A stretch of DNA of 64,000 nucleotides, from NCBI GenBank assembly GCA_024280835.1, contig JAJRPJ010000006.1, positions 441,749 through 505,748 of the forward strand, in the 5' to 3' direction. The stretch comes from Candidatus Zixiibacteriota bacterium (GTDB lineage: Bacteria; Zixibacteria; MSB-5A5; GN15; JACZUZ01). The notes below the pieces were generated by a model, which searched no databases, was not told where the DNA came from, and worked only from the letters and a program-made list of their open reading frames with translations. The position numbers and the translations under genes were made by a program. Positions 1 to 64,000 of this stretch are shown in pieces. The stretch's first letter is position 1. Every line of letters begins with the position of its first letter.

Positions 1-5
1 GCAAG

Positions 6-626
6 TTATTTCCTATAAGATTCCAAGTTCCAGCGCTGCAAGGCTGTGTGAATTGGACCTTTGGGTGTTAGCTCTGAACTGAACAAGGTCAGAGCGCCAA
101 AAGTGATTTCAATTGGCGAGAAAGTTACTGCGTCAGCTATAGTTTGCAATGATTGACCTTGAGAGCCGCGTCGGATTCGACCAAGAGTTAGATGGGGTTT
201 GAAATTCTTTGTTTCGGAGAGACAGCGTATTGCAATCAGTTGTTTTGAGACAGCGCTGACGAAAGTTTTCATGCGCTCAATGTCAGCGCCAGAGAGGTCA
301 GTCCAAATTACACGCGGTCGCGCTAGGTTCGGGAAGGCGCCGATTGTATTCGATTTAAGAATAAATGCGCGTTTGTCTGAGCGCTCATGAACATCAGTGA
401 TAGTTCTTTTTATTTCTTGAATGTGACTGTTTTCAATATCACCCAGAAACTGAGTTGTGAGATGGATGCCTTCGGCCTTTACCCATTTTATCGAATGCTT
501 ATCGGTTCGTTGACTGTTGCACGCCTGATTGAGCTTGCTGATAATTTGGGCAAGCTCGCGTTTGGCCTCCGAGGGAATTTCGAAAGCGACAAATAGGCGT
601 GATATGTTTTGCTGTGCAAAATTCAT
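6..626 (-). CDS. thpR: RNA 2',3'-cyclic phosphodiesterase (2H family, ThpR/LigT)
   Basis: A 206-residue cytoplasmic protein of the 2H phosphoesterase family, which hydrolyses 2',3'-cyclic phosphates at RNA ends and can run 2'-5' RNA ligation in reverse. Both signature HxTx motifs are visible: HLTTQFLG about residue 55 and HLTLGRIRR about residue 145. The N-terminal RLFVAFEIP strand and the length (family usually 180-200) fit a complete protein. The stop codon lies at positions 6-8, so the gene is intact at the window edge. It is transcribed away from the kinase gene that follows. No operon partner is visible on this side. The family call is firm; the cellular substrate is unknown. Confidence 0.93.
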   Translation of the reverse strand: MNFAQQNISRLFVAFEIPSEAKRELAQIISKLNQACNSQRTDKHSIKWVKAEGIHLTTQFLGDIENSHIQEIKRTITDVHERSDKRAFILKSNTIGAFPNLARPRVIWTDLSGADIERMKTFVSAVSKQLIAIRCLSETKNFKPHLTLGRIRRGSQGQSLQTIADAVTFSPIEITFGALTLFSSELTPKGPIHTALQRWNLESYRK

Positions 627-822
627 GAAGATTGCTTTTAGTCAAGTTGCGTCTCGGACAGTCTGGGCTATCACCGATGGAAGTAAGGCTTACTAATCGG
701 CTGTGTCAACTCGCAGTTAGTTCTGCTCTTTGAGTTTGATTTCGAGTTTTTTGAGCCCTATCTTGGAATGTCACAAATAGGACTAAGACGCCAGAGAAAT
801 CTAAACAAGGTAATTGCGCATA

Positions 823-2706
823 ATGGCACCCAGTGATTCTGAAAACAAATCGAACGAGTCGTCAACAAGGAAAACATCTTCCAGTGTTGTCATAGGTGAC
901 AGAATCGCCCATTACACAATTATTTCCAAGATTGGCTCAGGTGGTATGGGGGAAGTCTGGCTGGCGCAGGATGATAAACTCAATCGCAAAGTGGCGTTAA
1001 AATTTCCCTCGGCAGAGTTCTATGCAGGGGTTGAGTCGCAAGAACAATTATTGCGCGAGGCGCGTGCGGCGGCGGCTTTGCAGCATCCGAATGTCGTAAC
1101 AATTTATGAAGTTGGTGTTGCCAATGGTCGGCCATTCTTGGCGATGGCTTATATCGAAGGGCCAACCCTTAAAGAGCTGTCAACAAAGCGACGCACACCT
1201 ATCGAGATGGCGATAAAGTTTGGCATTCAAATCAGCGCAGGTTTGGCTGGCGCGCATGAGCGTGGTATCACGCACCGAGACTTGAAACCAGGCAACCTGA
1301 TGGTGGACAAATCGCACAATTTACATATTCTCGATTTCGGTTTGGCGCTGACTCAGAAAACACGCGACGATGGCGTTGAAAACAGTGATTTGGATGAAAC
1401 AGTAACAAGAATTGTTTCAGGTAATACGCTGGCGGGTACATTGAACTATATGGCTCCTGAACAATTAACTGGTGGTGAAGTTGGCCCCCTAGTGGATGTG
1501 TTTGCTTTGGGTGTTATTCTCTATGAGTTGGTTTATGGTTCGCATCCTTTCAAAGGTGAATCGCCCGCTGATTTACTCAAGAACATTCTCAGAGACACTC
1601 CTCCAGAGTTTCCGGCTGATAGAGATGACATTCCATATGATTTGATTCGTATTGTTGGGCGCTGTTTACAAAAAGACCCTGAGTATCGTTTTCAAACCGC
1701 CAAAGATGTTCGCAATGAGCTGCTCGATTTGCAGGAGTTGATTTCCAAAGGCGCTGATATCGCTGATTTGTCTTTGGTGGCTTCAGCGAAACAGTCATTT
1801 CTGAAAGAAGAGCGCTTCATTTTGACCACTGACATGGTACGGGCATTAGAGTTTCAGTCGCCGAAAATGATTGGGGATCATCTGGCCTATTTGGACAATG
1901 GAGTTGTCTCTGACACATTAGTGATTTACTTGCCCGCTTGGGGGTTGGATCATCGTCATGGCGCAGACTTTCTCAAAGCGTTGCCTTGCCGCGGAATAGC
2001 GCCGACTCTCTATGGGTTTGAACAACGCTCAAAAAATAGATTTCCATTGACGCTGGAAGACCATTCTAAGTTACTTATTGAACTATTCGGTGAGTTAAGT
2101 GAGCGGATCAATCCAGAGCGAGTAATTCTCTCGGGGTTTTCTTCTGGGGCGGATCATGCGATGCACATAGCGACTTCCGAGACATATCCAGGAATAAATA
2201 TTACGGGTGTGGTTTCTTTTGGTTGCAATACAAGCTTACGAAGCTGTTTTTTGAGTTCACAATTTGCCCAGCTAAAGCAAAGTAGCGCTGAAGTTCTGTT
2301 AGACGAGATGAAAAAAATCGGTGATAGCGCCAGTTCGCTAACTGATTGGCTAAAGTTTCATGAATACATGGTGACCATCTTCTCAAAATTCGGAATCAAT
2401 GCCGACCCGTTGAGAGCATTAGGAAAAGATATTATTAAACCTTTCCAGGACAGGGGCTGGCGACAATTCGCCGACTGGTATCAGATTATCACCAAGAAAT
2501 ATGCCTATTCGCGTTTCGTGGTTGACGCCGATGATTTCGAATCGCTCGATGAAATTATGGGCTATCATCTCAAAGAAAATGTTCTCGGAGAGAATTATAG
2601 AGACGACTCTGTCATTCGTGAAAGCGTTCCCCATGTCGAACTAGCCCACCCAGAGATACTACTCAAACACACTCTTGCCATAATCGAGCAAATGGAAACT
2701 GCCTAA
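823..2706 (+). CDS. Ser/Thr protein kinase fused to a C-terminal alpha/beta-hydrolase-like domain
   Basis: A 627-residue protein. Residues about 30-300 form a PknB-type (Hanks) kinase: Gly loop GSGGMGEVW, Lys in VALKF, catalytic HRDLKPGN, DFG metal loop and APE motif. There is no membrane segment, PASTA or repeat sensor. Instead the C-terminal ~270 residues look like an alpha/beta hydrolase: a hydrophobic strand (LVIYLPAWGLDH), a nucleophile elbow GFSSG with Ser about residue 440, and a possible catalytic His near the C-terminus (VELAHPE). A TTG at 814 would add three residues, but the ATG at 823 is preferred, with AAGG at 807-810. The kinase call is firm. The hydrolase call is from motif and layout only, and the substrate is unknown. 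Confidence 0.88.
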   Translation: MAPSDSENKSNESSTRKTSSSVVIGDRIAHYTIISKIGSGGMGEVWLAQDDKLNRKVALKFPSAEFYAGVESQEQLLREARAAAALQHPNVVTIYEVGVANGRPFLAMAYIEGPTLKELSTKRRTPIEMAIKFGIQISAGLAGAHERGITHRDLKPGNLMVDKSHNLHILDFGLALTQKTRDDGVENSDLDETVTRIVSGNTLAGTLNYMAPEQLTGGEVGPLVDVFALGVILYELVYGSHPFKGESPADLLKNILRDTPPEFPADRDDIPYDLIRIVGRCLQKDPEYRFQTAKDVRNELLDLQELISKGADIADLSLVASAKQSFLKEERFILTTDMVRALEFQSPKMIGDHLAYLDNGVVSDTLVIYLPAWGLDHRHGADFLKALPCRGIAPTLYGFEQRSKNRFPLTLEDHSKLLIELFGELSERINPERVILSGFSSGADHAMHIATSETYPGINITGVVSFGCNTSLRSCFLSSQFAQLKQSSAEVLLDEMKKIGDSASSLTDWLKFHEYMVTIFSKFGINADPLRALGKDIIKPFQDRGWRQFADWYQIITKKYAYSRFVVDADDFESLDEIMGYHLKENVLGENYRDDSVIRESVPHVELAHPEILLKHTLAIIEQMETA

Positions 2707-2776
2707 GACACTTGTCGGAAAGTCCTTGCCAATATTTTCTCCGATGGCTATCTTGGCTTTCAGGAGGTAAGTATTG

Positions 2777-4219
2777 ATGAGTGAGAATTTTTCTGAGCGA
2801 TGTGCTAGTATTAAGCGATTTAAATACGTCTTTGCGTTGTGCGGATTGCTTGTTGTCTTTGGTGATGTAGATGCGCAAGCACAGGTGGATTTACTGCCAG
2901 ATATTTTTGCGCCAATTGGTGTGTCTTTTGATTTTGGCGCAGGCAATATCGTCAATACGTTTGAACATGACATTAGTGACAGTGTGGTCCTTGGCCGCAC
3001 TCATTTGCGTATTTCATTTGGCACTGCGAATATCGGCGCGGGAGCGATTATCTTCCGCGGGCTTCAGCCGCCAAATCCTGATAGTTCACTCAATGCTGTT
3101 CAGCGTATCATGCGCTCCGATGGAACATGGTGGGAGAGACCCGCTGGGGTTTTGGCTTTTCATCCCGAGCACGGTCATATTCATCTTGATGACTGGGCGC
3201 AGTATCGTCTGCGAGAGTTTTTACCAGACGGCTCTGTCGGGCAGATTGTCGTTGAAGGACAGAAAACCAGCTTTTGTGTAATTGATTTCTTTTCGTATGA
3301 CTTGGGTTTGCCAAATGCTGCGCCTATTGGTGTATACAACTCATGCGCTCCTGAACTTCAGGGTATCTCTGTTGGATGGATTGATATTTATGAAAAGAGT
3401 TTGCCGGGGCAGAGCATTGATATTACTGATATTCCCAATGGTCTCTATTGGCTTGAAGGTGAATTCGATCCTGAAAATAGATTCTTAGATGCCAATCGAG
3501 ATAACAACATCGCACTCAAAGTAGTGACACTTTGCCATCAAACTGTTACTGCGCCACCCAATGACAGCCTCTGGTTGGCTGATGCCCAAGCATCTGCTGG
3601 CGCTCAGGTGGTTGTTACGGCGAGTGTGAGTAATGAGCGTTTCTTGAGTGGGATTGTCATTCCATTTAGTTGGGACGGATCACTTGGGTTGAAACTTGAT
3701 TCGGTTTCAGTTGTCGGAACACGGACTGACGGACTCACTACTCCATCGCTGATTGCAATTAATCCGTTCAACAGCTCTGCGGCCTATGCGCTCAATTTCC
3801 CTGCTGGATTATTAACGGGGTTGCCTCCTGGAAGCGGTCCAGTGATGAATATATATTTCACTTTTCCTTTTGGGGCAGCGCTCTTTGAAACCAATGAAAT
3901 TTTGTTGACGCTAGTTGGTGGACAAGCTCCACTACTCGGTGATTTATGTGGCTCATTCACGCCGCCGACAATTATCTCAGGTTCCGTGACGAACGCTTGT
4001 TGCAATGTCGCTGGTGACGCCGATAGTGACGGTTCATTTAATATCTCTGACGTCACTTTTGGCATAGCTCGAATATTTTCGCAAGGTGTGGCCCCAATCT
4101 GTCAGGACAGGGCTGATGCCAATGGCGATAATTCTTTCAATGTTGCGGATGTCGTTTATGGCATCGCGCACATTTTCAACGGTGGCTCAGCCCCAGTTTG
4201 TGGTACAACAGGTAATTAG
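2777..4219 (+). CDS. Secreted lysyl oxidase-domain protein with C-terminal dockerin-like repeats
   Basis: A 480-residue exported protein. After a signal peptide (hydrophobic core FALCGLLVVFG, cleavage near AQA), residues about 35-250 match the copper lysyl oxidase fold: the HGHIH triplet at about residues 132-136 followed by LDDWAQYRL, then EGQKTSFC, and GWIDIY...LPGQSIDITDIPNGLY and DPENRFLDANRDNN. The Lys in EGQK and the Tyr in GWIDIY sit where the lysine tyrosylquinone cofactor residues lie in animal LOX (from memory). A beta-rich, cohesin-like stretch follows (about 265-400), then two dockerin-type Ca loops (GDADSDGSFN and ADANGDNSFN). AGGAGG at 2762-2767 selects the ATG at 2777 over the TTG at 2774. 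The protein probably oxidises amines on extracellular protein or polymer. Confidence 0.85.
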   Translation: MSENFSERCASIKRFKYVFALCGLLVVFGDVDAQAQVDLLPDIFAPIGVSFDFGAGNIVNTFEHDISDSVVLGRTHLRISFGTANIGAGAIIFRGLQPPNPDSSLNAVQRIMRSDGTWWERPAGVLAFHPEHGHIHLDDWAQYRLREFLPDGSVGQIVVEGQKTSFCVIDFFSYDLGLPNAAPIGVYNSCAPELQGISVGWIDIYEKSLPGQSIDITDIPNGLYWLEGEFDPENRFLDANRDNNIALKVVTLCHQTVTAPPNDSLWLADAQASAGAQVVVTASVSNERFLSGIVIPFSWDGSLGLKLDSVSVVGTRTDGLTTPSLIAINPFNSSAAYALNFPAGLLTGLPPGSGPVMNIYFTFPFGAALFETNEILLTLVGGQAPLLGDLCGSFTPPTIISGSVTNACCNVAGDADSDGSFNISDVTFGIARIFSQGVAPICQDRADANGDNSFNVADVVYGIAHIFNGGSAPVCGTTGN

Positions 4220-4342
4220 AATTGCCATTTGGGGCCTCAGTTTGGATAGAAATGAACCAAGGCATTGAGCCATAACTTCTCAAGTCGCAGTCACGCCATA
4301 GCTTAGAGAGATTGCGCTTCTGCTGAACAATGAATATTTTCC

Positions 4343-4371
4343 TTGACAATCCCAGTTTTTAGGGTTAATTG
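4343..4371 (+). promoter_or_regulatory. Possible promoter upstream of the DEAD-box helicase
   Basis: A perfect -35 hexamer TTGACA lies at 4343-4348 and an AT-rich stretch (TTAATTG, 4365-4371) lies 16-17 bases further on, giving a weak -10. It is about 55 bases upstream of the TTG start at 4427. The strength of the -35 box is the main support. Confidence 0.35.
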
Positions 4372-4426
4372 CCTCGGCTGTTGATTTACCGCCCACCACT
4401 TAACTTTATACCGTAGAGAAGATTAC

Positions 4427-6193
4427 TTGAACTTGAACCAGCAAACACATGACACTGCTTTAGAAACGTTCATTCCAGAACTTGTTGCAGCGACCAATCA
4501 TTCGACCGTTCATTCGACAAAGCCAATGAACCTAACTCCAGCCCAAAAGCCAGAGATTGGCTTTCATGATTTGGGTATTGACCCGAAAATCGTAAAAGAG
4601 TTAGACCGTCTTAATTTCACGACACCAACTCCGATTCAAAAGAAATCGATTCCTGCAGGCATTAAGGGCGATGATATTATTGCTATCGCTCAGACTGGCT
4701 CAGGCAAGACTTTGGCGTTCGGTATTCCGATGCTCCAGCGTTTGGCGCAGAATCTATCTGACTATACTCATCGCTCAAAAAACAACCGCTCCAGAAACCA
4801 AGGGATGGGACTAGTCTTGGTTCCGACTCGTGAATTGGCTATTCAAGTCGAAGAGTCACTGAAGACAATCAGCCGTTCAATGCGCATGAGTTCAGTTGTC
4901 CTTATTGGCGGAGCGCCGATGCATCCGCAGATACAAGCTCTGCGCAGAAATCCGCGTATGATTATCGCTACACCAGGACGACTAGTAGACCATATCGAAA
5001 GAGGAACCGCTGATCTTTCTCGGGTCGAGGTTTTTGTTCTCGATGAGGCTGATCGCATGCTGGATATGGGATTTGTTCCGGATATCAAGAAGGTCATCAA
5101 GGTTCTTCCAGCGAAACGTCAGATGATGCTTTATTCAGCAACTATGCCTAGTGAAGTCGAATCAATCGCTAAGAAGATGATGGATAAGCCAGTTCGGATT
5201 GAAAGTGATCGCTCGGGAGCTATTCCAAGTAAAGTCAGCCATGAGATGTTCTTCATCAATAATCATGACAAGAGTCGTTTGCTCTCTTTGCAGCTTAAAG
5301 AGCGCACTGGCCCAGTTCTTATTTTTACGCGCACCAAGCGGATGGCCGCCAAGTTGACCACTAGAGTCAACAAAATGGGTTTTTCGGCTGCGGAGATTCA
5401 TTCCGATCGTAGTTTGGGTCAGAGACGTTTTGCGCTTGAGGGTTTCAAACGTGGCAGATTTCAAGTTTTAGTTGCTACCGATATTGCCGCGCGTGGAATT
5501 GATGTGACAGGTATCGAATTGGTGGTTAACTATGATATGCCGGCGAACTCAGAAGATTATGTCCATCGCATTGGCCGCACAGGTCGAGCTGGGAAAACTG
5601 GTCATGCCGTCTCTTATGCCAATGTCGATCAAAAAGGTACTATCAGAAGTATTGAGAGATTGATGAAGGCCAAGTTGACGGTTTCGTCATTGCCTATTTT
5701 GCCATCTGAGAAATTCATGCTTCAAGAAGCGGAAAAAAATCAGAAGAATAGACCGCAAGCAGATTCATATAGTGATAGCTACTCATCCGAACGGAAATCT
5801 AGCAGAACTCGTCCATCACGGAATGGGAATTCCAGAGGTGGAACCTCTAGAGATGGTGATTTCAAAAGAGGTGATTCCAGAAAATATGCCGCCAAGCGTG
5901 AAGATTCACGCAGGACATATTCTGATAGACTAGAGTCACGTCGCTCAGCCACTCGGTCGCAAGATTCAAGTAGTAATGGCTCACCAGCTCCAGTCACAAG
6001 AGCTCCCAGAGTAAAGACCGCTAAGTCTGCGGTGAAAAAAACTCTGACACAAATCTTGGCTTCGGCTGAAGCTGATCAGGGTGAGACTGTCGCAGAGAAG
6101 TCCTTTTGGTCAACTTTCAAAAAGAAGCGCTTGACCAAAAAGAAATCTGTCGGTCAGGGCGCAAGCCGCAAGAGACACACCAAACGTAAATAG
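4427..6193 (+). CDS. DEAD-box ATP-dependent RNA helicase
   Basis: A 588-residue RNA helicase of the RhlE/CsdA type that unwinds RNA duplexes in ribosome assembly or mRNA decay. All motifs are present in order: Q motif (PTPIQKKSIP), AQTGSGKT, PTRELAIQ, TPGR, DEAD, SAT, LIFTRTK, ATDIAARGID and HRIGRTGRAG. The C-terminal ~160 residues are a Ser/Arg-rich, highly basic tail typical of RNA tethering. The start is TTG at 4427 with GAGAAG a few bases upstream. An in-frame ATG at 4523 would remove a non-conserved 32-residue leader and still leave the whole core. It sits alone between opposing units. Confidence 0.95.
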   Translation: MNLNQQTHDTALETFIPELVAATNHSTVHSTKPMNLTPAQKPEIGFHDLGIDPKIVKELDRLNFTTPTPIQKKSIPAGIKGDDIIAIAQTGSGKTLAFGIPMLQRLAQNLSDYTHRSKNNRSRNQGMGLVLVPTRELAIQVEESLKTISRSMRMSSVVLIGGAPMHPQIQALRRNPRMIIATPGRLVDHIERGTADLSRVEVFVLDEADRMLDMGFVPDIKKVIKVLPAKRQMMLYSATMPSEVESIAKKMMDKPVRIESDRSGAIPSKVSHEMFFINNHDKSRLLSLQLKERTGPVLIFTRTKRMAAKLTTRVNKMGFSAAEIHSDRSLGQRRFALEGFKRGRFQVLVATDIAARGIDVTGIELVVNYDMPANSEDYVHRIGRTGRAGKTGHAVSYANVDQKGTIRSIERLMKAKLTVSSLPILPSEKFMLQEAEKNQKNRPQADSYSDSYSSERKSSRTRPSRNGNSRGGTSRDGDFKRGDSRKYAAKREDSRRTYSDRLESRRSATRSQDSSSNGSPAPVTRAPRVKTAKSAVKKTLTQILASAEADQGETVAEKSFWSTFKKKRLTKKKSVGQGASRKRHTKRK

Positions 6194-6222
6194 TAATTTC
6201 TGTATTGTAATCGGTATTGTAA

Positions 6223-7815
6223 TTAGTTTGCTGATTGTTGGGCTACTTTTGTTAGCCCGCCAATTAGTGAATAGAAATTGCTCTGTCCCGCGGCTTGAAG
6301 TGTGGCTGCGAGATGTCTGCTGGAGATTCCATGTTGGCAGACCAATAGATATTTTTGCTCATCTCCCAAGGCGCGGAATGTTTCGATATCTGTTTGGGGT
6401 ATGTGACGCATATCTTTTGTAAATCCATCTGTTATTGCATCAGTAGCAGACCTTTGTGTGAGACTACGAACATCCAGCGCAACGAAGTCATTCGACTGTT
6501 TTCTGAAATCCTCATAATCAATCTCAAACTCCGCAATTGAATCAGAGTTCGATTCGATTTCATATGTCTCTGGCCAAATATCAGTGATGCCAGGACTATC
6601 ACCGCAGAGAGGGCAGGCGAAATTACGTTTGCGTTTAATTTTCACTACCGAGAGAGTTCGCAAATCAATCAAAGCACTATGAGTCGCTGAGGTTGGCGCA
6701 CTTGATGTGAGTATCAAGCGCAGCGCCTCCAGCGCTTGCAGGCCGCCGACGAGTCCTGGTATTACGCCGATAACACCCGAATCAATACAAGAGCCAACAC
6801 AATCATCTGCGGGCATTTCCTGTGACAAGCACCTGAAACAACCAGAGTTTTCTCTTGTCTCAGATGTTTTTGGCAAGAAGGTGTGCAGAACTCCCTGCCA
6901 TTGGTGGATTCCAGCTAAGACAAGTGGCGCTCCGCTGAGGTAACAAGTGTCATTGAGAATATACTTGGTCTTGAGATTATCAGTACAGTCCAAAACTATA
7001 TCGTAGCCCGCAATTAGCGAGCGGGCGTTTTCAGCGCTAAGCGCTTCGCTGACTGTGGTGACGTCAATCAAAGGGTTCATTGCCAAAAGGCGTTTCTTTG
7101 CCGCATGGGCTTTGTTTTCGCCCAAGTTCGCGCTAGTGAATAATGACTGGCGATGCAGATTGCTAGTGGTGACAGTGTCATGGTCGATGACTTTTATTTC
7201 TCCGACACCCGCTGTTGCCAGATATGTCAGCGCAGGACAGCCTAAACCACCAGCGCCGACTACAACAACTTTTGCTTCTTTAAGCTTTTGCTGACCTTCA
7301 ATACCGACATCAGGTAATTCTAACTGTCGACAGTAATATTCACTCTCGTCAATTTTGATTGAGTCTTGGTGGTGGCTGTCGTTGTGGTCATCATGATGTT
7401 CATGGTCACTGCAATAGACCCACGATGAAGGACCAGTAGTGTAATGTTCTTTCTTCCAAATCGGCAGTCGGTTTTTGATTTCGTCGATGATATAACAACA
7501 GGCGTCAAAAGCCGCGCCGCGATGTCCAGCGGTGACTCCTATCCAGACTGCAATATCTCCAATTGCGAGATGTCCTTCGCGGTGTACTGCGCTGATTTTG
7601 TGGATGTCGAATTTCTTGAGGGTTTCGGCTAAAAGCTTTTTGCCTTCGCTTGTCGCTAAGGCATGATAAACTTGGTATTCAAGTGACTCGACTTTTTGGC
7701 CTTCGTTTTCGTCACGCACCCAGCCCTCAAAAGTCACCAATGCTCCAGAGCTGGAGCCGACAATTGCGGCCGATAGCGCTCGTACATCAAGGGGTTCAGA
7801 AGATATTTGAAACAT
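6223..7815 (-). CDS. MoaE-MoeB/ThiF-rhodanese triple fusion, molybdopterin synthesis
   Basis: A 530-residue fusion of three molybdopterin-pathway activities. Residues about 1-145 are the large subunit of molybdopterin synthase (MoaE; AGHRGAAFDAC, PIWKKEHY with the active-site Lys). A His/Asp-rich linker (HEHHDDHNDSHHQD) follows. Residues about 160-400 are an E1-like MoeB/ThiF adenylyltransferase (GAGGLGCPALTYLATAG, LDCTDN, zinc Cys pairs CFRC and CPLC) that would adenylate the MoaD C-terminus. Residues about 430-530 are a rhodanese with Cys in VCQHGISS that could deliver sulfur. It starts 12 bases after moaD, its carrier protein. moaA, moaC and moeA are not in the window. Confidence 0.92.
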   Translation of the reverse strand: MFQISSEPLDVRALSAAIVGSSSGALVTFEGWVRDENEGQKVESLEYQVYHALATSEGKKLLAETLKKFDIHKISAVHREGHLAIGDIAVWIGVTAGHRGAAFDACCYIIDEIKNRLPIWKKEHYTTGPSSWVYCSDHEHHDDHNDSHHQDSIKIDESEYYCRQLELPDVGIEGQQKLKEAKVVVVGAGGLGCPALTYLATAGVGEIKVIDHDTVTTSNLHRQSLFTSANLGENKAHAAKKRLLAMNPLIDVTTVSEALSAENARSLIAGYDIVLDCTDNLKTKYILNDTCYLSGAPLVLAGIHQWQGVLHTFLPKTSETRENSGCFRCLSQEMPADDCVGSCIDSGVIGVIPGLVGGLQALEALRLILTSSAPTSATHSALIDLRTLSVVKIKRKRNFACPLCGDSPGITDIWPETYEIESNSDSIAEFEIDYEDFRKQSNDFVALDVRSLTQRSATDAITDGFTKDMRHIPQTDIETFRALGDEQKYLLVCQHGISSRHLAATLQAAGQSNFYSLIGGLTKVAQQSAN

Positions 7816-7827
7816 CTGGCTTTTGCC

Positions 7828-8070
7828 TCACCCGCCAGCAACTGGTGGAATGAAGACGATTTCGTCACCGTCTTCGAATGACCCATCCATGCTGGCAAAT
7901 TCGTTATTAAGAGCGACTTGGGTGATAGCAGGATCAAGTGTGAAAGCGTATTTGTTCTTGAGCTCCAAATACAAATCCGCCAGAGAGTTAGAGTCTGTTG
8001 AAAAACTCTCAGAATCCAATCCAGAGCGCTCGCGCAACTCAGCGAAATATGTGATTTTGACTTGTTTCAT
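7828..8070 (-). CDS. moaD: Molybdopterin synthase sulfur carrier subunit MoaD
   Basis: An 80-residue ubiquitin-fold sulfur carrier. It ends in PPVAGG, the di-glycine tail that is adenylated and thiocarboxylated by MoeB-type enzymes and then donates sulfur to precursor Z through MoaE. Length and the FAELRER start match the family. It is the first gene of a two-gene unit with the MoaE-MoeB-rhodanese fusion, so carrier, activating enzyme, sulfurtransferase and synthase are all encoded within 1.85 kb. Confidence 0.92.
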   Translation of the reverse strand: MKQVKITYFAELRERSGLDSESFSTDSNSLADLYLELKNKYAFTLDPAITQVALNNEFASMDGSFEDGDEIVFIPPVAGG

Positions 8071-8251
8071 AACTTATGGCCTCAAACGTGACTATTCAAT
8101 TCTATCCAGTGGAAAGCGGCAATCGCAATCCCAAGACTGAAACATCAGCGTTATTGACGACACTGTCAAGCTACTTTGGATATGGTTATTTTTTGATTCT
8201 TGGAGCGCCTAGTGGACAATATTGAACTCCCAAAAATGGAACTCCAAACAA

Positions 8252-9703
8252 TCAATTGCAGATTATGCCCTCTGGGCCGCATGTTGGTGGGGGACCGCCT
8301 GAAAAGATTCGACTAATCATAAATGTCACATCAGCAATATTCACGGAACTGCTGAAATCGACATCTGCTTTACCACAACAAACTGGAGCTATACCTCCAG
8401 TGAATATTCTAGCAATCAAGAATGTAACGTCAGCTACGTTGAATTGTCCGCTATTATCAGCGTCACCAGCCGCATCACAACAGGGATCCAAGCAGCAAAG
8501 GAAACTAATGATTGTTTCGCAACTACTCGAATTAATTCCATCAGTTACTTCAGTTGTAACACTAATAGAACCAAGAGCTAGATCGGCTTGTACCGCGGTG
8601 TAGGTGATGACTCCAGTTACAGAGTCAACAGTGAGTGATCCGTTAGGTATTGGACTCACTCCTACTAGGTTCCAACGATAGTTTTCGCATCCGTCTGCAT
8701 CGATAACTGATGGCGCTGGGAGTGAGGCGGTAGCTCCCACATACATTGAGACATTGGGAGCGCTAACTGCTTGTGGAGAATCGTAGGTGACAGCGATTTT
8801 TGTTTGGCAAGTTGTACCCTCATCACAAGAATTAGGTAGTTGAGCGTATGTAGTGACAGTAACAACAGTATTATTGTCTTCAAAAGCTGGGGTATAAGTA
8901 ACTAAACCATCAGGGTCGACCGAAGATGTGCCCATGCCATCGTGTCGCGTATGATAGAAGACAGAGAAGAATGGCGGGTCTGTGTGAATCGCTGTGACTT
9001 GATAGCTGATCGGATTGCAATATGATGTCGTCACGCTATCTACGCAGTTCGTATACTCCGCGCCTAAGCCACCTACATAAGTTGTGATACAAAAAGCCTC
9101 TGTGGCTGTTCCTCCGACATTCGCATCTCCGCCGCCACCCTGCCAGGTTGGAGGGCCGTCAGGGGTCATGAGCCACTGACCCGCTGGAGCTACGAATGCA
9201 GAATCGATACATACTACAGCGCCATCAATCTTTGGTAGCTTCAAGTTAAAGGTAAGAACATCCACGAAACTTGCTGATTGGAAACCATCGCCTGGCAGGG
9301 CCGTTGCAGTCACTAGCCAAGTATCAGGCAGCGCTCCGTCCAAATCGGTAAGCGATAATTGTGCGCCACTTGGTGACCAATATGTAGTTGGACTTTGCCA
9401 GTCGGGCGACAAAGTGATGTCTGAAATAGTAGCAGTTGGCGCAGATCCATCAGGGCTATAAACCACAAAACCAATTGATACGTCAGATTGAAGCGTTGAT
9501 GAACGTGCCTGAATTGCAAACCCCATGTATCCAAGCCACCAATTACTCCTGTCTAACAGGTTTATAGGATCTGGATCATTACAGCCGAATGTTTGTTGCA
9601 AACGGACTTCAGCCGGTTGGCCATATGAAGATTGCGGACAGGAAAATACAATCGTGGCTACCACAAGAATAAACAGCTTGTTGAAGCTCAAATTGGTGGT
9701 CAT
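8252..9703 (-). CDS. Secreted Ig/cadherin-like protein with C-terminal dockerin-like repeats
   Basis: A 483-residue exported protein with a clear signal peptide (hydrophobic LFILVVATIVFS, cleavage near SYG-Q). The middle holds a cohesin-like beta-rich region (about 40-180) and Ig/putative-Ig-like segments with the phrase GVITYTAVQADLALGSI. The C-terminus has two dockerin-type loops (GDADNSGQFN, ADVDFSSSVN), each followed by DVTF.I.RIF and framed by Cys pairs. The start is well supported by AGGAG just upstream of the ATG at 9703. No catalytic motif is visible. A surface or extracellular structural role is inference. Confidence 0.8.
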   Translation of the reverse strand: MTTNLSFNKLFILVVATIVFSCPQSSYGQPAEVRLQQTFGCNDPDPINLLDRSNWWLGYMGFAIQARSSTLQSDVSIGFVVYSPDGSAPTATISDITLSPDWQSPTTYWSPSGAQLSLTDLDGALPDTWLVTATALPGDGFQSASFVDVLTFNLKLPKIDGAVVCIDSAFVAPAGQWLMTPDGPPTWQGGGGDANVGGTATEAFCITTYVGGLGAEYTNCVDSVTTSYCNPISYQVTAIHTDPPFFSVFYHTRHDGMGTSSVDPDGLVTYTPAFEDNNTVVTVTTYAQLPNSCDEGTTCQTKIAVTYDSPQAVSAPNVSMYVGATASLPAPSVIDADGCENYRWNLVGVSPIPNGSLTVDSVTGVITYTAVQADLALGSISVTTEVTDGINSSSCETIISFLCCLDPCCDAAGDADNSGQFNVADVTFLIARIFTGGIAPVCCGKADVDFSSSVNIADVTFMISRIFSGGPPPTCGPEGIICN

Positions 9704-9907
9704 CGATATATCTCCTACTTCTTGGAGTAGATGTGGCCCCGGCTTGTTATACTCAAGCTATCGTAACTGCCTTGAGTAAATTGGAGAGCGTAAGTTATCC
9801 TCTTAGTAAGAATAATCTATTGGCTAATCATTGTCAAGGCAATTCTAATGCCCAGACCACAACAATGTGGCCGTTTGGAGTCTACTACTCTGGTCAAGAT
9901 ACTACCC

Positions 9908-10465
9908 CTACAATGCGGCTTTTACTACATCATAAGCTCCGGCAATACTTTTCTCGAGGTCGATGTTTTCGATGTGGTGATGGCCTTCGGGGACTACTTT
10001 GGCGAAACCTTCGGCGAGGAAACTGTAGACGCCTTCGTCTGTGCTGCGGAAGCCGTCGTCGATGTCACGGGTTTTCCATTGCGCGATAGGGACAGTGATA
10101 TGGAAGAAGACGTCATATGTGCCTTTCCATGAATCAATCATGCGTGTTAGCAATATGTCCTGCGCTTCGGTCATGCCTTTGTTGGCTTTGACTAGCTCTT
10201 TGTAAACTGCTATGTCAGTTATCGGTCGGTCGACTAAAAGAATATCTGCGGCGCCAGAGATGTCTGTTTCGCGCATGATAGTATGTGAAGAGACCCAGAG
10301 TTGGGTGTTGAAAGTCGATTCAACATCAGCGGGATATGGACAGTCACGAATCAATTCTGGTAACACTTCGACTGATTTGCCGTCAGAAGTAAGCTTCGTT
10401 TTCAGCGCTTCAACGATAGTAGTCTTGCCAACGCCTTGTGCGCCTGTGAATGCTACTTTTAACAT
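9908..10465 (-). CDS. P-loop NTPase/kinase-like protein (AAA_28-like)
   Basis: A 185-residue P-loop protein starting LKVAFTGAQGVGKTT, a nucleotide kinase-like Walker A. VDRPITD follows at about residue 90. It resembles the AAA_28/NadR-kinase-like group that often phosphorylates small molecules, but no substrate can be named. The ATG at 10465 is preferred over an upstream in-frame start at 10504 because an AAGGTTGGAG ribosome site precedes it and the P-loop is then at the usual distance from the N-terminus. It stands alone between the dockerin gene and a divergent SDR. Confidence 0.7.
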   Translation of the reverse strand: MLKVAFTGAQGVGKTTIVEALKTKLTSDGKSVEVLPELIRDCPYPADVESTFNTQLWVSSHTIMRETDISGAADILLVDRPITDIAVYKELVKANKGMTEAQDILLTRMIDSWKGTYDVFFHITVPIAQWKTRDIDDGFRSTDEGVYSFLAEGFAKVVPEGHHHIENIDLEKSIAGAYDVVKAAL

Positions 10466-10653
10466 GTACTCCAACCTTTCGATATTAGTTTTGACAGGGC
10501 GCATGAGTAATCGGCGCGCTATCAGAAAATAGCTAAATAAGGATACGGAAATTCACAGATAATTGAAAGTCCCAGAGAGCGCGAATGGACGCTGGGTTGA
10601 GCTGGGTTGGGTTGGGTTTTGCATTCTCAGGAATCTTCACCTATGTTTCAAGT

Positions 10654-11424
10654 ATGGAAAATGAATCGAAATCAAGAATTGCAGATAGGACCCGCTGGCG
10701 TTTGGACGGCAAACGTGCGCTGGTGACTGGCGGCACAAGAGGAATAGGCCAAGCCATCACAGGTGAGCTGAGTGCATTGGGGGCTTCGACAGTGGCCGTT
10801 GCCCGAAATAATTCAGGAGCAGACTGCGAATTGATTTGTGCTGATATTACTGTGGCCGAAGATCGGTTACGGATTATTGAAACTGTTGGCAAATCAGAAG
10901 CGGGGCTTGATATTTTGGTAAATAATGCCGGTGGTAATCTCAGAAAATTACCAGAGGAGTATTCGCTGGATGAGGCGTGGGAGATTATTGAATTGAATAT
11001 GGTGGCGACTTTTGAACTCTGTCGTTTGGCGTATCCATTGCTCAAAAAATCTGGTGGTGTGATTGTCAATATCACCTCGGTGGCTTCGCTGTCGCATATG
11101 TCCTCTGGCGCGCCTTATGCCATGGCTAAAGCTGGAGTCAATCAATTGACACGCAATCTTGCCACTGATTGGGCCAAGGACGGTATTCGAGTCAATGCCG
11201 TAGCGCCTTGGTATATCAACACACCACTTGCGGCGCCAGTATTTTCTGACTCAGAAAAACTACAGTCAATAATCAAACGCACACCCATGAGGCGAATTGG
11301 TGAGCCAGAGGAAGTCGCGGCATTAGTGGCTTTCCTTTGCTTGCCTGCCGCGTCATATATTAGTGGACAGACAATTGCAGTTGATGGCGCCTATATGGCC
11401 AGTGGGTGGCAGTATCCAGCTTGA
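10654..11424 (+). CDS. Short-chain dehydrogenase/reductase (tropinone reductase-like)
   Basis: A 256-residue classical SDR. The cofactor motif is TGGTRGIG (about residue 27), then NNAGGN, catalytic Ser in ITSVASLSH, YAMAK for the Tyr/Lys pair, and a PWYINTPLA loop. The C-terminal YISGQTIAVDGAYMASGW is typical of the tropinone reductase-like group. An upstream ATG at 10585 would add 23 hydrophobic, non-conserved residues; the shorter start gives the usual family length, although its ribosome site is poor. It converges on the acetoacetyl-CoA synthetase gene. The substrate is unknown. Confidence 0.85.
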   Translation: MENESKSRIADRTRWRLDGKRALVTGGTRGIGQAITGELSALGASTVAVARNNSGADCELICADITVAEDRLRIIETVGKSEAGLDILVNNAGGNLRKLPEEYSLDEAWEIIELNMVATFELCRLAYPLLKKSGGVIVNITSVASLSHMSSGAPYAMAKAGVNQLTRNLATDWAKDGIRVNAVAPWYINTPLAAPVFSDSEKLQSIIKRTPMRRIGEPEEVAALVAFLCLPAASYISGQTIAVDGAYMASGWQYPA

Positions 11425-11454
11425 TGCAATGGCTACTTGCTCAATTAGATACAA

Positions 11455-13377
11455 TTAGTGAGTTTCTGATAAGTCACAAAACTGCTCTAGAGCTTCGGGG
11501 TTGGCTAACGCATCGCGATTGGTTTGCGTTTGTCCATTGACCGCTCGCAGAACAGCCATCTCAACTTTCTTGCCGCTGATTGTTCTGGGGATGTCTGTTA
11601 CTTGTCGAATCAAAGCTGGAACATGACGTGGCGTTGTTTTAGCTCGAATAGTGTCTTTGATGGTTTTGCGCAGAGAATCTGTTAGTGTCAGAGCATCGCG
11701 CAGAACAACAAACAGGACAATACGAATATCATCTTTCCACTTTTGTCCAATGACAATACTATCGATAATTTCTGGTAGAGCTTCAACTGGATTATAGATT
11801 TCCGCGGCGCCAATTCGCACTCCACCAGGGTTGAGAGTGGTGTCAGAGCGACCATAGACAATCACTCCGCCATGCTCTGTAATTTCAACAAAGTCACCAT
11901 GCTGCCAAACGTCAGGATAGCGTTCGAAATATGCCGCGCGATATAGAGACTGGTCTGCATCATTCCAAAAACAAACTGGCTGCGATGGAAACGGAGCAGT
12001 GCAGACTAACTCTCCGACTCCTTTCTGCAGTGGTTTTCCATGGTCATCAAAAGCTTCAACTTTCATTCCAAGTCCGCGACATTGAATCTCTTCGGAGTAC
12101 ACAGGCAAGATAGGATTGCCGAGCATGAAGCAGGAGAGGATGTCTGTGCCGCCTGAAATTGATGAGAGTTGCAAATCAGATTTGACAGAGTCATAAACCC
12201 AGCGAAAATTTTCGGCGGTAAGCGGTGATCCTGTCGAGAGAATTGTCTTCAATGACGATAAGTCATGTTCTTGGCTTGGCTGCAAACCTCGTTTTTGACA
12301 GGTTGTCAAAAATTTAGGGCTGGTTCCGAAGGCGGTGATACGTTCGGCTTCGATTGCGCGCCAGAGTGTTGCTAAGTTTGGTTGCGCAGGTGAGCCGTCA
12401 TAGAGGACAACAGTGGCGCCAATACCGAGTGCGCCGATTAGCCAATTCCACATCATCCATCCGCAGGTAGTGTAATACGTGATAACATCGTCACTTGAGA
12501 GATTTGTGTGGAGCGAGTGCTCTTTCCAGTGCTGGAGCAATGTTCCACCTGCGCCATGGACAATACATTTTGGCGCGCCAGTGGTTCCCGATGAATACAT
12601 GATATAGACAGGATGGTTGAAGGGTAACTGTTCGAAAGCCACCTCTTCTGTATCATTGTCCAACAAGTCATCCCAGTTTGATGATTCGGAACATATAGTG
12701 ATAGTGGCTTTCAGTGACGGCAAATTGTCACTCAGTTTTTGTAAACGCCCACGGCAATCATAGCGTTTGCCTTGATATGTGTAAGCTCCAATGCCAAACA
12801 ATACCGTTGGGGCTATTTGTTCGAAACGTGCGAGCGCTCCTGAAAGTCCAAAGTCAGGTGAGCACGAGCTCCACAGCGCTCCAATACTCGTTGTCGCCAG
12901 CATCGCAATCAATGCTTGAGGAATATTGGTAGTGTAGGCGGCGACTCGGTCGCCCTTAGTGACACCCAACTTCTTTAGGCCAGCGGCGCATTTGGCGACA
13001 GCGCTATACAATTCGGCAAAAGTCAATTCTTCACGGCCGCCAGACTCATTGAGCGACACAAGAGCTACCCGACTGTCGCGGTAGCGGAGTAGGTTTTCGG
13101 CAAAGTTGAGTCGTGCGCCTTCGAACCATGTTGTCCCTAACATTCCTTGGCCAGAGATGACAGAAGTGTAAGAGGCGCTATGAATGATTTGCGACTCGCG
13201 CCAGATTAACTCCCAGAAATCTGCGGGATGTTCGATTGACCAACTATATAAGTCAGAGTATATCTGAAATGATTTGCCTGCAGAGGTAGAAGCTTTGCGC
13301 ATGAAACGCTGCATGTTCGAGGCGATGCAACGCTCATCTGACGGAACCCAGAGTGGTGTTTGTTTCTCGGCGCTCAT
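11455..13377 (-). CDS. aacS: Acetoacetyl-CoA synthetase (acetoacetate-CoA ligase)
   Basis: About 640 residues of the ANL adenylate-forming family, closest in layout to acetoacetyl-CoA synthetase: N-terminal TPLWVPSDE and DFWELIW, AMP-binding YSSGTTGAPKCIVHG, GRSDTTLNPGGVRIG and the C-terminal Lys in RTISGKKVE. It activates acetoacetate to acetoacetyl-CoA with ATP. It is the last gene of the tyrosine catabolic operon, where fumarylacetoacetate cleavage releases acetoacetate, so the context fits. The ATG at 13377 lies 4 bases after the previous stop; a TTG at 13416 would overlap that gene by 35 bases and is less likely. Confidence 0.9.
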   Translation of the reverse strand: MSAEKQTPLWVPSDERCIASNMQRFMRKASTSAGKSFQIYSDLYSWSIEHPADFWELIWRESQIIHSASYTSVISGQGMLGTTWFEGARLNFAENLLRYRDSRVALVSLNESGGREELTFAELYSAVAKCAAGLKKLGVTKGDRVAAYTTNIPQALIAMLATTSIGALWSSCSPDFGLSGALARFEQIAPTVLFGIGAYTYQGKRYDCRGRLQKLSDNLPSLKATITICSESSNWDDLLDNDTEEVAFEQLPFNHPVYIMYSSGTTGAPKCIVHGAGGTLLQHWKEHSLHTNLSSDDVITYYTTCGWMMWNWLIGALGIGATVVLYDGSPAQPNLATLWRAIEAERITAFGTSPKFLTTCQKRGLQPSQEHDLSSLKTILSTGSPLTAENFRWVYDSVKSDLQLSSISGGTDILSCFMLGNPILPVYSEEIQCRGLGMKVEAFDDHGKPLQKGVGELVCTAPFPSQPVCFWNDADQSLYRAAYFERYPDVWQHGDFVEITEHGGVIVYGRSDTTLNPGGVRIGAAEIYNPVEALPEIIDSIVIGQKWKDDIRIVLFVVLRDALTLTDSLRKTIKDTIRAKTTPRHVPALIRQVTDIPRTISGKKVEMAVLRAVNGQTQTNRDALANPEALEQFCDLSETH

Positions 13378-13381
13378 GAAC

Positions 13382-14395
13382 TCAGGTCGAGGCAAGTGTT
13401 TCGTGCGCGTAGACAAGTGTCATCCAAGCCAAAGTTACTAGCTCTTCGGTTTGCTGTGAGTCACATTCGGTATCGTCGAGAGCTCGCTTGGCGATTTGCT
13501 CATAAGCGGTCATGGTGTTTTCTGTGCGCGCTAGTTGAAGCCAAGTCCGATGATCACTATCGCGCAAATAGTTCCGCACGATATAGCCACTGGCAGCGCT
13601 AAGTGGTTTATCGCGCTCGACGAACTCTCTGGCTTCAGCAAACGATGGAATCTGACTTGCCCCTGCGAGAAGCGAAAGGTTCGACGCAGTCAGGAGTTTT
13701 GATTTGCGAACAAACTCTGGTAAGCCTGCAAAGCCAATTTGCGAGCCGCCAGTTGGTTTGGCAATTTCAAAAACCGCGGCTCCAGAGGAGCGGCAATATG
13801 TAGCTCCACCCATGCGCGCCACCAAGTCGAGTTTCTTCAAATCAACACTGCCATCGTTCATTATTTTATCGGAGAGATGAAAACGAAGGACTTCACAAAT
13901 CGCCAAGTTACCTGATGCGCCGCCTTCACCTAGTGTCACCATTTGAGTTAGTTTGCACTCCATTTGAAAAGGAGATTCCAAAACACGTGGTGGTTTGACT
14001 GTCACAGAATCGATTGGTGTCAGTCCGCTTTTTTCAAATTCATTGACACCAGAATCAAAGTCTGCCGAGGCGAGATTGACTTGCTGAGCAATGTCGTATG
14101 TGACGACTTGTATGACACACTCTTTGGTGTCCATAATGTTGGTGTATGTGTCTTTGACCGAAGAGTCGCGCAAGCGCCGTGATGGCGAAAAAGCGACAAT
14201 TGGCGGGTTAGCCGAAAAAGCATTAAAAAAAGAAAACGGCGACAGATTAACACAGCCATCACTGGAAATAGTGGAGACCAAAGCAATCGGACGCGGTGAA
14301 ACACCAGCGAGCAAGTATCCAAAGACATCCTTGATAGGAGCGGTCTTGGGGTCAATCTCACGCATTGAATTCTCAATAGGTTTGTCAACGGCCAT
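13382..14395 (-). CDS. Flavin reductase-like (FMN-binding split barrel) protein
   Basis: A 337-residue protein whose first ~200 residues form a flavin-reductase/DIM6-NTAB split barrel (FGYLLAGVSPRPIALVST, NLSPFSFFNAFSANPPIVAFSP). A C-terminal ~110-residue extension, mostly helical, is not typical of the small reductases. It lies one base after the stop of the fumarylacetoacetase-type gene and four bases before acetoacetyl-CoA synthetase, so it is co-translated with tyrosine breakdown enzymes. Its role there is not established by the sequence; it might serve a flavin-dependent side reaction. Confidence 0.82.
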   Translation of the reverse strand: MAVDKPIENSMREIDPKTAPIKDVFGYLLAGVSPRPIALVSTISSDGCVNLSPFSFFNAFSANPPIVAFSPSRRLRDSSVKDTYTNIMDTKECVIQVVTYDIAQQVNLASADFDSGVNEFEKSGLTPIDSVTVKPPRVLESPFQMECKLTQMVTLGEGGASGNLAICEVLRFHLSDKIMNDGSVDLKKLDLVARMGGATYCRSSGAAVFEIAKPTGGSQIGFAGLPEFVRKSKLLTASNLSLLAGASQIPSFAEAREFVERDKPLSAASGYIVRNYLRDSDHRTWLQLARTENTMTAYEQIAKRALDDTECDSQQTEELVTLAWMTLVYAHETLAST

Positions 14396-14396
14396 A

Positions 14397-15464
14397 TCAG
14401 GCAGACGCTCCAGATGTCATCTTCTTTTTCGCCAAAATAGAATAGTCTTGTGGCTGTTTCTTGATAGCATGCGTCAATACACCTAACTCTTCGACACGCA
14501 ATTCAATTGTGTCACCTTCAGTCAGCCAGACTGGTGTATATGTTTCTCCTGCGGCTTTGGCTTCAAGCGCACGTGAACCATTTAGTTCAAGATAACAGCC
14601 GGTACCGACTGTGCCTGAACCAATGACATCACCTGGGAAAACCTCGACCCCATAACTGACGCGCTCAATGATTTCAGCGAAGGTCCAGTTCATGTCCTTA
14701 AGGTTTCCTTCGGAAACCAACTTGCCGTTGTGATAGGCTGTCATCGGCAAGTCATACTGGTTGCCATTGCCGCCTGTTACCAATTTGCTTTGTAGTTCGT
14801 CGGGTGTCAGCAAGAATGGTCCGATTGAAGTGGCGAAGTCTTTGCCTTTAGCAGGACCAAGGTTGAGTTTCATCTCTTCGAGTTGCAATGTTCGCGCCGA
14901 AAAATCATTCATGATAGTGAAACCAGCGATATATGAATCAGCTTCTGAGGCAGGAATGTTTTTGCCGCGTTTGCCAATGACAATTGCCACTTCAAGTTCA
15001 AAATCTAGACGCTCAAAATGATCCTGCTCAACTATCAAATCACCACCACCGAGAATACTTTGATGGTTCGTGAAGTAGAATACAGGAAATTGATCAAACT
15101 CAGGAATCATCTCAACGCCACGATTGCGTCTGGCAGTGGCGACATGCTGACGAAACGCGTAGGCATCTCGGCAAGAAGGCGGATGTGGAACTGGCGCTAG
15201 TAGTGACACTTCGGCCAAACTGCCAACAGCCACACCTTCGCCAGCCTGACATTGTGTAGCCACAGCTTGTGCAATTGCCATAGCTTGCTCGCCGCCATTC
15301 AACAACTGCGCCATCGTCTTTGGTAGGCTCAAACTGTTTTTCTTGGCGCTATCATGCAAATCGAAAACAGTGTAGGCTCCGCTACCATTGTCAGCGCTGG
15401 CGCTAGTGATGAGCAGGCCAACTCGCTCGGCGTCTGTGGCGTTTGTATAGGAAACAAATTTCAT
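14397..15464 (-). CDS. Fumarylacetoacetate hydrolase-family protein
   Basis: A 355-residue FAH-family hydrolase. The metal site is visible as FELEVAIVIG (two acidic ligands) and MNDFSAR (Asp), with FYFTNHQS upstream and a GSGTVGTGC segment near the C-terminus. In this operon the expected reaction is fumarylacetoacetate to fumarate plus acetoacetate, the last step of tyrosine breakdown. Family members also act on other acylpyruvates, so the assignment rests on context. It lies between the aminotransferase and the flavin reductase-like gene. No maleylacetoacetate isomerase is seen; it may be elsewhere or the step may be glutathione-independent. Confidence 0.88.
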   Translation of the reverse strand: MKFVSYTNATDAERVGLLITSASADNGSGAYTVFDLHDSAKKNSLSLPKTMAQLLNGGEQAMAIAQAVATQCQAGEGVAVGSLAEVSLLAPVPHPPSCRDAYAFRQHVATARRNRGVEMIPEFDQFPVFYFTNHQSILGGGDLIVEQDHFERLDFELEVAIVIGKRGKNIPASEADSYIAGFTIMNDFSARTLQLEEMKLNLGPAKGKDFATSIGPFLLTPDELQSKLVTGGNGNQYDLPMTAYHNGKLVSEGNLKDMNWTFAEIIERVSYGVEVFPGDVIGSGTVGTGCYLELNGSRALEAKAAGETYTPVWLTEGDTIELRVEELGVLTHAIKKQPQDYSILAKKKMTSGASA

Positions 15465-15509
15465 GACTATATAATCCTTTATGTATGTAATATTTGCAAG
15501 AGTTTACTG

Positions 15510-16673
15510 TCAGCGCTTCAATAATGACCAGACAGTTTCGATGACTTCCAAAGCAAAGATGTCGTCCTCGGAAGTTCCAGTGTTGATACGTACGCCGCAA
15601 GGGGCGCCGAAAGCTTTTGTATGACGTAATATCAAACCGCGATTCAAACATTCTTCAGCGAAATCTGCGGCCTGCTCTTCGTCGGCAAGAATCAAGAGCA
15701 AAAAGTTCGCATGTGATTTGATATATCTAAGTCCAAGCTTATCAAAACCATCAGTCAATTGCTTCATTGAGCTCTTGTTCAGCTGAATTGTCTGCTCAAC
15801 GAACTTGGTGTCACCCAAAGCAGCGACAGCCGCCGATTGCGCTGGATGCGCTGGCTCAAATGGAAGCTTGATCTTGTATAATTCCTTTATCAGACGCTCA
15901 GGTCCGACAGCATAACCTACACGCAAACCAGCTAGGCCGTAATCCTTAGAGAAGGTGCGTGTGACAATCAAATTCTCGCGTCTATACTTCATTCCATCAG
16001 GGTAATTTGTATCGCCGCACGCATAATTGTAATAGGCCTCATCAAGGATAATGAGAATATTCTGCGGTACTTTTTCAATAAACTCATCCAGCGCAACTTT
16101 CGGAATCATTTTTCCAGTTGGGTTGTTTGGGTTGGCGAGATAGATGATTTTTGTGCGTGGTGTGATTGCCGCAACAATAGCCTGCAAATCATAGGCATAG
16201 TCTTTCATTGGCGCTGTGACAATATTTCGATTACATTTTTTCGTATTGACGAAAACCCCAATGAATGTCGCCTCACCAGTGAGAATCTCATCATCCACAT
16301 CACTGAAAGCAGCAATAATATAACTCATGAGTGAGTCAATGCCCGCTCCACAGATTATTTCTTTGCGCGGCCGGCCATGATACTCAGACAGCGCAGTTGT
16401 CAACTCATATGCGCCTGGGTCAACATAACGATAGGCCCCATTGAGAGACTCTTGCACCGCTTTCAAAGCCAATGGCGAACAGCCCAATGGGTTTTCATTT
16501 GAGGCGAGTTTGACTATGCGCTTCAATCCTTTCTCGCGAGCCAATTCGGAAATCAGTTTTCCTGATTGGTAAGGAGTCAAATTGCGAATATAGTCAGGCG
16601 CTTGAACGCCTGTGTTTTTCTGCGATGGTGTCTTTGGCATGTCGGTAGTATTGTGTGTTGTATTAAGTGTCAT
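15510..16673 (-). CDS. PLP-dependent aminotransferase, HisC-like (probable aromatic aminotransferase)
   Basis: About 387 residues of fold-type I aminotransferase close to histidinol-phosphate aminotransferase: KLASNENPLG, YLANPNNPTG, DEAYYNY, PLP Lys in TRTFSKDYGLAGLRVGY and a C-terminal RINTGT. HisC-like enzymes often accept tyrosine and phenylalanine. Placed between hmgA and the FAH gene, it most likely makes 4-hydroxyphenylpyruvate for Hpd rather than histidine. AGGAG ten bases upstream supports the ATG at 16673. It begins 5 bases after the hmgA stop. Confidence 0.88.
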   Translation of the reverse strand: MTLNTTHNTTDMPKTPSQKNTGVQAPDYIRNLTPYQSGKLISELAREKGLKRIVKLASNENPLGCSPLALKAVQESLNGAYRYVDPGAYELTTALSEYHGRPRKEIICGAGIDSLMSYIIAAFSDVDDEILTGEATFIGVFVNTKKCNRNIVTAPMKDYAYDLQAIVAAITPRTKIIYLANPNNPTGKMIPKVALDEFIEKVPQNILIILDEAYYNYACGDTNYPDGMKYRRENLIVTRTFSKDYGLAGLRVGYAVGPERLIKELYKIKLPFEPAHPAQSAAVAALGDTKFVEQTIQLNKSSMKQLTDGFDKLGLRYIKSHANFLLLILADEEQAADFAEECLNRGLILRHTKAFGAPCGVRINTGTSEDDIFALEVIETVWSLLKR

Positions 16674-16678
16674 CGCGC

Positions 16679-17848
16679 TCAATCTCCTGAGAGCCATGAC
16701 TTTGAATATTCTTTGTCTATCGAATCACGCACATTTGTAGTCACTAGAAGCGGTGAAAATGTATCGACCATGACTGCGTATTCTTTTGTCTCTTTGGCGC
16801 CAACAGATGATTCTGTCTTGCCAGGCTGTGGGCCGTGTGGCATGCCGCCTGGATGCAAAGTGATTGAACCTTCTTCAACACCTGTGCGAGACATGAAGTC
16901 TCCTTCGACATAATACAAAACTTCGTCACTATCAATATTCGAATGGAAGTACGGAGCTGGAATTGCGTTTGGATAAAAATCAAAAAGTCTTGGTACAAAA
17001 TTGCAAACAATAAAATGTTGCGTTTTGAAAACCAAATGTACAGGCGGCGGCAGATGTATTCTGCCAACTTTGGGATGATAGTCTTTGATATTGAAAGCAA
17101 AAGGATACAAATAACCATCCCAGCCAACGACACCATACGGGTGGTCAGGCATGATATGTTCAAAATAGCGATTACCCATTTTGACTATAATCCGAAACTC
17201 GCCAGATTCATCAATAGGGTTCAAATCTTGCGGAAGTTTGAAATCACGTTCGGCATAAGGCGCATCTTCGCTGAGCTGACCGTATTCACACATGAAGTGG
17301 CGAGGGATTTCATAAGCGGTACTAGACTCAACTATGAGCAGTTTGTTATTGGCGCTGTAATCATCGAATTTGAATTGATGTGTCACTGCGCGCGGTATGA
17401 TAAACTGATCGCCAGCGACAAAAGGAATATCACCGTAATCGCTTTTGAAAACACCTGAGCCATAATGCACAAAGACATATTCAGCTCCATAGGCATTGCG
17501 GTAGAAATCGTCAGTGTCTTTGTTGATATGTGCGGTGGCCATTGAGCAATGTTCGTTCTTCAAAAACACATTTCTGGATCTAATAAAATCACCAGGTGTT
17601 TGTTTCTTATCTGTGTAGCAATGATAATATAAGACAGGGGCTTCGGGCCAAGTGACATCCTTGTGTAAGTCCAGTTCCTTGACACTCAGGACTTTAGTTG
17701 GCAGATGAATATGGTATTTTGTTGAATAGACTCCCGAGAATCCTTTGCTGGAAACTAATTCCTCACGGTAAAGTGATTTACCATCGGGCTTATAGAATGT
17801 CGTGTGCTTGACACGCGGAATTTCGCCGAGTTTATGATAGTGTGGCAT
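16679..17848 (-). CDS. hmgA: Homogentisate 1,2-dioxygenase
   Basis: A 389-residue cupin dioxygenase that opens the homogentisate ring to maleylacetoacetate using Fe(II). Likely iron ligands are His302 and Glu309 (in YFHSNIDSDE) and His338 (GGMPHGPQPG). The N-terminal MPHYHKLGEIP and the block YGVVGWDGYLYPFAFNIKDYHP are characteristic. It is the compact bacterial form, somewhat shorter than the eukaryotic enzyme. The ATG at 17848 is preferred because the in-frame extension upstream crosses a palindromic repeat and AGAAG precedes the ATG. It lies downstream of hpd in the same operon, separated by about 135 bases. Confidence 0.95.
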   Translation of the reverse strand: MPHYHKLGEIPRVKHTTFYKPDGKSLYREELVSSKGFSGVYSTKYHIHLPTKVLSVKELDLHKDVTWPEAPVLYYHCYTDKKQTPGDFIRSRNVFLKNEHCSMATAHINKDTDDFYRNAYGAEYVFVHYGSGVFKSDYGDIPFVAGDQFIIPRAVTHQFKFDDYSANNKLLIVESSTAYEIPRHFMCEYGQLSEDAPYAERDFKLPQDLNPIDESGEFRIIVKMGNRYFEHIMPDHPYGVVGWDGYLYPFAFNIKDYHPKVGRIHLPPPVHLVFKTQHFIVCNFVPRLFDFYPNAIPAPYFHSNIDSDEVLYYVEGDFMSRTGVEEGSITLHPGGMPHGPQPGKTESSVGAKETKEYAVMVDTFSPLLVTTNVRDSIDKEYSKSWLSGD

Positions 17849-17893
17849 ATATGTTCTGCTTCTCTTTATTGTCTGGTTTTGTTCCTGAGAAAA

Positions 17894-17939
17894 GTGTCGG
17901 GTCACAATTTTCGCTTTCGCGAAAACAAAGACCCAACAC
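17894..17939. repeat. REP-like nested inverted repeat between hpd and hmgA
   Basis: Outer arms GTGTCGGGTC (17894-17903) and GACCCAACAC (17930-17939) pair with one mismatch. Inner arms ATTTTCGC and GCGAAAA pair as well. A close copy with the same architecture occurs at 54483-54527. A further small palindrome CACAACA/TGTTGTG follows directly. The repeat sits inside the operon's one long intergenic gap and could attenuate or process the transcript (inference). Confidence 0.75.
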
Positions 17940-17983
17940 AACAATGTTGTGCTTTTCGAAAATGCAGCGCTTTGTCGAAGTCA

Positions 17984-19132
17984 CTAGCAAGGTGGCATGA
18001 CATCCTCTGGGCTACGCTCAAGATTACCACGTAATTGCTGGTCGAGTTCAATAGACTCAAAGAGAGCCTGGAAATTACCCTTGCCGAATCCTTCACTGCC
18101 GCCGTGACGTTGAATAATCTCAAAGAAAAATGTCGGACGGTCACCAATTGGTTTGGTGAACAATTGTAGCAAATAACCATTGCTCTCTTTGTCACAGAGG
18201 ATGCGATGTTTTTGCAAGTCGTCAATGTTCTCTTCAATATTTAGATCTTCACGACCGCGGAGCATGTCATAGTATGTATCAGGAATATTCAGAAACTCCA
18301 TGCCGTTATGGCGAAGCGCCGCGATCGTCTTGACGATGTCTTCGGTTTGAATTGCGATATGTTGCACGCCCGAACCATAGTACTGCTCAATGTATTCTTC
18401 AATTTGCGATTTTTTCATGCCGCGATAGGGTTCGTTAATCGGATTGCGAATGACACTATCGGCTGAACGCACTACTTTCGACAGGAGTGATGAAAACTTT
18501 GTACCAATGTCCCCTGCTTTGAAATCGACAAAAGTCTCAAAACCCATGCAGGAATTGAAATACTCCGCCCAAAGTGACATTTCGTTTTCGCGAACATTGC
18601 CAACGATATGATCGATGCCGATGATGCCTGTGTCTTTGGCTTCCAAATTCAATTGCTGAACAGGCACACAGTATTTTGGTTTGAACAGATAGTCATAATG
18701 ATCACGATTGACGTAAACCAACTCAGTGTCATCATAAAGACGAATCGCAGCTTCTTCGACATAGCCATGTATGTCTTCGAGTTTCTCTGGCCGACGCACC
18801 ATCACCGCGCCGCGTGATGTCGCATAGTTGAAAGCCGCCGTGACATCATCAACCTCAATCGCCCAGCGCTTAACTCCGTCGCCATGCTTTTGGATAAATC
18901 CCCAAACTTCATAATTGCTGGGCTGAGCGGGGGAGGTGACTACAAACTTGAGATTGTTTTTGGTTAGGTAGTAAGAAACTGTGTCGCGGACACCTGTTTC
19001 TGGACCCAAATAGGCCGTGATTTCCATGCCGAAGACCTTGGCATACCAATAGGCGACCATTTTCGCCGAGCCGACATAGAACTCTACGAAATCATATTTA
19101 CGAATACCAATAGGATCTTTTGGATTAGACAT
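17984..19132 (-). CDS. hpd: 4-Hydroxyphenylpyruvate dioxygenase
   Basis: A 382-residue vicinal oxygen chelate enzyme that turns 4-hydroxyphenylpyruvate into homogentisate. Fe(II) ligands are His175 (GIDHIVGN), His258 (GVQHIAIQT) and Glu338 (FFEIIQRHG), in the expected order and spacing. The C-terminal helix segment GGSEGFGKGNF ... ELDQQLRG is also typical. The ATG at 19132 is the conserved start (MSNPKDPIGIRKYDFVEFYVG); a longer in-frame extension to 19249 is not conserved. It is the first gene of the tyrosine operon and has a TATAAT-type promoter candidate upstream. Confidence 0.95.
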   Translation of the reverse strand: MSNPKDPIGIRKYDFVEFYVGSAKMVAYWYAKVFGMEITAYLGPETGVRDTVSYYLTKNNLKFVVTSPAQPSNYEVWGFIQKHGDGVKRWAIEVDDVTAAFNYATSRGAVMVRRPEKLEDIHGYVEEAAIRLYDDTELVYVNRDHYDYLFKPKYCVPVQQLNLEAKDTGIIGIDHIVGNVRENEMSLWAEYFNSCMGFETFVDFKAGDIGTKFSSLLSKVVRSADSVIRNPINEPYRGMKKSQIEEYIEQYYGSGVQHIAIQTEDIVKTIAALRHNGMEFLNIPDTYYDMLRGREDLNIEENIDDLQKHRILCDKESNGYLLQLFTKPIGDRPTFFFEIIQRHGGSEGFGKGNFQALFESIELDQQLRGNLERSPEDVMPPC

Positions 19133-19284
19133 AACGCTATGCACTCCATAACATATTGCCCCAAAGCAAGATACGCGATATGGCGCCCTGCTGAGCTGGC
19201 AAGGTTTTAGATTTGATCGCCACCGATTTGGGCAAAAACAAACTCCCATATCGGCCTGCCCAATCGCGGGTAGCGCTTCCTTAC

Positions 19285-19313
19285 ATTATACGCAATAATA
19301 TTGAGAAAATGAA
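19285..19313 (-). promoter_or_regulatory. Possible promoter of the hpd operon
   Basis: On the minus strand a perfect TATAAT (19290-19285) is preceded at 17 bases by TTCATT (19313-19308), a poor -35. The implied leader is about 145 bases. The gap 19133-19549 between hpd and the divergent lipoprotein gene holds no other gene I can support; it is AT-rich towards the lipoprotein side. Confidence 0.4.
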
Positions 19314-19549
19314 GCCTCACAAACTAACCTAGGGATGAGTGGGTTTCTGCTGAGTTCCCCTGAGATGTTCAAATCAACAGATAGATTTGTTCTTTACATG
19401 CAATTAGTACAAGGTATTACAAGAAGTTATGATTTTTTTTGAAATGATTTCACCTGCCACTGAATTTTGGCTATTTCGCTGTCGATATTTCAGGTAGAAG
19501 ACAAGAAATTACCTCAACAAAAACTACATAACTCAATTTAGGAGATTCT

Positions 19550-19993
19550 ATGCCTCAGACTACAGCCCAGAAGAAGAATGCCTCAAAGACAACATTGACA
19601 ATCGCCATGACACTTGTTGCGGCGCTAATGTTAACCGTTGGATGCGGTAGTAGCAGTAATCCTAGCGCGTCGCTAAATGCTTTCCAGCCGGAAATAATTA
19701 ACAATGCCGACGCTTTTTCATTCCAAGCCACAGCTGTTGAAAATGTCACAGCGACAATGGTTTATACCTGGCAGAACACTGGCCAGCAGGCGACAATCAA
19801 TCACTCTTCAGCTGTCGATTCTGGCACTGTCTCGGTGACAATTTTGGATGCCAATGGCACCCAAGTTTATGCCAATCCCTTGGTAGCCAGTCTCAATGAG
19901 CCAACCGCCGCTGGTGTAGCTGGCGCTTGGACAGTCACTGTGGTAGTGACCAATGTCTACGGCACACTCAATTTCCGCGCTGATAAGTTATAG
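19550..19993 (+). CDS. Small predicted lipoprotein, beta-rich
   Basis: A 147-residue exported lipoprotein. A basic N-terminus is followed by a hydrophobic segment (LTIAMTLVAALM) and a lipobox ending LTVGC, so the mature protein begins with Cys at about residue 32 and a Ser/Asn linker. The rest has alternating beta-strand character with a repeated TVSVTILD/WTVTVVVTN pattern, consistent with an Ig-like domain. AGGAG precedes the ATG at the right distance, and a strong rho-independent terminator follows, so it is a single-gene unit. No family is recognised. Confidence 0.85.
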   Translation: MPQTTAQKKNASKTTLTIAMTLVAALMLTVGCGSSSNPSASLNAFQPEIINNADAFSFQATAVENVTATMVYTWQNTGQQATINHSSAVDSGTVSVTILDANGTQVYANPLVASLNEPTAAGVAGAWTVTVVVTNVYGTLNFRADKL

Positions 19994-20042
19994 CAGTACA
20001 CCTCAGAATATTTTTTGCTTGCTCGACACCTTGGAGATAGCC

Positions 20043-20075
20043 AGCCCGTCAGAGAAATCTGACGGGCTGTTTATT
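20043..20075 (+). terminator. Rho-independent terminator after the lipoprotein gene
   Basis: A perfect 11-base-pair stem AGCCCGTCAGA/TCTGACGGGCT closes a GAAA tetraloop (20043-20068) and is followed by a T-rich stretch (GTTTATT). It lies 50 bases after the lipoprotein stop. Confidence 0.9.
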
Positions 20076-20105
20076 GGATATTGAATGAAAGTCCTCTGGA
20101 TGACG

Positions 20106-20291
20106 CTAGGGTCTGTTAGTTAACATCCCGCCGAGGAAGAAGGCGAACCCAAGCACACAATCGCAATGTGGGCAGGAATACATGACTTCTTTTTTGACCA
20201 TGCCTTCGACGTCTTTCTGGACTTCATCCGCGCTATCTTTTCGGGTAGAATCGAGTGTTACTTCTTCTTTACAATGTGGACATTTGGCCAT
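20106..20291 (-). CDS. Small zinc-ribbon protein
   Basis: A 61-residue protein with two CPHC pairs (KCPHCKEEV near the start and YSCPHCDCVLGF near the end), a four-Cys zinc ribbon. The middle is polar and charged, with a short hydrophobic GFAFFLGGML at the C-terminus. The start at 20291 is chosen because the zinc ribbon begins there and a GGGAAAG stretch precedes it; an in-frame extension to 20456 would run into the next gene. The function is unknown. Confidence 0.7.
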   Translation of the reverse strand: MAKCPHCKEEVTLDSTRKDSADEVQKDVEGMVKKEVMYSCPHCDCVLGFAFFLGGMLTNRP

Positions 20292-20400
20292 GATGTGCTT
20301 TCCCTTAGGTTTTGTTTGAATTAGAATTACTTTGATTCGTATGTATGCAATACTATCGTACCGACAGATTCTTCGAGAAAAAGTATAAGGAGATTGTAAC

Positions 20401-21276
20401 TCAATCCTCCATAGTGAAAAGGAGTTCATCTGAACTGAATTCAGGCGCATTCTCAAGAGATTCCAACTCGTTTCGAATTGTCATAATTTCTGCCGAGTGA
20501 AAACCTACGCTCTTGCCAAATACTTCCAAGATAGATAAGTACCATTTGATCCCAAAAAATAAAGCACCCAAGGCTTCACCTATCCCGTACTTAGGACAGA
20601 ATTGAGCTTTTTCCACGTCTAAGTATCTCATCTGATTTGAATTTCCAGAGTGGACTTCCTGCGAGAAGAGGCGATACAATTTGAAGTATTCCCATCCCAA
20701 GCCAACTTCTTCTGCCATACTTTCTAATTTTCGACCTGACCAGTCATAGCGATACTTAGGAGGTACAGTTTTTTCAGTCTCAGGAATTCCAAATTCATCT
20801 CTTGCCTCTGAAAGCTGGTCAAGAGCTAACTGTAGCATATTCGAGATTCGGCTTTTTTCTGATTCAGAGATGTAGTTACTTTTTAGTGCCTGTTGCATGA
20901 AGAAAGGTCTGTTTAAAGCTTGATGTGATGAGAACATTTTGGCTCTTGGTATTGGTTTTTGAGCGATATATAGAACAGTTATCGCTTGTTCTAGTAACTT
21001 TCTGCAGATTGTTGTCCCGTCACCGACGAGTCCTGAGTCAACCAGCTTACTGAGAGAAATGAGACATTCAGTTGCTTTGAAGGACTGCCAAGCGTAAATA
21101 CGCTTTTCGCAACCGATATCATCCATTTTAGCACTCTTCTTGTGTAAGTAACTGAAAACGTCAGTGTGAATATCAATAGCACGATCTGCAAGTGCGAAGT
21201 ACTTAGGGTACTTCAGGTTCAAGTCGATACTGAAATCGAGGCAGCCGATTGTTGATTCTGTTCTTGTCTTATCCAT
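20401..21276 (-). CDS. DUF5677-like hypothetical protein
   Basis: A 291-residue, largely helical cytoplasmic protein. It carries RKLLEQAITVLYIAQ, a conserved basic/acidic block, and later YDWSGRKLESMAEEVG ... LYRLFSQEVHSGNS, the pattern I associate with DUF5677, a family of unknown function often found in accessory regions. No signal peptide or membrane segment is seen. It starts 73 bases from the divergent rarA, so the two may share a control region. Confidence 0.7.
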   Translation of the reverse strand: MDKTRTESTIGCLDFSIDLNLKYPKYFALADRAIDIHTDVFSYLHKKSAKMDDIGCEKRIYAWQSFKATECLISLSKLVDSGLVGDGTTICRKLLEQAITVLYIAQKPIPRAKMFSSHQALNRPFFMQQALKSNYISESEKSRISNMLQLALDQLSEARDEFGIPETEKTVPPKYRYDWSGRKLESMAEEVGLGWEYFKLYRLFSQEVHSGNSNQMRYLDVEKAQFCPKYGIGEALGALFFGIKWYLSILEVFGKSVGFHSAEIMTIRNELESLENAPEFSSDELLFTMED

Positions 21277-21349
21277 GCCGTAATATACGCTAATAACCTG
21301 ATTAGCAATATCACTTTACCTCAAAAAAAATCCTCGTATATTCATTCTC

Positions 21350-22750
21350 ATGTCACTCTTCGATGAACAAACAGACGCAGATCTAATTGCTACCCAAGCT
21401 CCGTCTGGGGCTGAGGCTCCGTTGGCGGAGCGGATGCGGCCACGGACTGTCTCGGAGTTTGTGGGGCAGAGTAAGATTATGGGGGTTGATGGCCCTTTGC
21501 GGCGGGCGATTGAGTCTGATACTGTCGGCTCGATTCTGTTTTGGGGGCCGCCTGGCTCTGGGAAGACTACTCTGGCGCGGCTAATTGCCAGCGCGACATC
21601 GGGGCAATTTGTCTCGTTTTCGGCGGTAGTCTCTGGAATCAAAGAGGTCAAAGCTCTGCTTGTCACATCGGGAAAATATCGCCGTGCCACTGGCAAAAAA
21701 ACCTACGTCTTCATCGACGAAATCCATCGCTTCAACAAAGCCCAGCAGGATGCGTTCTTACCCTATGTCGAATCGGGCGATATTGTCCTGCTCGGCGCGA
21801 CAACCGAAAACCCATCGTTCGAAATCAATTCTGCGCTACTCTCACGAAGCAGGGTCTACACATTAGAGCGTCTCAGCGCCGAAGACCTCAGCGAGATAGT
21901 CAATCAAGCGCTGACTGACTCCGAGCGTGGTTTTGGGAATCTTACTATCACGTTAGACAATGAAGCGCGCGAGTTTTTGGTTAGCGCCGCCGATGGTGAC
22001 GCACGTCGCGCGTTGGGATTGCTCGAAATGACGGTCTTGGATGTCCAGTCCGAAACCAATAGATCAGAAAGCAAGATTGAGATTGAGAGTGACAGTAAGA
22101 TTGAGTTGAGCTTGCAGCGCCTGCAAGGCGTTCATCAAAAAAGCGTTTCTCTCTATGACAAATCAGGCGAGGAACATTTCAATATCATCTCGGCGCTGCA
22201 CAAAACGATTCGCGGTGGTGATCCAGATGCGGCTCTCTATTGGTTAGCGAGAATGATAAACGGCGGTGAGCCGCCGATGTATATTTTGCGGCGTTTGATT
22301 CGTTTCGCCAGCGAAGACATTGGTTTGGCCGATCCGAACGCTCTACTTTTGGCTATCGCCGCACGAGATAGTTTTCATATGCTCGGCTCGCCTGAGGGTG
22401 AATTGGCAGTTGCAGAACTTGTGATCTATTTGGCCTGCGCGCCAAAATCCAATAGCGCTTACACTGCCTGGAAAGCCGCCCAGAAATTAGCCAATGAATC
22501 TGGCTCGTTGCCAGCGCCGCTGCATATTCGTAATGCCCCGACAAAATTGATGAAAGGACTCGGCTATGGCAAAGATTACAAGTATGCGCATGAATACGAA
22601 GACGGAATCACCGATCAGGAATATTTCCCCGATGAATTAGCGGGAACAGTCATTTATCGCCCCAAATCCAGCGGCCGAGAGGCAAAAATCGCCGATTATC
22701 TAAAAGAGTACCGCCGCCGACGAACTGACCTGAAGAAAAGTAAGAAATGA
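21350..22750 (+). CDS. rarA: Replication-associated recombination protein A (RarA/MgsA)
   Basis: A 466-residue AAA+ ATPase related to clamp loaders that acts at stalled replication forks. Visible motifs are the N-terminal PLAERMRPRTVSEFVGQ, Walker A GPPGSGKTTLA, Walker B VFIDEIHRF, sensor 1 GATTENPSFE, and the C-terminal tetramerisation domain with GGEPPMYILRRLIRFASEDIG. Length is typical (about 440-460), with a small insertion around ETNRSESKIEIES. It is followed 61 bases on by a secreted-protein gene that may share its transcript. Confidence 0.95.
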   Translation: MSLFDEQTDADLIATQAPSGAEAPLAERMRPRTVSEFVGQSKIMGVDGPLRRAIESDTVGSILFWGPPGSGKTTLARLIASATSGQFVSFSAVVSGIKEVKALLVTSGKYRRATGKKTYVFIDEIHRFNKAQQDAFLPYVESGDIVLLGATTENPSFEINSALLSRSRVYTLERLSAEDLSEIVNQALTDSERGFGNLTITLDNEAREFLVSAADGDARRALGLLEMTVLDVQSETNRSESKIEIESDSKIELSLQRLQGVHQKSVSLYDKSGEEHFNIISALHKTIRGGDPDAALYWLARMINGGEPPMYILRRLIRFASEDIGLADPNALLLAIAARDSFHMLGSPEGELAVAELVIYLACAPKSNSAYTAWKAAQKLANESGSLPAPLHIRNAPTKLMKGLGYGKDYKYAHEYEDGITDQEYFPDELAGTVIYRPKSSGREAKIADYLKEYRRRRTDLKKSKK

Positions 22751-22811
22751 TTCAGACAGATAGCGCTAGAGTCATTGAACAAAACAAGCCCAAAGACGTT
22801 TAACAATTACT

Positions 22812-24125
22812 ATGAAACCCAAAAAGATGAAACCCGACAATACGAAACGTAGTTCGACCAAGTTTGCGATTTCTGCTCTGATTCTAGCCTTAGTCTTCAC
22901 AGTGTCGTCCTCAGTGATGGCCCAACGAATCCTAATTCCCATGGACGAAACCCAAACCGACCATCTCAAGGCCTATGGAGTAACATTTTGGGTGCTTGAA
23001 GAAGGCGGAACCGCTGAATGGCTTTTGAACTATCGTGGAGGTTCGTTCTTATGCGATAAATATGCCGGACTTGAGGACCGACTTCTTTCACGCGGAGTTT
23101 CGTTCATTGAAATCAACTCAGAGCAAACAGCGGCTATTTATCAAACCATCGAAGTTGAGAATATGGAAAAAGCTCAACTCGAAAAACCGCCGAAAATCGC
23201 AGTCTATTCGCCACCGTCACATCAGCCTTGGGATGACGCTGTCACTTTGGCCTTGGCCTATGCCGAGATTCCATACGATAAAATCTGGGACGAAGAGGTT
23301 CTCAGTGGGCGACTCGAAGAATACGATTGGTTGCATTTGCACCACGAGGATTTCACAGGTCAATACGGAAAGTTCTATGGCGCCTATCGCAATCAACTTT
23401 GGTATCAGCAGGATGTGCAAAAAAATGTTGACATGGCGCGCAAGCTTGGCTTTACTAAAGTTTCAAAGATGAAAGGTGATGTCGCCAACGAAATCCGCGA
23501 GTATGTTGTACGTGGCGGATTTATGTTTGCAATGTGTTCGGCGACAGAGACAATTGATATTGCGCTTTCAGCGATTGGCGTGGACATCGTACCGCAACAA
23601 TTTGATGGTGACCCAGTGGATCCTGACGCATTGTCGCGGTTGGATTTTAGCAGAACTTTTGCGTTCGAAAATTTCAAACCCGAACTAAACGCGCTGGTTT
23701 ATCGTCACAGCAACATCGATACATATCCAGATCGATTGCAGAAATTCACCGATGAAAGCACAGATGTGTTCTATTTATTTGAGTTCTCGGCCAAGCTCGA
23801 CCCAGTGCCGACAATGTTAGTGCAGGATCATGTCAGCGTTGTGACAGGGTTTATGGGGCAGACAACTGGTTTTTACAAAGACGTACTCAAGAAACATGTC
23901 ACTATCCTCGGCGAAGTCGACGGCTATCCTGAAGTGCGCTATATCCACGGCAACTTAGGCCGCGGTTCATTCACTTTCCTCGGCGGCCACGACCCAGAAG
24001 ACTACCGTCACATGGTCGGCGACCCCAGAACCGAACTAAAGTTCCACAAAAACTCCCCTGCCTACAGACTAATACTCAACAACATATTATTCCCCGCCGC
24101 CAAGAAAAAAGAACGTAAGACTTAA
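22812..24125 (+). CDS. Conserved secreted protein of the type often labelled 'asparagine synthetase B'
   Basis: A 437-residue exported protein with a signal peptide (hydrophobic FAISALILALVF, cleavage near VMA-Q). The mature part begins RILIPMDETQTDHLKAYG and contains LLNYRGGSF, EYDWLHLHHEDFTGQYGKF, GGFMFAMCSATETIDIAL and a C-terminal GRGSFTFLGGHDPEDYRH. I recall this family from Bacteroidetes and relatives, where databases call it asparagine synthetase B. The sequence has no N-terminal Cys nucleophile and no PP-loop, so that name is probably wrong. The GGF-F-MCS and GGHDPE blocks look more like a glutamine-amidotransferase-like fold. The true function is unknown. Confidence 0.75.
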   Translation: MKPKKMKPDNTKRSSTKFAISALILALVFTVSSSVMAQRILIPMDETQTDHLKAYGVTFWVLEEGGTAEWLLNYRGGSFLCDKYAGLEDRLLSRGVSFIEINSEQTAAIYQTIEVENMEKAQLEKPPKIAVYSPPSHQPWDDAVTLALAYAEIPYDKIWDEEVLSGRLEEYDWLHLHHEDFTGQYGKFYGAYRNQLWYQQDVQKNVDMARKLGFTKVSKMKGDVANEIREYVVRGGFMFAMCSATETIDIALSAIGVDIVPQQFDGDPVDPDALSRLDFSRTFAFENFKPELNALVYRHSNIDTYPDRLQKFTDESTDVFYLFEFSAKLDPVPTMLVQDHVSVVTGFMGQTTGFYKDVLKKHVTILGEVDGYPEVRYIHGNLGRGSFTFLGGHDPEDYRHMVGDPRTELKFHKNSPAYRLILNNILFPAAKKKERKT

Positions 24126-24232
24126 GTAGTTGTGTAACGGTTTATTTTTTCTTGCTTCGTAATAACTTGCAGAGCTTATGAACATCAGTTGACGAAAAGT
24201 GATTCCAAACTGGTATGTTCCAAGGAACGGCA

Positions 24233-24260
24233 GGGTGGCCCACCTTTCAGGTGGATTTCT
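24233..24260 (+). repeat. Left REP-like inverted repeat of the RAYT element
   Basis: It reads GGGTGGCCCACC then TTTCAGGTGGATTTCT, with a 6-bp hairpin CCACCT/AGGTGG and a TTC loop. It pairs with 24921-24948. The related core AGGCGGGCCACCC at 54559-54571 shows that the family is dispersed. Confidence 0.85.
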
Positions 24261-24328
24261 TTCACATATTTTGGCAATGTCCTTTTCGGAGGACTGCTCA
24301 TCTCACTTTGAGCGTCTGCAGGGTCTCT

Positions 24329-24350
24329 AGCTGTCAATCTGTTGACAGCT
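24329..24350 (+). promoter_or_regulatory. Strong hairpin in the leader of the RAYT gene
   Basis: AGCTGTCAA (24329-24337) and TTGACAGCT (24342-24350) form a perfect 9-bp stem with a TCTG loop, 26 bases before the ATG. It could limit translation of the transposase or be a recognition structure. There is no T-tract, so it is not an obvious terminator. Confidence 0.6.
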
Positions 24351-24376
24351 CTGAACTTAAGGGCTATTCTGTGATT

Positions 24377-24904
24377 ATGCCGAAACTCCGACACTACGAT
24401 AGTCTTAATACAGCGCGCTTTGTGACTTTCTGCTGTTATCGAAGAAATAGACTACTCACACACCCGCTGGTGGTCGAAACATTTCTTCAGGCGTTTGAAG
24501 CGATTTGCGTGCAGTACAAGATTCAACTGTTTGGCTACGTGATAATGCCAGGACATGTTCATCTGGTATTGCATCCACCAGATTCGTTGAAACTCGGCCC
24601 GGTCATCGGGGCTCTGAAATCAAAATCTGCAAGCGCGATAATTGCCGGTAAGATGGTAGAACTTCCGGCTTCTTGCCAGATTACCAAGAACGGTAGCAAG
24701 CGACGCGCGTTTTGGCAACCGAGATGTTATGATCACAATTGTCGGTCACAAGAGACTGTCATCGAAAAGATCAACTACTGTCATAATAATCCAGTGAAAC
24801 GGGGCTTGGTGGCAGAAGCTAGGCAATGGCGCTGGTCGAGTTACAGCTATTATGCTGGTGAAGATGGTGTTCCTCTTGCAATGGATGCTCTGGAGTCAAG
24901 CTAG
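24377..24904 (+). CDS. REP-associated tyrosine transposase (Y1/HUH family)
   Basis: A 175-residue single-strand DNA transposase of the IS200/IS605 Y1 family. The HUH motif is MPGHVHLVLHP at about residue 56, the Tyr in INYCHNNPVKRGLV is the likely nucleophile, and RRNRLL plus QPRCYDHN are typical of RAYT proteins. The ATG at 24377 matches the usual MPKLRHYD start; the reading frame is open back to 24215, but that stretch overlaps the left repeat and a hairpin. The protein appears complete, so the element may be active. Confidence 0.88.
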   Translation: MPKLRHYDSLNTARFVTFCCYRRNRLLTHPLVVETFLQAFEAICVQYKIQLFGYVIMPGHVHLVLHPPDSLKLGPVIGALKSKSASAIIAGKMVELPASCQITKNGSKRRAFWQPRCYDHNCRSQETVIEKINYCHNNPVKRGLVAEARQWRWSSYSYYAGEDGVPLAMDALESS

Positions 24905-24920
24905 GTCTTATAGTGACAAG

Positions 24921-24948
24921 AGAAACCCACCTGAAAGGTGGGCCACCC
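24921..24948 (-). repeat. Right REP-like inverted repeat of the RAYT element
   Basis: It reads AGAAACCCACCT then GAAAGGTGGGCCACCC and is the inverse of 24233-24260 with one mismatch. It begins 16 bases after the transposase stop. Confidence 0.85.
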
Positions 24949-25012
24949 GGCCGGTTATCATCATATTAATTATGAACGCTATTAGTGGAATCGGTGAATG
25001 GAGGAGAATGAG

Positions 25013-25444
25013 ATGGGCTTTGTGAGAACTTTTGTATTGGTATTGATTCTGACAGAAATGGTTGCCCTCGTATATGGATGCAGAAACGACAGTAAGCCAC
25101 ACGACGGTTTGTCAAAAGATAGTGTATCCAACACGATTCCAATATTACTAACCGAGCGCACATACATGAGATTAGTGGACAGTGCCGATTATCAAGATGA
25201 TTTTGAAGAAGCAATTGCAAGAGCGGACATGAGATTCGTCGGGGTTCTGGGATATGCTCTTCAGGTACCTGGAGTGCCAGATTATGACACAGTTTACAGC
25301 AAGAGTAATGGTGTTAAAATAATAGAGGGAACATCAGATTCACATCCCGATTCTGCGAGTCTTGCTCAATCAGTATTCTTCAAATCTTACGCAATGGGTT
25401 ATAACACCTTGCTACTTAATCACCTGACGATTGACACTGAGTAG
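25013..25444 (+). CDS. Small exported hypothetical protein, possible lipoprotein
   Basis: A 143-residue protein. The hydrophobic N-terminus VLVLILTEMVALVYGC could be a lipoprotein signal, although the Tyr at -2 makes the lipobox imperfect. The remainder is polar with no family I recognise. GGAGG at 25000-25004, 8 bases from the ATG at 25013, is a strong ribosome site, and this is the main evidence that it is a real gene. It lies between the RAYT element and an RHS remnant, so it is likely accessory and may have arrived with them. Confidence 0.55.
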   Translation: MGFVRTFVLVLILTEMVALVYGCRNDSKPHDGLSKDSVSNTIPILLTERTYMRLVDSADYQDDFEEAIARADMRFVGVLGYALQVPGVPDYDTVYSKSNGVKIIEGTSDSHPDSASLAQSVFFKSYAMGYNTLLLNHLTIDTE

Positions 25445-25527
25445 AGCCACTGTACGGGTAGTGACTGCTCATCCCAGTTGCCGAATTGCCACTGTGCTCG
25501 ACGTGGTGATAGTCTATTCGTACTGAG

Positions 25528-25997
25528 TTGTACGAGGCCGTTGTTGAGCCTAGGCATGACTTTTTCGAAGATGTCATATTCATGCTCGCCTCAGTTGAGT
25601 ACAATCTTGGCGATGAGAGTTTCTTCCACTTTGTTGGAACTGGCGGAGGCGGCGGAGTTCCACCACCGCTGATTTGCAATTTCATCGAGGACAGAACCAC
25701 GATTTATGTCCGCGGGGCTGATGGTTCGGTTCTGGCTGAGTATGATGATTTCCTTGGTAATTCGGTCAAGTATCAATACATCTACGCTGCGGTCAGAAGA
25801 TTGCTATGGTTGATGCTTCTGGGAATGTGTTATACTATCTCAATGACCATCTCGGTTCGGCGCGAGTTGTTTGTGACGAATCGGGTGTGATAGTTGACCA
25901 GTACAACAAATATGACGCCTTCGATTGCTACTACCATGAGACTGAAAGTGGTCTCTTATCTCTTCATATTCTTACGGTATTGACTACATGTTCTTGA
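25528..25997 (+). pseudogene. Frameshifted RHS/YD-repeat protein remnant
   Basis: Two overlapping frames carry consecutive parts of an RHS core: first TTIYVRGADGSVLAEYDDFL and KYQYIYA, then, one frame over, IAMVDASGNVLYYLNDHLG and SARVVCDESGVIVDQYNKYD. The switch falls in GCTGCGGTCAGAAG near 25790, where restoring one G would read YIYAGGQKIAMVDASG, the usual RHS wording. The 3' end decays after YHETESG and overlaps the 3' end of rfbD on the other strand. There is no toxin domain and no start with a ribosome site. It is a decayed fragment. Confidence 0.75.
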
Positions 25998-26837
25998 TGA
26001 CGATTGTGGTTTGTATTGCGCATGGGCAAATCCAAGTGAACTATCAAGCGATGAATCCTCGGGCCGTCTGGCGCGCCAGTTGAATTTTTCTTGCATTACG
26101 GGGCGGATTAGTGACTCGTCGAAGTTGAAGGCTTTGGCGATTGTTTTGGCGAAATCATAGCGGGTTTGGCGCTCAGCGCCAGCGTAGTGGATGATTCCTG
26201 TGGCTTCTGTTTTGATTAGTGACAACAGACCCTTAGCGAGATCATCTGCCCAGATAGGTGAATAGTGACAGCCTGCCAAGGCGAGTGTTTCTTTGCCAGT
26301 AGAAAGACGGTTATAGAAGAACGTGAACAAATTATGGCGCTCTAACCAATCGTATGTCCCTGACGTTCTCACCACGAGATTGTTCGAATTTTGCAGAACC
26401 ATGATTTCTGCGTCACGTTTGGTTTGACCGTAGAGTGAAATAGGGGCGGGAGTGTCACTAGGTGTGTAATTGCCTTTGGCTCCATCGAAGACATAGTCGG
26501 TTGAAATCTGGACAAAACGAGCCTTCGGGGCCAGTGTCAATAGCTTCTCAACAATGCCGACATTGACTCGCTGTGCAAGCGCTGCATCAGTCTCGCAGCG
26601 CTCGACATTTGTCAGCGCCGCCAGATTGACAATCACATCAGGCTGAACACGTTTAATCAAATCTCCAATGAAACGCTCATCAGTCAAGTCACCAACTGCC
26701 GTATTCTCACTCAGTGACGTGTTATTTTGGGGTTGGTGATGATAAGTTGCAAACGTATTAGTGTTGCAAAGAGGAGTGAAGCGTTGGCCTAGTATTCCGC
26801 CAGCGCCAGTTATCAATATGCGAGGTTCAGCAGGCAT
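25956..26837 (-). CDS. rfbD: dTDP-4-dehydrorhamnose reductase
   Basis: A 293-residue SDR-fold enzyme making dTDP-rhamnose. Motifs are ILITGAGGILGQ, NLAALTNVERCE, the STDYVFDG block and Tyr/Lys in SLYGQTKRDAE, with ARRPEDSSLD near the end. The family normally continues with a helix ending in an LGxxP-type segment. Here the last ~25 residues (from about 26040) are polar and unlike the family and lie opposite the RHS remnant, so the natural C-terminus may have been replaced. It is the last gene of the rhamnose unit. Confidence 0.9.
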   Translation of the reverse strand: MPAEPRILITGAGGILGQRFTPLCNTNTFATYHHQPQNNTSLSENTAVGDLTDERFIGDLIKRVQPDVIVNLAALTNVERCETDAALAQRVNVGIVEKLLTLAPKARFVQISTDYVFDGAKGNYTPSDTPAPISLYGQTKRDAEIMVLQNSNNLVVRTSGTYDWLERHNLFTFFYNRLSTGKETLALAGCHYSPIWADDLAKGLLSLIKTEATGIIHYAGAERQTRYDFAKTIAKAFNFDESLIRPVMQEKFNWRARRPEDSSLDSSLGFAHAQYKPQSSSRTCSQYRKNMKR

Positions 26838-26858
26838 TGCTTAGCATGAAGTGTTTGT

Positions 26859-27890
26859 TTAACAAAACGTATCTCTATCCCAAGTGGGTATTAGTTGTAG
26901 TCGATCTTGAGATTCTATATACCAGCGAACTGTCTCGGCGAAACCAGAATGGAACTCTACTTGTGCCCCAAAGCCTAGCGCGCGAATTTTCGCTGTGTTG
27001 ATACGATAGCGCTTATCGTGTCCGGGGCGGTCGGCGACAAACTCTATTTCTGTTTCTTGAGAATTAAGTTCGGTGATTATTCGTTTGGCTAGGTCGAGAT
27101 TAACAATATGATTGTCCGCGCCAATATTATAAATCTCACCCTCGGCGCCTTTCTCAAGTGCTGTGATTATCCCTCGGCAAAAATCTGTGACATGGATCCA
27201 ATCACGTTCGTTCTGACCGTCACCGTATAGTGGCAAAGTCTTACCGTCGAGAGCCCGTGAGATAAAGAACGGAATAATCTTTTCAGGATACTGTCGCGGT
27301 CCATAATTATTTGCCCCACGAACTATCAAAGCCGGAAAATTATGCGAATGCACATAGGACAAGACTGCCATATCCGCGCCAGCTTTACTGGCGGCGTAAG
27401 GTGAGCTTGGTTTCAGTGGCGCCGCCTCATCGAATTCAATTCCCTCTGGTGTTGAGCCGTAGACTTCGTCAGTGGAAATTTGAATAAACCGCCGCACCTG
27501 ATGCTCACGAGCAACATTCAACAAGCAAGCCGCGCCGATAACATTGGTGTGGAAGAATACATCGGGCCTCGCCAAAGACCTATCGACATGTGTTTCAGCG
27601 GCAAAGTTTATGACAGTGTCAATTTGATAATTTGTGAATATTTCTTTGAGACAATTAGGATCGGCAATGTCACATGTGAAGAATTTATATTTGCCAGAGC
27701 GTGACTCTTCGGCGACTTCAAGGGCAGGAAGATTCTCGCGAAACCCCGCATAAGTCAAAGCGTCGACCGCATAGACATCTAAATCGGGATAGCGCTCCAT
27801 TATCATCTCGGTAAAAGTCGAGCCGATAAACCCAGCGGAGCCAGTAATCAAAATCCCTGACTGTGGATTGTATGTTGGCGCTTGAGTCAT
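26859..27890 (-). CDS. rfbB: dTDP-glucose 4,6-dehydratase
   Basis: A 343-residue extended SDR that converts dTDP-glucose to dTDP-4-keto-6-deoxyglucose. Visible are ILITGSAGFIGS, FAAETHVDRS, QISTDEVYG, catalytic YAASKAGAD, NNYGPRQYPEK and ERDWIHVTDFC. The length is typical. Its ATG overlaps the preceding epimerase stop by one base (TAATG), and rfbD follows 21 bases on, so the three are translationally coupled. Confidence 0.95.
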   Translation of the reverse strand: MTQAPTYNPQSGILITGSAGFIGSTFTEMIMERYPDLDVYAVDALTYAGFRENLPALEVAEESRSGKYKFFTCDIADPNCLKEIFTNYQIDTVINFAAETHVDRSLARPDVFFHTNVIGAACLLNVAREHQVRRFIQISTDEVYGSTPEGIEFDEAAPLKPSSPYAASKAGADMAVLSYVHSHNFPALIVRGANNYGPRQYPEKIIPFFISRALDGKTLPLYGDGQNERDWIHVTDFCRGIITALEKGAEGEIYNIGADNHIVNLDLAKRIITELNSQETEIEFVADRPGHDKRYRINTAKIRALGFGAQVEFHSGFAETVRWYIESQDRLQLIPTWDRDTFC

Positions 27891-28345
27891 TAGTGTAAGT
27901 CAATATCCCAATTGTAATCGATTTTGGATGTGTTCCACGGCAAACGGATTTCATCAGGTGTGTCATAGTTGTAAACTTCCGTGGGGACATTCAGCGCAAT
28001 CGCCTCAGTAGTTCCTATGCCTTTGATGCCATGATAAACTCCTGCTGGGATTTTTACCAAAATGGGATTATCTTTGCCAACAAAGAATTCTTGGATTTCA
28101 CCTTTGGTGGGTGAACCCTCACGCAAATCAGCAAGAACCATTTTGACCATGCCGCTGACAACAGTGAAATGATCAATCTGTTTGGAGTGACAATGCCAGC
28201 CTTTGACGACACCGGGGTAGACGGTTGTAATATAGACTTGCCCAAAGCGCTCAAAGAGGTCATCATCAGAGCGCAGGATTTCCATCAATTTGCCACGTTC
28301 GTCTGGAATAACGTGCAGTGATTTAACTTTGACTCCGTCAATCAT
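27890..28345 (-). CDS. rfbC: dTDP-4-dehydrorhamnose 3,5-epimerase-family cupin
   Basis: A 151-residue cupin in the RfbC position of a dTDP-rhamnose cluster. It has DERGKLMEILRSDD, YPGVVKGWHCHSKQ (with the His) and IPAGVYHGIKG, but is about 30 residues shorter than classical RfbC. This short form occurs in many FCB-type bacteria and probably performs the same 3,5-epimerisation, though sugar isomerases of related design exist. One-base overlap with rfbB supports a shared pathway. Confidence 0.85.
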   Translation of the reverse strand: MIDGVKVKSLHVIPDERGKLMEILRSDDDLFERFGQVYITTVYPGVVKGWHCHSKQIDHFTVVSGMVKMVLADLREGSPTKGEIQEFFVGKDNPILVKIPAGVYHGIKGIGTTEAIALNVPTEVYNYDTPDEIRLPWNTSKIDYNWDIDLH

Positions 28346-28391
28346 GATGTTTCTCTCTATAATTTATGACTAAGACTAACGTAGTCTTGAT

Positions 28392-29141
28392 CTATTTAAC
28401 CGTTTCAAGCTGATGTCCAGCCAGTAACGCTGAGGCGCGGACTAATGAATCAAAAGTTCCGCAATCACACCACCAGCCCTCGATTTGATGCGCAGTCAAG
28501 CGCCCATCTTGCAAATACAAATTGTTCAAATCTGTGATTTCAAGTTCTCCGCGGACCGATGGCTTCAATTCCTTGATACGCTCAAAAACGGTCGTGTCAA
28601 AAAAATATAAACCAGTTACCGCCAAGTTTGAAGGAGGTGTCTCTGGTTTTTCGATTATCGATTGTATTGCGCCGTCTTTCATAACTGCTACTCCGAAATC
28701 TTCGGGATTATGAACTTCTGTTAGAAAAACATTCGCGCCATTTGGATTAGAACGGAAATCGTTGGCGGCCTTTTGGGGTGGGTTTTCAAATAGATTATCA
28801 CCAAGAGCCACAGCCAATGGAGCGCCAGCGGCAAATTTCTCGGACTGAATCAAGGCATCAACAATCCCTCCAGGTCCAGTCTGAATAGCCAAGGTTATAC
28901 TCAAATTCAATTTTGGCCTGAAACTAGCCAGAGTTTGTTTGAAATCATCAATCCAGCGCTCTTCAGTGACAATCAACGCCTCGCGCACGCCTATTTTCTC
29001 CAAAGTCCAGAGTGGATAATAGATCATTGCTTTGTCATAGACAGGTAGCAAATGCTTATTGGTATAGTCGGTTAGAGGTTTCAGCCGTGTTCCGGCTCCT
29101 CCAGCGAGGACTACACCTTTCATTTGTCGCGATTCGGTCAT
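28392..29141 (-). CDS. rfbA: Glucose-1-phosphate thymidylyltransferase (short form)
   Basis: A 249-residue nucleotidyltransferase: GVVLAGGAGTRLKPLTDYTNK, DNLFENP for the metal site, IIEKPETPPSN, LEITDLN and GWWCDCGTFDSL. It makes dTDP-glucose from Glc-1-P and dTTP. It is shorter than Enterobacterial RfbA (about 290) because the C-terminal helical part is missing, as in many archaeal/FCB homologues. It is first in the order rfbA-rfbC-rfbB-rfbD. The ATG at 29123 is an alternative start. Confidence 0.92.
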   Translation of the reverse strand: MTESRQMKGVVLAGGAGTRLKPLTDYTNKHLLPVYDKAMIYYPLWTLEKIGVREALIVTEERWIDDFKQTLASFRPKLNLSITLAIQTGPGGIVDALIQSEKFAAGAPLAVALGDNLFENPPQKAANDFRSNPNGANVFLTEVHNPEDFGVAVMKDGAIQSIIEKPETPPSNLAVTGLYFFDTTVFERIKELKPSVRGELEITDLNNLYLQDGRLTAHQIEGWWCDCGTFDSLVRASALLAGHQLETVK

Positions 29142-29282
29142 TGTCTCAATTGATTTTCGTGGGTCAATTCAATTTGTCAGTGAATTCTGTGATAGTGAAT
29201 CCTGTTATATTGTACGAGCTCTTGATCTAACTCATGCCAGAGCAAGATAAGTGAATCTGCGAAAGCCCACAAGCAATGCCGG

Positions 29283-29310
29283 TTTTAGTTTAGAGCTTTT
29301 AGTTTAGAGC
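29283..29310. repeat. Perfect 14-base tandem repeat in the rfbA-ruvX divergent region
   Basis: TTTTAGTTTAGAGC occurs twice head to tail (29283-29296, 29297-29310). The gap 29142-29436 is the divergent control region of rfbA and ruvX and contains no gene. The repeat may be an operator or a simple duplication. Confidence 0.7.
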
Positions 29311-29436
29311 CCATGCCGATTCAGTTTGACTATTTCATAGTTGATGGAGTATTTTCGTGGCTCGGGCGTGGGTGTTTCTGTCGATGTGAGAGAATCCAAC
29401 CGCCAGCCTAGAAATGAGCGAGATTGAAACTATGCT

Positions 29437-29889
29437 ATGACGACAAACTTTGATAAAACATATTTGGGCATTGATTACGGCGACAAACGCACTGGTCTAG
29501 CGATTTCCGACGCTGGTGGTACTTTGGCTGGCAGTTACAAAACCATTCAGGCATCATCTTTGAAATCCTGCGCCGTGCTAATCAAGCAGGAATTTGCCGA
29601 AATCCAGCCAGTGGGTATAGTTGTTGGCTATCCTGTTGCCGTTGATGGAGGGGCTGGTGAACGCTGTGAAGTTGTCGATATGTTCATTGCTGAACTGAGT
29701 AAGCTCACTGAGCTACCGATTTACCGTCAACAAGAGCGGGGAACCACAAAAGCTGCACAGGAAGTCATCCACGCTCATGGCAAAAAAGTCACAAGAAAGA
29801 GAAAGAAAAGCGGAGCTCTTGATCAAATTGCGGCAGCTCTGATTCTACAGCGCTGGCTCGATGATCCGCAGCGAGAAAGTTCAGAATAA
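29437..29889 (+). CDS. ruvX: Putative pre-16S rRNA nuclease / Holliday junction resolvase YqgF (RuvX)
   Basis: A 150-residue RNase H-fold protein: YLGIDYGDKRTGLAIS with the first catalytic Asp, VVGYPVAVDG, YRQQERGTTKAAQEV with Glu, and SGALDQIAAALILQRWL with the last Asp. The family matures 16S rRNA ends and has been linked to recombination. It is followed 36 bases on by mltG, a neighbour of yqgF in many bacteria. No good Shine-Dalgarno precedes the ATG. Confidence 0.92.
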   Translation: MTTNFDKTYLGIDYGDKRTGLAISDAGGTLAGSYKTIQASSLKSCAVLIKQEFAEIQPVGIVVGYPVAVDGGAGERCEVVDMFIAELSKLTELPIYRQQERGTTKAAQEVIHAHGKKVTRKRKKSGALDQIAAALILQRWLDDPQRESSE

Positions 29890-29925
29890 CTTGAAACAGA
29901 CTCACAATACAGGCCACTGTCTCTG

Positions 29926-31041
29926 ATGCGCTTCCGTTGGCATGAGTATGCGATCTATCCGTTGACGTTCATTGGCCTGACTCTGGCATTGGGAATCGTT
30001 GGAATTGGCGCTACTCTGGCCACTATAATAATAGCTATGACTAAACCGCTAAAATCACCCAAGAACTTTATCATCTCCTTAGCAGCTCTGGCTCTAATCA
30101 GCGGAGGAGTGGTTTGGCATTACTATACTGTAGAAACCACTCTCAACGAACCGACAGTTTCAGTGACTGTCACACCCGATATGAGTTTCGGACAGTTGAC
30201 TGACTCTCTGACGAACTTGGGTGTAATCGATAAACCAAAGTTTTTCAAAATCTTCGCGCGAATTCGTGGAATTGATAAGCGGCTCTGGGTTGGACGTTAT
30301 GACTTTTCAGGGGAAATTTCTGTGCGCAATGTTTTGGATATGTTTGCAACTGGCACAGTTGCCATGACTTCGGTGACAATACCCGAAGGATTGCGCATAG
30401 AACAAACAGCGGGACTTCTTTCTCGGGCCTATGAACTTGATTCCGCTCGAATCGTTCGACAGGCGTTTGATACATTGTTTTGTGAGGAGCGCTACAAGTT
30501 ACCCAATCTCGAAGGCTACTTATTCCCAGAAACTTATAGCTTCCCAATCGGAGTTTCTTTGCTGGATGTTCTCGATAAAATGGTTGCTGATACGCGTCGC
30601 GTTGTAGAGCAAGAACTTCAGGGAGCCGATAATTTTGTTTTGGACGAAAAAGAAATAATCGTCATGGCTTCAATAATTGAGGCAGAAGCCAGAGTCCGGT
30701 CCGAGCAGAAAACTATTTCCGCTGTATATCATAATCGTCTCAAGAAAGGTATGCTAATGCAAGCCGATCCAACAGTGCGTTATGGACTGGGGCGTTTCAA
30801 GCGTAAGCTGTATTTCAAACATCTCAGAATTGCGACACCATATAACACTTATATGCGCAAAGGTCTGCCGCCTGGAGCCATCAATTCTCCTGGGAGACAG
30901 GCAATTGTTGCGGCGATTCATCCAGACGAAAGCCCATATTTGTACTTTGTCGCCGATGGAAGTGGTGGACATGTTTTTACAGAAACTTTAAGCGAGCACA
31001 ACCGAGTTAAGCAAAAGTTGAAGTCCGAAGGTAAGCGTTGA
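29926..31041 (+). CDS. mltG: Endolytic peptidoglycan transglycosylase MltG (YceG-like)
   Basis: A 371-residue inner-membrane lytic transglycosylase that cuts nascent glycan strands. Typical blocks are SFGQLTDSLTNLGVI (LysM-like part), LEGYLFPETY, VMASIIEAEARV with the catalytic Glu, YHNRLKKGMLMQADPTVRYGLG and AINSPGRQAI. Two hydrophobic segments lie at about residues 13-37 and 46-62, whereas the family usually has one. An internal ATG at 30037 would give the one-helix form, so the first 37 residues are uncertain. It probably forms an operon with ruvX. Confidence 0.92.
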   Translation: MRFRWHEYAIYPLTFIGLTLALGIVGIGATLATIIIAMTKPLKSPKNFIISLAALALISGGVVWHYYTVETTLNEPTVSVTVTPDMSFGQLTDSLTNLGVIDKPKFFKIFARIRGIDKRLWVGRYDFSGEISVRNVLDMFATGTVAMTSVTIPEGLRIEQTAGLLSRAYELDSARIVRQAFDTLFCEERYKLPNLEGYLFPETYSFPIGVSLLDVLDKMVADTRRVVEQELQGADNFVLDEKEIIVMASIIEAEARVRSEQKTISAVYHNRLKKGMLMQADPTVRYGLGRFKRKLYFKHLRIATPYNTYMRKGLPPGAINSPGRQAIVAAIHPDESPYLYFVADGSGGHVFTETLSEHNRVKQKLKSEGKR

Positions 31042-31059
31042 GCTATTCGAAAGAATAGC
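31042..31059. other. Hairpin between convergent genes mltG and the GAF-like gene
   Basis: GCTATTC (31042-31048), GAAA loop, GAATAGC (31053-31059): a perfect 7-bp stem directly after the mltG stop. There is no T-run on either side, so it is weak as a terminator but placed where one would be expected. Confidence 0.45.
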
Positions 31060-31066
31060 GGATGGT

Positions 31067-31726
31067 CTAATCTTGATTGGCGATTGCCGGAGAAATTGCT
31101 GGAATAGCGGTGACAATGGTGGCGATGTGATTAGTGAGTTTCTCTAGGCTTTCCGAGAGCTGTTCTGAGTAGGCGCTGATTGTCGATTGGCAGTCGCAAT
31201 TCAATGTCACAGCTCCCATAGATAATTGATTGACTGCGAGCGGATACATCCCCAAGCAGCCACTAGCCGAAACTACCAGCGCATGACGTTCAACGAAATT
31301 ACCTCGGAAGTCATCTGCGGGAGTGATAGTCTTAAGACAATGAGAGTCGCATATCTCATATAGCGCTGAGTTCTCTCGAGGAATGGAGACCCCAAGCCCC
31401 GCGCGAACAATCTCTCTGTCACTAATAGCAATAATCGTTAAGGCTACCTGTGACGTGTCAGTTGCTGTATTGTCTTGAGCTGTATTTCCTTGATGAGCCA
31501 AAATAAAACCTGCGCGCCGTAATTCCAAACTCTTTGGCAATGCGCGTACAAATTGTTCGAAAGCGTCAGGGATTTCATTAGTCAGGATGTGTGGGTCAAT
31601 TTCTGAGAGAAGAGATTTCAAGCAATAACTTTTGGTGTAGGCATTTGTTTGTCCAGAGGATTTGCCGTTCCATTTGAGATCACACAGTTTCCTGTTTGAA
31701 GGCATGTTATCTGAGAAATTTTGCAT
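31067..31726 (-). CDS. GAF-like hypothetical protein of the atypical regulator cluster
   Basis: A 219-residue cytoplasmic protein without a recognised catalytic domain. Residues about 60-190 have GAF-like order: VALTIIAISD, GLGVSIPRENSALYEICD, ADDFRGNFVERHALVVSAS, and YPLAVNQLSMGAVTLNC. An amphipathic C-terminal helix follows. The DDF-GNF-E and MGAVTLNC elements resemble GAF ligand domains. It lies 156 bases downstream of the NtrC-like regulator on the same strand and may be a signal receiver for it. GAF is inference from pattern only. Confidence 0.5.
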   Translation of the reverse strand: MQNFSDNMPSNRKLCDLKWNGKSSGQTNAYTKSYCLKSLLSEIDPHILTNEIPDAFEQFVRALPKSLELRRAGFILAHQGNTAQDNTATDTSQVALTIIAISDREIVRAGLGVSIPRENSALYEICDSHCLKTITPADDFRGNFVERHALVVSASGCLGMYPLAVNQLSMGAVTLNCDCQSTISAYSEQLSESLEKLTNHIATIVTAIPAISPAIANQD

Positions 31727-31882
31727 AGTAGACAGTACTCTTTGTAAACAATATTATCTTTGCTTGATTGGTAGCTGGCCTAGAGATGTAATCAATGTGC
31801 ACGTCAGTCGGACTTCAAATGTGCCCATGGCAAAAATGAAGCCCGACAGTTTTCCCACGCTGTTTACAAATAAGAACAAAAG

Positions 31883-33325
31883 CTAGTGACCCAGCTTTTC
31901 GCTGACTAAGTCTTTAGATAGATTGTACTTTTTGACCTTACGCCAGAGAGTTGTGCGTCCAATGCCCAACTCAAGAGCAGTTTGCGAATAATTCCATTTG
32001 TTATCCTCGAGTGACTTGAGAATTCGCGCGCGGTATGTCATTTCCAACGAGCCATCGGAAGATGATGCGGCCACTCTTGAGAATATCTCGGTGTGCTCAT
32101 CAGAGTTGACGAAGAAAATATCATCAGCAGTAACTTCGGAGGATTGCGCGAGGGCGTTTGCGCGACGTAGGACCGCCTTGAGTTCCGCCACATTTTCCGG
32201 CCAAGAATGTTGCATGAGTTTTTCCAGAGCAGCGCCACTGAGGTGTCTTTCAGTGTGGCTGGCGAAATCCTTAGCTGTCAGGCTATTTGGCAACATAAAG
32301 CGCTTCGCCAAAGGCAAAATGTCCTCAGCGCTGTCTCGCAATGATGGAGCGTTGATAGTTGTCACTTCCACCAACTTAAGTAGCTCTGTGGAAAACTGTC
32401 CTGCGATTGTGGTCTCAGGCAGATCACGACTTGTTGTGGCAATTATGCGAACATCACTTGCCACTTCGGCAACGTTTGTGTTGGCTGAATTGGCGCTGGT
32501 TGAATTTAGCGCCACATGTAAGACACTGGCGAGTTTTCTCTGTGTTTCTATCGGAAGAGCATCAATATCCTTCAAGATTAAAGTTCCGGTATTGGCTCTT
32601 GCAAGCAATCCACCTGCTCGTGAGTTAAACACTGTGCGATGTGCGTTACTTGGTCCAAATAGTTCACTGTCGATAAGTCTCTTGGGAGTTCCTGCGCAAT
32701 CAAAAGTTATCAGTGGGCATTTTCTACGAAGAGAATGGTGATGGATAATTTTTGCAGCGGTATTCTTGCCAGAGCCTTTTTCGCCGCTGATTAGAATAAA
32801 TGTATCGCTTTCCGCGGCCTTGGCGATTGTCTCTTTGAACCGTAAGGTAGCCACGGAGTCACCAAGTAGTCCGTCATAGCTATAATCGAAAGCTACTTGT
32901 TGCTTAAGTAACGTAACTTCATTAAGCAAACGACGGTGTTGTAGCGCGCGCTCAACAACCATCAGAAGCTTTTCAACTTTGTACGGCTTTTCAATATAGT
33001 CATAAGCGCCGGCGCGAGTTGCTCTCTGGGCGTTGTCAATTGTTCCGAATCCAGTTTGCAATATGACTTCTGTGTTCGGGTGGCGCTCCTTAATTGTCCT
33101 AATGAGATTGATACCTGTTAGATCTGACTCAGAACTATGATCATTCATTCTCAAGTCAGTGATGACGATGTCATATTCTGTGTCTTCCAGGAGCGTCAAT
33201 GCTTGAGTCGGATTCTCTGCGCAGGCAACTTGAGTGATATATGTGCCGAGCCCACGCTCCATTACCCGACGAATCAATTCGTCGTCATCTACAAATAGTA
33301 CTTTACAATCTACCATAGTCTTCAT
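31883..33325 (-). CDS. NtrC-family response regulator with degenerate AAA+ domain
   Basis: A 480-residue regulator: receiver domain (residues 1-125, phospho-acceptor Asp57 in VITDLRM, Lys in IEKPYK), sigma-54-type AAA+ domain (150-400) and a Fis-type helix-turn-helix (NYSQTALELGIGRTTLWRKVKKY). The AAA+ core is abnormal. Walker A is GEKGSGKN (181-188) instead of GESGTGKE. The GAFTGA loop expected after ELFG (221-224) is absent, and the R-finger segment reads FSTELLKL without Arg. It therefore probably cannot drive sigma-54 and may act as a DNA-binding regulator with sigma-70. Upstream, ATGCTTTCAA is repeated with a 14-base period (near 33392-33415). Confidence 0.9.
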   Translation of the reverse strand: MKTMVDCKVLFVDDDELIRRVMERGLGTYITQVACAENPTQALTLLEDTEYDIVITDLRMNDHSSESDLTGINLIRTIKERHPNTEVILQTGFGTIDNAQRATRAGAYDYIEKPYKVEKLLMVVERALQHRRLLNEVTLLKQQVAFDYSYDGLLGDSVATLRFKETIAKAAESDTFILISGEKGSGKNTAAKIIHHHSLRRKCPLITFDCAGTPKRLIDSELFGPSNAHRTVFNSRAGGLLARANTGTLILKDIDALPIETQRKLASVLHVALNSTSANSANTNVAEVASDVRIIATTSRDLPETTIAGQFSTELLKLVEVTTINAPSLRDSAEDILPLAKRFMLPNSLTAKDFASHTERHLSGAALEKLMQHSWPENVAELKAVLRRANALAQSSEVTADDIFFVNSDEHTEIFSRVAASSSDGSLEMTYRARILKSLEDNKWNYSQTALELGIGRTTLWRKVKKYNLSKDLVSEKLGH

Positions 33326-33431
33326 CTTTCCTTGAGTCAGTTATGTTCAAATGCTGTGTTTGTTTTTTCTTGTTAAGACCCTTGCTAGCCGATGCTTTCA
33401 AAGGCATGCTTTCAATAGGACCATTCCCCGG

Positions 33432-34709
33432 CTATAATACTTCGTCACCATCAGGGAAGTGTTTGTCTTTGAGAGTAATGTCCACAGTTTCTTCGCCATC
33501 CTTGTTGTAGGATCGCAAACGTACAACGCCTTGATCATCGATTGGTGATAATTTGATACGCCCTCCAGTTGGCAAATGACGTAACGCGATTTCTAAAGCT
33601 TTGTGGGCTTCGGCAAAAGGCGCTTGCTCTTCAGATTGAATTGTCTCGCTTTGTATTGACTCACTGCTAGACTTGGTTGAGCCGCCAGTTGAGTCAATTT
33701 TTGAGTGTGTTTGTTCGGTAGTCATTTGAGTTAGACCTTTCTCATTTGTTTGAGATGTCCGACCGTGATCGTCCAAAGAGTCGCCAACAGATAAACTGTT
33801 GCCTGAGAGCGCCGCTTCAATGGCAGAACTAAGCCTGGTGCGGACTTTGTCACCAATGTCGAAATTCTGAGCAAAAGGTGTCACGTGTTCTTGTCCGAGT
33901 TCAGAGCGGAGAAAAGTTACTAGAGTCAAACTGCGAGAGTTGGCTGTCTCTTGAGAAGTAATATCGTTATGTGCGGTCGTCGGCACATTGACTTGGCTAC
34001 GAGTTTCTGCCAGATAGCTCAATAACGAAGAGTGAAGTTCCCATTGGCTGACTGCGACTTGGTTGCGCCAAATGATGTCTCCATTTTCAGTGTCAATCAA
34101 GACTCTAGCCAGATGAGGCAATTGTTGACAACGCTCGACAATGTCAGTGAGGACAATTTGATCGGCGCACAATTGACGTAGCGCCTGCCGAACCGCATCC
34201 CGAACCAAGTCGTCACGGTCATCTTCGCCAAGGAAGGCCGCTCCGATAATCAGTGGTCTATCACCAATAGCAACACCACTACAAAATAGTATTGTATCGA
34301 AACTCTTATGGTCTGCATCGGACTGATGCCTCTGATGCTTTGAATTGACCCGAATAGTGTGTAGTTGAGGTTCAACACCAACTGAATTACCCGAATTGAT
34401 TATTTGATCCAGCGTTTCAATTTCCAAAGCAGGAGAAACCAAAGGGCAAGCTCCATAGATTAGGATAGGTTGTACATGAGAGGGTAGCGCCTGACTAATT
34501 AGTTGACGAGAGGTCTCGCCGAGAGCTTTGTGGCTTAGTAAGTCTAAAGTTAGAGGCAGTGAGCATTTTGTATCTGGATATTGTCTCTTTGTCACAGATT
34601 TCCAACAAATACTTTGCAATGTTACGCCGCCGTGACGCATAACAGCATTCAAAGAGGCCCGTGGGGCTTCCTGATTGTGATGGGTCTGGTGCTGGATTAC
34701 TTTAGACAT
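33432..34709 (-). CDS. Hypothetical sensor-like protein, possible degenerate histidine kinase
   Basis: A 425-residue soluble protein upstream of the NtrC-like regulator. Residues about 70-190 have GAF-like order (ILIYGACPLVS ... IGDRPLIIGAAFLGEDDRDDLV), and VLIDTENGDIIWRNQ (about 205) is PAS-like. The C-terminal EAHKALEIALRHLPTGGRIKLSP resembles the N-box helix and strand of HATPase domains (as in NLLLNAIDAMPxGG), but no phospho-accepting His block, G1 or G2 box follows. A Ser/Thr/Gln-rich linker separates the parts. It looks like a sensor kinase that lost catalysis. This is inference; no family is firmly recognised. Confidence 0.5.
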   Translation of the reverse strand: MSKVIQHQTHHNQEAPRASLNAVMRHGGVTLQSICWKSVTKRQYPDTKCSLPLTLDLLSHKALGETSRQLISQALPSHVQPILIYGACPLVSPALEIETLDQIINSGNSVGVEPQLHTIRVNSKHQRHQSDADHKSFDTILFCSGVAIGDRPLIIGAAFLGEDDRDDLVRDAVRQALRQLCADQIVLTDIVERCQQLPHLARVLIDTENGDIIWRNQVAVSQWELHSSLLSYLAETRSQVNVPTTAHNDITSQETANSRSLTLVTFLRSELGQEHVTPFAQNFDIGDKVRTRLSSAIEAALSGNSLSVGDSLDDHGRTSQTNEKGLTQMTTEQTHSKIDSTGGSTKSSSESIQSETIQSEEQAPFAEAHKALEIALRHLPTGGRIKLSPIDDQGVVRLRSYNKDGEETVDITLKDKHFPDGDEVL

Positions 34710-35092
34710 TGCGTGTCGTTCTTATTTTTAACGCTAGTGAATCGCTCTTCTGCAAAAAGTATCTGTTTAGAACTAATTGAAATGTTTCGCGAAATTTGTT
34801 TCAACGCTTAACATCTACTAGCAGTATCGACTGGAGGCCATATTCCTTTAGCTATGCGTTTCGATTTGGCGCCGGAAAATCAATATTCAGGCAAACTACG
34901 ATTCACCTTGGGGCGAAATTCAATTCGGAAGAAATTCCTCTGACTCCCGTGCGATTGTGAAAGCCAGCGCTGGCCATTGTTTCAGGATGATTCTTATCCA
35001 TGCCTTAGAGATATTCCTCTCTAAGATGTTCTGCCTTAGGGAGATATTGGAAGCGTTCATCAGCTAGATTGAGGAAATCGTACAATTAAGGG
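34710..35092. other. Intergenic region with a 12-base palindrome
   Basis: No gene is visible between the sensor-like gene and gatC. A perfect palindrome GCCAGCGCTGGC sits at 34963-34974, and the segment TAGAGATATTCCTCTCTA near 35007 is also inverted. Either could be an operator or part of a transcription end. Confidence 0.45.
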
Positions 35093-35121
35093 TTGACGAG
35101 CCAAGGGCCCGCCGATATATT
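35093..35121 (+). promoter_or_regulatory. Strong promoter placed for a leaderless gatC transcript
   Basis: TTGACG (35093-35098), exactly 17 bases of spacer, then TATATT (35116-35121). The -10 ends only 5 bases before the ATG at 35127, so transcription should begin at or next to the A of ATG. There is no Shine-Dalgarno in front of this ATG, which agrees with leaderless translation. Confidence 0.65.
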
Positions 35122-35126
35122 TGCGC

Positions 35127-35414
35127 ATGGCAATTTCGACAAAAGAAATAGAAAAAGTATCCCTCTTAGCTCGGTTAGAGCTGAGTTCTGAAGAAATCGA
35201 GTCTTTGGCTGTGGATATGTCAAATATCCTGAGTTATGTGGAAACTCTCGCGGAGGTTGATACTGATTCCATCAAAGATGTTGATCTTGCTGAGAGTTCG
35301 GCCAATGTTTTTCGCGACGACATCCCCAAGAAATCCCTAACAAGGGCTGAGGCGCTGCGAAACTCTCCTAAACATAATGATGAGTTTTTCTTGGCTCCCA
35401 AGGTGATTGGATGA
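35127..35414 (+). CDS. gatC: Aspartyl/glutamyl-tRNA amidotransferase subunit C
   Basis: A 95-residue GatC, the small bridging subunit of the GatCAB complex that converts Glu-tRNA(Gln) or Asp-tRNA(Asn) to the amide. Typical blocks are KVSLLARLELSSEEIE, MSNILSYVETLAEVDT, VFRDDIP and EFFLAPKVIG. gatA and gatB are not adjacent; kdsB follows immediately instead. The ATG at 35127 is preferred over the TTG at 35121, which overlaps the -10 box. Confidence 0.93.
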   Translation: MAISTKEIEKVSLLARLELSSEEIESLAVDMSNILSYVETLAEVDTDSIKDVDLAESSANVFRDDIPKKSLTRAEALRNSPKHNDEFFLAPKVIG

Positions 35415-35418
35415 CACT

Positions 35419-36174
35419 GTGGCGAAAGTAGTGGCAAAAGTAATCGGAGTTATTCCAGCACGGTTAGATTCCAAGCGGTTTCCCGCCAAGGCCCTCGCGC
35501 CTCTAAAAGGGAAGCCGCTTCTTTTTTATGTCTGGCGACAGGCCTGCAAAGCCAAGGCTCTTGACAAAGTAATCATCGCTACTGACTCAGCTAAGATCGA
35601 TAAAGTCGCCAGAGACTTTGGCGCTGAAACGATCATGACCCCCAAAGGTTTGCGGAATGGCTCCGAGCGTGTCGCCGAAGTAGCCAACAAAGTATCGGGT
35701 GATATTTTTGTCAGTGTTCAAGGTGACTTCCTAAAATTCAACCCCAATTGGATAGACTCTGGCGTCTCGGCGCTCCGCGCCCAGAAACAACTTCAATTCC
35801 TGACTCTAGTCACTCGCATCACCGATGACCGTGAATTGTTCAATCCCGATAGAGTCAAAGCTGTCGTTGTTGGTGAATCATCATCAGAGGCGTTGTGGTT
35901 TACCAGATACCCTGTGCCGTTTATGCGCGATGAAGTCGAGTCAGATATCTGGAGGCGGTTCAAATACTGGAAACATCTCGGAATATATTTCTACCGTCGC
36001 TCTGGTTTGAAGCTGTACCAAAGCTGGCCAATGAGCGCTCATGAGAAGGCTGAATCATTAGAACAGCTAAGAATACTTGAGAATGGCAAGAAAATCGGGA
36101 CAATTGTTGTGCGCGGCAAATCTATTTGCATTGATTCGCCAGAAGATCTCAAAATCGCTTCCAATTCTCGCTGA
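35419..36174 (+). CDS. kdsB: 3-deoxy-manno-octulosonate cytidylyltransferase (CMP-Kdo synthetase)
   Basis: About 251 residues. It activates Kdo with CTP for lipopolysaccharide inner core. Visible: VIGVIPARLDSKRFPAKALAPLKGKPL, VIIATDS, NGSERVAEVA, VSVQGDFLKFNP, HLGIYFYRR and AEKAESLEQLRILENG. The family motif normally reads QGDEP; here it is QGDFLKF, a change near the active site. GTG at 35419 with AAGGTG 13 bases upstream is preferred over TTG at 35407, which overlaps gatC by 8 bases. No other Kdo gene is in the window, but it supports an LPS-type outer membrane. Confidence 0.88.
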   Translation: MAKVVAKVIGVIPARLDSKRFPAKALAPLKGKPLLFYVWRQACKAKALDKVIIATDSAKIDKVARDFGAETIMTPKGLRNGSERVAEVANKVSGDIFVSVQGDFLKFNPNWIDSGVSALRAQKQLQFLTLVTRITDDRELFNPDRVKAVVVGESSSEALWFTRYPVPFMRDEVESDIWRRFKYWKHLGIYFYRRSGLKLYQSWPMSAHEKAESLEQLRILENGKKIGTIVVRGKSICIDSPEDLKIASNSR

Positions 36175-36317
36175 ATCATATATATAGTATAGACGCCATG
36201 TTTATGTGGGTTGGAAGTTGATAGCCAAGCGGTAAATTGCAGGATGCAAATAACGGGAATTGGTTTATTAGGTCTGAGTAGCAGGCAGGGTTAGCGGCGA
36301 AAACGGAAATAGAGTAG

Positions 36318-38051
<1,734 letters not shown>

Positions 38052-38075
38052 CGCTAGTGATTGTCTGGGGCGAAG

Positions 38076-38444
38076 ATGTACGAATTATTTATCAAGACTC
38101 ATTTTTCCGCTGCGCACCATCTACGTAATTACGAAGGCAAATGCGCCAATCAACATGGGCACAATTGGCAGGTTGATGTCTACTGCCAATGTACTGAGCT
38201 AAATGACGTTGGCATGGGTATAGATTTTGTGGATCTCAAAGCCGCAGTCAATGCGACTCTCGATAAGCTCGATCACACCGATCTCAACGAGCTTGATTAT
38301 TTCAAAGAGCACAATCCAACTTCCGAAAACCTTGCAAAGTATCTTTTTGATATTCTCTCAAGTCAACTCAATGACAGCCGTGTCCGTATCTCAAAAGTAA
38401 CAATCTTCGAAACGCCAACCTGCGGCGCAACTTATTCCGCATAA
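38076..38444 (+). CDS. queD: 6-carboxy-5,6,7,8-tetrahydropterin synthase
   Basis: About 122 residues of PTPS-fold enzyme for the first committed queuosine step. Zinc His in FSAAHHLRNYEGKC and NQHGHNW, active Cys in GKCANQHGH, Asp/His in LDHTDLNE and C-terminal Glu in FETPTCGA are all present. ATG at 38076 is preferred; a TTG at 38061 would add five residues. It opens a queD-(membrane gene)-queE-queC-queF run, all on the plus strand with short gaps. Confidence 0.93.
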   Translation: MYELFIKTHFSAAHHLRNYEGKCANQHGHNWQVDVYCQCTELNDVGMGIDFVDLKAAVNATLDKLDHTDLNELDYFKEHNPTSENLAKYLFDILSSQLNDSRVRISKVTIFETPTCGATYSA

Positions 38445-38460
38445 CTTCGGAGGCGCAACT

Positions 38461-39315
38461 GTGTCATCAGAGACAAGAGTCACAAGGGAAGACGTAGAAA
38501 AGCGAAAGCGCGATTTAGCGTTTTCGTTCTTTACTTGCTTCATCGGTTGGCTGGTTGCAATGATGGCGTTTTATGTATTCTTGCTCATAGCAGAAGAGCA
38601 CAATCCTAACCATTCGATGTTCGCTGTTGTTGGGGTGTTGTCATTGATCGCCCTATTCATTGGATGGATTGCATTGTACTCAGTAGCTCAGAGGAGAGTC
38701 GCCAGCAACAGTTCTCTATTTTCTCAAAAGTCAGCTTTTCTATGGGGTGCAGTTTATGGGAGCGTGACGTTTTTGATTTTATATGGTTGGTTTATCATTC
38801 CAGCCAACATTAATGCCATTGATTCAGTTATTGCGCTTGATCCCTATTGGTCATTGCCAGCATTAATTACTTTCTCAATCATCGCTGGTGGAGTAGGAAA
38901 TCAACTCTTCGTTGCTTATCGCAATAAACCAGTTGTTTCCCACATTCACAGAGGTTTGTATTTCTTAACTCCATTTGTAGTAGTAATAGCAACCAAATTG
39001 TTTGTTGCGCCATTTCTCGCTATTGTATTTCCAGGATTCATGCACAAGTATGGAACTGATGAATTGGCAGCGTCTGCGCGCAATCGTGTCGTTCTTTCAA
39101 TAGAAGTAGGTGATCATATTAGTGACATAAACAACGTCATCCCAGAAACTATTGGGTATTATCAGGCGGGCGACCCGAAAAATCTAGCTCTCCTTCAAGA
39201 GTATACGGACGTAATTTGGACTCATTCGAGTGATTCTGATTACAGCACAACTATCGAAGTTCATGGTATTACTGTGATCTCAACAAGTACAACGTCTTAT
39301 CGGCGAAGCCACTAA
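38461..39315 (+). CDS. Integral membrane protein embedded in the queuosine operon
   Basis: A 284-residue protein with about five hydrophobic segments (FFTCFIGWLVAMMAFYVFLL, VVGVLSLIALFIGWIAL, WGAVYGSVTFLILYGWFI, LPALITFSIIAGGV, FLTPFVVVIATKLFVAPFL) and a soluble C-terminal ~80 residues. The start is GTG at 38461 with GGAGG at 38448-38452. It lies 16 bases after queD and 5 bases before queE, so it is co-transcribed with them. No family is recognised. A link with queuosine precursor transport is possible from context, but the topology does not resemble YhhQ as I know it. Confidence 0.75.
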   Translation: MSSETRVTREDVEKRKRDLAFSFFTCFIGWLVAMMAFYVFLLIAEEHNPNHSMFAVVGVLSLIALFIGWIALYSVAQRRVASNSSLFSQKSAFLWGAVYGSVTFLILYGWFIIPANINAIDSVIALDPYWSLPALITFSIIAGGVGNQLFVAYRNKPVVSHIHRGLYFLTPFVVVIATKLFVAPFLAIVFPGFMHKYGTDELAASARNRVVLSIEVGDHISDINNVIPETIGYYQAGDPKNLALLQEYTDVIWTHSSDSDYSTTIEVHGITVISTSTTSYRRSH

Positions 39316-39320
39316 CTCAG

Positions 39321-39959
39321 ATGCTAACTATCAACGAAATCTTCCATTCAATCCAAGGTGAGTCAACCTTCACTGGCTGGCCATGTGCTTTTATCCGACT
39401 GACATGGTGCAATTTGCGTTGCAATTATTGCGACACTGTCTATGCCTATGAAGAAGGCGCCGAAATGACTATCGATAAGATTCTCGAAACTGTCGCGGAT
39501 TATGGCGTCAAACTCGTTGAGATTACAGGTGGTGAACCACTTGTGCAAAAAGAAACTCCCGAACTTGCACGGCGCTTGCTTGAGAATAATTACACTACTT
39601 TGATTGAAACTTCTGGTTCATTGGACATCGGTGTTCTGCCTGATGGCTGTCGTCGGATTGTGGATTTCAAAACACCTTCTTGCGGAATGGCTGGCAAGAA
39701 TCTATGGGAGAATGTTCGTCACCTCAATGACAATGACGAAGTCAAATTCGTGATTGGTTCACGTGCAGATTTTGAATGGGCCACTGCCAAAATTGTTGAA
39801 CACAGTCTACAGGATACCTGTCCGATTAGTATGTCACCAGTCTTCGGCAAGCTAGAGAACCGCACACTTGCCGATTGGATTTTGCGTGACTCACTAGAGG
39901 TTCGCCTCAATCTTCAAATCCATAAATATATTTGGGACCCAAAGACACGCGGTGTCTAA
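39321..39959 (+). CDS. queE: 7-carboxy-7-deazaguanine synthase (radical SAM)
   Basis: A 212-residue radical SAM enzyme converting carboxytetrahydropterin to CDG. N-terminal INEIFHSIQGESTFTGWPCAFIRL, the cluster CNLRCNYCD (Cys-x3-Cys-x2-Cys), VEITGGEPL for SAM, and a C-terminal LNLQIHKYIWDP are all family-typical. It follows the membrane protein by five bases and precedes queC. Confidence 0.95.
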   Translation: MLTINEIFHSIQGESTFTGWPCAFIRLTWCNLRCNYCDTVYAYEEGAEMTIDKILETVADYGVKLVEITGGEPLVQKETPELARRLLENNYTTLIETSGSLDIGVLPDGCRRIVDFKTPSCGMAGKNLWENVRHLNDNDEVKFVIGSRADFEWATAKIVEHSLQDTCPISMSPVFGKLENRTLADWILRDSLEVRLNLQIHKYIWDPKTRGV

Positions 39960-39991
39960 ACCATTTGCTCTTTCTTGATCAATGTCATCCT

Positions 39992-40699
39992 ATGAAAAGC
40001 CCAAAGCACGATAAAGCAATCGTCTTGTTATCAGGTGGACTAGACAGCGCCACCACTCTGGCGTTAGCCAAAGAACAATATCAAAGCATACTAGCGCTAA
40101 GTTTCGATTACGGCCAACGTCACCACTGCGAATTGCAGGCCGCAGAACAAATTGCCAATGCACAAAATGTGCCAAAGCGAGTGTTGTCACTACCTCTTGC
40201 TGAAATCGGCGGTTCAGCGCTAACATCAGAATCGATAGATGTCCCCAAAGCAGCAACTACAATCACAAATACAACCAGCTCGGAAACATCTATCCCAGTA
40301 ACCTATGTCCCAGCGCGTAACACTATCTTCTTGAGTTATGCCCTAGCGGTGGCCGAGGTCGAATCTGCATCGGCTATATACATAGGTGTCAATGCGTTAG
40401 ATTATTCTGGCTATCCTGATTGTCGTCCGGAGTTCATTGAGCGCTTTCAGGCGCTGATAAATATTGCCACTAAGAAAACAGTCGAAGGCAGCAAGATTAT
40501 ACTCGAAGCTCCACTGGTGTCACTCACCAAATCTCAGATAATCAAAGTTGGTGTCAAGCTTGGTGTTGATTACTCTCTAACAGTCAGTTGTTATGACCCT
40601 GATGCCAATGGCGCCGCTTGCGGTGAATGTGATAGTTGTCATTTACGAAGACAGGGTTTCAAAGAGGCCAATGTCCCTGATCCAACACAGTATAGATGA
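39992..40699 (+). CDS. queC: 7-cyano-7-deazaguanine synthase (preQ0 synthase)
   Basis: About 235 residues. It uses ATP and ammonia to make preQ0 from CDG. PP-loop VLLSGGLDSATTLA, ALSFDYGQRH, VPARNTIFLSYALA, GVNALDYSGYPDCRPEF, and the zinc site CYDPDANGAACGECDSC are intact. ATG at 39992 is the conserved start; upstream residues back to 39932 overlap queE and are not conserved. Its stop overlaps a candidate queF ATG (ATGA). Confidence 0.95.
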   Translation: MKSPKHDKAIVLLSGGLDSATTLALAKEQYQSILALSFDYGQRHHCELQAAEQIANAQNVPKRVLSLPLAEIGGSALTSESIDVPKAATTITNTTSSETSIPVTYVPARNTIFLSYALAVAEVESASAIYIGVNALDYSGYPDCRPEFIERFQALINIATKKTVEGSKIILEAPLVSLTKSQIIKVGVKLGVDYSLTVSCYDPDANGAACGECDSCHLRRQGFKEANVPDPTQYR

Positions 40700-40719
40700 A
40701 TAAACAAGAGGATATAATA

Positions 40720-41166
40720 ATGAGTAAGTCCAAGCCCAAGTCTAAGTCGAAGAAAAAAGGATCCGAGCGCCTACAAACACTAGGCGTCAGTCAAAGCGCT
40801 ATTCCTAAAAAACCGAGCCGTTCAATACTGGAAACATTCGATAACAGTCATCCACTTCGTGAATACGAAATCCAATTCGAATGTCCCGAGTATACTTCAA
40901 TCTGTCCGATAACAGGACAACCAGACTTTGGGTTGATAACTATTACTTATGTCCCAGATACCCAGTGCATAGAAAGCAAATCACTAAAACTATATTTGTT
41001 TAGCTATCGCAATCATGGCGCCTTCCATGAGGAAGTAGTCAATATGATTCTGGATGATTGTGTGGCGGTATGCTCACCCAAGCGCATGACCGTCCACGGC
41101 GAATTCAACCCTCGCGGCGGAATCTCAATTGCCGTCACTGCCGAATTCGACATTGAGAAACAGTAG
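40720..41166 (+). CDS. queF: NADPH-dependent 7-cyano-7-deazaguanine reductase
   Basis: About 148 residues of the short (unimodular) QueF type, reducing preQ0 to preQ1. The active-site Cys is in YTSICPITGQPDFG, the family motif is ESKSLKLYLFSYRNHGAFHEE, and VVNMILDD and RGGISIAV follow. A Lys/Ser-rich N-terminal tail (about 20 residues) is extra. The ATG at 40720 has AAGAGGA upstream; the ATG at 40696 overlaps the queC stop and lacks a ribosome site. It completes preQ1 synthesis from carboxypterin. Confidence 0.92.
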   Translation: MSKSKPKSKSKKKGSERLQTLGVSQSAIPKKPSRSILETFDNSHPLREYEIQFECPEYTSICPITGQPDFGLITITYVPDTQCIESKSLKLYLFSYRNHGAFHEEVVNMILDDCVAVCSPKRMTVHGEFNPRGGISIAVTAEFDIEKQ

Positions 41167-41184
41167 TTTGATTCTGAATTAACT

Positions 41185-42276
41185 TTAGGCGTTTTCAGCT
41201 CCGTTTTCGGTTTCAATCGCAGGTTCGATAATCGGTTCACCATGCAGACGCGCATCAAGGATACGCATCAAGGTCAGCATCAGCGCCGCGATGACTGGTC
41301 CGAGGACAATTCCCAATAGTCCGAACAGAGCGATGCCGCCCAATATCGAAATAAACAACAGCAAAGTGTGCATTGATGTTTTACCAGCGATCAACATTGG
41401 GCGAATGATATTGTCTATTTGCGCAATGATAACCACTCCGACTACCAGAACAATGACACCATTGACCATTGAACCGCTGAGAATCAAGAAGATAGCCGCG
41501 GGAATAAAGACAATGAATGCTCCGACAATCGGCAAGAATGACAAAAACGCCATCATAGCGCCCCAGAAAATTGGCGATGGAATGCCAACGAAGGCAAACA
41601 AGATTCCACCTGCGAGGCCCTGCAATAAAGCCACAACCACACCGCCCATTATTGTTGCTTCAACTACGCTACGCAAATAAGCAAGTGTCTCGTTGACCTG
41701 CTCTGATGAAAGTGGAATCAAAACTGAGCAGTGGCGAACAAACAAATGTCCGTCGCGAAAAAAGAAAAACATCGAGAAAATCATAATACCAAAATAGAAA
41801 ACTGTTTTGCCAGTGTTCGCTATGATGGTGGCAAGTTGATCTTTAATAAGGCCAGAGATGGCATTCAGTCCGTTGAGGGTCAAAGCCTTGAGCGTCAGGT
41901 TTTCAGGGTCGGTGTATTGCCCCAAACGCTCGCGGAGAATGTCCAATCCCGGAACCTGTATTTGCGCCAACTCTCCAGATTCATTCATGGCATTGAGATA
42001 ATTAAATGCTGAACGCGCCTCACCAGCGAGCGTGGTCAACAAATAGACCATCGGTCCAACAATCACCAAAGTTACAATCACACACATCAGAGCCGCTGAA
42101 ATATTAGGGCGTTTGATTTTTGAAGCTAATCTTTCATAGAGCGGATAAAAAACAATTACCAATGAAAGGGCATAGGCCAAAGGAAAGAAAAACGGCGCCA
42201 CTATCTGATAAAACAAATAGACCGCCATCGCCGCTAGCGCCAAAAACATCACACTTGTAAACTGATCACGATTCAT
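41185..42276 (-). CDS. AI-2E family (PerM-like) transporter
   Basis: About 363 residues with eight hydrophobic segments, grouped two, one, then five near the C-terminus, as in the AI-2E/PerM permeases. Typical blocks are YPLYERLASKIKRPNISA, FFFFRDGHLF, EATIMGGVVVALLQGLAGG, and IDNIIRPMLIAGKTSMHTLLLFISILGGI. ATG at 42276 with AAGGA is preferred to 42324. Members export small molecules or act as Na/H antiporters; the substrate here is unknown. Convergent with queF. Confidence 0.88.
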   Translation of the reverse strand: MNRDQFTSVMFLALAAMAVYLFYQIVAPFFFPLAYALSLVIVFYPLYERLASKIKRPNISAALMCVIVTLVIVGPMVYLLTTLAGEARSAFNYLNAMNESGELAQIQVPGLDILRERLGQYTDPENLTLKALTLNGLNAISGLIKDQLATIIANTGKTVFYFGIMIFSMFFFFRDGHLFVRHCSVLIPLSSEQVNETLAYLRSVVEATIMGGVVVALLQGLAGGILFAFVGIPSPIFWGAMMAFLSFLPIVGAFIVFIPAAIFLILSGSMVNGVIVLVVGVVIIAQIDNIIRPMLIAGKTSMHTLLLFISILGGIALFGLLGIVLGPVIAALMLTLMRILDARLHGEPIIEPAIETENGAENA

Positions 42277-42531
42277 CTTATAAGTATCCTTCGCCACTGA
42301 GCGTAACACAGCTTTGCTTAACATAGCCTCGCCGCTTGCCTTGTATTTTCATGGTATCTACCAGCTCTGCGCTTGTCAATTACTTTGTTTGAGTGATCTT
42401 CTAGTTTGCCGCAGACGGTTTAGCTACTTATACTGGTCTCGGTGTACATGAGTCCGCTCAATGTTGGGCGTACCATAAGAAGACCTGATAATCTAGTGAT
42501 AGCACAACGATAGCGCAAAGATAGTTTACCT

Positions 42532-43653
42532 ATGGGCAAGTCAAGAAAATCAAAGCACAGAATGTTCGATTTGGTGGCCGAGAGTCAACCAGAAAGAGCC
42601 ATATTAGTCGGTCTGCGAAAACCAACCCAAAATAGGGAAGCCGCCCAAGAGCTACTGGATGAGTTGGCTGAATTGACTCGTTCTGCTGGAGCGACTGTTG
42701 TTGATACCATTATGCAACAGCGTAAAACTCCGGACGGGGCGACCTATGTTGGAAAAGGTATGGTTGAGGAGATTAAAGATAGGCTGGAGGATGAGGAAAT
42801 TACTCTAGTGATTTTCGATGATCCGCTAACTCCCGCCCAACAGCGAAATCTCGAAACTGCTCTAGAAGTAAAAACTCTCGACCGTTCGCGTTTGATTTTG
42901 GATATTTTTGCGGGTCGGGCTCGGACCACAGAAGCGATGGCGCAGGTTGAATTAGCGCAGTTGCAATATTTACTGCCGCGTTTGACACGAGCTTGGACAC
43001 ATCTCTCCCGTCAACATAGCGCCATCGGCGCTCGCGGTCCTGGTGAAACTCAGCTGGAAATCGATCGCAGGCAAATCGGTCTTAAAATTACAACATTGAA
43101 AAAGCGTCTCGAAAAAATTGTTGGTCAAAGATCACTCAGACGCAAAGGCCGTGAACGGATGTTCAAAGTCGCTTTCGTGGGCTATACCAATGCAGGAAAA
43201 TCAACTCTCTTCAATCGCATGACAAAAGCCACTGTAGAAGTTGAAAACAAATTATTCATGACACTCGACCCAACTAGTCGAGCGATGTCTCAACCCTATC
43301 CTTCACGAGTTTTGTTCACAGATACAGTTGGATTTATTCGTAAACTACCCCATGAGTTGATCGAATCATTCAAATCAACTCTCGAAGAGGCGGTTCTTGC
43401 GGATTTATTAATCCACGTCATAGATTGCGCAGATGAAAATTTTCCACTCAAAGTCGAGCAAACACAAAAAACACTGACCGAAATCGGCGCCAAAGCCCCA
43501 GCTCTAATGGTTTACAACAAGTTCGATCTAAGCCCCGAGTTTATTCCACCGCCCGAACTTGCCACATCTGGCGAGAGTTTACTCGTTTCGGCGAAGACAG
43601 GCGCGGGTGTGCAAGAGTTGCGCGATGCAATAGTCCAGCGCATAAATGCCTGA
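42532..43653 (+). CDS. hflX: Ribosome-associated GTPase HflX
   Basis: A 373-residue GTPase that splits stalled or heat-damaged ribosomes. The N-terminal HflX domain has ERAILVGL, DPLTPAQQRNLE and RSRLILDIFAGRA; a coiled Arg-rich middle is followed by GPGETQLEIDRR; the G domain has GYTNAGKSTLFN, DTVGFIRKLPH and NKFDL. The C-terminus is short, as in many non-enteric homologues. Few Shine-Dalgarno bases precede the ATG. Confidence 0.94.
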   Translation: MGKSRKSKHRMFDLVAESQPERAILVGLRKPTQNREAAQELLDELAELTRSAGATVVDTIMQQRKTPDGATYVGKGMVEEIKDRLEDEEITLVIFDDPLTPAQQRNLETALEVKTLDRSRLILDIFAGRARTTEAMAQVELAQLQYLLPRLTRAWTHLSRQHSAIGARGPGETQLEIDRRQIGLKITTLKKRLEKIVGQRSLRRKGRERMFKVAFVGYTNAGKSTLFNRMTKATVEVENKLFMTLDPTSRAMSQPYPSRVLFTDTVGFIRKLPHELIESFKSTLEEAVLADLLIHVIDCADENFPLKVEQTQKTLTEIGAKAPALMVYNKFDLSPEFIPPPELATSGESLLVSAKTGAGVQELRDAIVQRINA

Positions 43654-43685
43654 GTTTCAAAACGAACCAATCTACACCCATTGGG

Positions 43686-43716
43686 AAGTCTGTCAGTGTT
43701 GGCGGCAGACTTTTGT
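43686..43716 (+). terminator. Probable terminator after hflX
   Basis: AAGTCTGTC (43686-43694) pairs with GGCAGACTT (43704-43712) with one G-T pair across a 9-base loop, followed by TTTGT. The remaining gap to the receiver gene (to 43988) holds no gene I can support. Confidence 0.6.
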
Positions 43717-43988
43717 CTATACTATTTCAGTGTGAAATGCTACAAAGTGCCGCAAGTCATACTTACTCAAATAGTTGTAACATCTGTTAAAGTAAACACC
43801 TACATCGCCGAAATTAATCATAAGCGGACTGTTACTTGACGTGAGTTACTTTTTGGCTTTTGATAGAGAACAGATAGCGCTAAACCGCTGACAAGGTTTC
43901 TAAGAGTATTGTTTATAAAAGTTTTGTTTCTTATAGTTTCACAAAATTGGTTGCAACGAACGAGAGATTACACAAGCGAGAATCGACT

Positions 43989-44348
43989 ATGGTAAAACCA
44001 GTCTTGATTGTAGATGACAATCCTAATATGGCAACACTGCTGGTGGAGATGTTGGAAGCTCTTGACTATGAGGGTGTAATCGCAAGTAACGGTAAAGATG
44101 CGCTTGTGAAAATCGGTGAACAGGATTTTTCACTAGTTATCACTGACTTCCGTATGCCCCACATGTCGGGAATCGAATTGCTCAACAAGATCAAAGAGCA
44201 TCGGTCAGACTTACCAGTGGCAGTAATTTCTGGTTACAATATCGAAGAGTTTGAAGACAAAGAGTTGATTCAAAAAGCAGACGGCTTTCTTGGCAAGCCG
44301 TTTATGATTGCTGAGATTCAAAACTTGCTAACTTCGCTAACAGGTTGA
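43989..44348 (+). CDS. Single-domain response regulator (CheY-like)
   Basis: A 119-residue stand-alone receiver: VLIVDDNPNMATLL with the acidic pair, phospho-acceptor Asp in VITDFRMPHMSG, Ser in VAVISGYN and Lys in FLGKPFMIAEI. No output domain. ATG at 43989 is the conserved start. It is not next to a kinase gene, so its partner is elsewhere. Confidence 0.9.
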   Translation: MVKPVLIVDDNPNMATLLVEMLEALDYEGVIASNGKDALVKIGEQDFSLVITDFRMPHMSGIELLNKIKEHRSDLPVAVISGYNIEEFEDKELIQKADGFLGKPFMIAEIQNLLTSLTG

Positions 44349-44375
44349 TTCAATCCTCAAGAGCTAACTTCTAGC

Positions 44376-45341
44376 TCAATAGCCAAAATCTGTTTCAGCG
44401 GCATACGCTGATTCTCCAACGCTTAAATCCAGCAAACGCGCATCTCCTAGCAATCTGCGATATCCTGCTCTATCTGGTACATCAAGAATCCATCGTTTCT
44501 TCCAGTCCAAGAACCCGTCGTGAGTTTTCGTTTCGGCGTGATACTCAGTGTAGTGTTGGTGGTCACGATTGTATTTGCCTTGTGACGGTGATGGATGTGC
44601 CGCATAGGGTTCGCAGACAACTGCATCAACCAAAAACCCAGGGACAACGGTACGGTTAGGATCTGATTCAATCACCGATGTCTCCACTATTTCATCAGCA
44701 ACAATTAGTGTTCTCTTGGCCGCTTTGGCTGAATCGGCAACAACCCCGAGTCCTCCCCAAATATGCGCCGAGCCATGCACATCTGCACGCTGGGCGTGAA
44801 TAATCGCCAAGTCAGGATGCAAAGCTCGAACAGCGCTTAGTTTCTCTGGAGCTTGAGACTCATGGCTCTCGAATGGTGACTCAATTTCAATTAGGTTTGG
44901 ATTGTTCTTAAGGATATCAGTGCCAAGCAGTGAACGCATTGGCATATATGGAATCCCAAGCGCAGCTGCATGCAAAGCGCAAGCCATAGCAAAATTCGAA
45001 TAGTCGACAACCTCGATTTTATTGGGGACACCTTGCTCGACTGAGCGACGGAAATTATACGCCGAACCCATCATGACATTGCCCACCCAAGCCGCGCAAA
45101 CTTTCTTGACACATCCAGCGCCGATAAGTTGGTCAAATAGAATATCGGAGATTGGGCCAATCAAGGTCAGCTCACGCCGCCTCTGGCGTATCAATTCATG
45201 CCCAGCAGAAAACGGAATGTTTTGCTCCATCCCCGAACCCATCACAATTGAACTTCCGTCGCAAGTCAATTTGGCAATCGCCTCGGACATGCTCATCAGT
45301 ATTGAGTTAGTAGAGCTTGATGGATTGGATGTTATAGTCAT
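44376..45341 (-). CDS. CoA-transferase subunit A (glutaconate CoA-transferase-like)
   Basis: About 321 residues of class I CoA-transferase alpha subunit: SEAIAKLTCDGSSIVMGSG, ELTLIGPISDILFDQL, WVGNVMMG and VRALHPDLAIIHAQRADVHG. The C-terminal half (VCEPYAAHPSPSQGKYNRDHQHY) is typical of the GctA group. The start ATG at 45341 overlaps the upstream hydratase stop (ATGA). It pairs with subunit B at 46129-46905, but a crotonase gene lies between them. The acid substrate is unknown. Confidence 0.88.
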   Translation of the reverse strand: MTITSNPSSSTNSILMSMSEAIAKLTCDGSSIVMGSGMEQNIPFSAGHELIRQRRRELTLIGPISDILFDQLIGAGCVKKVCAAWVGNVMMGSAYNFRRSVEQGVPNKIEVVDYSNFAMACALHAAALGIPYMPMRSLLGTDILKNNPNLIEIESPFESHESQAPEKLSAVRALHPDLAIIHAQRADVHGSAHIWGGLGVVADSAKAAKRTLIVADEIVETSVIESDPNRTVVPGFLVDAVVCEPYAAHPSPSQGKYNRDHQHYTEYHAETKTHDGFLDWKKRWILDVPDRAGYRRLLGDARLLDLSVGESAYAAETDFGY

Positions 45342-46114
45342 CGGTTTTTCCAAACTGGCTTTCGTTTCTCTTGAAAAGCCAAAATGCCCTCTTCCATATC
45401 GGCAAGTTGTGTTAGCTCGCGCAAATAAACCTCTTCAGCGATATCCAATTGACGCAGAAATTCTGTACGCCAATCAGGTTCGGATTGACGCAAGAGACGC
45501 AATACCGCGGCGCTCTTGTCAGTGATTGATGCAATGGTTGTTTTCGTAGACTCTGATAATTCAGTTTTTGATACCAAATCGGTTATCAATCCCAAAGCCA
45601 GAGCTTTTTGAGCGTCAATAATCTCTCCTGTGAACATCAATCGCTCGGCTGGTCTTCTGCCAATCATTGCAGGAAACAGCGCCGCCGCCACTGGTGGATA
45701 ACAACCCAGCATAATCTCTGGCGTGCCAAACTTTGAGTTTTCAGTAGCGATAACAAAATCACAAAAGCAGGCCAACTCACAGCCGCCGCCTAGGCAATGT
45801 CCATTAACCTGTGCAATAGTTACCAGCCCACCTTCTTGTTGGGCAATCGTCAGTTTGCGAAAAATATCATGAAACGATGTTAACATTTCTTCAATAAGGT
45901 CAGGCGTATGCTCACTAATCTCGACACCTGCGGAAAACGCTTTCTCGCCAGCCCCAGCGAAGACTATGACTCTGATAGCTCTGGCTATAGAAGTATCAAT
46001 AGCGTCGCCAATTTCTTGCATCATCGCTATAGTGATAATGTTCAGCGGAGGCTCATTCAAAGTAATCGTCGCAACAGCTCCGTCAATCTGATATGTAATT
46101 GTCTTGTAGTTCAT
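45338..46114 (-). CDS. Enoyl-CoA hydratase/isomerase family protein, between CoA-transferase subunits
   Basis: About 258 residues of the crotonase superfamily. The oxyanion block AFSAGVEISEHT and both catalytic Glu positions of hydratases (GGGCELACFCD and FGTPEIMLG) are present; the Pro-rich CYPPVAAALFP replaces the usual Gly-rich GxxPGxGGT. That change and LNEPPLNIITIAMM recall dienoyl-CoA hydratases of the cyclohexadiene-carboxyl-CoA type, so it may act on an unusual enoyl-CoA. It is coupled with the CoA-transferase A gene by a 4-base overlap and starts 14 bases after subunit B. Confidence 0.87.
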   Translation of the reverse strand: MNYKTITYQIDGAVATITLNEPPLNIITIAMMQEIGDAIDTSIARAIRVIVFAGAGEKAFSAGVEISEHTPDLIEEMLTSFHDIFRKLTIAQQEGGLVTIAQVNGHCLGGGCELACFCDFVIATENSKFGTPEIMLGCYPPVAAALFPAMIGRRPAERLMFTGEIIDAQKALALGLITDLVSKTELSESTKTTIASITDKSAAVLRLLRQSEPDWRTEFLRQLDIAEEVYLRELTQLADMEEGILAFQEKRKPVWKNR

Positions 46115-46128
46115 AGTGTACAGAAACC

Positions 46129-46905
46129 CTAAGCTGTCCAAAAACGTTTAGGATCAATCTTGCGAATCAGAGCCAGTTCATCTTGTGAGGGAACGGTAGT
46201 CGACTGCAAAGGCTCTGTAATCTCAACTTGCCAACCAGTTTCATCTTGAAGCTGTTTGCTGGCAACCTCTGGGTGAATAGATTCAAGTCGGGCCGAACAG
46301 TCGTCACTATCAAATCGAAATACTCCCATAGTGGTTATCAAACAACTAGGTCCACCGCGATGAAGTCCAACACTTTTCCGCCAACCTTTTCCGTCACCAT
46401 TGCCTGGTGATGTCAGATATGAAACTCTTTCGGGCAGACGCCTCTTGCTATGCTCCACTAACATAACAGTTCGTTTAGCTAGCGAAGCAATGTCTGAGGC
46501 CCCACCAGAGCCAGGCAAGCGTACTGATGAGCCATCGCCTTTGCTGACAAATGTCGAATTAAGATTCCCAAACTTGTCGACTTCACCCGCGCCAAGAAAA
46601 CCAATATCCACTCGGCCACTTTGAAGCATTCCCATGACATTTAACATATCACCCGCTTGTGTCGCTCCCAAAATATTCGGTGGGTCGCCCATAGTGAAGA
46701 GTAATTCTGAGGCAGGAGTTTCGCGAATCAAACCATTTTCATAAAAGCCAACGGCATTCGGCGCGTGAAGATTTTTGGCGATCAGAAACGCCAGCAAAGG
46801 CAAACGCATCCCGACATAGACCACCTCATGATCTTTAATCTCACGCGCGGCTGAGACAACCATCAACTCAGCTAATGTATATTCTGTAGTCAATTCTGTC
46901 GTCAC
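46129..46905 (-). CDS. CoA-transferase subunit B (glutaconate CoA-transferase-like)
   Basis: About 258 residues. The presumed catalytic Glu is in VGFYENGLI, in the same place as the Glu of GctB, followed by GDMLNVMGMLQSGRVDIGFLGAGEVDKFGN and SGGASDIASLAKRTVMLVEHSKRR, all family-typical. It therefore looks like an active transferase, not a Glu-less hydrolase. GTG at 46905 lies 4 bases after the thiolase stop and is preferred over an in-frame start at 46959 that overlaps the thiolase. Confidence 0.88.
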   Translation of the reverse strand: MTTELTTEYTLAELMVVSAAREIKDHEVVYVGMRLPLLAFLIAKNLHAPNAVGFYENGLIRETPASELLFTMGDPPNILGATQAGDMLNVMGMLQSGRVDIGFLGAGEVDKFGNLNSTFVSKGDGSSVRLPGSGGASDIASLAKRTVMLVEHSKRRLPERVSYLTSPGNGDGKGWRKSVGLHRGGPSCLITTMGVFRFDSDDCSARLESIHPEVASKQLQDETGWQVEITEPLQSTTVPSQDELALIRKIDPKRFWTA

Positions 46906-46909
46906 GTTC

Positions 46910-48094
46910 TTATGACACACGCTTGAACAAGATTGATGTGCCTTGGCCGCCAGAAACACAGAGTGTCACTAGGCCTAGTGTTTTATTGCGTTTCTTGAGA
47001 GCAGATAATAGTGTCGTGACAATCCGTGCGCCAGTGGCGCCAATCGGATGCCCCAAAGCGATTGCTCCGCCATGAACGTTTATCTTTTCTTCATCTATCG
47101 GCAACTCTGTCAGACAAGCCAAAACTTGCCCAGCGAAAGCCTCATTGAGCTCAATCAAATCGATATCCTCAAGCGCTACATTGGCCTTGGCCAACAAGGC
47201 CTTAGTCGCAGGAACAGGACCGAGTCCCATAATATCTGGGGCAACTCCAGATTGAGCGTAACCGATTATTTCCGCTTCAGGTGTCACACCCAACTTTTTG
47301 ACTTTTTCCTCACTAAGGATAATCATCGACGAAGCGCCGTCAGTAATTCCGCAAGCATTGCCAGCGGTAACTGTTCCGTCTTTAGCAAACACAGGGCGAA
47401 GTTTAGCAAGTCCCTCAAGAGTTGCTCCATGCCGCAAGTGTTCATCGGTGTCAATGATTTTGTCGCCCTTGCGTGACTTGATTGTTACAGGTGTAATTTC
47501 ATCGATGAAGAGGCCATCTTTTTGAGCGCGTTCAGCTTTATGCTGTGAACGCAGGGCATACTCGTCTTGCGCTTCGCGTGTGATGGATTTGATCTTCGAA
47601 AGATTATCAGCAGTTGCGCCCATGAGCATGTCACATAGTTTACAGTGGAACCCATCATGATACATTGAATCAACTAAGCGTGATTGCCCCAGTGGTATCC
47701 CCCAACGCGCACCGAATATCATGTGGGGCACATTACTCATAGATTCCGCGCCGCCGACTAATGCGCAATCAATGTCGCCAGTGCGAATCGCACGTGTCGC
47801 TGCAACAATTGTATGCAAACTAGAGGCGCAGGCGATATTAATCGTTGTTGCGGGTCTGTCGACTGGGATATCACAGCGGTAAGTAATTTGACGGGCCATA
47901 TTGGGGCCACCGCCTGCCTGCCTACCGCACCCAAAGAAGGTTTCATCAATTTGATCGGGTGCGATTCCAGCGCGTTCTAATGAGGCCTTAGCGCTGATTG
48001 TTCCAAGGTCTGCGGCGCTAAGAGATTTTAGCGATCCACCGAACTTACCGATTGGCGTTCTGGCGCTTCCTATAAGATAAACTTTTTTGGACAC
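46910..48094 (-). CDS. Thiolase (acetyl-CoA C-acyltransferase)
   Basis: A 394-residue thiolase that cleaves or forms 3-ketoacyl-CoA. The nucleophile Cys is in [16 protein letters not shown], His in [19 protein letters not shown], and the second Cys in [18 protein letters not shown]. The ATG and length are typical. It lies in the middle of an operon with two crotonases, an aldehyde dehydrogenase and a CoA-transferase, consistent with breakdown of a short or substituted acyl-CoA. Substrate length cannot be told from sequence. Confidence 0.94.
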
Positions 48095-48147
48095 GAGATA
48101 ATTGTCTTTCTGGGTAACTTGTTGAGACTTGGATTGTGAAGTTGGCG

Positions 48148-48663
48148 CTATTCACCATTGAGCGCTATGAGAATTGCTTCGGCCAGTTGATTGATCAAAG
48201 CTGGGTCGTTATTGGTGCGAATAAACCGTTGGTTGCGGTCGTAATACCCGCCGAGACGATTGCCATCACGGTCGAAGAATTCAACATAGTAAACAGTCTT
48301 GCGTTTTGACATCCCTCCAACTTGTCCATAGCCTTCTCTTTCTTGGCGCTCGGCGATAGTGACAGTAATGTCGGCAGTTGGGGAGTCATTGTAATACAGA
48401 GTCACATCTTTAAGCAAAACGAACTTGACTGACTCTACAAGCGAACGATTAGAAGCGGTTACACGCTCCTTATCGATACCGTCTCCCTTGTAATCATAAC
48501 GATATAATATTCGCCAAGTCTTAGCGTTCAGTCGAACTTCGGCTGGAATAACGTGGGTGATGCCACCGCCGCAAGATTGCAAGACTAACCCTGATAAAAA
48601 CAATACCCCTGTCGCAATGAAAATCTTAGCACAAACTCGGGATGAGACAAATCTCTTGAACAT
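48148..48663 (-). CDS. Predicted lipoprotein inside the acyl-CoA operon
   Basis: A 171-residue exported protein: hydrophobic FIATGVLFLSGLVL and a lipobox ending LQSC at about residue 30, then a Gly-rich linker. The mature part has TADITVTIAERQEREGYGQ and YYVEFFDRDGNRLGGYY, an alpha/beta pattern I do not recognise with confidence. It lies 11 bases after the aldehyde dehydrogenase stop and 53 bases before the thiolase, so it is co-transcribed with catabolic enzymes without an obvious reason. Confidence 0.75.
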   Translation of the reverse strand: MFKRFVSSRVCAKIFIATGVLFLSGLVLQSCGGGITHVIPAEVRLNAKTWRILYRYDYKGDGIDKERVTASNRSLVESVKFVLLKDVTLYYNDSPTADITVTIAERQEREGYGQVGGMSKRKTVYYVEFFDRDGNRLGGYYDRNQRFIRTNNDPALINQLAEAILIALNGE

Positions 48664-48674
48664 TGGTAGTCACC

Positions 48675-50168
48675 TTATGATAAGTCAACCCAAACTGATT
48701 TGGTTTGTAAGTAGCCATCCAGTGCGTCCTCGCCCAAATCGCGGCCGAAACCAGAATCTTTGAATCCACCAAATGGTAGTGATGGGTCAAACATATTAAC
48801 TGTGTTAATCCAGACTGTACCTGCTTTGAGAGATGCTGCCATGCGATGCGCGCGCTTAATGTCATTTGTCCAAAGCGCAGCAGCTAATCCATATTGAGTG
48901 TCATTAGCGATGGAGAGAGCTTCTTCTTCAGTATCAAATGGAATCACTGCCAGCGCAGGGCCAAATATCTCTTCTTGAGCGATTCTCATTTTGTTGTCAA
49001 CATCGGCAAAAATTATCGGCGAGACAAAACAGCCTTCAGAAAACTCATTATTAAAAGCGACCCGTTCGCCGCCTGTGATCAATGTGGCGCCATCTTGTTT
49101 TCCGATTTCGACATAGCTAAGCACACGTTCCATTTGCTCTTTAGACACCAGAGCGCCAATCCGTGTCTTCTTATCAAACGGGTCGCCAACTTGTAAACCC
49201 GAGGCCGCTTCTTTCAATGCCGCGACAACTTCATCATAACAGGAGCGCTCAACCAGCAAACGTGAGCCAGCGCAACACAGCTCGCCTTTGCCATAGAAAA
49301 TGCCATTGATTGCGCCGCGCAGAGCCGATTTCATATCCGCATCTGCAAAAATAATATTCGGCGATTTGCCACCCAGCTCAAGTGTCAGCTTCGTCAAATT
49401 ATCCGCAGAGTTGCGCATGATTTCTTTGCCGACTTCAACCGAACCAGTGAATGAAATCTTATCAACCCCAGTATTTTTGACCAAAGCCGCTCCAGTAACT
49501 TCGCCGCGACCAGTGAGAATATTTACCACTCCAGGCGGAAAGCCAGCTTCGATAATCAACTCACCAAGAGCCAAAGCGGTCAGCGGAGTTTGTTCGGCCG
49601 GCTTAAGAACTACAGTATTACCAGCGGCCAGAGCTGGCGCGAGTTTCCAAGCGCACATCACCAAAGGCAGATTCCACGGAATGATTTGCGCAATAACACC
49701 AAGTGGTTCGCGGCGCGTAAACATGAACGCATCCGAACGTGACGGAATCGTCTGCCCAGATAATTTATCCGCCCAACCAGAAAAATAGTGGAAAACATTC
49801 GCTGCAAAAGGAATATCTATTTTGCTAGATTCAAAATACGGTTTGCCATTGTCCGTGGTTTCTAGTAGCGCTAAACGTTCACCATGTTCCAGAATCAAAT
49901 CGGCCAGCTTGGCCAGATACTTGCCACGTCTAGCGGCAGGGATCACGCTCCATTTACCCTCAAATGCCGCGCGCGCCGCTGAGACAGCATTCTCTACGTC
50001 AGCGGCGTCCGCTTCGGCGAATGTCGTGATGACTTCACCCGTGGCGGGATTTATGGTTTCCAAAGTCGACGATGCTTCAACCCACTCGCCATTGATTAAC
50101 AGGTGGCCAGGTTTGACGAATTCGTTGGCCTTGTCTTGGATACTTCTATTGTCAGTTGCAGTAGTCAT
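48675..50168 (-). CDS. NAD(P)-dependent aldehyde dehydrogenase
   Basis: About 497 residues of the ALDH superfamily, closest in wording to the class 1/2 and betaine aldehyde dehydrogenase type: IPWNLPLVMCAWKLAPALAAGN, FTGSVEVGKEIM, catalytic Glu in LTLELGGKSPNIIF, Cys in KGELCCAGSRL, and IFGPALAVIPFD near the end. It would oxidise an aldehyde to an acid, which the CoA-transferase could activate. GTG at 50183 is an alternative start. It follows the upstream crotonase by about 50 bases. Confidence 0.93.
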   Translation of the reverse strand: MTTATDNRSIQDKANEFVKPGHLLINGEWVEASSTLETINPATGEVITTFAEADAADVENAVSAARAAFEGKWSVIPAARRGKYLAKLADLILEHGERLALLETTDNGKPYFESSKIDIPFAANVFHYFSGWADKLSGQTIPSRSDAFMFTRREPLGVIAQIIPWNLPLVMCAWKLAPALAAGNTVVLKPAEQTPLTALALGELIIEAGFPPGVVNILTGRGEVTGAALVKNTGVDKISFTGSVEVGKEIMRNSADNLTKLTLELGGKSPNIIFADADMKSALRGAINGIFYGKGELCCAGSRLLVERSCYDEVVAALKEAASGLQVGDPFDKKTRIGALVSKEQMERVLSYVEIGKQDGATLITGGERVAFNNEFSEGCFVSPIIFADVDNKMRIAQEEIFGPALAVIPFDTEEEALSIANDTQYGLAAALWTNDIKRAHRMAASLKAGTVWINTVNMFDPSLPFGGFKDSGFGRDLGEDALDGYLQTKSVWVDLS

Positions 50169-50222
50169 AGTATTTGCTGTCACTATCTCTTTTTCTAAAT
50201 ATCTGTAATGTCTTAGAGTTAA

Positions 50223-51005
50223 TTATACGCCTTTGAAAACCGCGGTGCGTTTCTCAATATAAGCGTTAAGACCTTCTTTGGCATCCTGACTGTCAAAGAG
50301 TTGCTGTTGCAATTCGCGCTCCAAAGACAATCCTTCGCCAAAAGGAATTTCAAGTCCCGAACAAACAGCGCGTTTGATACGACCAACTGCTTTTGAAGCC
50401 TTGCCCGGTGGCACAAACTGTTTGGCGTATTCGGTGACTTGCTCGATAAAATTATCACCTTCATAGAGGTGATTGACAATGCCCATCTCATGAGCTTCAG
50501 TGAAGTCAAATGTGCGACCAGTGGCCATCAATTCGATTGCCTTAACTTTACCAATCAGACGCGCCAAACGTTGTGTGCCGCCTGTGCCTGGGAGAACGCC
50601 AAGTGTAACCTCTGGCAGTCCAATAGCTCCAGCTTCTTTTTTGGCCAAACGAATATCGCAGGCCATAGCGATTTCCAAACCACCACCAACACAATGACCA
50701 TTGATAGCGGCAATTACCAATTTCGGGGTTTGCTCCAAACGGTTCAAGGTTTCGTTGGCATGCAAGCAGAAATAGTATTTGAAATAGGGTGTCACCGAAG
50801 TCAACATTTTGATATTGGCGCCAGCGGAGAAAAACTTTTCGCCTGCGCCTGTAACGACGATGACATAAGCCTTCTCGTCCATCCGAGCTTCAAGAATACA
50901 CTTATCAAACTCGGTGAACATTTCGTAAGTGTATGTGTTCGCTGGTGGGTCACAAAGGGTTAACCAGGCGATACCGTCTTTTACTTCATAATTTACTAAA
51001 GCCAT
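50223..51005 (-). CDS. Enoyl-CoA hydratase (crotonase)
   Basis: About 260 residues. The crotonase motifs are complete: FFSAGANIKML (oxyanion), GGGLEIAMACDIRLA and GLPEVTLGVLPGTGGTQRL with both catalytic Glu. ATG at 51005 is chosen for its AAGGAG six bases upstream; the frame extends to 51083 without conservation. It is the first gene of the seven-gene acyl-CoA unit that runs to 44376. Confidence 0.93.
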   Translation of the reverse strand: MALVNYEVKDGIAWLTLCDPPANTYTYEMFTEFDKCILEARMDEKAYVIVVTGAGEKFFSAGANIKMLTSVTPYFKYYFCLHANETLNRLEQTPKLVIAAINGHCVGGGLEIAMACDIRLAKKEAGAIGLPEVTLGVLPGTGGTQRLARLIGKVKAIELMATGRTFDFTEAHEMGIVNHLYEGDNFIEQVTEYAKQFVPPGKASKAVGRIKRAVCSGLEIPFGEGLSLERELQQQLFDSQDAKEGLNAYIEKRTAVFKGV

Positions 51006-51228
51006 CAAAAGCTCCTTGTCCTTGGTTTGTGATGCTATATGTGATTTATACTGTTTTATGCTTTTCGTAATTCCAGAGTCCAATAATATTCTTTAAATAT
51101 CATTCACTGCGGCGGCAATATATACCCTTGAACATCGCTCTTCAAGCGTGTTTCTTCCTTTTGTCTGAACTGTTCTAAAGTCAGAATTGTTCAGTTGAGT
51201 AGACTAATAATAATGTGAGGATATCAAA

Positions 51229-51741
51229 GTGTTTAAGAGTAAGCAGTCGGCAATTGAGTTGTTCAAAATCCAAGAGAATTATACTTCCGCCACGTTGGAA
51301 CGCTTCTCGGATTCGGCCTTAAATAAGAGCCCAGTGGATGGCTTTCGCTCTGTAGTGGAGCTGGCTGTGCATTGCATATTCGTCCGTGAAAGTTCGTTGG
51401 CAAGTATTTTGGGTGATGACTCGATGATTCATGACCTAAAACTGCGTTATCCAGATGGTGAATCGGTCAAGGCTCTGACAGTAGAGGGGATACTCGAATC
51501 ACACAAATCGAGTTTTGGGACATTTTACATAGGACTGGAGCGAATTGATTGGAACCATCTCGACATACCTTTTCGAACCCACTTCGGCAATTCGTCCTGT
51601 GCGCGCAATTATCTGACTCTAATCCTGCAAGAAGAAATCCATCATCGTGGACAAATGATTCTAATTTCCCGCTTAAGTGGTCTAATCCCCCCAGATGCGC
51701 CCTACGCCGAAATAGCAGCTCTAGGTGTTGAGCAAGGCTGA
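51229..51741 (+). CDS. DinB-like metal-dependent protein
   Basis: A 170-residue four-helix DinB/YfiT-type protein. The putative metal ligands are His in ELAVHCIFVRESS and His in LQEEIHHRGQMILISRLSG, a pattern typical of the superfamily, followed by IPPDAPYAEI. The start is GTG at 51229 with GAGGAT upstream. The activity of this subgroup (often thiol-dependent transferases) is not established from sequence. Confidence 0.75.
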   Translation: MFKSKQSAIELFKIQENYTSATLERFSDSALNKSPVDGFRSVVELAVHCIFVRESSLASILGDDSMIHDLKLRYPDGESVKALTVEGILESHKSSFGTFYIGLERIDWNHLDIPFRTHFGNSSCARNYLTLILQEEIHHRGQMILISRLSGLIPPDAPYAEIAALGVEQG

Positions 51742-51851
51742 GAAAACTCTGGCTCTTGGCGAGTTGCCTAGAGATAGTTCTTGGCGCATATTGTCAAATC
51801 ATCATTGTCATTCGGTGTGGCAATCAGTGAAAACACTAAACTAGAGTTGAG

Positions 51852-52841
51852 ATGTTCTTAGAATTCCAATGTCAATATTGCCAAAACGTAGTTTCACTAC
51901 GTTTCTTGAAAATCGGTGAGCGCTATATGTGCAAATCCTGTGGTGCAAAGGGATTTGTACCTGAGTCTGCCAAATCGGTTGAGTCTGCGACACCAATAAT
52001 TCCTGCACCAATTTCTCCGAGTCTGCTTCCGTCATATTCTCCACCGATAACACCTCAAACATCCTATTTGCATGTTGACTATGCAAATAGGGCGCATGTA
52101 CAAGAGAGGCAGGAACCGCAAGCGGAGGTTGACCATTTTCCGGTTTCATACAAAACAGGCTTATTGACTGTCGGAATTGGGATATTTGTTTTTCAGCTAC
52201 TGGCAAGATTCTTCGCGGACTACCACGGCTCTCATGATGGATTAAGTGATGCGGATTATTTGCTAATTTCCGATTTGTTCGGCTCTGGTTGGATAATAAT
52301 TTTGGCGTTTTATGTCATATTTGACATCCAAAGTCATAAAGTTTCAGTATTGAAGTTGCTAGACTTTTCGTTTTCTAAACTGAAAGCGTTTCTCCCAAAA
52401 GTATTACTATACTTTTCTGTAGCAGCTGGTTTTCAGATAGTCGTCTCGCTATTCGTCAATGAGGACGAGCTTCAACTATCAAAAATGTCGAATGTTGGGA
52501 TTGTGGTTGCCTTTTTTTCCACAGTAATTGTGGCTCCAATTTTTGAAGAGATAATTTTTCGAGGATACCTTTACAATGTGATGCGCTCGAAATTTCGTAA
52601 TAAATCGGAGAGGCAACTGGCAAATGCGATTGCTTTCGCTGCTGCACACGTATTTTTGGTCATGTTTATACTCGGAGCGGCGCTACCGTATTATATTTTT
52701 GCGCTAGGATATTATTTCGCCAAACTATATGAAGAAAGCGATTCTGTTGTGCCGAGTATTGCATTACACATGCTCAACAATGGACTCGTTTTTTTGTTAG
52801 AGATTCTCGCATTACACGGAATATCGTTCATGGTTTTCTAA
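51852..52841 (+). CDS. CPBP-family intramembrane protease with N-terminal zinc ribbon
   Basis: A 329-residue membrane protein. The N-terminus has two CxxC pairs (FQCQYCQN and YMCKSCGA), a zinc ribbon, followed by a Pro/Ser-rich linker. Then come about seven hydrophobic segments and the CPBP/Abi motif APIFEEIIFRGYLYN with Glu232-Glu233 and Arg, plus His in AAAHVFLVMF and ALHMLNNGLVF. The family includes CAAX-type proteases and bacteriocin immunity proteins. The ribbon-protease combination suggests a substrate-binding head in the cytoplasm (inference). Confidence 0.85.
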   Translation: MFLEFQCQYCQNVVSLRFLKIGERYMCKSCGAKGFVPESAKSVESATPIIPAPISPSLLPSYSPPITPQTSYLHVDYANRAHVQERQEPQAEVDHFPVSYKTGLLTVGIGIFVFQLLARFFADYHGSHDGLSDADYLLISDLFGSGWIIILAFYVIFDIQSHKVSVLKLLDFSFSKLKAFLPKVLLYFSVAAGFQIVVSLFVNEDELQLSKMSNVGIVVAFFSTVIVAPIFEEIIFRGYLYNVMRSKFRNKSERQLANAIAFAAAHVFLVMFILGAALPYYIFALGYYFAKLYEESDSVVPSIALHMLNNGLVFLLEILALHGISFMVF

Positions 52842-52896
52842 GACACGATTCAAACAGCGATTTGCCAGCGCCAACTGGTAACACTATCTTTGAAAG

Positions 52897-54417
52897 ATGA
52901 AAAATAATATGTCAGACACACACAATAAGAGCAAAAGAAACTCCCCATTGGAGATGAGTCCAGATGAGTTCAGAGTAGCTGGACATAAGTTGATTGATGA
53001 CATTGCTGATTTTCTGGGAGGACTGCCAGAGGCCCCAGTGACAACTGGTGAACCGCCGTCGAAAATCCGCAATTTCATTGGAGCAGACAGAGAATTACCA
53101 GTCAAAGGCGCTAATCCAGCGGAACTGTTAGAGAGTGTCACTAAGGATTTGTTTGAACACTCTCTTTTCAATGGACATCCGAACTTTCTTGGTTATATCA
53201 CCTCCTCTGCCGCTCCGATTGGGGCGCTGGCTGAAACTTTGGCGGCGACTGTAAACCCGAATGTCGGTGGCTGGACACTTTCGCCAGTGGCTACTGAGAT
53301 TGAATTGCAAAGCATCCGCTGGATTGCCGAATTGATCGGCTACAACACCGATTGCGGTGGTGTGCTGGTTAGTGGTGGGAACATGGCGAACGTTGTTGGA
53401 TTTTTGGTCGGTCGACGTGTCAAAGCTGGTTGGGATATTCAGAAACACGGTTTGCGCCATGCTGATGCGCGTCAACTTCGGGTTTATGTTTCTGCGGAGA
53501 CTCATACTTGGGTGTACAAGGCCGCTGATATGTGTGGTTTGGGTTCGGAGTCGATTCGCTGGATTCCGACTGACGAATCATTACGCATGGATTTGAGCGC
53601 TTTGGAAAAACAAATCAACGCGGACCTTGAGGCAGGAGACAAGCCGATGATGGTTGTTGGAACGGCTGGTTCGGTTAGTACAGGTGTCGTTGATCCATTG
53701 ACTGCTATCGGCGCCATATGTAAGAAATACGACTTGTGGTTTCATGCTGACGGCGCTTATGGCGCTTTTGCGGCGGCTTTGCCTGAATCTCCAGAGGGGA
53801 TTTGCGAAATTGTTGGCGCCGATTCGATTGCGCTTGATCCGCATAAGTGGCTCTATGCTCCGATTGAGGCGGGTTGCGCATTGGTTCGTGACGCTGATTT
53901 GATGCGTGAGACATTTAGTTATCATCCGCCATATTACAAGTTTGATGCAATTGATGGAGAGGAGTTGACTTCGTTGGTTGATTTCAGCCCCCAGAATACT
54001 CGCGGTTTCAAGGCCCTGAAAGTCTGGCTGGCTTTGCAACAGGCTGGTCGTGATGGTTATCGTGAGATGATCTCTACAGATATTTCTTTAGCTGAGAGGT
54101 TGTTCCAGAAAGTCAAAGAAACTCCTGAGCTTGAAGCGCTGACTCGGCATTTGAGTATCACTACATTTCGTTATGTTCCACTGGGTTTGCCCGCTGATTA
54201 TCCTGAGCGTATTAAGTATCTTGATGAACTAAACAGCGAATTGGTTAGCCGTTTGCAGCGCTCGGAAGAAGTTTTTGTTTCTAATGCTATTGTTCGCGGT
54301 GTTTATGCTCTTCGCTCTTGTGTTGTGAACTTTCGCACCGATGAATCTAACATTGATGCGATTCCTGAAATTGTTGTTCGCATAGGCCATGAAGTCGATA
54401 GCGAAATGCGTCCCTAG
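52897..54417 (+). CDS. PLP-dependent aromatic-L-amino-acid decarboxylase family protein
   Basis: A 506-residue group II decarboxylase. The N-terminal helix region has MSPDEFRVAGHKLIDDIADFL, then HPNFLGYITSSAAPIGAL, GVLVSGGNMANVVG, HADGAYGAFAA and the PLP Lys317 in DPHKWLYAPIEAG. The family decarboxylates aromatic amino acids, diaminobutyrate or related substrates; the exact one cannot be read from sequence. It ends convergently with a secreted FG-GAP protein, separated by palindromic repeats. Confidence 0.92.
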   Translation: MKNNMSDTHNKSKRNSPLEMSPDEFRVAGHKLIDDIADFLGGLPEAPVTTGEPPSKIRNFIGADRELPVKGANPAELLESVTKDLFEHSLFNGHPNFLGYITSSAAPIGALAETLAATVNPNVGGWTLSPVATEIELQSIRWIAELIGYNTDCGGVLVSGGNMANVVGFLVGRRVKAGWDIQKHGLRHADARQLRVYVSAETHTWVYKAADMCGLGSESIRWIPTDESLRMDLSALEKQINADLEAGDKPMMVVGTAGSVSTGVVDPLTAIGAICKKYDLWFHADGAYGAFAAALPESPEGICEIVGADSIALDPHKWLYAPIEAGCALVRDADLMRETFSYHPPYYKFDAIDGEELTSLVDFSPQNTRGFKALKVWLALQQAGRDGYREMISTDISLAERLFQKVKETPELEALTRHLSITTFRYVPLGLPADYPERIKYLDELNSELVSRLQRSEEVFVSNAIVRGVYALRSCVVNFRTDESNIDAIPEIVVRIGHEVDSEMRP

Positions 54418-54482
54418 ATTCAACCTAGTTGGCTGTGCGGCCGTGTCTTGGTCGTGTGACCCGACGCTTTCTCTATGAAAAG

Positions 54483-54527
54483 GTGTCAAGTCACAATTTT
54501 CAAAAAGCGAAAATCAAGACCTGACAC
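54483..54527. repeat. Second copy of the REP-like nested inverted repeat
   Basis: Arms GTGTCAAGTC (54483-54492) and GACCTGACAC (54518-54527) with an inner ATTTTC/GAAAAT pair. It matches the element at 17894-17939 in arms and core. It lies between the convergent decarboxylase and FG-GAP genes. Confidence 0.75.
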
Positions 54528-54558
54528 AACAGGTGGGTACTTAATCAACAAGCCCCAG

Positions 54559-54571
54559 AGGCGGGCCACCC
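54559..54571. repeat. Partial copy of the RAYT-type REP sequence
   Basis: AGGCGGGCCACCC matches AGGTGGGCCACCC of the RAYT element's right repeat at 12 of 13 bases. It sits 32 bases from the other repeat family, so two palindromic families share this spacer. Confidence 0.5.
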
Positions 54572-54644
54572 TGCGTATGAAATGTATGGATACAACGATA
54601 AGGCCAATGGAGCGAGTGTTTGACTTTTTTGCTAACCAGAAGTT

Positions 54645-56123
54645 TTACGGGCAAACTGGAGGTGACCCACTCGCAAAAATCCTAGCAATGCCAAACGTGA
54701 TGTCGGCAATATTGAACGAACCGTCACCATTACTGTCCGCTTCCTCAGGGCAGATGGGAGCCAGACTTGAGGTAAAAATTCTGGCTATACCTGCGGTTAC
54801 ATCGGCAATGTTAAAAGAGCTATCATTATTATAATCTCCAGCGGTAACACAGCAACTAGATGCGCCAAAAACAAATGCTTCGGTTGTAGACGTAGATACG
54901 ATGATATCACTTTTGCCATCGCCATTGATGTCACCGGCCACCTCCAAACCGATTCCCAAAGAATGACCGTCATAGTTACCGATTACTGTATCGATCAAGT
55001 GTCCATCCCGTCCCGAATACACATATATTTTCCCTGGCCTTGAGATGAAAGCTGTGTCACTCACATAATTGCTGGCTCCGACAACGAAATCAGGATATGT
55101 ATCCCCGTCGAAATCACCACATCCGAGAACAGTTTCACCAAAGGCGTCCGTGACTTTTTCACCTTCAAAGTAATACAGCGTATCACGATTGAACCCGGAT
55201 ATCACAGCGGCCTCACCACGGCTTTGGTCATGGAATCTATTGCCGACTAGAATATCGTCATATCCATCCTTGTTTACATCGCCGATACCGTCGAAACCGA
55301 GCTCGCTGACCTTGAAGTTCTCCTCAAGGATAGTGGGACTTGCACCACCGAACATGATGGGTGTGCGGATGCCGAGGTTGTACATCACATCATCGAACCC
55401 GTCGTTGTTGATGTCACCCATGCGGCGAATCCTCTTCGGAACAAGGCCACAATTGGAATTGAGAGTGTCTTCACCCCAACCCCAAACATCAAGCCAATTG
55501 ACGCGAACAGTATCTCCAAGGTAGCCCATTACAAGCCCTGGCTCGGCGCAGGTTTGTCCAAAAGGCCCATAAGTGACTATATCAGAGAGGCCATCTCCGT
55601 CGAGATCTCCCGCCCAGATTAAGCTTGCTCCGAGGTTATGTGTCAACGTATTCGCGCCAGCTTTCAAGGCTGTGTCGCCAGTCGCTCCAGAAAATATGAA
55701 TACGCGCCCCCAATTGTCGCTTTGTGGACTCACCTGTCCGGGAGCTCCAACCAGATAGTCAACGACGCCGTCACCATCAAAGTCTGGGACAAAATCGACA
55801 TCAAACCCAAATAGCGCTTCAGGGATGTCTCCATACATCTGCAGAGATGTATCCCCTGTCATAATATCAATCACAATAACCTTACCGGCATTGTCACCCA
55901 TAGAGCTGTCAAAAGCGGAGCCAACTATGAGTTTCCCATGGGAGTTAGTCCTAAAATCCGCTCCACTGGCAAAACTACCTTTGATAGTTAGGGTCTTCAT
56001 CAATTCAATTGCTCGAAGGGGTGGAGTCAATAGAAAGAACAAGGCAAGAAAGGGCAAGACAGCGCAAACACAAATGATCTTGTCGCTCGCAATACCAATC
56101 GACAGCCGCACACTCTGGCTCAT
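54645..56123 (-). CDS. Secreted FG-GAP/integrin-like beta-propeller protein with dockerin-like C-terminus
   Basis: A 492-residue exported protein. A long hydrophobic N-terminal segment (CVCAVLPFLALFFLLTP) serves as signal peptide. About six FG-GAP-type repeats follow, with Ca-loop phrases DFDGDGVVDYLVGAPG, DLDGDGLSDIVTYG, DINNDGFDDVMYN, DVNKDGYDDILVG, DFDGDTYPDFVVGA and DINGDGKSDIIVS, suggesting a beta-propeller. It ends with two dockerin-type loops (GDYNNDSSFN, ADSNGDGSFN) framed by Cys. AGGAAGGA directly upstream fixes the ATG at 56123. Likely a surface or extracellular adhesin-like protein; the ligand is unknown. The gap 56124-56438 holds no gene I can support. Confidence 0.85.
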   Translation of the reverse strand: MSQSVRLSIGIASDKIICVCAVLPFLALFFLLTPPLRAIELMKTLTIKGSFASGADFRTNSHGKLIVGSAFDSSMGDNAGKVIVIDIMTGDTSLQMYGDIPEALFGFDVDFVPDFDGDGVVDYLVGAPGQVSPQSDNWGRVFIFSGATGDTALKAGANTLTHNLGASLIWAGDLDGDGLSDIVTYGPFGQTCAEPGLVMGYLGDTVRVNWLDVWGWGEDTLNSNCGLVPKRIRRMGDINNDGFDDVMYNLGIRTPIMFGGASPTILEENFKVSELGFDGIGDVNKDGYDDILVGNRFHDQSRGEAAVISGFNRDTLYYFEGEKVTDAFGETVLGCGDFDGDTYPDFVVGASNYVSDTAFISRPGKIYVYSGRDGHLIDTVIGNYDGHSLGIGLEVAGDINGDGKSDIIVSTSTTEAFVFGASSCCVTAGDYNNDSSFNIADVTAGIARIFTSSLAPICPEEADSNGDGSFNIADITFGIARIFASGSPPVCP

Positions 56124-56438
56124 CTTGTATCCTTCCTGTGTCATATCATAGCTTCTCAAGAAGCAGTAAATCTTCACTATACTAACTATTATATATATAC
56201 CAAGTCGGTGAATAGTCAAGAACTTCGTAGTTCGAAATTCCTTGTGGTTCCGACGTTTCTCTCTGTGAAATGGGTTCGTTTTGCATATAGAGGGTGTGGG
56301 TGTAGGAATGTTGTAGTGATTTTGTTGGTTATTAGTGGTTAGTTTCGGTTTTGTATATAGGTTGCCCATGAGTATGGTGCGATGTGAATAAAAGCGGCGG
56401 TTTGGTGGGAAACTTGATATATGTCTGATAGAGAAGAT

Positions 56439-56480
56439 GTCGGGTTTCTGCGTCGCATGAATGCGACTCCGGAACCCGAC
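56439..56480. repeat. Long imperfect palindrome (42 bases)
   Basis: Two arms (56439-56459 and 56460-56480) pair at 17 of 20 positions, with outer GTCGGGTT/AACCCGAC and inner GTCGCAT/ATGCGAC perfect. It abuts the end of the interrupted CsgG/FlgO-like reading frame (stop 56481-56483) and could act as a transcript-end structure or a third REP family. Confidence 0.75.
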
Positions 56481-56675
56481 CTACGAAACTGTTAAGTCTC
56501 GGAATTGTATGAGATTCCATGTCCCTCCATACGAAATTGATATTTCGAACACAGCAATTTTGTTGACAGTATTAGGCACCCCTTTTAGCTGGGAACTGGC
56601 TCTCATGGGTACTCCAGCTATCATATTTTTTCGGATTTCATAAAAATCCTGACTGCTACCCAAATTAGCCTTTTC
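56481..56675 (-). pseudogene. C-terminal continuation of the CsgG/FlgO-like gene after an in-frame TGA
   Basis: In the same frame as 56676-57425 and directly after its TGA, the sequence continues EKANLGSSQDFYEIRKNM, IAGVPMRASSQLKGVP, VNKIAVFEISISYGG and WNLIQFRDL and then stops at TAG (56481-56483). This looks like the second half of the C-terminal beta domain (order: GNEY, LGS, GVP-KA, FEG, KIAVFEI, W-IQFRDI). The stop therefore truncates the protein by about 64 residues, or is read through. Confidence 0.7.
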
Positions 56676-57425
56676 TCAAAGGTATTCATTTCCATCAACA
56701 TCGATAACCCTAGTATTTCCCACCGATAGTTTCACCATTATGTCTTTGTCTGGAATCATTGTCCATTTTATTACGAGACTTTGTCCGTTGTGCTTGCATT
56801 CTGTTAATTTAAATGTGATACCTCCTATCTCTACTGGCGGATGTAGGTTGGCCGTTTGTGGGGTTGGGGTTGGTTTGGTGTTGCCGTTGGAATTTGCTTG
56901 AGTTGGGATTTTTCCTAGTAGGGCTTCTACTGTTCCTACTTTGGGGATGTTTGTTGAGGCTACGGCGAATATTGAGGCGGTGCTTACGGAAATTAGGCGT
57001 GCGTTGATCTTGATAGTGTTTCCTAAGTCGGTGTATGAGCCTGAAACTATTGCATCAACGCCTAGGAGTTTGCCGATTCTTTTCATTGACTCTGGTTCTA
57101 ACAACCCTTTGGCTCCGAGTTTTTGCTCTTTGAGTAATTTGGCTAGTTGTCTTCTCTCCACTACCTCGAATTTACCAGGACTCATCATAAATAATTGGGT
57201 TATCAATTCCTCGGCTATGAACTGACCGAAGCGGGTTGTGTTGTCATCTAGGTCGGTTAGCTCAACTACTGCGATTTTCTTTTTTTCTGTTTTGACCATG
57301 CTCTCAGATATTTGCTTTGCTAAGTCTTTGACTCCGCTCTCAGTGTCGGATTGAGCGTTTCCAATAGTTGGCATAACGATGGGTAGCAGAAGTATTCCAA
57401 TGTTAACAGCAATTGATTTGAACAT
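56676..57425 (-). CDS. CsgG/FlgO-family secreted protein, C-terminally interrupted
   Basis: A 249-residue exported protein: signal peptide (IAVNIGILLLPIVMPTIGNA), then a CsgG/FlgO-like domain (KKIAVVELTDLDDN, FGQFIAEELITQLF, FEVVERRQLAKLLKEQKLG, LGVDAIVSGSYTDLG, INARLISVSTASI), a Thr/Pro linker, and a C-terminal beta domain (ITFKLTECKHNGQSLVIKW ... RVIDVDGNEYL) that is cut by TGA at 56676-56678 in mid-domain. The remainder of the domain continues in frame. The family takes part in outer-membrane secretion or flagellar lipoprotein assembly; this one lacks a lipobox Cys. It follows a membrane-anchored hypothetical gene by 36 bases. Confidence 0.8.
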   Translation of the reverse strand: MFKSIAVNIGILLLPIVMPTIGNAQSDTESGVKDLAKQISESMVKTEKKKIAVVELTDLDDNTTRFGQFIAEELITQLFMMSPGKFEVVERRQLAKLLKEQKLGAKGLLEPESMKRIGKLLGVDAIVSGSYTDLGNTIKINARLISVSTASIFAVASTNIPKVGTVEALLGKIPTQANSNGNTKPTPTPQTANLHPPVEIGGITFKLTECKHNGQSLVIKWTMIPDKDIMVKLSVGNTRVIDVDGNEYL

Positions 57426-57461
57426 GTATAACCTCTAATTGAGTTTTTCTCGGCTTAGTTT

Positions 57462-58040
57462 TTAATTGATTGGACCAGTTTTAATTATGTCAATCTTTAT
57501 GTCTCGGGAGTTGAAGTCGATGGACAGTACAGTCAAAATGTAGTTTGTGTTGTCTGCTCCTGTAAATGAAATCGTTTGGTGTGAACCTAGTATTTGCTTT
57601 CTGATCATCTTGGCTCTATCTGGAATAAGTGTAAGTGACGCGAACCCTTCGCCCTCCTCTTCTCCGAATGAGACAGATACGCTTGTGTGGGCGTTTTTTA
57701 TGTATTTTCTTTCGCCGTGTTTTAGTGAATATACAGATTCCACGGGAGTTATGTCATCTGATTCTTGCTCAGTAGGATTCTTGTTTGCGGTGGGGTGAGC
57801 TGTAGCTGAATCATTTGCGTTTTTGTTGGCAACGCCTAAGCTATTATCAGAGTCAGGTCGTAGGAACGTGTCGATCCAGTTACTTACTCCCTCTTGCTGT
57901 TGCGTCATATTTACAGTTGGGCGTTTTGGGTCTATCGGCGAGTCTTTGAATAAACCATATATTGTAGCGATAGCGCCCAGAGCTCCTAGAATTGTCCCAA
58001 GCTTGAGCTTGGTGCATATGGCTACTAGTTTTGATATCAC
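57462..58040 (-). CDS. Membrane-anchored hypothetical protein
   Basis: A 192-residue protein with one N-terminal hydrophobic helix (LGTILGALGAIATIYGLF) and a periplasmic or cytoplasmic Asn/Asp/Glu-rich linker, then a compact C-terminal domain of beta character (SVSVSFGEEEGEGFASLTL ... ISFTGADNTNYILTVLSID). The start is GTG at 58040 after AGGGCAG. It precedes the CsgG/FlgO-like gene in the same direction and may work with it. No family recognised. Confidence 0.6.
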   Translation of the reverse strand: MISKLVAICTKLKLGTILGALGAIATIYGLFKDSPIDPKRPTVNMTQQQEGVSNWIDTFLRPDSDNSLGVANKNANDSATAHPTANKNPTEQESDDITPVESVYSLKHGERKYIKNAHTSVSVSFGEEEGEGFASLTLIPDRAKMIRKQILGSHQTISFTGADNTNYILTVLSIDFNSRDIKIDIIKTGPIN

Positions 58041-58568
58041 TGAAATTCGTCTGCCCTAAATTGCAAATTTGACTAACGTCGTAGGCTCTTGTTTATCCAG
58101 CAGGATACTGTCGCCCTTTGTCAACCGAAGCAATTAAGCTGTTGGCATATTATATGTTGTATGTTGATGAATTGCAACATCTCCTCTTATTCCACCTCTT
58201 TTGCGTATTGGGGTTGACGTCAAAAATAAGGTCGCAGCTGCAACACCAACATAATTGTTCGTTAGTATCATATTGTCTAATAGCGGACAAGGCGCCCCGA
58301 GGGACGCCACTACGGCTGTGTGGGGCCAAGTTGTTGTATTTCGGGTTTGACATGGGGGGCTTATTCCTTATATTGTCGCCGTTGCTCCGATTTACGTCCG
58401 TCTTTTAAAACGGGCCAGGTCGGGGTTATTTTAGTGGTTTTTTGGTTTCGCCGAAGAGGTGGGATTGGTGTAATTTGATGTTATACAACCGCTTATGCGA
58501 AATGTTCGCTGTGGTGAATCGATGAGGATTCGCTCTAATTGAGAATGAAGATTGTGAAGTAGAAGAAT
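58041..58568. other. Gene-free spacer upstream of ffh with a GC-rich hairpin
   Basis: No gene or RNA gene is visible. I looked for the SRP RNA core and tRNA T-arm sequences and saw neither. A hairpin GGCGCCCC-GA-GGGACGCC (58291-58308, two imperfect positions) resembles dispersed REP units of other genomes. The remainder is AT-rich and presumably carries the ffh promoter. Confidence 0.5.
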
Positions 58569-59918
58569 ATGTTTGGTGAACTTACTGGAAAATTAGATTC
58601 CCTGCTGAGAAATCTGCGGGGGGTTGGTAAACTTAGCGAAAAGAATATTCGTGATTCGCTAGGTGAGATTCGTCGGGCTTTGCTTGAGGCGGATGTCAAT
58701 TTCAAGGTTGTCAAACGCTTTATTGCGGCAGTCGAAGAAAAGGCGATTGGCGAGGACGTTCTCAAGTCGATTGAGCCAGGCCAGCTGGTAGTCAAAATTG
58801 TCCATGAGGAAATGGTCAATTTGCTCGGCAAAGACACTGTGCCTTTGGCGATTCCCAATGGGATGCCGACGACATATATGATTTGTGGTTTGCAGGGTTC
58901 GGGTAAAACTACTCTGACCGCGAAACTTGCTTTACAAGCCAAAAAGAAAAAGAACGTAAAAGTCCTGATGGCCGCGGCGGATATTTATCGTCCAGCGGCG
59001 ATTCAGCAATTGCAGGTGCTTGGTAAAGAAATCGATATTGAGGTCTTTACACTTGAGGGCGCCACGCCACCTGAGATTTGTTTGGCGGCGAAGAAGTATG
59101 CGGCTAAGAACTTTGTTGATTTGCTGATTCTTGATACTGCGGGTCGTTTGCAAATTGACGCGGAGTTGATGGAGGAGTTATCCGATATCAAAGCCGCCAC
59201 TAAGCCAGAAGAGATTTTGCTGGTTGTGGATTCGATGACAGGTCAGGATGCGGTTAATATCGCTGATGCTTTTAATAAGCAATTGACTATTACAGGTGTG
59301 GCGCTATCGAAGCTGGATGGTGATGCGCGCGGTGGCGCGGCGATTTCGATTCGCGCGGTGACTGATTGTCCGATTAAGATTTCTTCGATTGGTGAGAAAG
59401 TCACTGATATTGAGCAGTTCCATCCTGATCGTATGGCTTCGCGGATTTTGGGTATGGGTGATGTTGTCACTCTAGTTGAAAAAGCTCAGGATTCGATTGA
59501 TCTCGAAGAAGCGGCTTTGATGCAGGAAAAACTTATCAAGAGCAAGTTTGATCTTGAGGATTTCCTGTCACAAATGCAAGCGCTGAAAAAAATGGGTCCG
59601 TTGGATTCATTGATGGGCATGATTCCGGGTATGGGCGCGCAAATGCAGGGGATGGAAGTTGATCCCAAGCAGATTAATCGTGTTGAAGCGATTGTGCGTT
59701 CGATGACGTATCATGAGCGTCACAATCCAAAAGTAATTGATGGTAGTCGTCGTCGGCGAATTGCCAAAGGCAGTGGTTCGACGGTGCAGGATGTTAATCG
59801 TTTGTTGAAGCAATTCACGGCGATGCAAAAAATGATGAAAACATTAACGAAAACGAGTAAGCGAGGATTCACCGGAGCAGCGGCAAAAAATGCGCTGAAG
59901 CGGATGGGTTCTGTTTAG
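58569..59918 (+). CDS. ffh: Signal recognition particle protein Ffh
   Basis: A 449-residue SRP54-type GTPase that binds signal sequences and 4.5S RNA. N domain LTGKLDSLLRNLRG and LSEKNIRDSLGEIRRALLEADVNF; G domain CGLQGSGKTTLTAKLA, DTAGRLQID, TKLDGDARGGAA (SKLDG here) and IGEKVTDIEQFHPDR; M domain with MGPLDSLMGMIPGM and the RRRRIAKGSG RNA-binding stretch. It starts the ffh-rpsP-khpA-rimM-trmD-rplS block. Confidence 0.97.
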   Translation: MFGELTGKLDSLLRNLRGVGKLSEKNIRDSLGEIRRALLEADVNFKVVKRFIAAVEEKAIGEDVLKSIEPGQLVVKIVHEEMVNLLGKDTVPLAIPNGMPTTYMICGLQGSGKTTLTAKLALQAKKKKNVKVLMAAADIYRPAAIQQLQVLGKEIDIEVFTLEGATPPEICLAAKKYAAKNFVDLLILDTAGRLQIDAELMEELSDIKAATKPEEILLVVDSMTGQDAVNIADAFNKQLTITGVALSKLDGDARGGAAISIRAVTDCPIKISSIGEKVTDIEQFHPDRMASRILGMGDVVTLVEKAQDSIDLEEAALMQEKLIKSKFDLEDFLSQMQALKKMGPLDSLMGMIPGMGAQMQGMEVDPKQINRVEAIVRSMTYHERHNPKVIDGSRRRRIAKGSGSTVQDVNRLLKQFTAMQKMMKTLTKTSKRGFTGAAAKNALKRMGSV

Positions 59919-59952
59919 TTGATTTAATTGCGGTAACGCAGGAGGTAGTACA

Positions 59953-60324
59953 TTGTCAGTAAAGATTAGGCTCCGTAGAATGGGAACCAAAAAGAGAGCG
60001 TTTTTCAGAGTGGTCGCGGCGGATTCTCGCGCGCCTCGTGATGGACGTTTCTTAGAGACACTGGGACGGTATAATCCGATTACAGTCCCTGCGCGGTTTA
60101 CCATCGAAGAAGACAGAGTTACAGAATGGTTGAACAACGGCGCGCAAATGTCAGATACGGTTAAATCACTTTGCATACAAATTGGTTTCGTTGAGAAATA
60201 CGAAAAAGCCAAACGTGGCGAAGATGTTTCTGATATGGTTATTCGCACAGAAATTTCTGAGCGTAAGAAGAAGCGCAAGAAAACCAAAGCGGCCGCAGAA
60301 GAAGCCGAAGGTAGCGCGGCCTAA
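59953..60324 (+). CDS. rpsP: 30S ribosomal protein S16
   Basis: A 123-residue S16: VKIRLRRMGTKKRAFFRVV and RDGRFLETLGRYNP, then TERVTEWLNNGAQ-type middle. The last ~40 residues are an Ala/Lys/Glu-rich tail beyond the usual ~80-residue core. The start is TTG at 59953 with AGGAGG at 59940-59945, an unusual but well supported start. Confidence 0.95.
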   Translation: MSVKIRLRRMGTKKRAFFRVVAADSRAPRDGRFLETLGRYNPITVPARFTIEEDRVTEWLNNGAQMSDTVKSLCIQIGFVEKYEKAKRGEDVSDMVIRTEISERKKKRKKTKAAAEEAEGSAA

Positions 60325-60437
60325 GCTGAAGCTGAGGCCTAACGATTTTTAGTGTCACTTGTGCAAGTATGATGTACTTGTTCAATGTAAGAGTTCAATG
60401 TGACAGTAAAGATTAAACGACACAATAGACAGGATAC

Positions 60438-60671
60438 ATGATGAATGACTTTGTTGAGTCAGTAGTCAAAGCTCTGGTTGATAATCCAGACGAGGTGAAT
60501 GTCACGGAAGTGTTTGGCGAGCGTGGCGCGGTTTATGAAATCCGTGTGGCGCAGGCCGATTTGGGAAAAGTTATCGGCAAGGGTGGTCAAACAGTCAAAG
60601 CTATGCGTGCGTTAATGACGGCGATTGCCGCCAAGCATGGCAAGCGTGTTGGACTGGAGATTATCGACTGA
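60438..60671 (+). CDS. khpA: KH-domain RNA-binding protein KhpA (YlqC)
   Basis: A 77-residue single KH protein. N-terminal FVESVVKALVDNPDEVNV and the KH loop GKVIGKGGQTVKAMR are complete. It usually sits between rpsP and rimM, as here. It binds RNA, probably together with KhpB. AGGA precedes the tandem ATGATG start. Confidence 0.94.
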   Translation: MMNDFVESVVKALVDNPDEVNVTEVFGERGAVYEIRVAQADLGKVIGKGGQTVKAMRALMTAIAAKHGKRVGLEIID

Positions 60672-60735
60672 TTTGTTTTTCTCAAGTGATCTTCAGTTTG
60701 TTTGAAGCGAGTCTTTGAGGAACTGATAATCGGTA

Positions 60736-61278
60736 ATGATGGTGATGTTATCTGTGACTGATAAAGTTGAGCGAATTGCAATCGGGCGTTTTGGCCGCAC
60801 ACGTGGGGTACATGGAGAAATCTATGTGATTCCTTTTGGCGCATATCCAGATAGACTTTTGGATTTGCATCAGGTGGAGATCGAATTAACCGACGGTTTT
60901 GCAGTAGCGGAGATTGAGAAGAATTATTCAGTCTCTGGTAAGGTGGTTGTCAAGATTGTCGGTTATGACACTCCCGAGATTGCGCGGACATTGACGAATC
61001 GTAGTGTTTTTATTCCCTATGATGAGTTGGGGGATTTGCCTGAGGACGAACACTACACTTTTGAGCTTGAAGGATGCGCGGTTGAGTTAGCTGACGGTCA
61101 AGTTGTTGGTAAGTTGAGAGAGGTTGAAAGTTATCCTGTTAGTGATATGTATGTCATTGAGGCAGGTGATGGAAAACGTTTTCGACTTCCAGCGGTCAAA
61201 GAGTTTGTTGTGGAGATTGATATCGAGAAGCGTAAAATTATTATCGCTCCACCAGATGGACTTTTTGAGGCGCAGTAA
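60736..61278 (+). CDS. rimM: Ribosome maturation factor RimM
   Basis: A 180-residue 16S rRNA processing factor for the 30S head. AIGRFGRTRGVHGEIYV at the N-terminus, then the PRC barrel domain (LEGCAVELADGQVVGKLREVES, YVIEAGDGKRFRLPAVKEFV). Several close ATGs (60736, 60739, 60745) leave the exact start open. It shares one base with trmD (TAATG). Confidence 0.95.
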   Translation: MMVMLSVTDKVERIAIGRFGRTRGVHGEIYVIPFGAYPDRLLDLHQVEIELTDGFAVAEIEKNYSVSGKVVVKIVGYDTPEIARTLTNRSVFIPYDELGDLPEDEHYTFELEGCAVELADGQVVGKLREVESYPVSDMYVIEAGDGKRFRLPAVKEFVVEIDIEKRKIIIAPPDGLFEAQ

Positions 61279-62090
61279 TGAGCGCGCAGAATTTGCAGGT
61301 GAAGCGATTGAAGATTGAGATTGTCACACTGTTTCCAGAGTATTTTACGGGACTAATCAGACAATCAATTATTGGTAGAGGCATTGACGCAGGTCTTTTT
61401 GAAATCAAGACAATTGATTTGCGCGATTATGGAATAGGAAAGCACAGACAGGTTGATGACACGCCCTTTGGTGGCGGAGGTGGGATGACGTTGATGCTTG
61501 AGCCATTGACAAACTGCCTGATTGATTTGGGTTATCAGCCGAAAGGTGAGGATAGAGACAGCGCTAAGAATGATAGCAAGAGTCGATTGATACTGACATC
61601 GGCGGCAGGTAAACGTTTTACGCAGGACAAAGCAGTGGAGTTTTCATTGTTTGAGCGAGTGACGATTATTTGCGGGCATTATTTGGGAGTTGATGAGCGC
61701 TTACTGGATATCTTTGAGATAGAAGAACTAACGATTGGAGATTTTGTCCTGACAGGTGGTGAACCAGCGGCCGCGACTATGCTTGATGCGATTTGTCGTT
61801 TACGGCCAGGAGCTTTGGGGAATTTTTCTTCAGCTTTGTCGGATTCACATCAGGAAGGAATTTTGGGGCCACCTGTTTACACTAGGCCAGAGACATTTAG
61901 AGGACTGACGATACCAGAGGAATTGCTTTCGGGGCATCATGAAAAGATTTCGCGTTTTCGTAGAGAGAGCGCATTGAAGAAGACAGCCGAGATGCGTCCC
62001 GATATATTGAGTCGTCCTGAAATTGCCCAAGAGTTAAGCGACAAAGAGCGAGAAGTTTTTGCTAGAGACACCCAAGAGAATAAAGCGTAG
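61278..62090 (+). CDS. trmD: tRNA (guanine-N1)-methyltransferase TrmD
   Basis: A 270-residue SPOUT methyltransferase that modifies G37. Visible are IVTLFPEYFTGLIRQSIIGRG, the conserved DYGIGKHRQVDDTPFGGGGGM, ICGHYLGVDERLLD, and the knot TIGDFVLTGGEPAA. The QEGILGPPVYTRPETFRGLTIPEELLSGHH block is also canonical. There is a ~20-residue C-terminal extension. It overlaps rimM by one base. Confidence 0.97.
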   Translation: MSAQNLQVKRLKIEIVTLFPEYFTGLIRQSIIGRGIDAGLFEIKTIDLRDYGIGKHRQVDDTPFGGGGGMTLMLEPLTNCLIDLGYQPKGEDRDSAKNDSKSRLILTSAAGKRFTQDKAVEFSLFERVTIICGHYLGVDERLLDIFEIEELTIGDFVLTGGEPAAATMLDAICRLRPGALGNFSSALSDSHQEGILGPPVYTRPETFRGLTIPEELLSGHHEKISRFRRESALKKTAEMRPDILSRPEIAQELSDKEREVFARDTQENKA

Positions 62091-62200
62091 TACACTTATA
62101 ATTAAGAAATAGAATACACAATAACATATTAGTGGAACATTGGTCTGATAGGATTTGGTAGCGCGTCAGTTCATGTGACACAGAAACGGTAGGCTTCAAA

Positions 62201-62644
62201 ATGAAAATCATACAACAACTCGAAAAAGGGTATTTGCGGGATGACTATCCCGAATTTGCCTCTGGCGATACGATTCGCGTTTCGGTGCGAATCAAAGAAG
62301 GCGACAAAGTTCGTACACAGGTCTTTGCAGGCACAGTGCTCGCCAGACGTGGCGGCGGAACAGGCGCGACTTTCACTGTTCGCAAGCTCTCCAGCAATGG
62401 TGTCTTGATCGAGCGTGTTTTTCCGTTGCATAGCCCGAATATCGAAAAGATTGAGCGTGTGAAGACTGGTAAGGTGCGTCGTAGCAAACTTTACTATTTG
62501 CGTGGTATGACTGGTAAGTCGGCGCGTATCGAAGAGAAGTTCGCTACTAAGAAAGTAGAAAAGAAAGCCGACGCCAAGGCCGCTCCAAAAGCCGCCAAGA
62601 AGGTTGCCAAGAAGGTAGAAGCTAAAGTAGAAGAAGCTAAGTAA
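62201..62644 (+). CDS. rplS: 50S ribosomal protein L19
   Basis: A 147-residue L19. [60 protein letters not shown] and [21 protein letters not shown] match the core (~115 residues). The last ~30 are a Lys/Ala/Glu tail, like the tail on S16 here. It ends the translation block and is followed by a strong terminator. Confidence 0.96.
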
Positions 62645-62685
62645 GCGCCTCTATTTGAAGCTGACTTGAAACTGCTGCACAGTTC

Positions 62686-62722
62686 AAAGACCCAGCGCAT
62701 GATTGCGCTGGGTCTTTTTTTC
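62686..62722 (+). terminator. Rho-independent terminator after rplS
   Basis: A 14-base perfect stem AAAGACCCAGCGCA/TGCGCTGGGTCTTT with a TGAT loop (62686-62717), running into a T-tract. It ends the ffh-rplS transcription unit. Confidence 0.95.
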
Positions 62723-62793
62723 GATATTCACAAATTGTTGTTATGAGTTGTGTTTAACTAGTATGTAGCGTCAAGTTGGGTTAATTAGAAACT

Positions 62794-64000
62794 ATGCAGA
62801 CCGCATTACACATCTACCATATAGTGACTGCCGCCAAGCGTGAGTTGATTGGGGCCGAGTTTGTGGGTTCTGAGTTCTACCGCAAAGAGCGTTTGGCCTG
62901 TATGTATTTCAAGCGTCAGGGCAAAGGAAACAAGCGTCTAGCTTTGGCTCTGCGTTTTCATCCGACGGCCAATGGATTAGTTTTTGTTCCCGCTGGTAAA
63001 ATTGAAGTGACTACTAATGAGAAATCGTTTCCGTTTTTTCAAGAGGGCTACGGGGCGACAGTGATGTCGGTTGAGCAATTGGGTTTTGACAGGATTGTTA
63101 AGATTATATTTTCTAATACGGCTGATTCCACGGGATCGTCAACTAATTCTGGTTCTATCATAATTGAAGCAATGGGTCCCTCGGGGAATCTTTGGTGGCT
63201 CAATGACGCAGGAGAGAAGACTCATGTACTGCGCAATCGAGAGTTTTTGCCGACTGATGTCTATGCGCCTCCCATGCCAGCCAGCGGAAAATTAAAAATC
63301 ACTCCAGAGGAATTAACTGCAGAGACGCTACTGGCGTTTTGCGCTGAGAAACCTGAGCGCAGTTTGGTTGAAATTATTTCCAAAGAGGTCGCTGGATTTG
63401 AAGCTCTTCTGGCTAGAGAGGCTCTATCGAGAGCAAAGCTTTCTGTTGATTTATTCGCAGATGACTTTGACGCTGATTCAGCGCAACAATTGTCTGAGAT
63501 GATCAAAGAGTTTCCAGCGTTAGCGAGCGATAGTCAGGCGGGTTATGTGTATAGCTCAGCTTCAATGCACGCAGCTTTTCCTTTCAAACTCAATAGCGTT
63601 GATGAGCAGCCAGAAAAGTTTCAGAGTTATTCATTAGCCGAGTTGGCTCTGATGCGCACGCGCAAAGAGCAGGGCGCCGAAGATGACTTGAGTAGGCGCT
63701 ATGCAAAGGCGTTGACAGGAGCTCTGAAGCGTTTGCGGCGGACTATCGGCAAAATGAAAGATGATTTAAGCGAGTATGAAAACTTTGAGCGTCACAAAGA
63801 GCTGGCTGATATTCTCAAGGCGAATTTACATTCGTTGAAACGTGGTTTGGAGAGTGTGACGCTTGATGATTTGTATCAGGATGGCGAAGTGACAGTGGCA
63901 TTGGATTCAAAGCTTTCACCCGTTGATAATGCTGATAGGTATTATAAGAAATATCAAAAAGGCAGGCAGGGATTGTCTCTGCTTCAGCGTCGACTGGAAA
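62794..64000 (+). CDS. NFACT/RqcH-like (fibronectin-binding A domain) protein, 3' end cut by window
   Basis: An open frame from ATG 62794 to the window edge (about 402 residues, no stop), too incomplete to list a C-terminus. The N-terminus SEFYRKERLACMYFKRQG and the NFACT-N lobe are followed by a coiled-coil section with YENFERHKELADILKANLHS and VALDSKLSPVDNADRYYKKYQKGRQG, the usual NFACT-M signature. Family members (RqcH/Rqc2) bind obstructed 50S-tRNA complexes and add Ala tails for quality control. It sits after the rplS terminator and so has its own promoter. The ATG lacks a clear Shine-Dalgarno. Confidence 0.88.
   Translation, partial: MQTALHIYHIVTAAKRELIGAEFVGSEFYRKERLACMYFKRQGKGNKRLALALRFHPTANGLVFVPAGKIEVTTNEKSFPFFQEGYGATVMSVEQLGFDRIVKIIFSNTADSTGSSTNSGSIIIEAMGPSGNLWWLNDAGEKTHVLRNREFLPTDVYAPPMPASGKLKITPEELTAETLLAFCAEKPERSLVEIISKEVAGFEALLAREALSRAKLSVDLFADDFDADSAQQLSEMIKEFPALASDSQAGYVYSSASMHAAFPFKLNSVDEQPEKFQSYSLAELALMRTRKEQGAEDDLSRRYAKALTGALKRLRRTIGKMKDDLSEYENFERHKELADILKANLHSLKRGLESVTLDDLYQDGEVTVALDSKLSPVDNADRYYKKYQKGRQGLSLLQRRLE

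Follow-up and report, generated by a model that had tools for sequence, protein, structure and literature searches.

The operon described here probably derives from a dismantled NtrC-type two-component system whose regulator (REG) now serves as a DNA-binding switch at promoters of the sigma-28 type, the first of them being the one in front of its own operon; we assign this reading a probability of about 0.57. A broader proposal, which we hold at slightly under even odds, is that six or more parallel dismantlings occurred at one syntenic locus in one order, with kinase, receiver, ATPase and sigma-54 contact all lost and selection keeping the recognition helix and an operator fused to a sigma-28 promoter, and that REG has thereby become an operator switch within the sigma-28 (motility) regulon that needs neither a phosphorelay nor ATP.

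The locus lies in a 64,000-nucleotide stretch of DNA from a Candidatus Zixiibacteriota bacterium (the window). An earlier, sequence-only reading had placed the three genes UP, REG and DN on one strand and had proposed conservation of the trio in relatives as a check; all three are on the minus strand, and their order is common to relatives across four families of the order. The features of the locus are as follows.

29437..31041, plus strand: ruvX and mltG, conserved flank
31067..31726, minus strand: DN, stand-alone GAF-fold protein, 219 aa; operon order the same in relatives
31883..33325, minus strand: REG, a 480-aa degenerate NtrC-type regulator comprising receiver, AAA+ core, lid and Fis-type helix-turn-helix (HTH)
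31919..31972, minus strand: REG recognition-helix segment ELGIGRTTLWRKVKKYNL, containing LGIGRTTLWRK
32366..32401, minus strand: REG arginine-finger stretch GQFSTELLKLVE, no arginine
32564..32581, minus strand: REG Walker B position, LILKDI
32609..32665, minus strand: GAFTGA-loop position of REG, ELFGPSNAHRTVFNSRAGG, loop missing
33432..34709, minus strand: UP, a 425-aa eroded sensor-kinase homolog whose N-terminal part is GAF-like; PAS-like remnant, Asp287 at the His position, ATP boxes absent
34798..34812, minus strand: candidate operator GTTAAGCGTTGAAAC; of its two arms the right alone fits the order-wide repeat; the sister genome G001 has the identical sequence
34824..34830, minus strand: sigma-28-type −10 element TCGATAC, 15 nt after TAAAG
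34846..34850, minus strand: sigma-28-type −35 element TAAAG (consensus from PMC2859248 and PMC8325347)
34979..34993, minus strand: second repeat GAATCATCCTGAAAC, further upstream and a better match
35121..38051, plus strand: gatC, kdsB and pyrG, conserved divergent flank

Motifs of the regulator and its partner proteins

REG matches the Pfam domains Response_reg, Sigma54_activat, AAA_lid_14 and HTH_8, scoring 110 bits against Sigma54_activat (cut-off 20.2) and 41 bits against HTH_8 (cut-off 22). These matches and the motifs themselves agree with the earlier view that Asp57, the AAA+ layout and the Fis-type HTH have been retained, and the receiver pocket is complete (acid pocket VDDD, Asp57, Thr91 and Lys113). 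The losses claimed from sequence were also found: GAFTGA is absent after ELFG, where PSNAHRTVF stands instead, Walker A (GEKGSGKN) ends in Asn, and both arginine fingers are absent from the window protein. Two further changes had been overlooked, namely the loss of the Walker B acids (LILKDI versus the LFLDEI type of intact orthologs) and a sensor I of TSRD instead of TNRD. With the loop, the Walker B acids and the arginine fingers missing, REG is no normal sigma-54 activator, as had been concluded. That it exceeds the Sigma54_activat cut-off five-fold despite the lost motor is a warning for annotation.

The window UP has no Pfam match at E 1. Its assignment to the kinase slot comes from its relatives, since members of the same gene slot match HisKA (6/21) and HATPase_c (6/21) at E 0.1 and, in the PDB, the family profile matches ZraS best (1e-19). 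Alignment with the kinases of the same locus indicates moderate homology over residues 49–299 (hhalign probability 81%, E 1.3e-5). The His column of UP reads Asp287 and its N-box column Gly. UP thus looks like a sensor-kinase homolog without His and ATP boxes, as described, with a GAF-like N-terminal part and a PAS-like remnant; the N-box-like stretch once seen in it is not supported. Lacking the His and the HATPase N and G boxes, UP looks dead as a kinase, in line with what had been suspected. The predicted structure of UP was discarded as evidence of fold, as its mean pLDDT is 66 and it has no PDB match at E 0.001. DN has no Pfam GAF match of its own; at E 1, however, 15 of 18 family members match GAF, and the predicted model of DN (pLDDT 81) has a GAF domain as its best PDB match (E 2.6e-6), so that the GAF-like pattern noticed in this protein holds through its relatives and its predicted fold.

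Erosion of the locus across the order

From 68 chosen loci, G059 (a short non-ortholog) and G061 (cut by a contig end) were dropped, leaving 66 syntenic orthologs from four families of one Zixibacteria order. Sister families of the window genome's family carry the intact form of the locus, which the sequence-only reading had missed. The eleven-residue core LGIGRTTLWRK is identical in all 66 orthologs, while the sigma-54 loop (G[AS]FT) is kept in 22 and the Walker B DE in 27. The receiver Asp57 is kept in 33 of 64 orthologs and lost in 31, and the kinase His is lost in 36 of 60 UP-slot orthologs; the suggestion of a phosphorelay-free system therefore fits much of the order, but in the window the receiver pocket is intact, so that REG may be phosphorylated by another donor. 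Among loop-less members the mean pairwise identity is 0.19 in the receiver, 0.37 in the AAA+ domain and 0.69 in the HTH, compared to 0.46, 0.67 and 0.62 among intact members, so the HTH of eroded members is conserved at least as well as that of intact ones.

A flanking-gene tree (FastTree, 63 genomes with sufficient flanking sequence) was checked by 25 bootstraps and 200 label shuffles; it requires 8 changes, with a range of 6–10 over the bootstraps. As judged from these sequences, REG has apparently lost its sigma-54-driving parts several times within one order. The counts suggest an order of loss in which the kinase ATP box goes first, then the loop, and then Walker B, the arginine finger and the receiver. 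Sigma-54 itself was not lost, since RpoN is present in 72 of the 80 genomes, including all 44 of the good ones, and the 12 further strong activators encoded by the window genome all keep a recognizable loop.

The promoter–repeat element before the operon

The operon is preceded by a composite element, also overlooked earlier, in which the sigma-28 consensus TAAAG-N15-CCGATA is followed, usually 13 nt further, by the inverted repeat GTNTCANNNTGAAAC. A relaxed pattern finds this element at 59 of 60 covered loci, the window included, against 0.07 in shuffles, and a strict pattern at 45 of 60 against 0, although the patterns were derived from and counted on the same loci and the shuffle controls understate the search done. 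By class, it precedes 20/20 intact and 39/40 eroded members. Its −35 and −10 elements fit the sigma-28 consensus TAAAGTTT-N11-GCCGATAA given in PMC2859248 and PMC8325347. The window operon is preceded by a promoter of the TAAA-N15-GCCGATAA type and its genome encodes FliA (above cut-off in 73/80 genomes), which on sequence grounds would place the operon in the sigma-28 regulon. The window copy of the operon repeat has a poor left arm. A TTCA-N3-TGAA motif, mostly within the first UP codons, was the first sighting of a repeat; it may reflect a conserved peptide, and the repeat upstream of the start was used instead.

These observations have led us to a model whereby FliA would transcribe the REG operon and REG would bind the inverted repeat. 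Because the repeat sits where the first transcribed bases would fall, binding would block transcription, and the operon would therefore be self-limiting. Repeat sites are also found 120–230 nt upstream of pilM, HDOD and cheW genes, where REG could adjust the expression of motility and chemotaxis genes with no need for ATP hydrolysis. Signals would arrive via UP and DN, both of the GAF type, or via the receiver that the window REG still has intact, rather than through the dead kinase; for the ligand-driven operation proposed earlier, these two GAF-like proteins give at most a hint. The ancestor may have possessed both a sigma-54 output and a self-binding site, of which the latter outlasted the former.

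REG might alternatively still activate transcription, from sigma-70 or sigma-28 promoters through phosphorylation of Asp57, much as the NtrC proteins of Caulobacter and Rhodobacter do from sigma-70. The complete receiver pocket of the window protein, the sites before pilM, HDOD and cheW, and the activating loop-less NtrC proteins described in PMC10274813 would all fit, but the site at the operon itself lies downstream of the −10 element, the position of a repressor, and 31 of 64 orthologs have lost Asp57; we regard continued activation as somewhat unlikely.

Beyond the operon, the repeat is over-represented genome-wide (296 matches versus 73 in the control), and the composite matches 48 times versus 2 for the reversed pattern. 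Many repeat matches fall inside coding frames. In G000 and G001, both genomes of the window's genus, a stand-alone receiver gene is preceded by a second composite copy of the same architecture, and repeat sites precede pilM-like and HDOD genes in both. In G012 a flagellin-domain gene has a repeat 58 nt upstream of it, and the flagellin genes at L311 and L336 are preceded by TAAAG-N15-CCGATT. The pattern TAAAG-N14-16-CCGATA shows no enrichment in the window genome (8 versus 9), and no such sigma-28-type −10 was seen at the flagellin gene of that genome. Among 19 shorter flagellin-domain genes (starts read by script for 4), a loose −35/−10 was found in 6, a loose repeat in 2 and the composite in none. 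Repeats inside frames near flagellin-domain genes at L336, L338 and L342 were read by eye as coding and were not counted as targets.

The repeat could also be the site of another factor, such as a still intact activator of the NtrC type whose helix resembles that of REG, with REG being a relic or otherwise employed in an operon under that factor. The link between repeat and REG is predicted rather than physical, and some repeat sites lie 100–190 nt upstream of genes. Of 28 repeat-to-next-gene stretches elsewhere, 3 contain a sigma-54-like promoter (score of 12: 11 at L355, 10 on the minus side of L345, 9 on the minus side of L301), and the background of 0.028 per kb for scores of at least 10 predicts about 0.1 in the 28; two further matches (L295 and L327, score 9) lie upstream of the repeat site. 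As these promoters exceed chance, an intact sigma-54 activator may use some of the repeats. Nevertheless, 59 of the 60 covered loci have the repeat in front of the REG operon itself, and the core of the REG recognition helix is invariant. Moreover, the eight genomes in which no ortholog was found hold 12 repeat matches versus 9 in the control, against 284 versus 64 in the other 72, a weak test, as the eight include several incomplete genomes and the best regulator match was inspected in six of them. On balance, service to another factor as the main role of the repeat is unlikely.

The repeat lies inside the predicted 5' leader and has complementary arms, as would be expected if it worked in RNA as a small hairpin, but pairing would require T as the left arm's third base, where 43 of 50 sites have C, A or G, and copies upstream of promoters elsewhere would fall outside the message, making this very improbable. 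Finally, that the locus is a functionless, decaying pseudo-system awaiting deletion, as the kinase, ATPase and receiver motifs missing in many members might imply, is hard to credit given the open frames and operon order retained across four families, an HTH conserved at least as well as in intact members, and the persistence of the promoter–operator element.

Comparison with known enhancer-binding proteins

Loop-less NtrC proteins are already known as separate cases; the REG locus presents a natural graded series. It runs from intact members (kinase boxes, phospho-site, AAA+ and loop) through half-eroded ones to a nearly bare DNA binder, in an order that retains sigma-54. With this series one can test which part of an enhancer-binding protein survives loss of the motor and in what order the others go, and how a regulon could shift from sigma-54 to sigma-28.

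ZraS–ZraR-type pairs share the receiver–AAA+–Fis layout with REG and differ in that the window UP lacks the His and ATP boxes and the window REG the loop, Walker B and arginine fingers. The NtrC proteins of Caulobacter and Rhodobacter capsulatus resemble REG in being NtrC-type response regulators that lack the GAFTGA loop. Caulobacter NtrC can act as activator and as repressor, and its own operon is among those repressed (PMC10274813). The change described for the two proteins is deletion of the loop, with a functional kinase NtrB; in the REG series several lineages have in addition lost Walker B, the arginine fingers and the kinase, and the linked promoter is of the sigma-28 type. TyrR, DhaR, HupR and VpsR are, like REG, former sigma-54 activators, now sigma-54-independent through changes at the GAFTGA site (PMC3162934); they are single cases, and the available portion of that paper describes no series across an order in which one syntenic locus passes from intact to dismantled. 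FleQ of Pseudomonas aeruginosa, a motility-linked relative, has a non-phosphorylatable receiver, acts at sigma-54 and sigma-70 promoters and represses by way of a box that overlies the start site (PMC10723142); unlike REG, it retains an active ATPase and the sigma-54 loop, and FleN and c-di-GMP take part in its action.

An eroded NtrC-type regulator and its partners

The locus consists of three genes on one strand, flanked by divergent gatC-kdsB-pyrG and convergent mltG-ruvX, in a 3.3 Mb genome, G000, that is 96% complete and in which the window spans C8:441749-505748:

34709-33432, minus strand: UP, probable eroded sensor-kinase homologue, 425 aa
33325-31883, minus strand: REG, degenerate NtrC-type regulator, 480 aa
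31726-31067, minus strand: DN, stand-alone GAF-fold protein, 219 aa

REG matches the Pfam families Response_reg, Sigma54_activat, AAA_lid_14 and HTH_8, and also structures of full-length NtrC-family proteins. Its receiver residues are intact. The sigma-54 loop is gone (PSNAHRTVF follows ELFG), as are Walker B (LILKDI at that position), the sensor I Asn and both arginine fingers; Walker A reads GEKGSGKN. At 33145-33113 the receiver carries a six-residue insert in the loop that follows Asp57 (NDHSSESDLTG versus NDG...TG), which among the orthologues aligned is found only in the sister genome of the same genus, G001.

A Pfam search of the window UP gave no match. The UP slot in relatives matched HisKA in 6/21 cases and HATPase_c in 6/21 (E 0.1). 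The UP family profile matches ZraS (1e-19), and, by hhalign, a profile built from three sequences of the window's family aligns with that of the kinase family along residues 49-299 (probability 81%, E 1.3e-5); Asp287 of UP is aligned opposite the kinase His. A reading of the elements of the predicted UP model suggests, with moderate confidence, that its N-terminal part is GAF-like and that a PAS-like piece is present; searched against the PDB, the model gave no match at E 0.001. DN has a GAF fold. Elsewhere in the window (38061-39959), a 284-aa protein with no Pfam match at E 0.001 has a 6-pyruvoyl-tetrahydropterin synthase homologue on one side and a radical SAM protein on the other.

RpoN is encoded in the window genome and was detected in 72 of 80 genomes of the order, including all 44 good ones. 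Fourteen proteins of the window genome match Sigma54_activat: REG, L015 (a weak, partial match of 31 bits), and 12 that retain a recognisable loop (GAFTGA, GAFTGS, GAYTDA or GSFSGA).

Nested loss of motifs across the order

The order was sampled through 80 genomes from four families. Orthologues were defined as REG genes adjoining DN, together with those of G006 and G042 (genomes in which DN was not found) and of G007 (where DN sits on a different contig); 68 loci were gathered and two (G059 and G061) dropped, leaving 66. The recurrent gene order is pyrG-kdsB-gatC / UP-REG-DN / mltG-ruvX, with different UP-side neighbours in some genomes (e.g. G041, G044, G038).

The helix-turn-helix stretch LGIGRTTLWRK is present in 66/66 orthologues and the Walker A Lys in 60/66. 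The first arginine finger is kept in 33/66, Asp57 in 33/64, Walker B DE in 27/66 and the loop G[AS]FT in 22/66 (0/3 in the window's family, f1; 5/7 in f2, 8/11 in f3 and 9/45 in f4); UP-slot proteins keep the kinase His in 24/60 and the N-box Asn in 11/60. These losses are nested: all loop-bearing orthologues retain Walker B and the first arginine finger, all 31 lacking Asp57 also lack the loop, and the loop is present in all 11 cases with a kinase N box. Because these counts are over related genomes, Fisher values for the associations were set aside. On a FastTree tree of four flanking proteins from 63 genomes, 8 changes suffice to explain loop state, or 10 losses with regain barred (6-10 and 9-15, respectively, in 25 bootstrap trees), versus at least 13 changes in 200 label shuffles.

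Mean pairwise identity in loop-less REG is 0.19 for the receiver, 0.37 for AAA+ and 0.69 for the HTH, versus 0.46, 0.67 and 0.62 in intact REG; between the window and G001 proteins it is 0.71, 0.74 and 0.90.

A sigma-28-type promoter and candidate operator before the operon

A dyad scan of upstream regions found TTCA-N3-TGAA in 21/64 (mean 1.2 in 50 shuffles), mostly inside the first UP codons. Upstream of the UP start the repeat takes the form GTNTCANNNTGAAAC, present, with limited variation allowed, in 44/60 usable regions versus 0.02 in 100 shuffles. TAAAG-N15/16-CCGATA stands upstream of this repeat and, judged by sequence, is the sigma-28 consensus, given as TAAAGTTT-N11-GCCGATAA (PMC2859248) and as TAAA / GCCGATAA (PMC8325347). 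The window elements are:

34850-34846, minus strand: TAAAG, sigma-28-type -35
34830-34824, minus strand: TCGATAC, sigma-28-type -10
34812-34798, minus strand: GTTAAGCGTTGAAAC, candidate operator repeat
34993-34979, minus strand: second repeat, better match

The composite of promoter then repeat was counted in up to 2.3 kb before REG, which covered 60 loci and left six outside. In relaxed form it occurs at 59/60 (eroded 39/40, intact 20/20; 0.07 in 30 shuffles) and in strict form at 45/60 (0 in 30 shuffles); the promoter-to-repeat gap is 13 nt in 43/59. Genome-wide, 48 matches were found in 44/80 genomes, versus 2 with the reversed pattern. Judged by position, eight of these matches fall outside the REG locus; five on other contigs precede UP genes, two on other contigs (G060, G023) have no confirmed UP gene, and the rest are at the locus. 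At many f4 loci (e.g. L061, L064) a second repeat, GTTTCANNATGAAGC, lies ~41 bp downstream of the first within the UP frame, representing either tandem operators or a conserved peptide.

We propose a model whereby a FliA-type polymerase would start the UP-REG-DN operon and a REG dimer would bind the repeat just past the start, blocking transcription; DNA binding would be set by the GAF proteins UP and DN, or by receiver phosphorylation where it survives. Since this composite also stands at 20/20 of the intact loci covered, the proposed self-binding site is probably older than the loss of sigma-54 output, and is what remained after it. Loop-less NtrC relatives acting on sigma-70 promoters are already known (PMC10274813, PMC3162934), and repression by FleQ works via a start-site box (PMC10723142). 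Among titles and abstracts of open-licence literature, those on GAFTGA with FliA and on Zixibacteria two-component systems did not describe this locus, and Zixibacteria with NtrC returned nothing.

Sigma-28-type promoters and repeats elsewhere

FliA scored above cut-off in 73/80 genomes and flagellin domains occur in 77/80, with TAAAG-N15-CCGATT at flagellin genes L311 and L336. Three results count against the sigma-28 reading: in the window genome the sigma-28 pattern alone shows no enrichment (8 versus 9), that genome's flagellin gene showed no such pattern, and the composite was seen at 0/19 shorter flagellin-domain genes. In the four window-family genomes (e.g. G000:C12:213343-214002, in the window genome) the FliA open frame, stop to stop, spans 346-433 aa versus ~295 aa in most of the other genomes listed for the order, possibly a family-specific extension. 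Intergenic sigma-28-type promoters in the window genome also precede a putative lipoprotein, named by eye (G000:C8:140937-140963), a GAF protein that weakly matches HisKA (G000:C10:13917-13943) and a DUF4388 protein (G000:C12:400596-400622).

Across the 80 genomes GTNTCANNNTGAAAC occurs 296 times, strands counted apart, versus 73 for the reversed pattern; GWTTCANNNTGAAWC has 6, 6 and 5 places in G000 (the window genome), G001 and G002, versus 2, 0 and 0. G001 has counterparts for four of the six G000 sites. One precedes a stand-alone receiver gene and in both genomes has a complete sigma-28-type promoter immediately upstream; one lies ~123 nt (G000) and ~114 nt (G001, gene matched by eye) before a PilM-like gene; one lies ~163 and ~152 nt before an HDOD gene, within an overlapping frame; and one is within a coding frame. 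A repeat also lies ~228 nt before cheW in G000, a flagellin-domain gene in G012 has one 58 nt upstream, and other genomes have sites near CheA-like, CheW, GGDEF and cyclic-nucleotide-binding kinase genes; gene context was read for part of all matches, and no functional enrichment is claimed.

Sigma-54-like promoters stand in 3/28 stretches between a repeat and its gene, above background. At L355, L345 and L301, in genomes whose REG is loop-less or not confirmed, a sigma-54-like promoter lies between the repeat and the next gene; an intact activator may recognise some such sites. In genus g32 (L303, L305, L330) the repeat lies 114-128 nt upstream of a cyclic-nucleotide-binding histidine kinase gene, with CCGATA ~10 nt before the ATG, as for a leaderless message, and in genus g35 (L344, L347) a fused LpxC/FabZ-like gene, named by eye, has the repeat 134-135 nt upstream.
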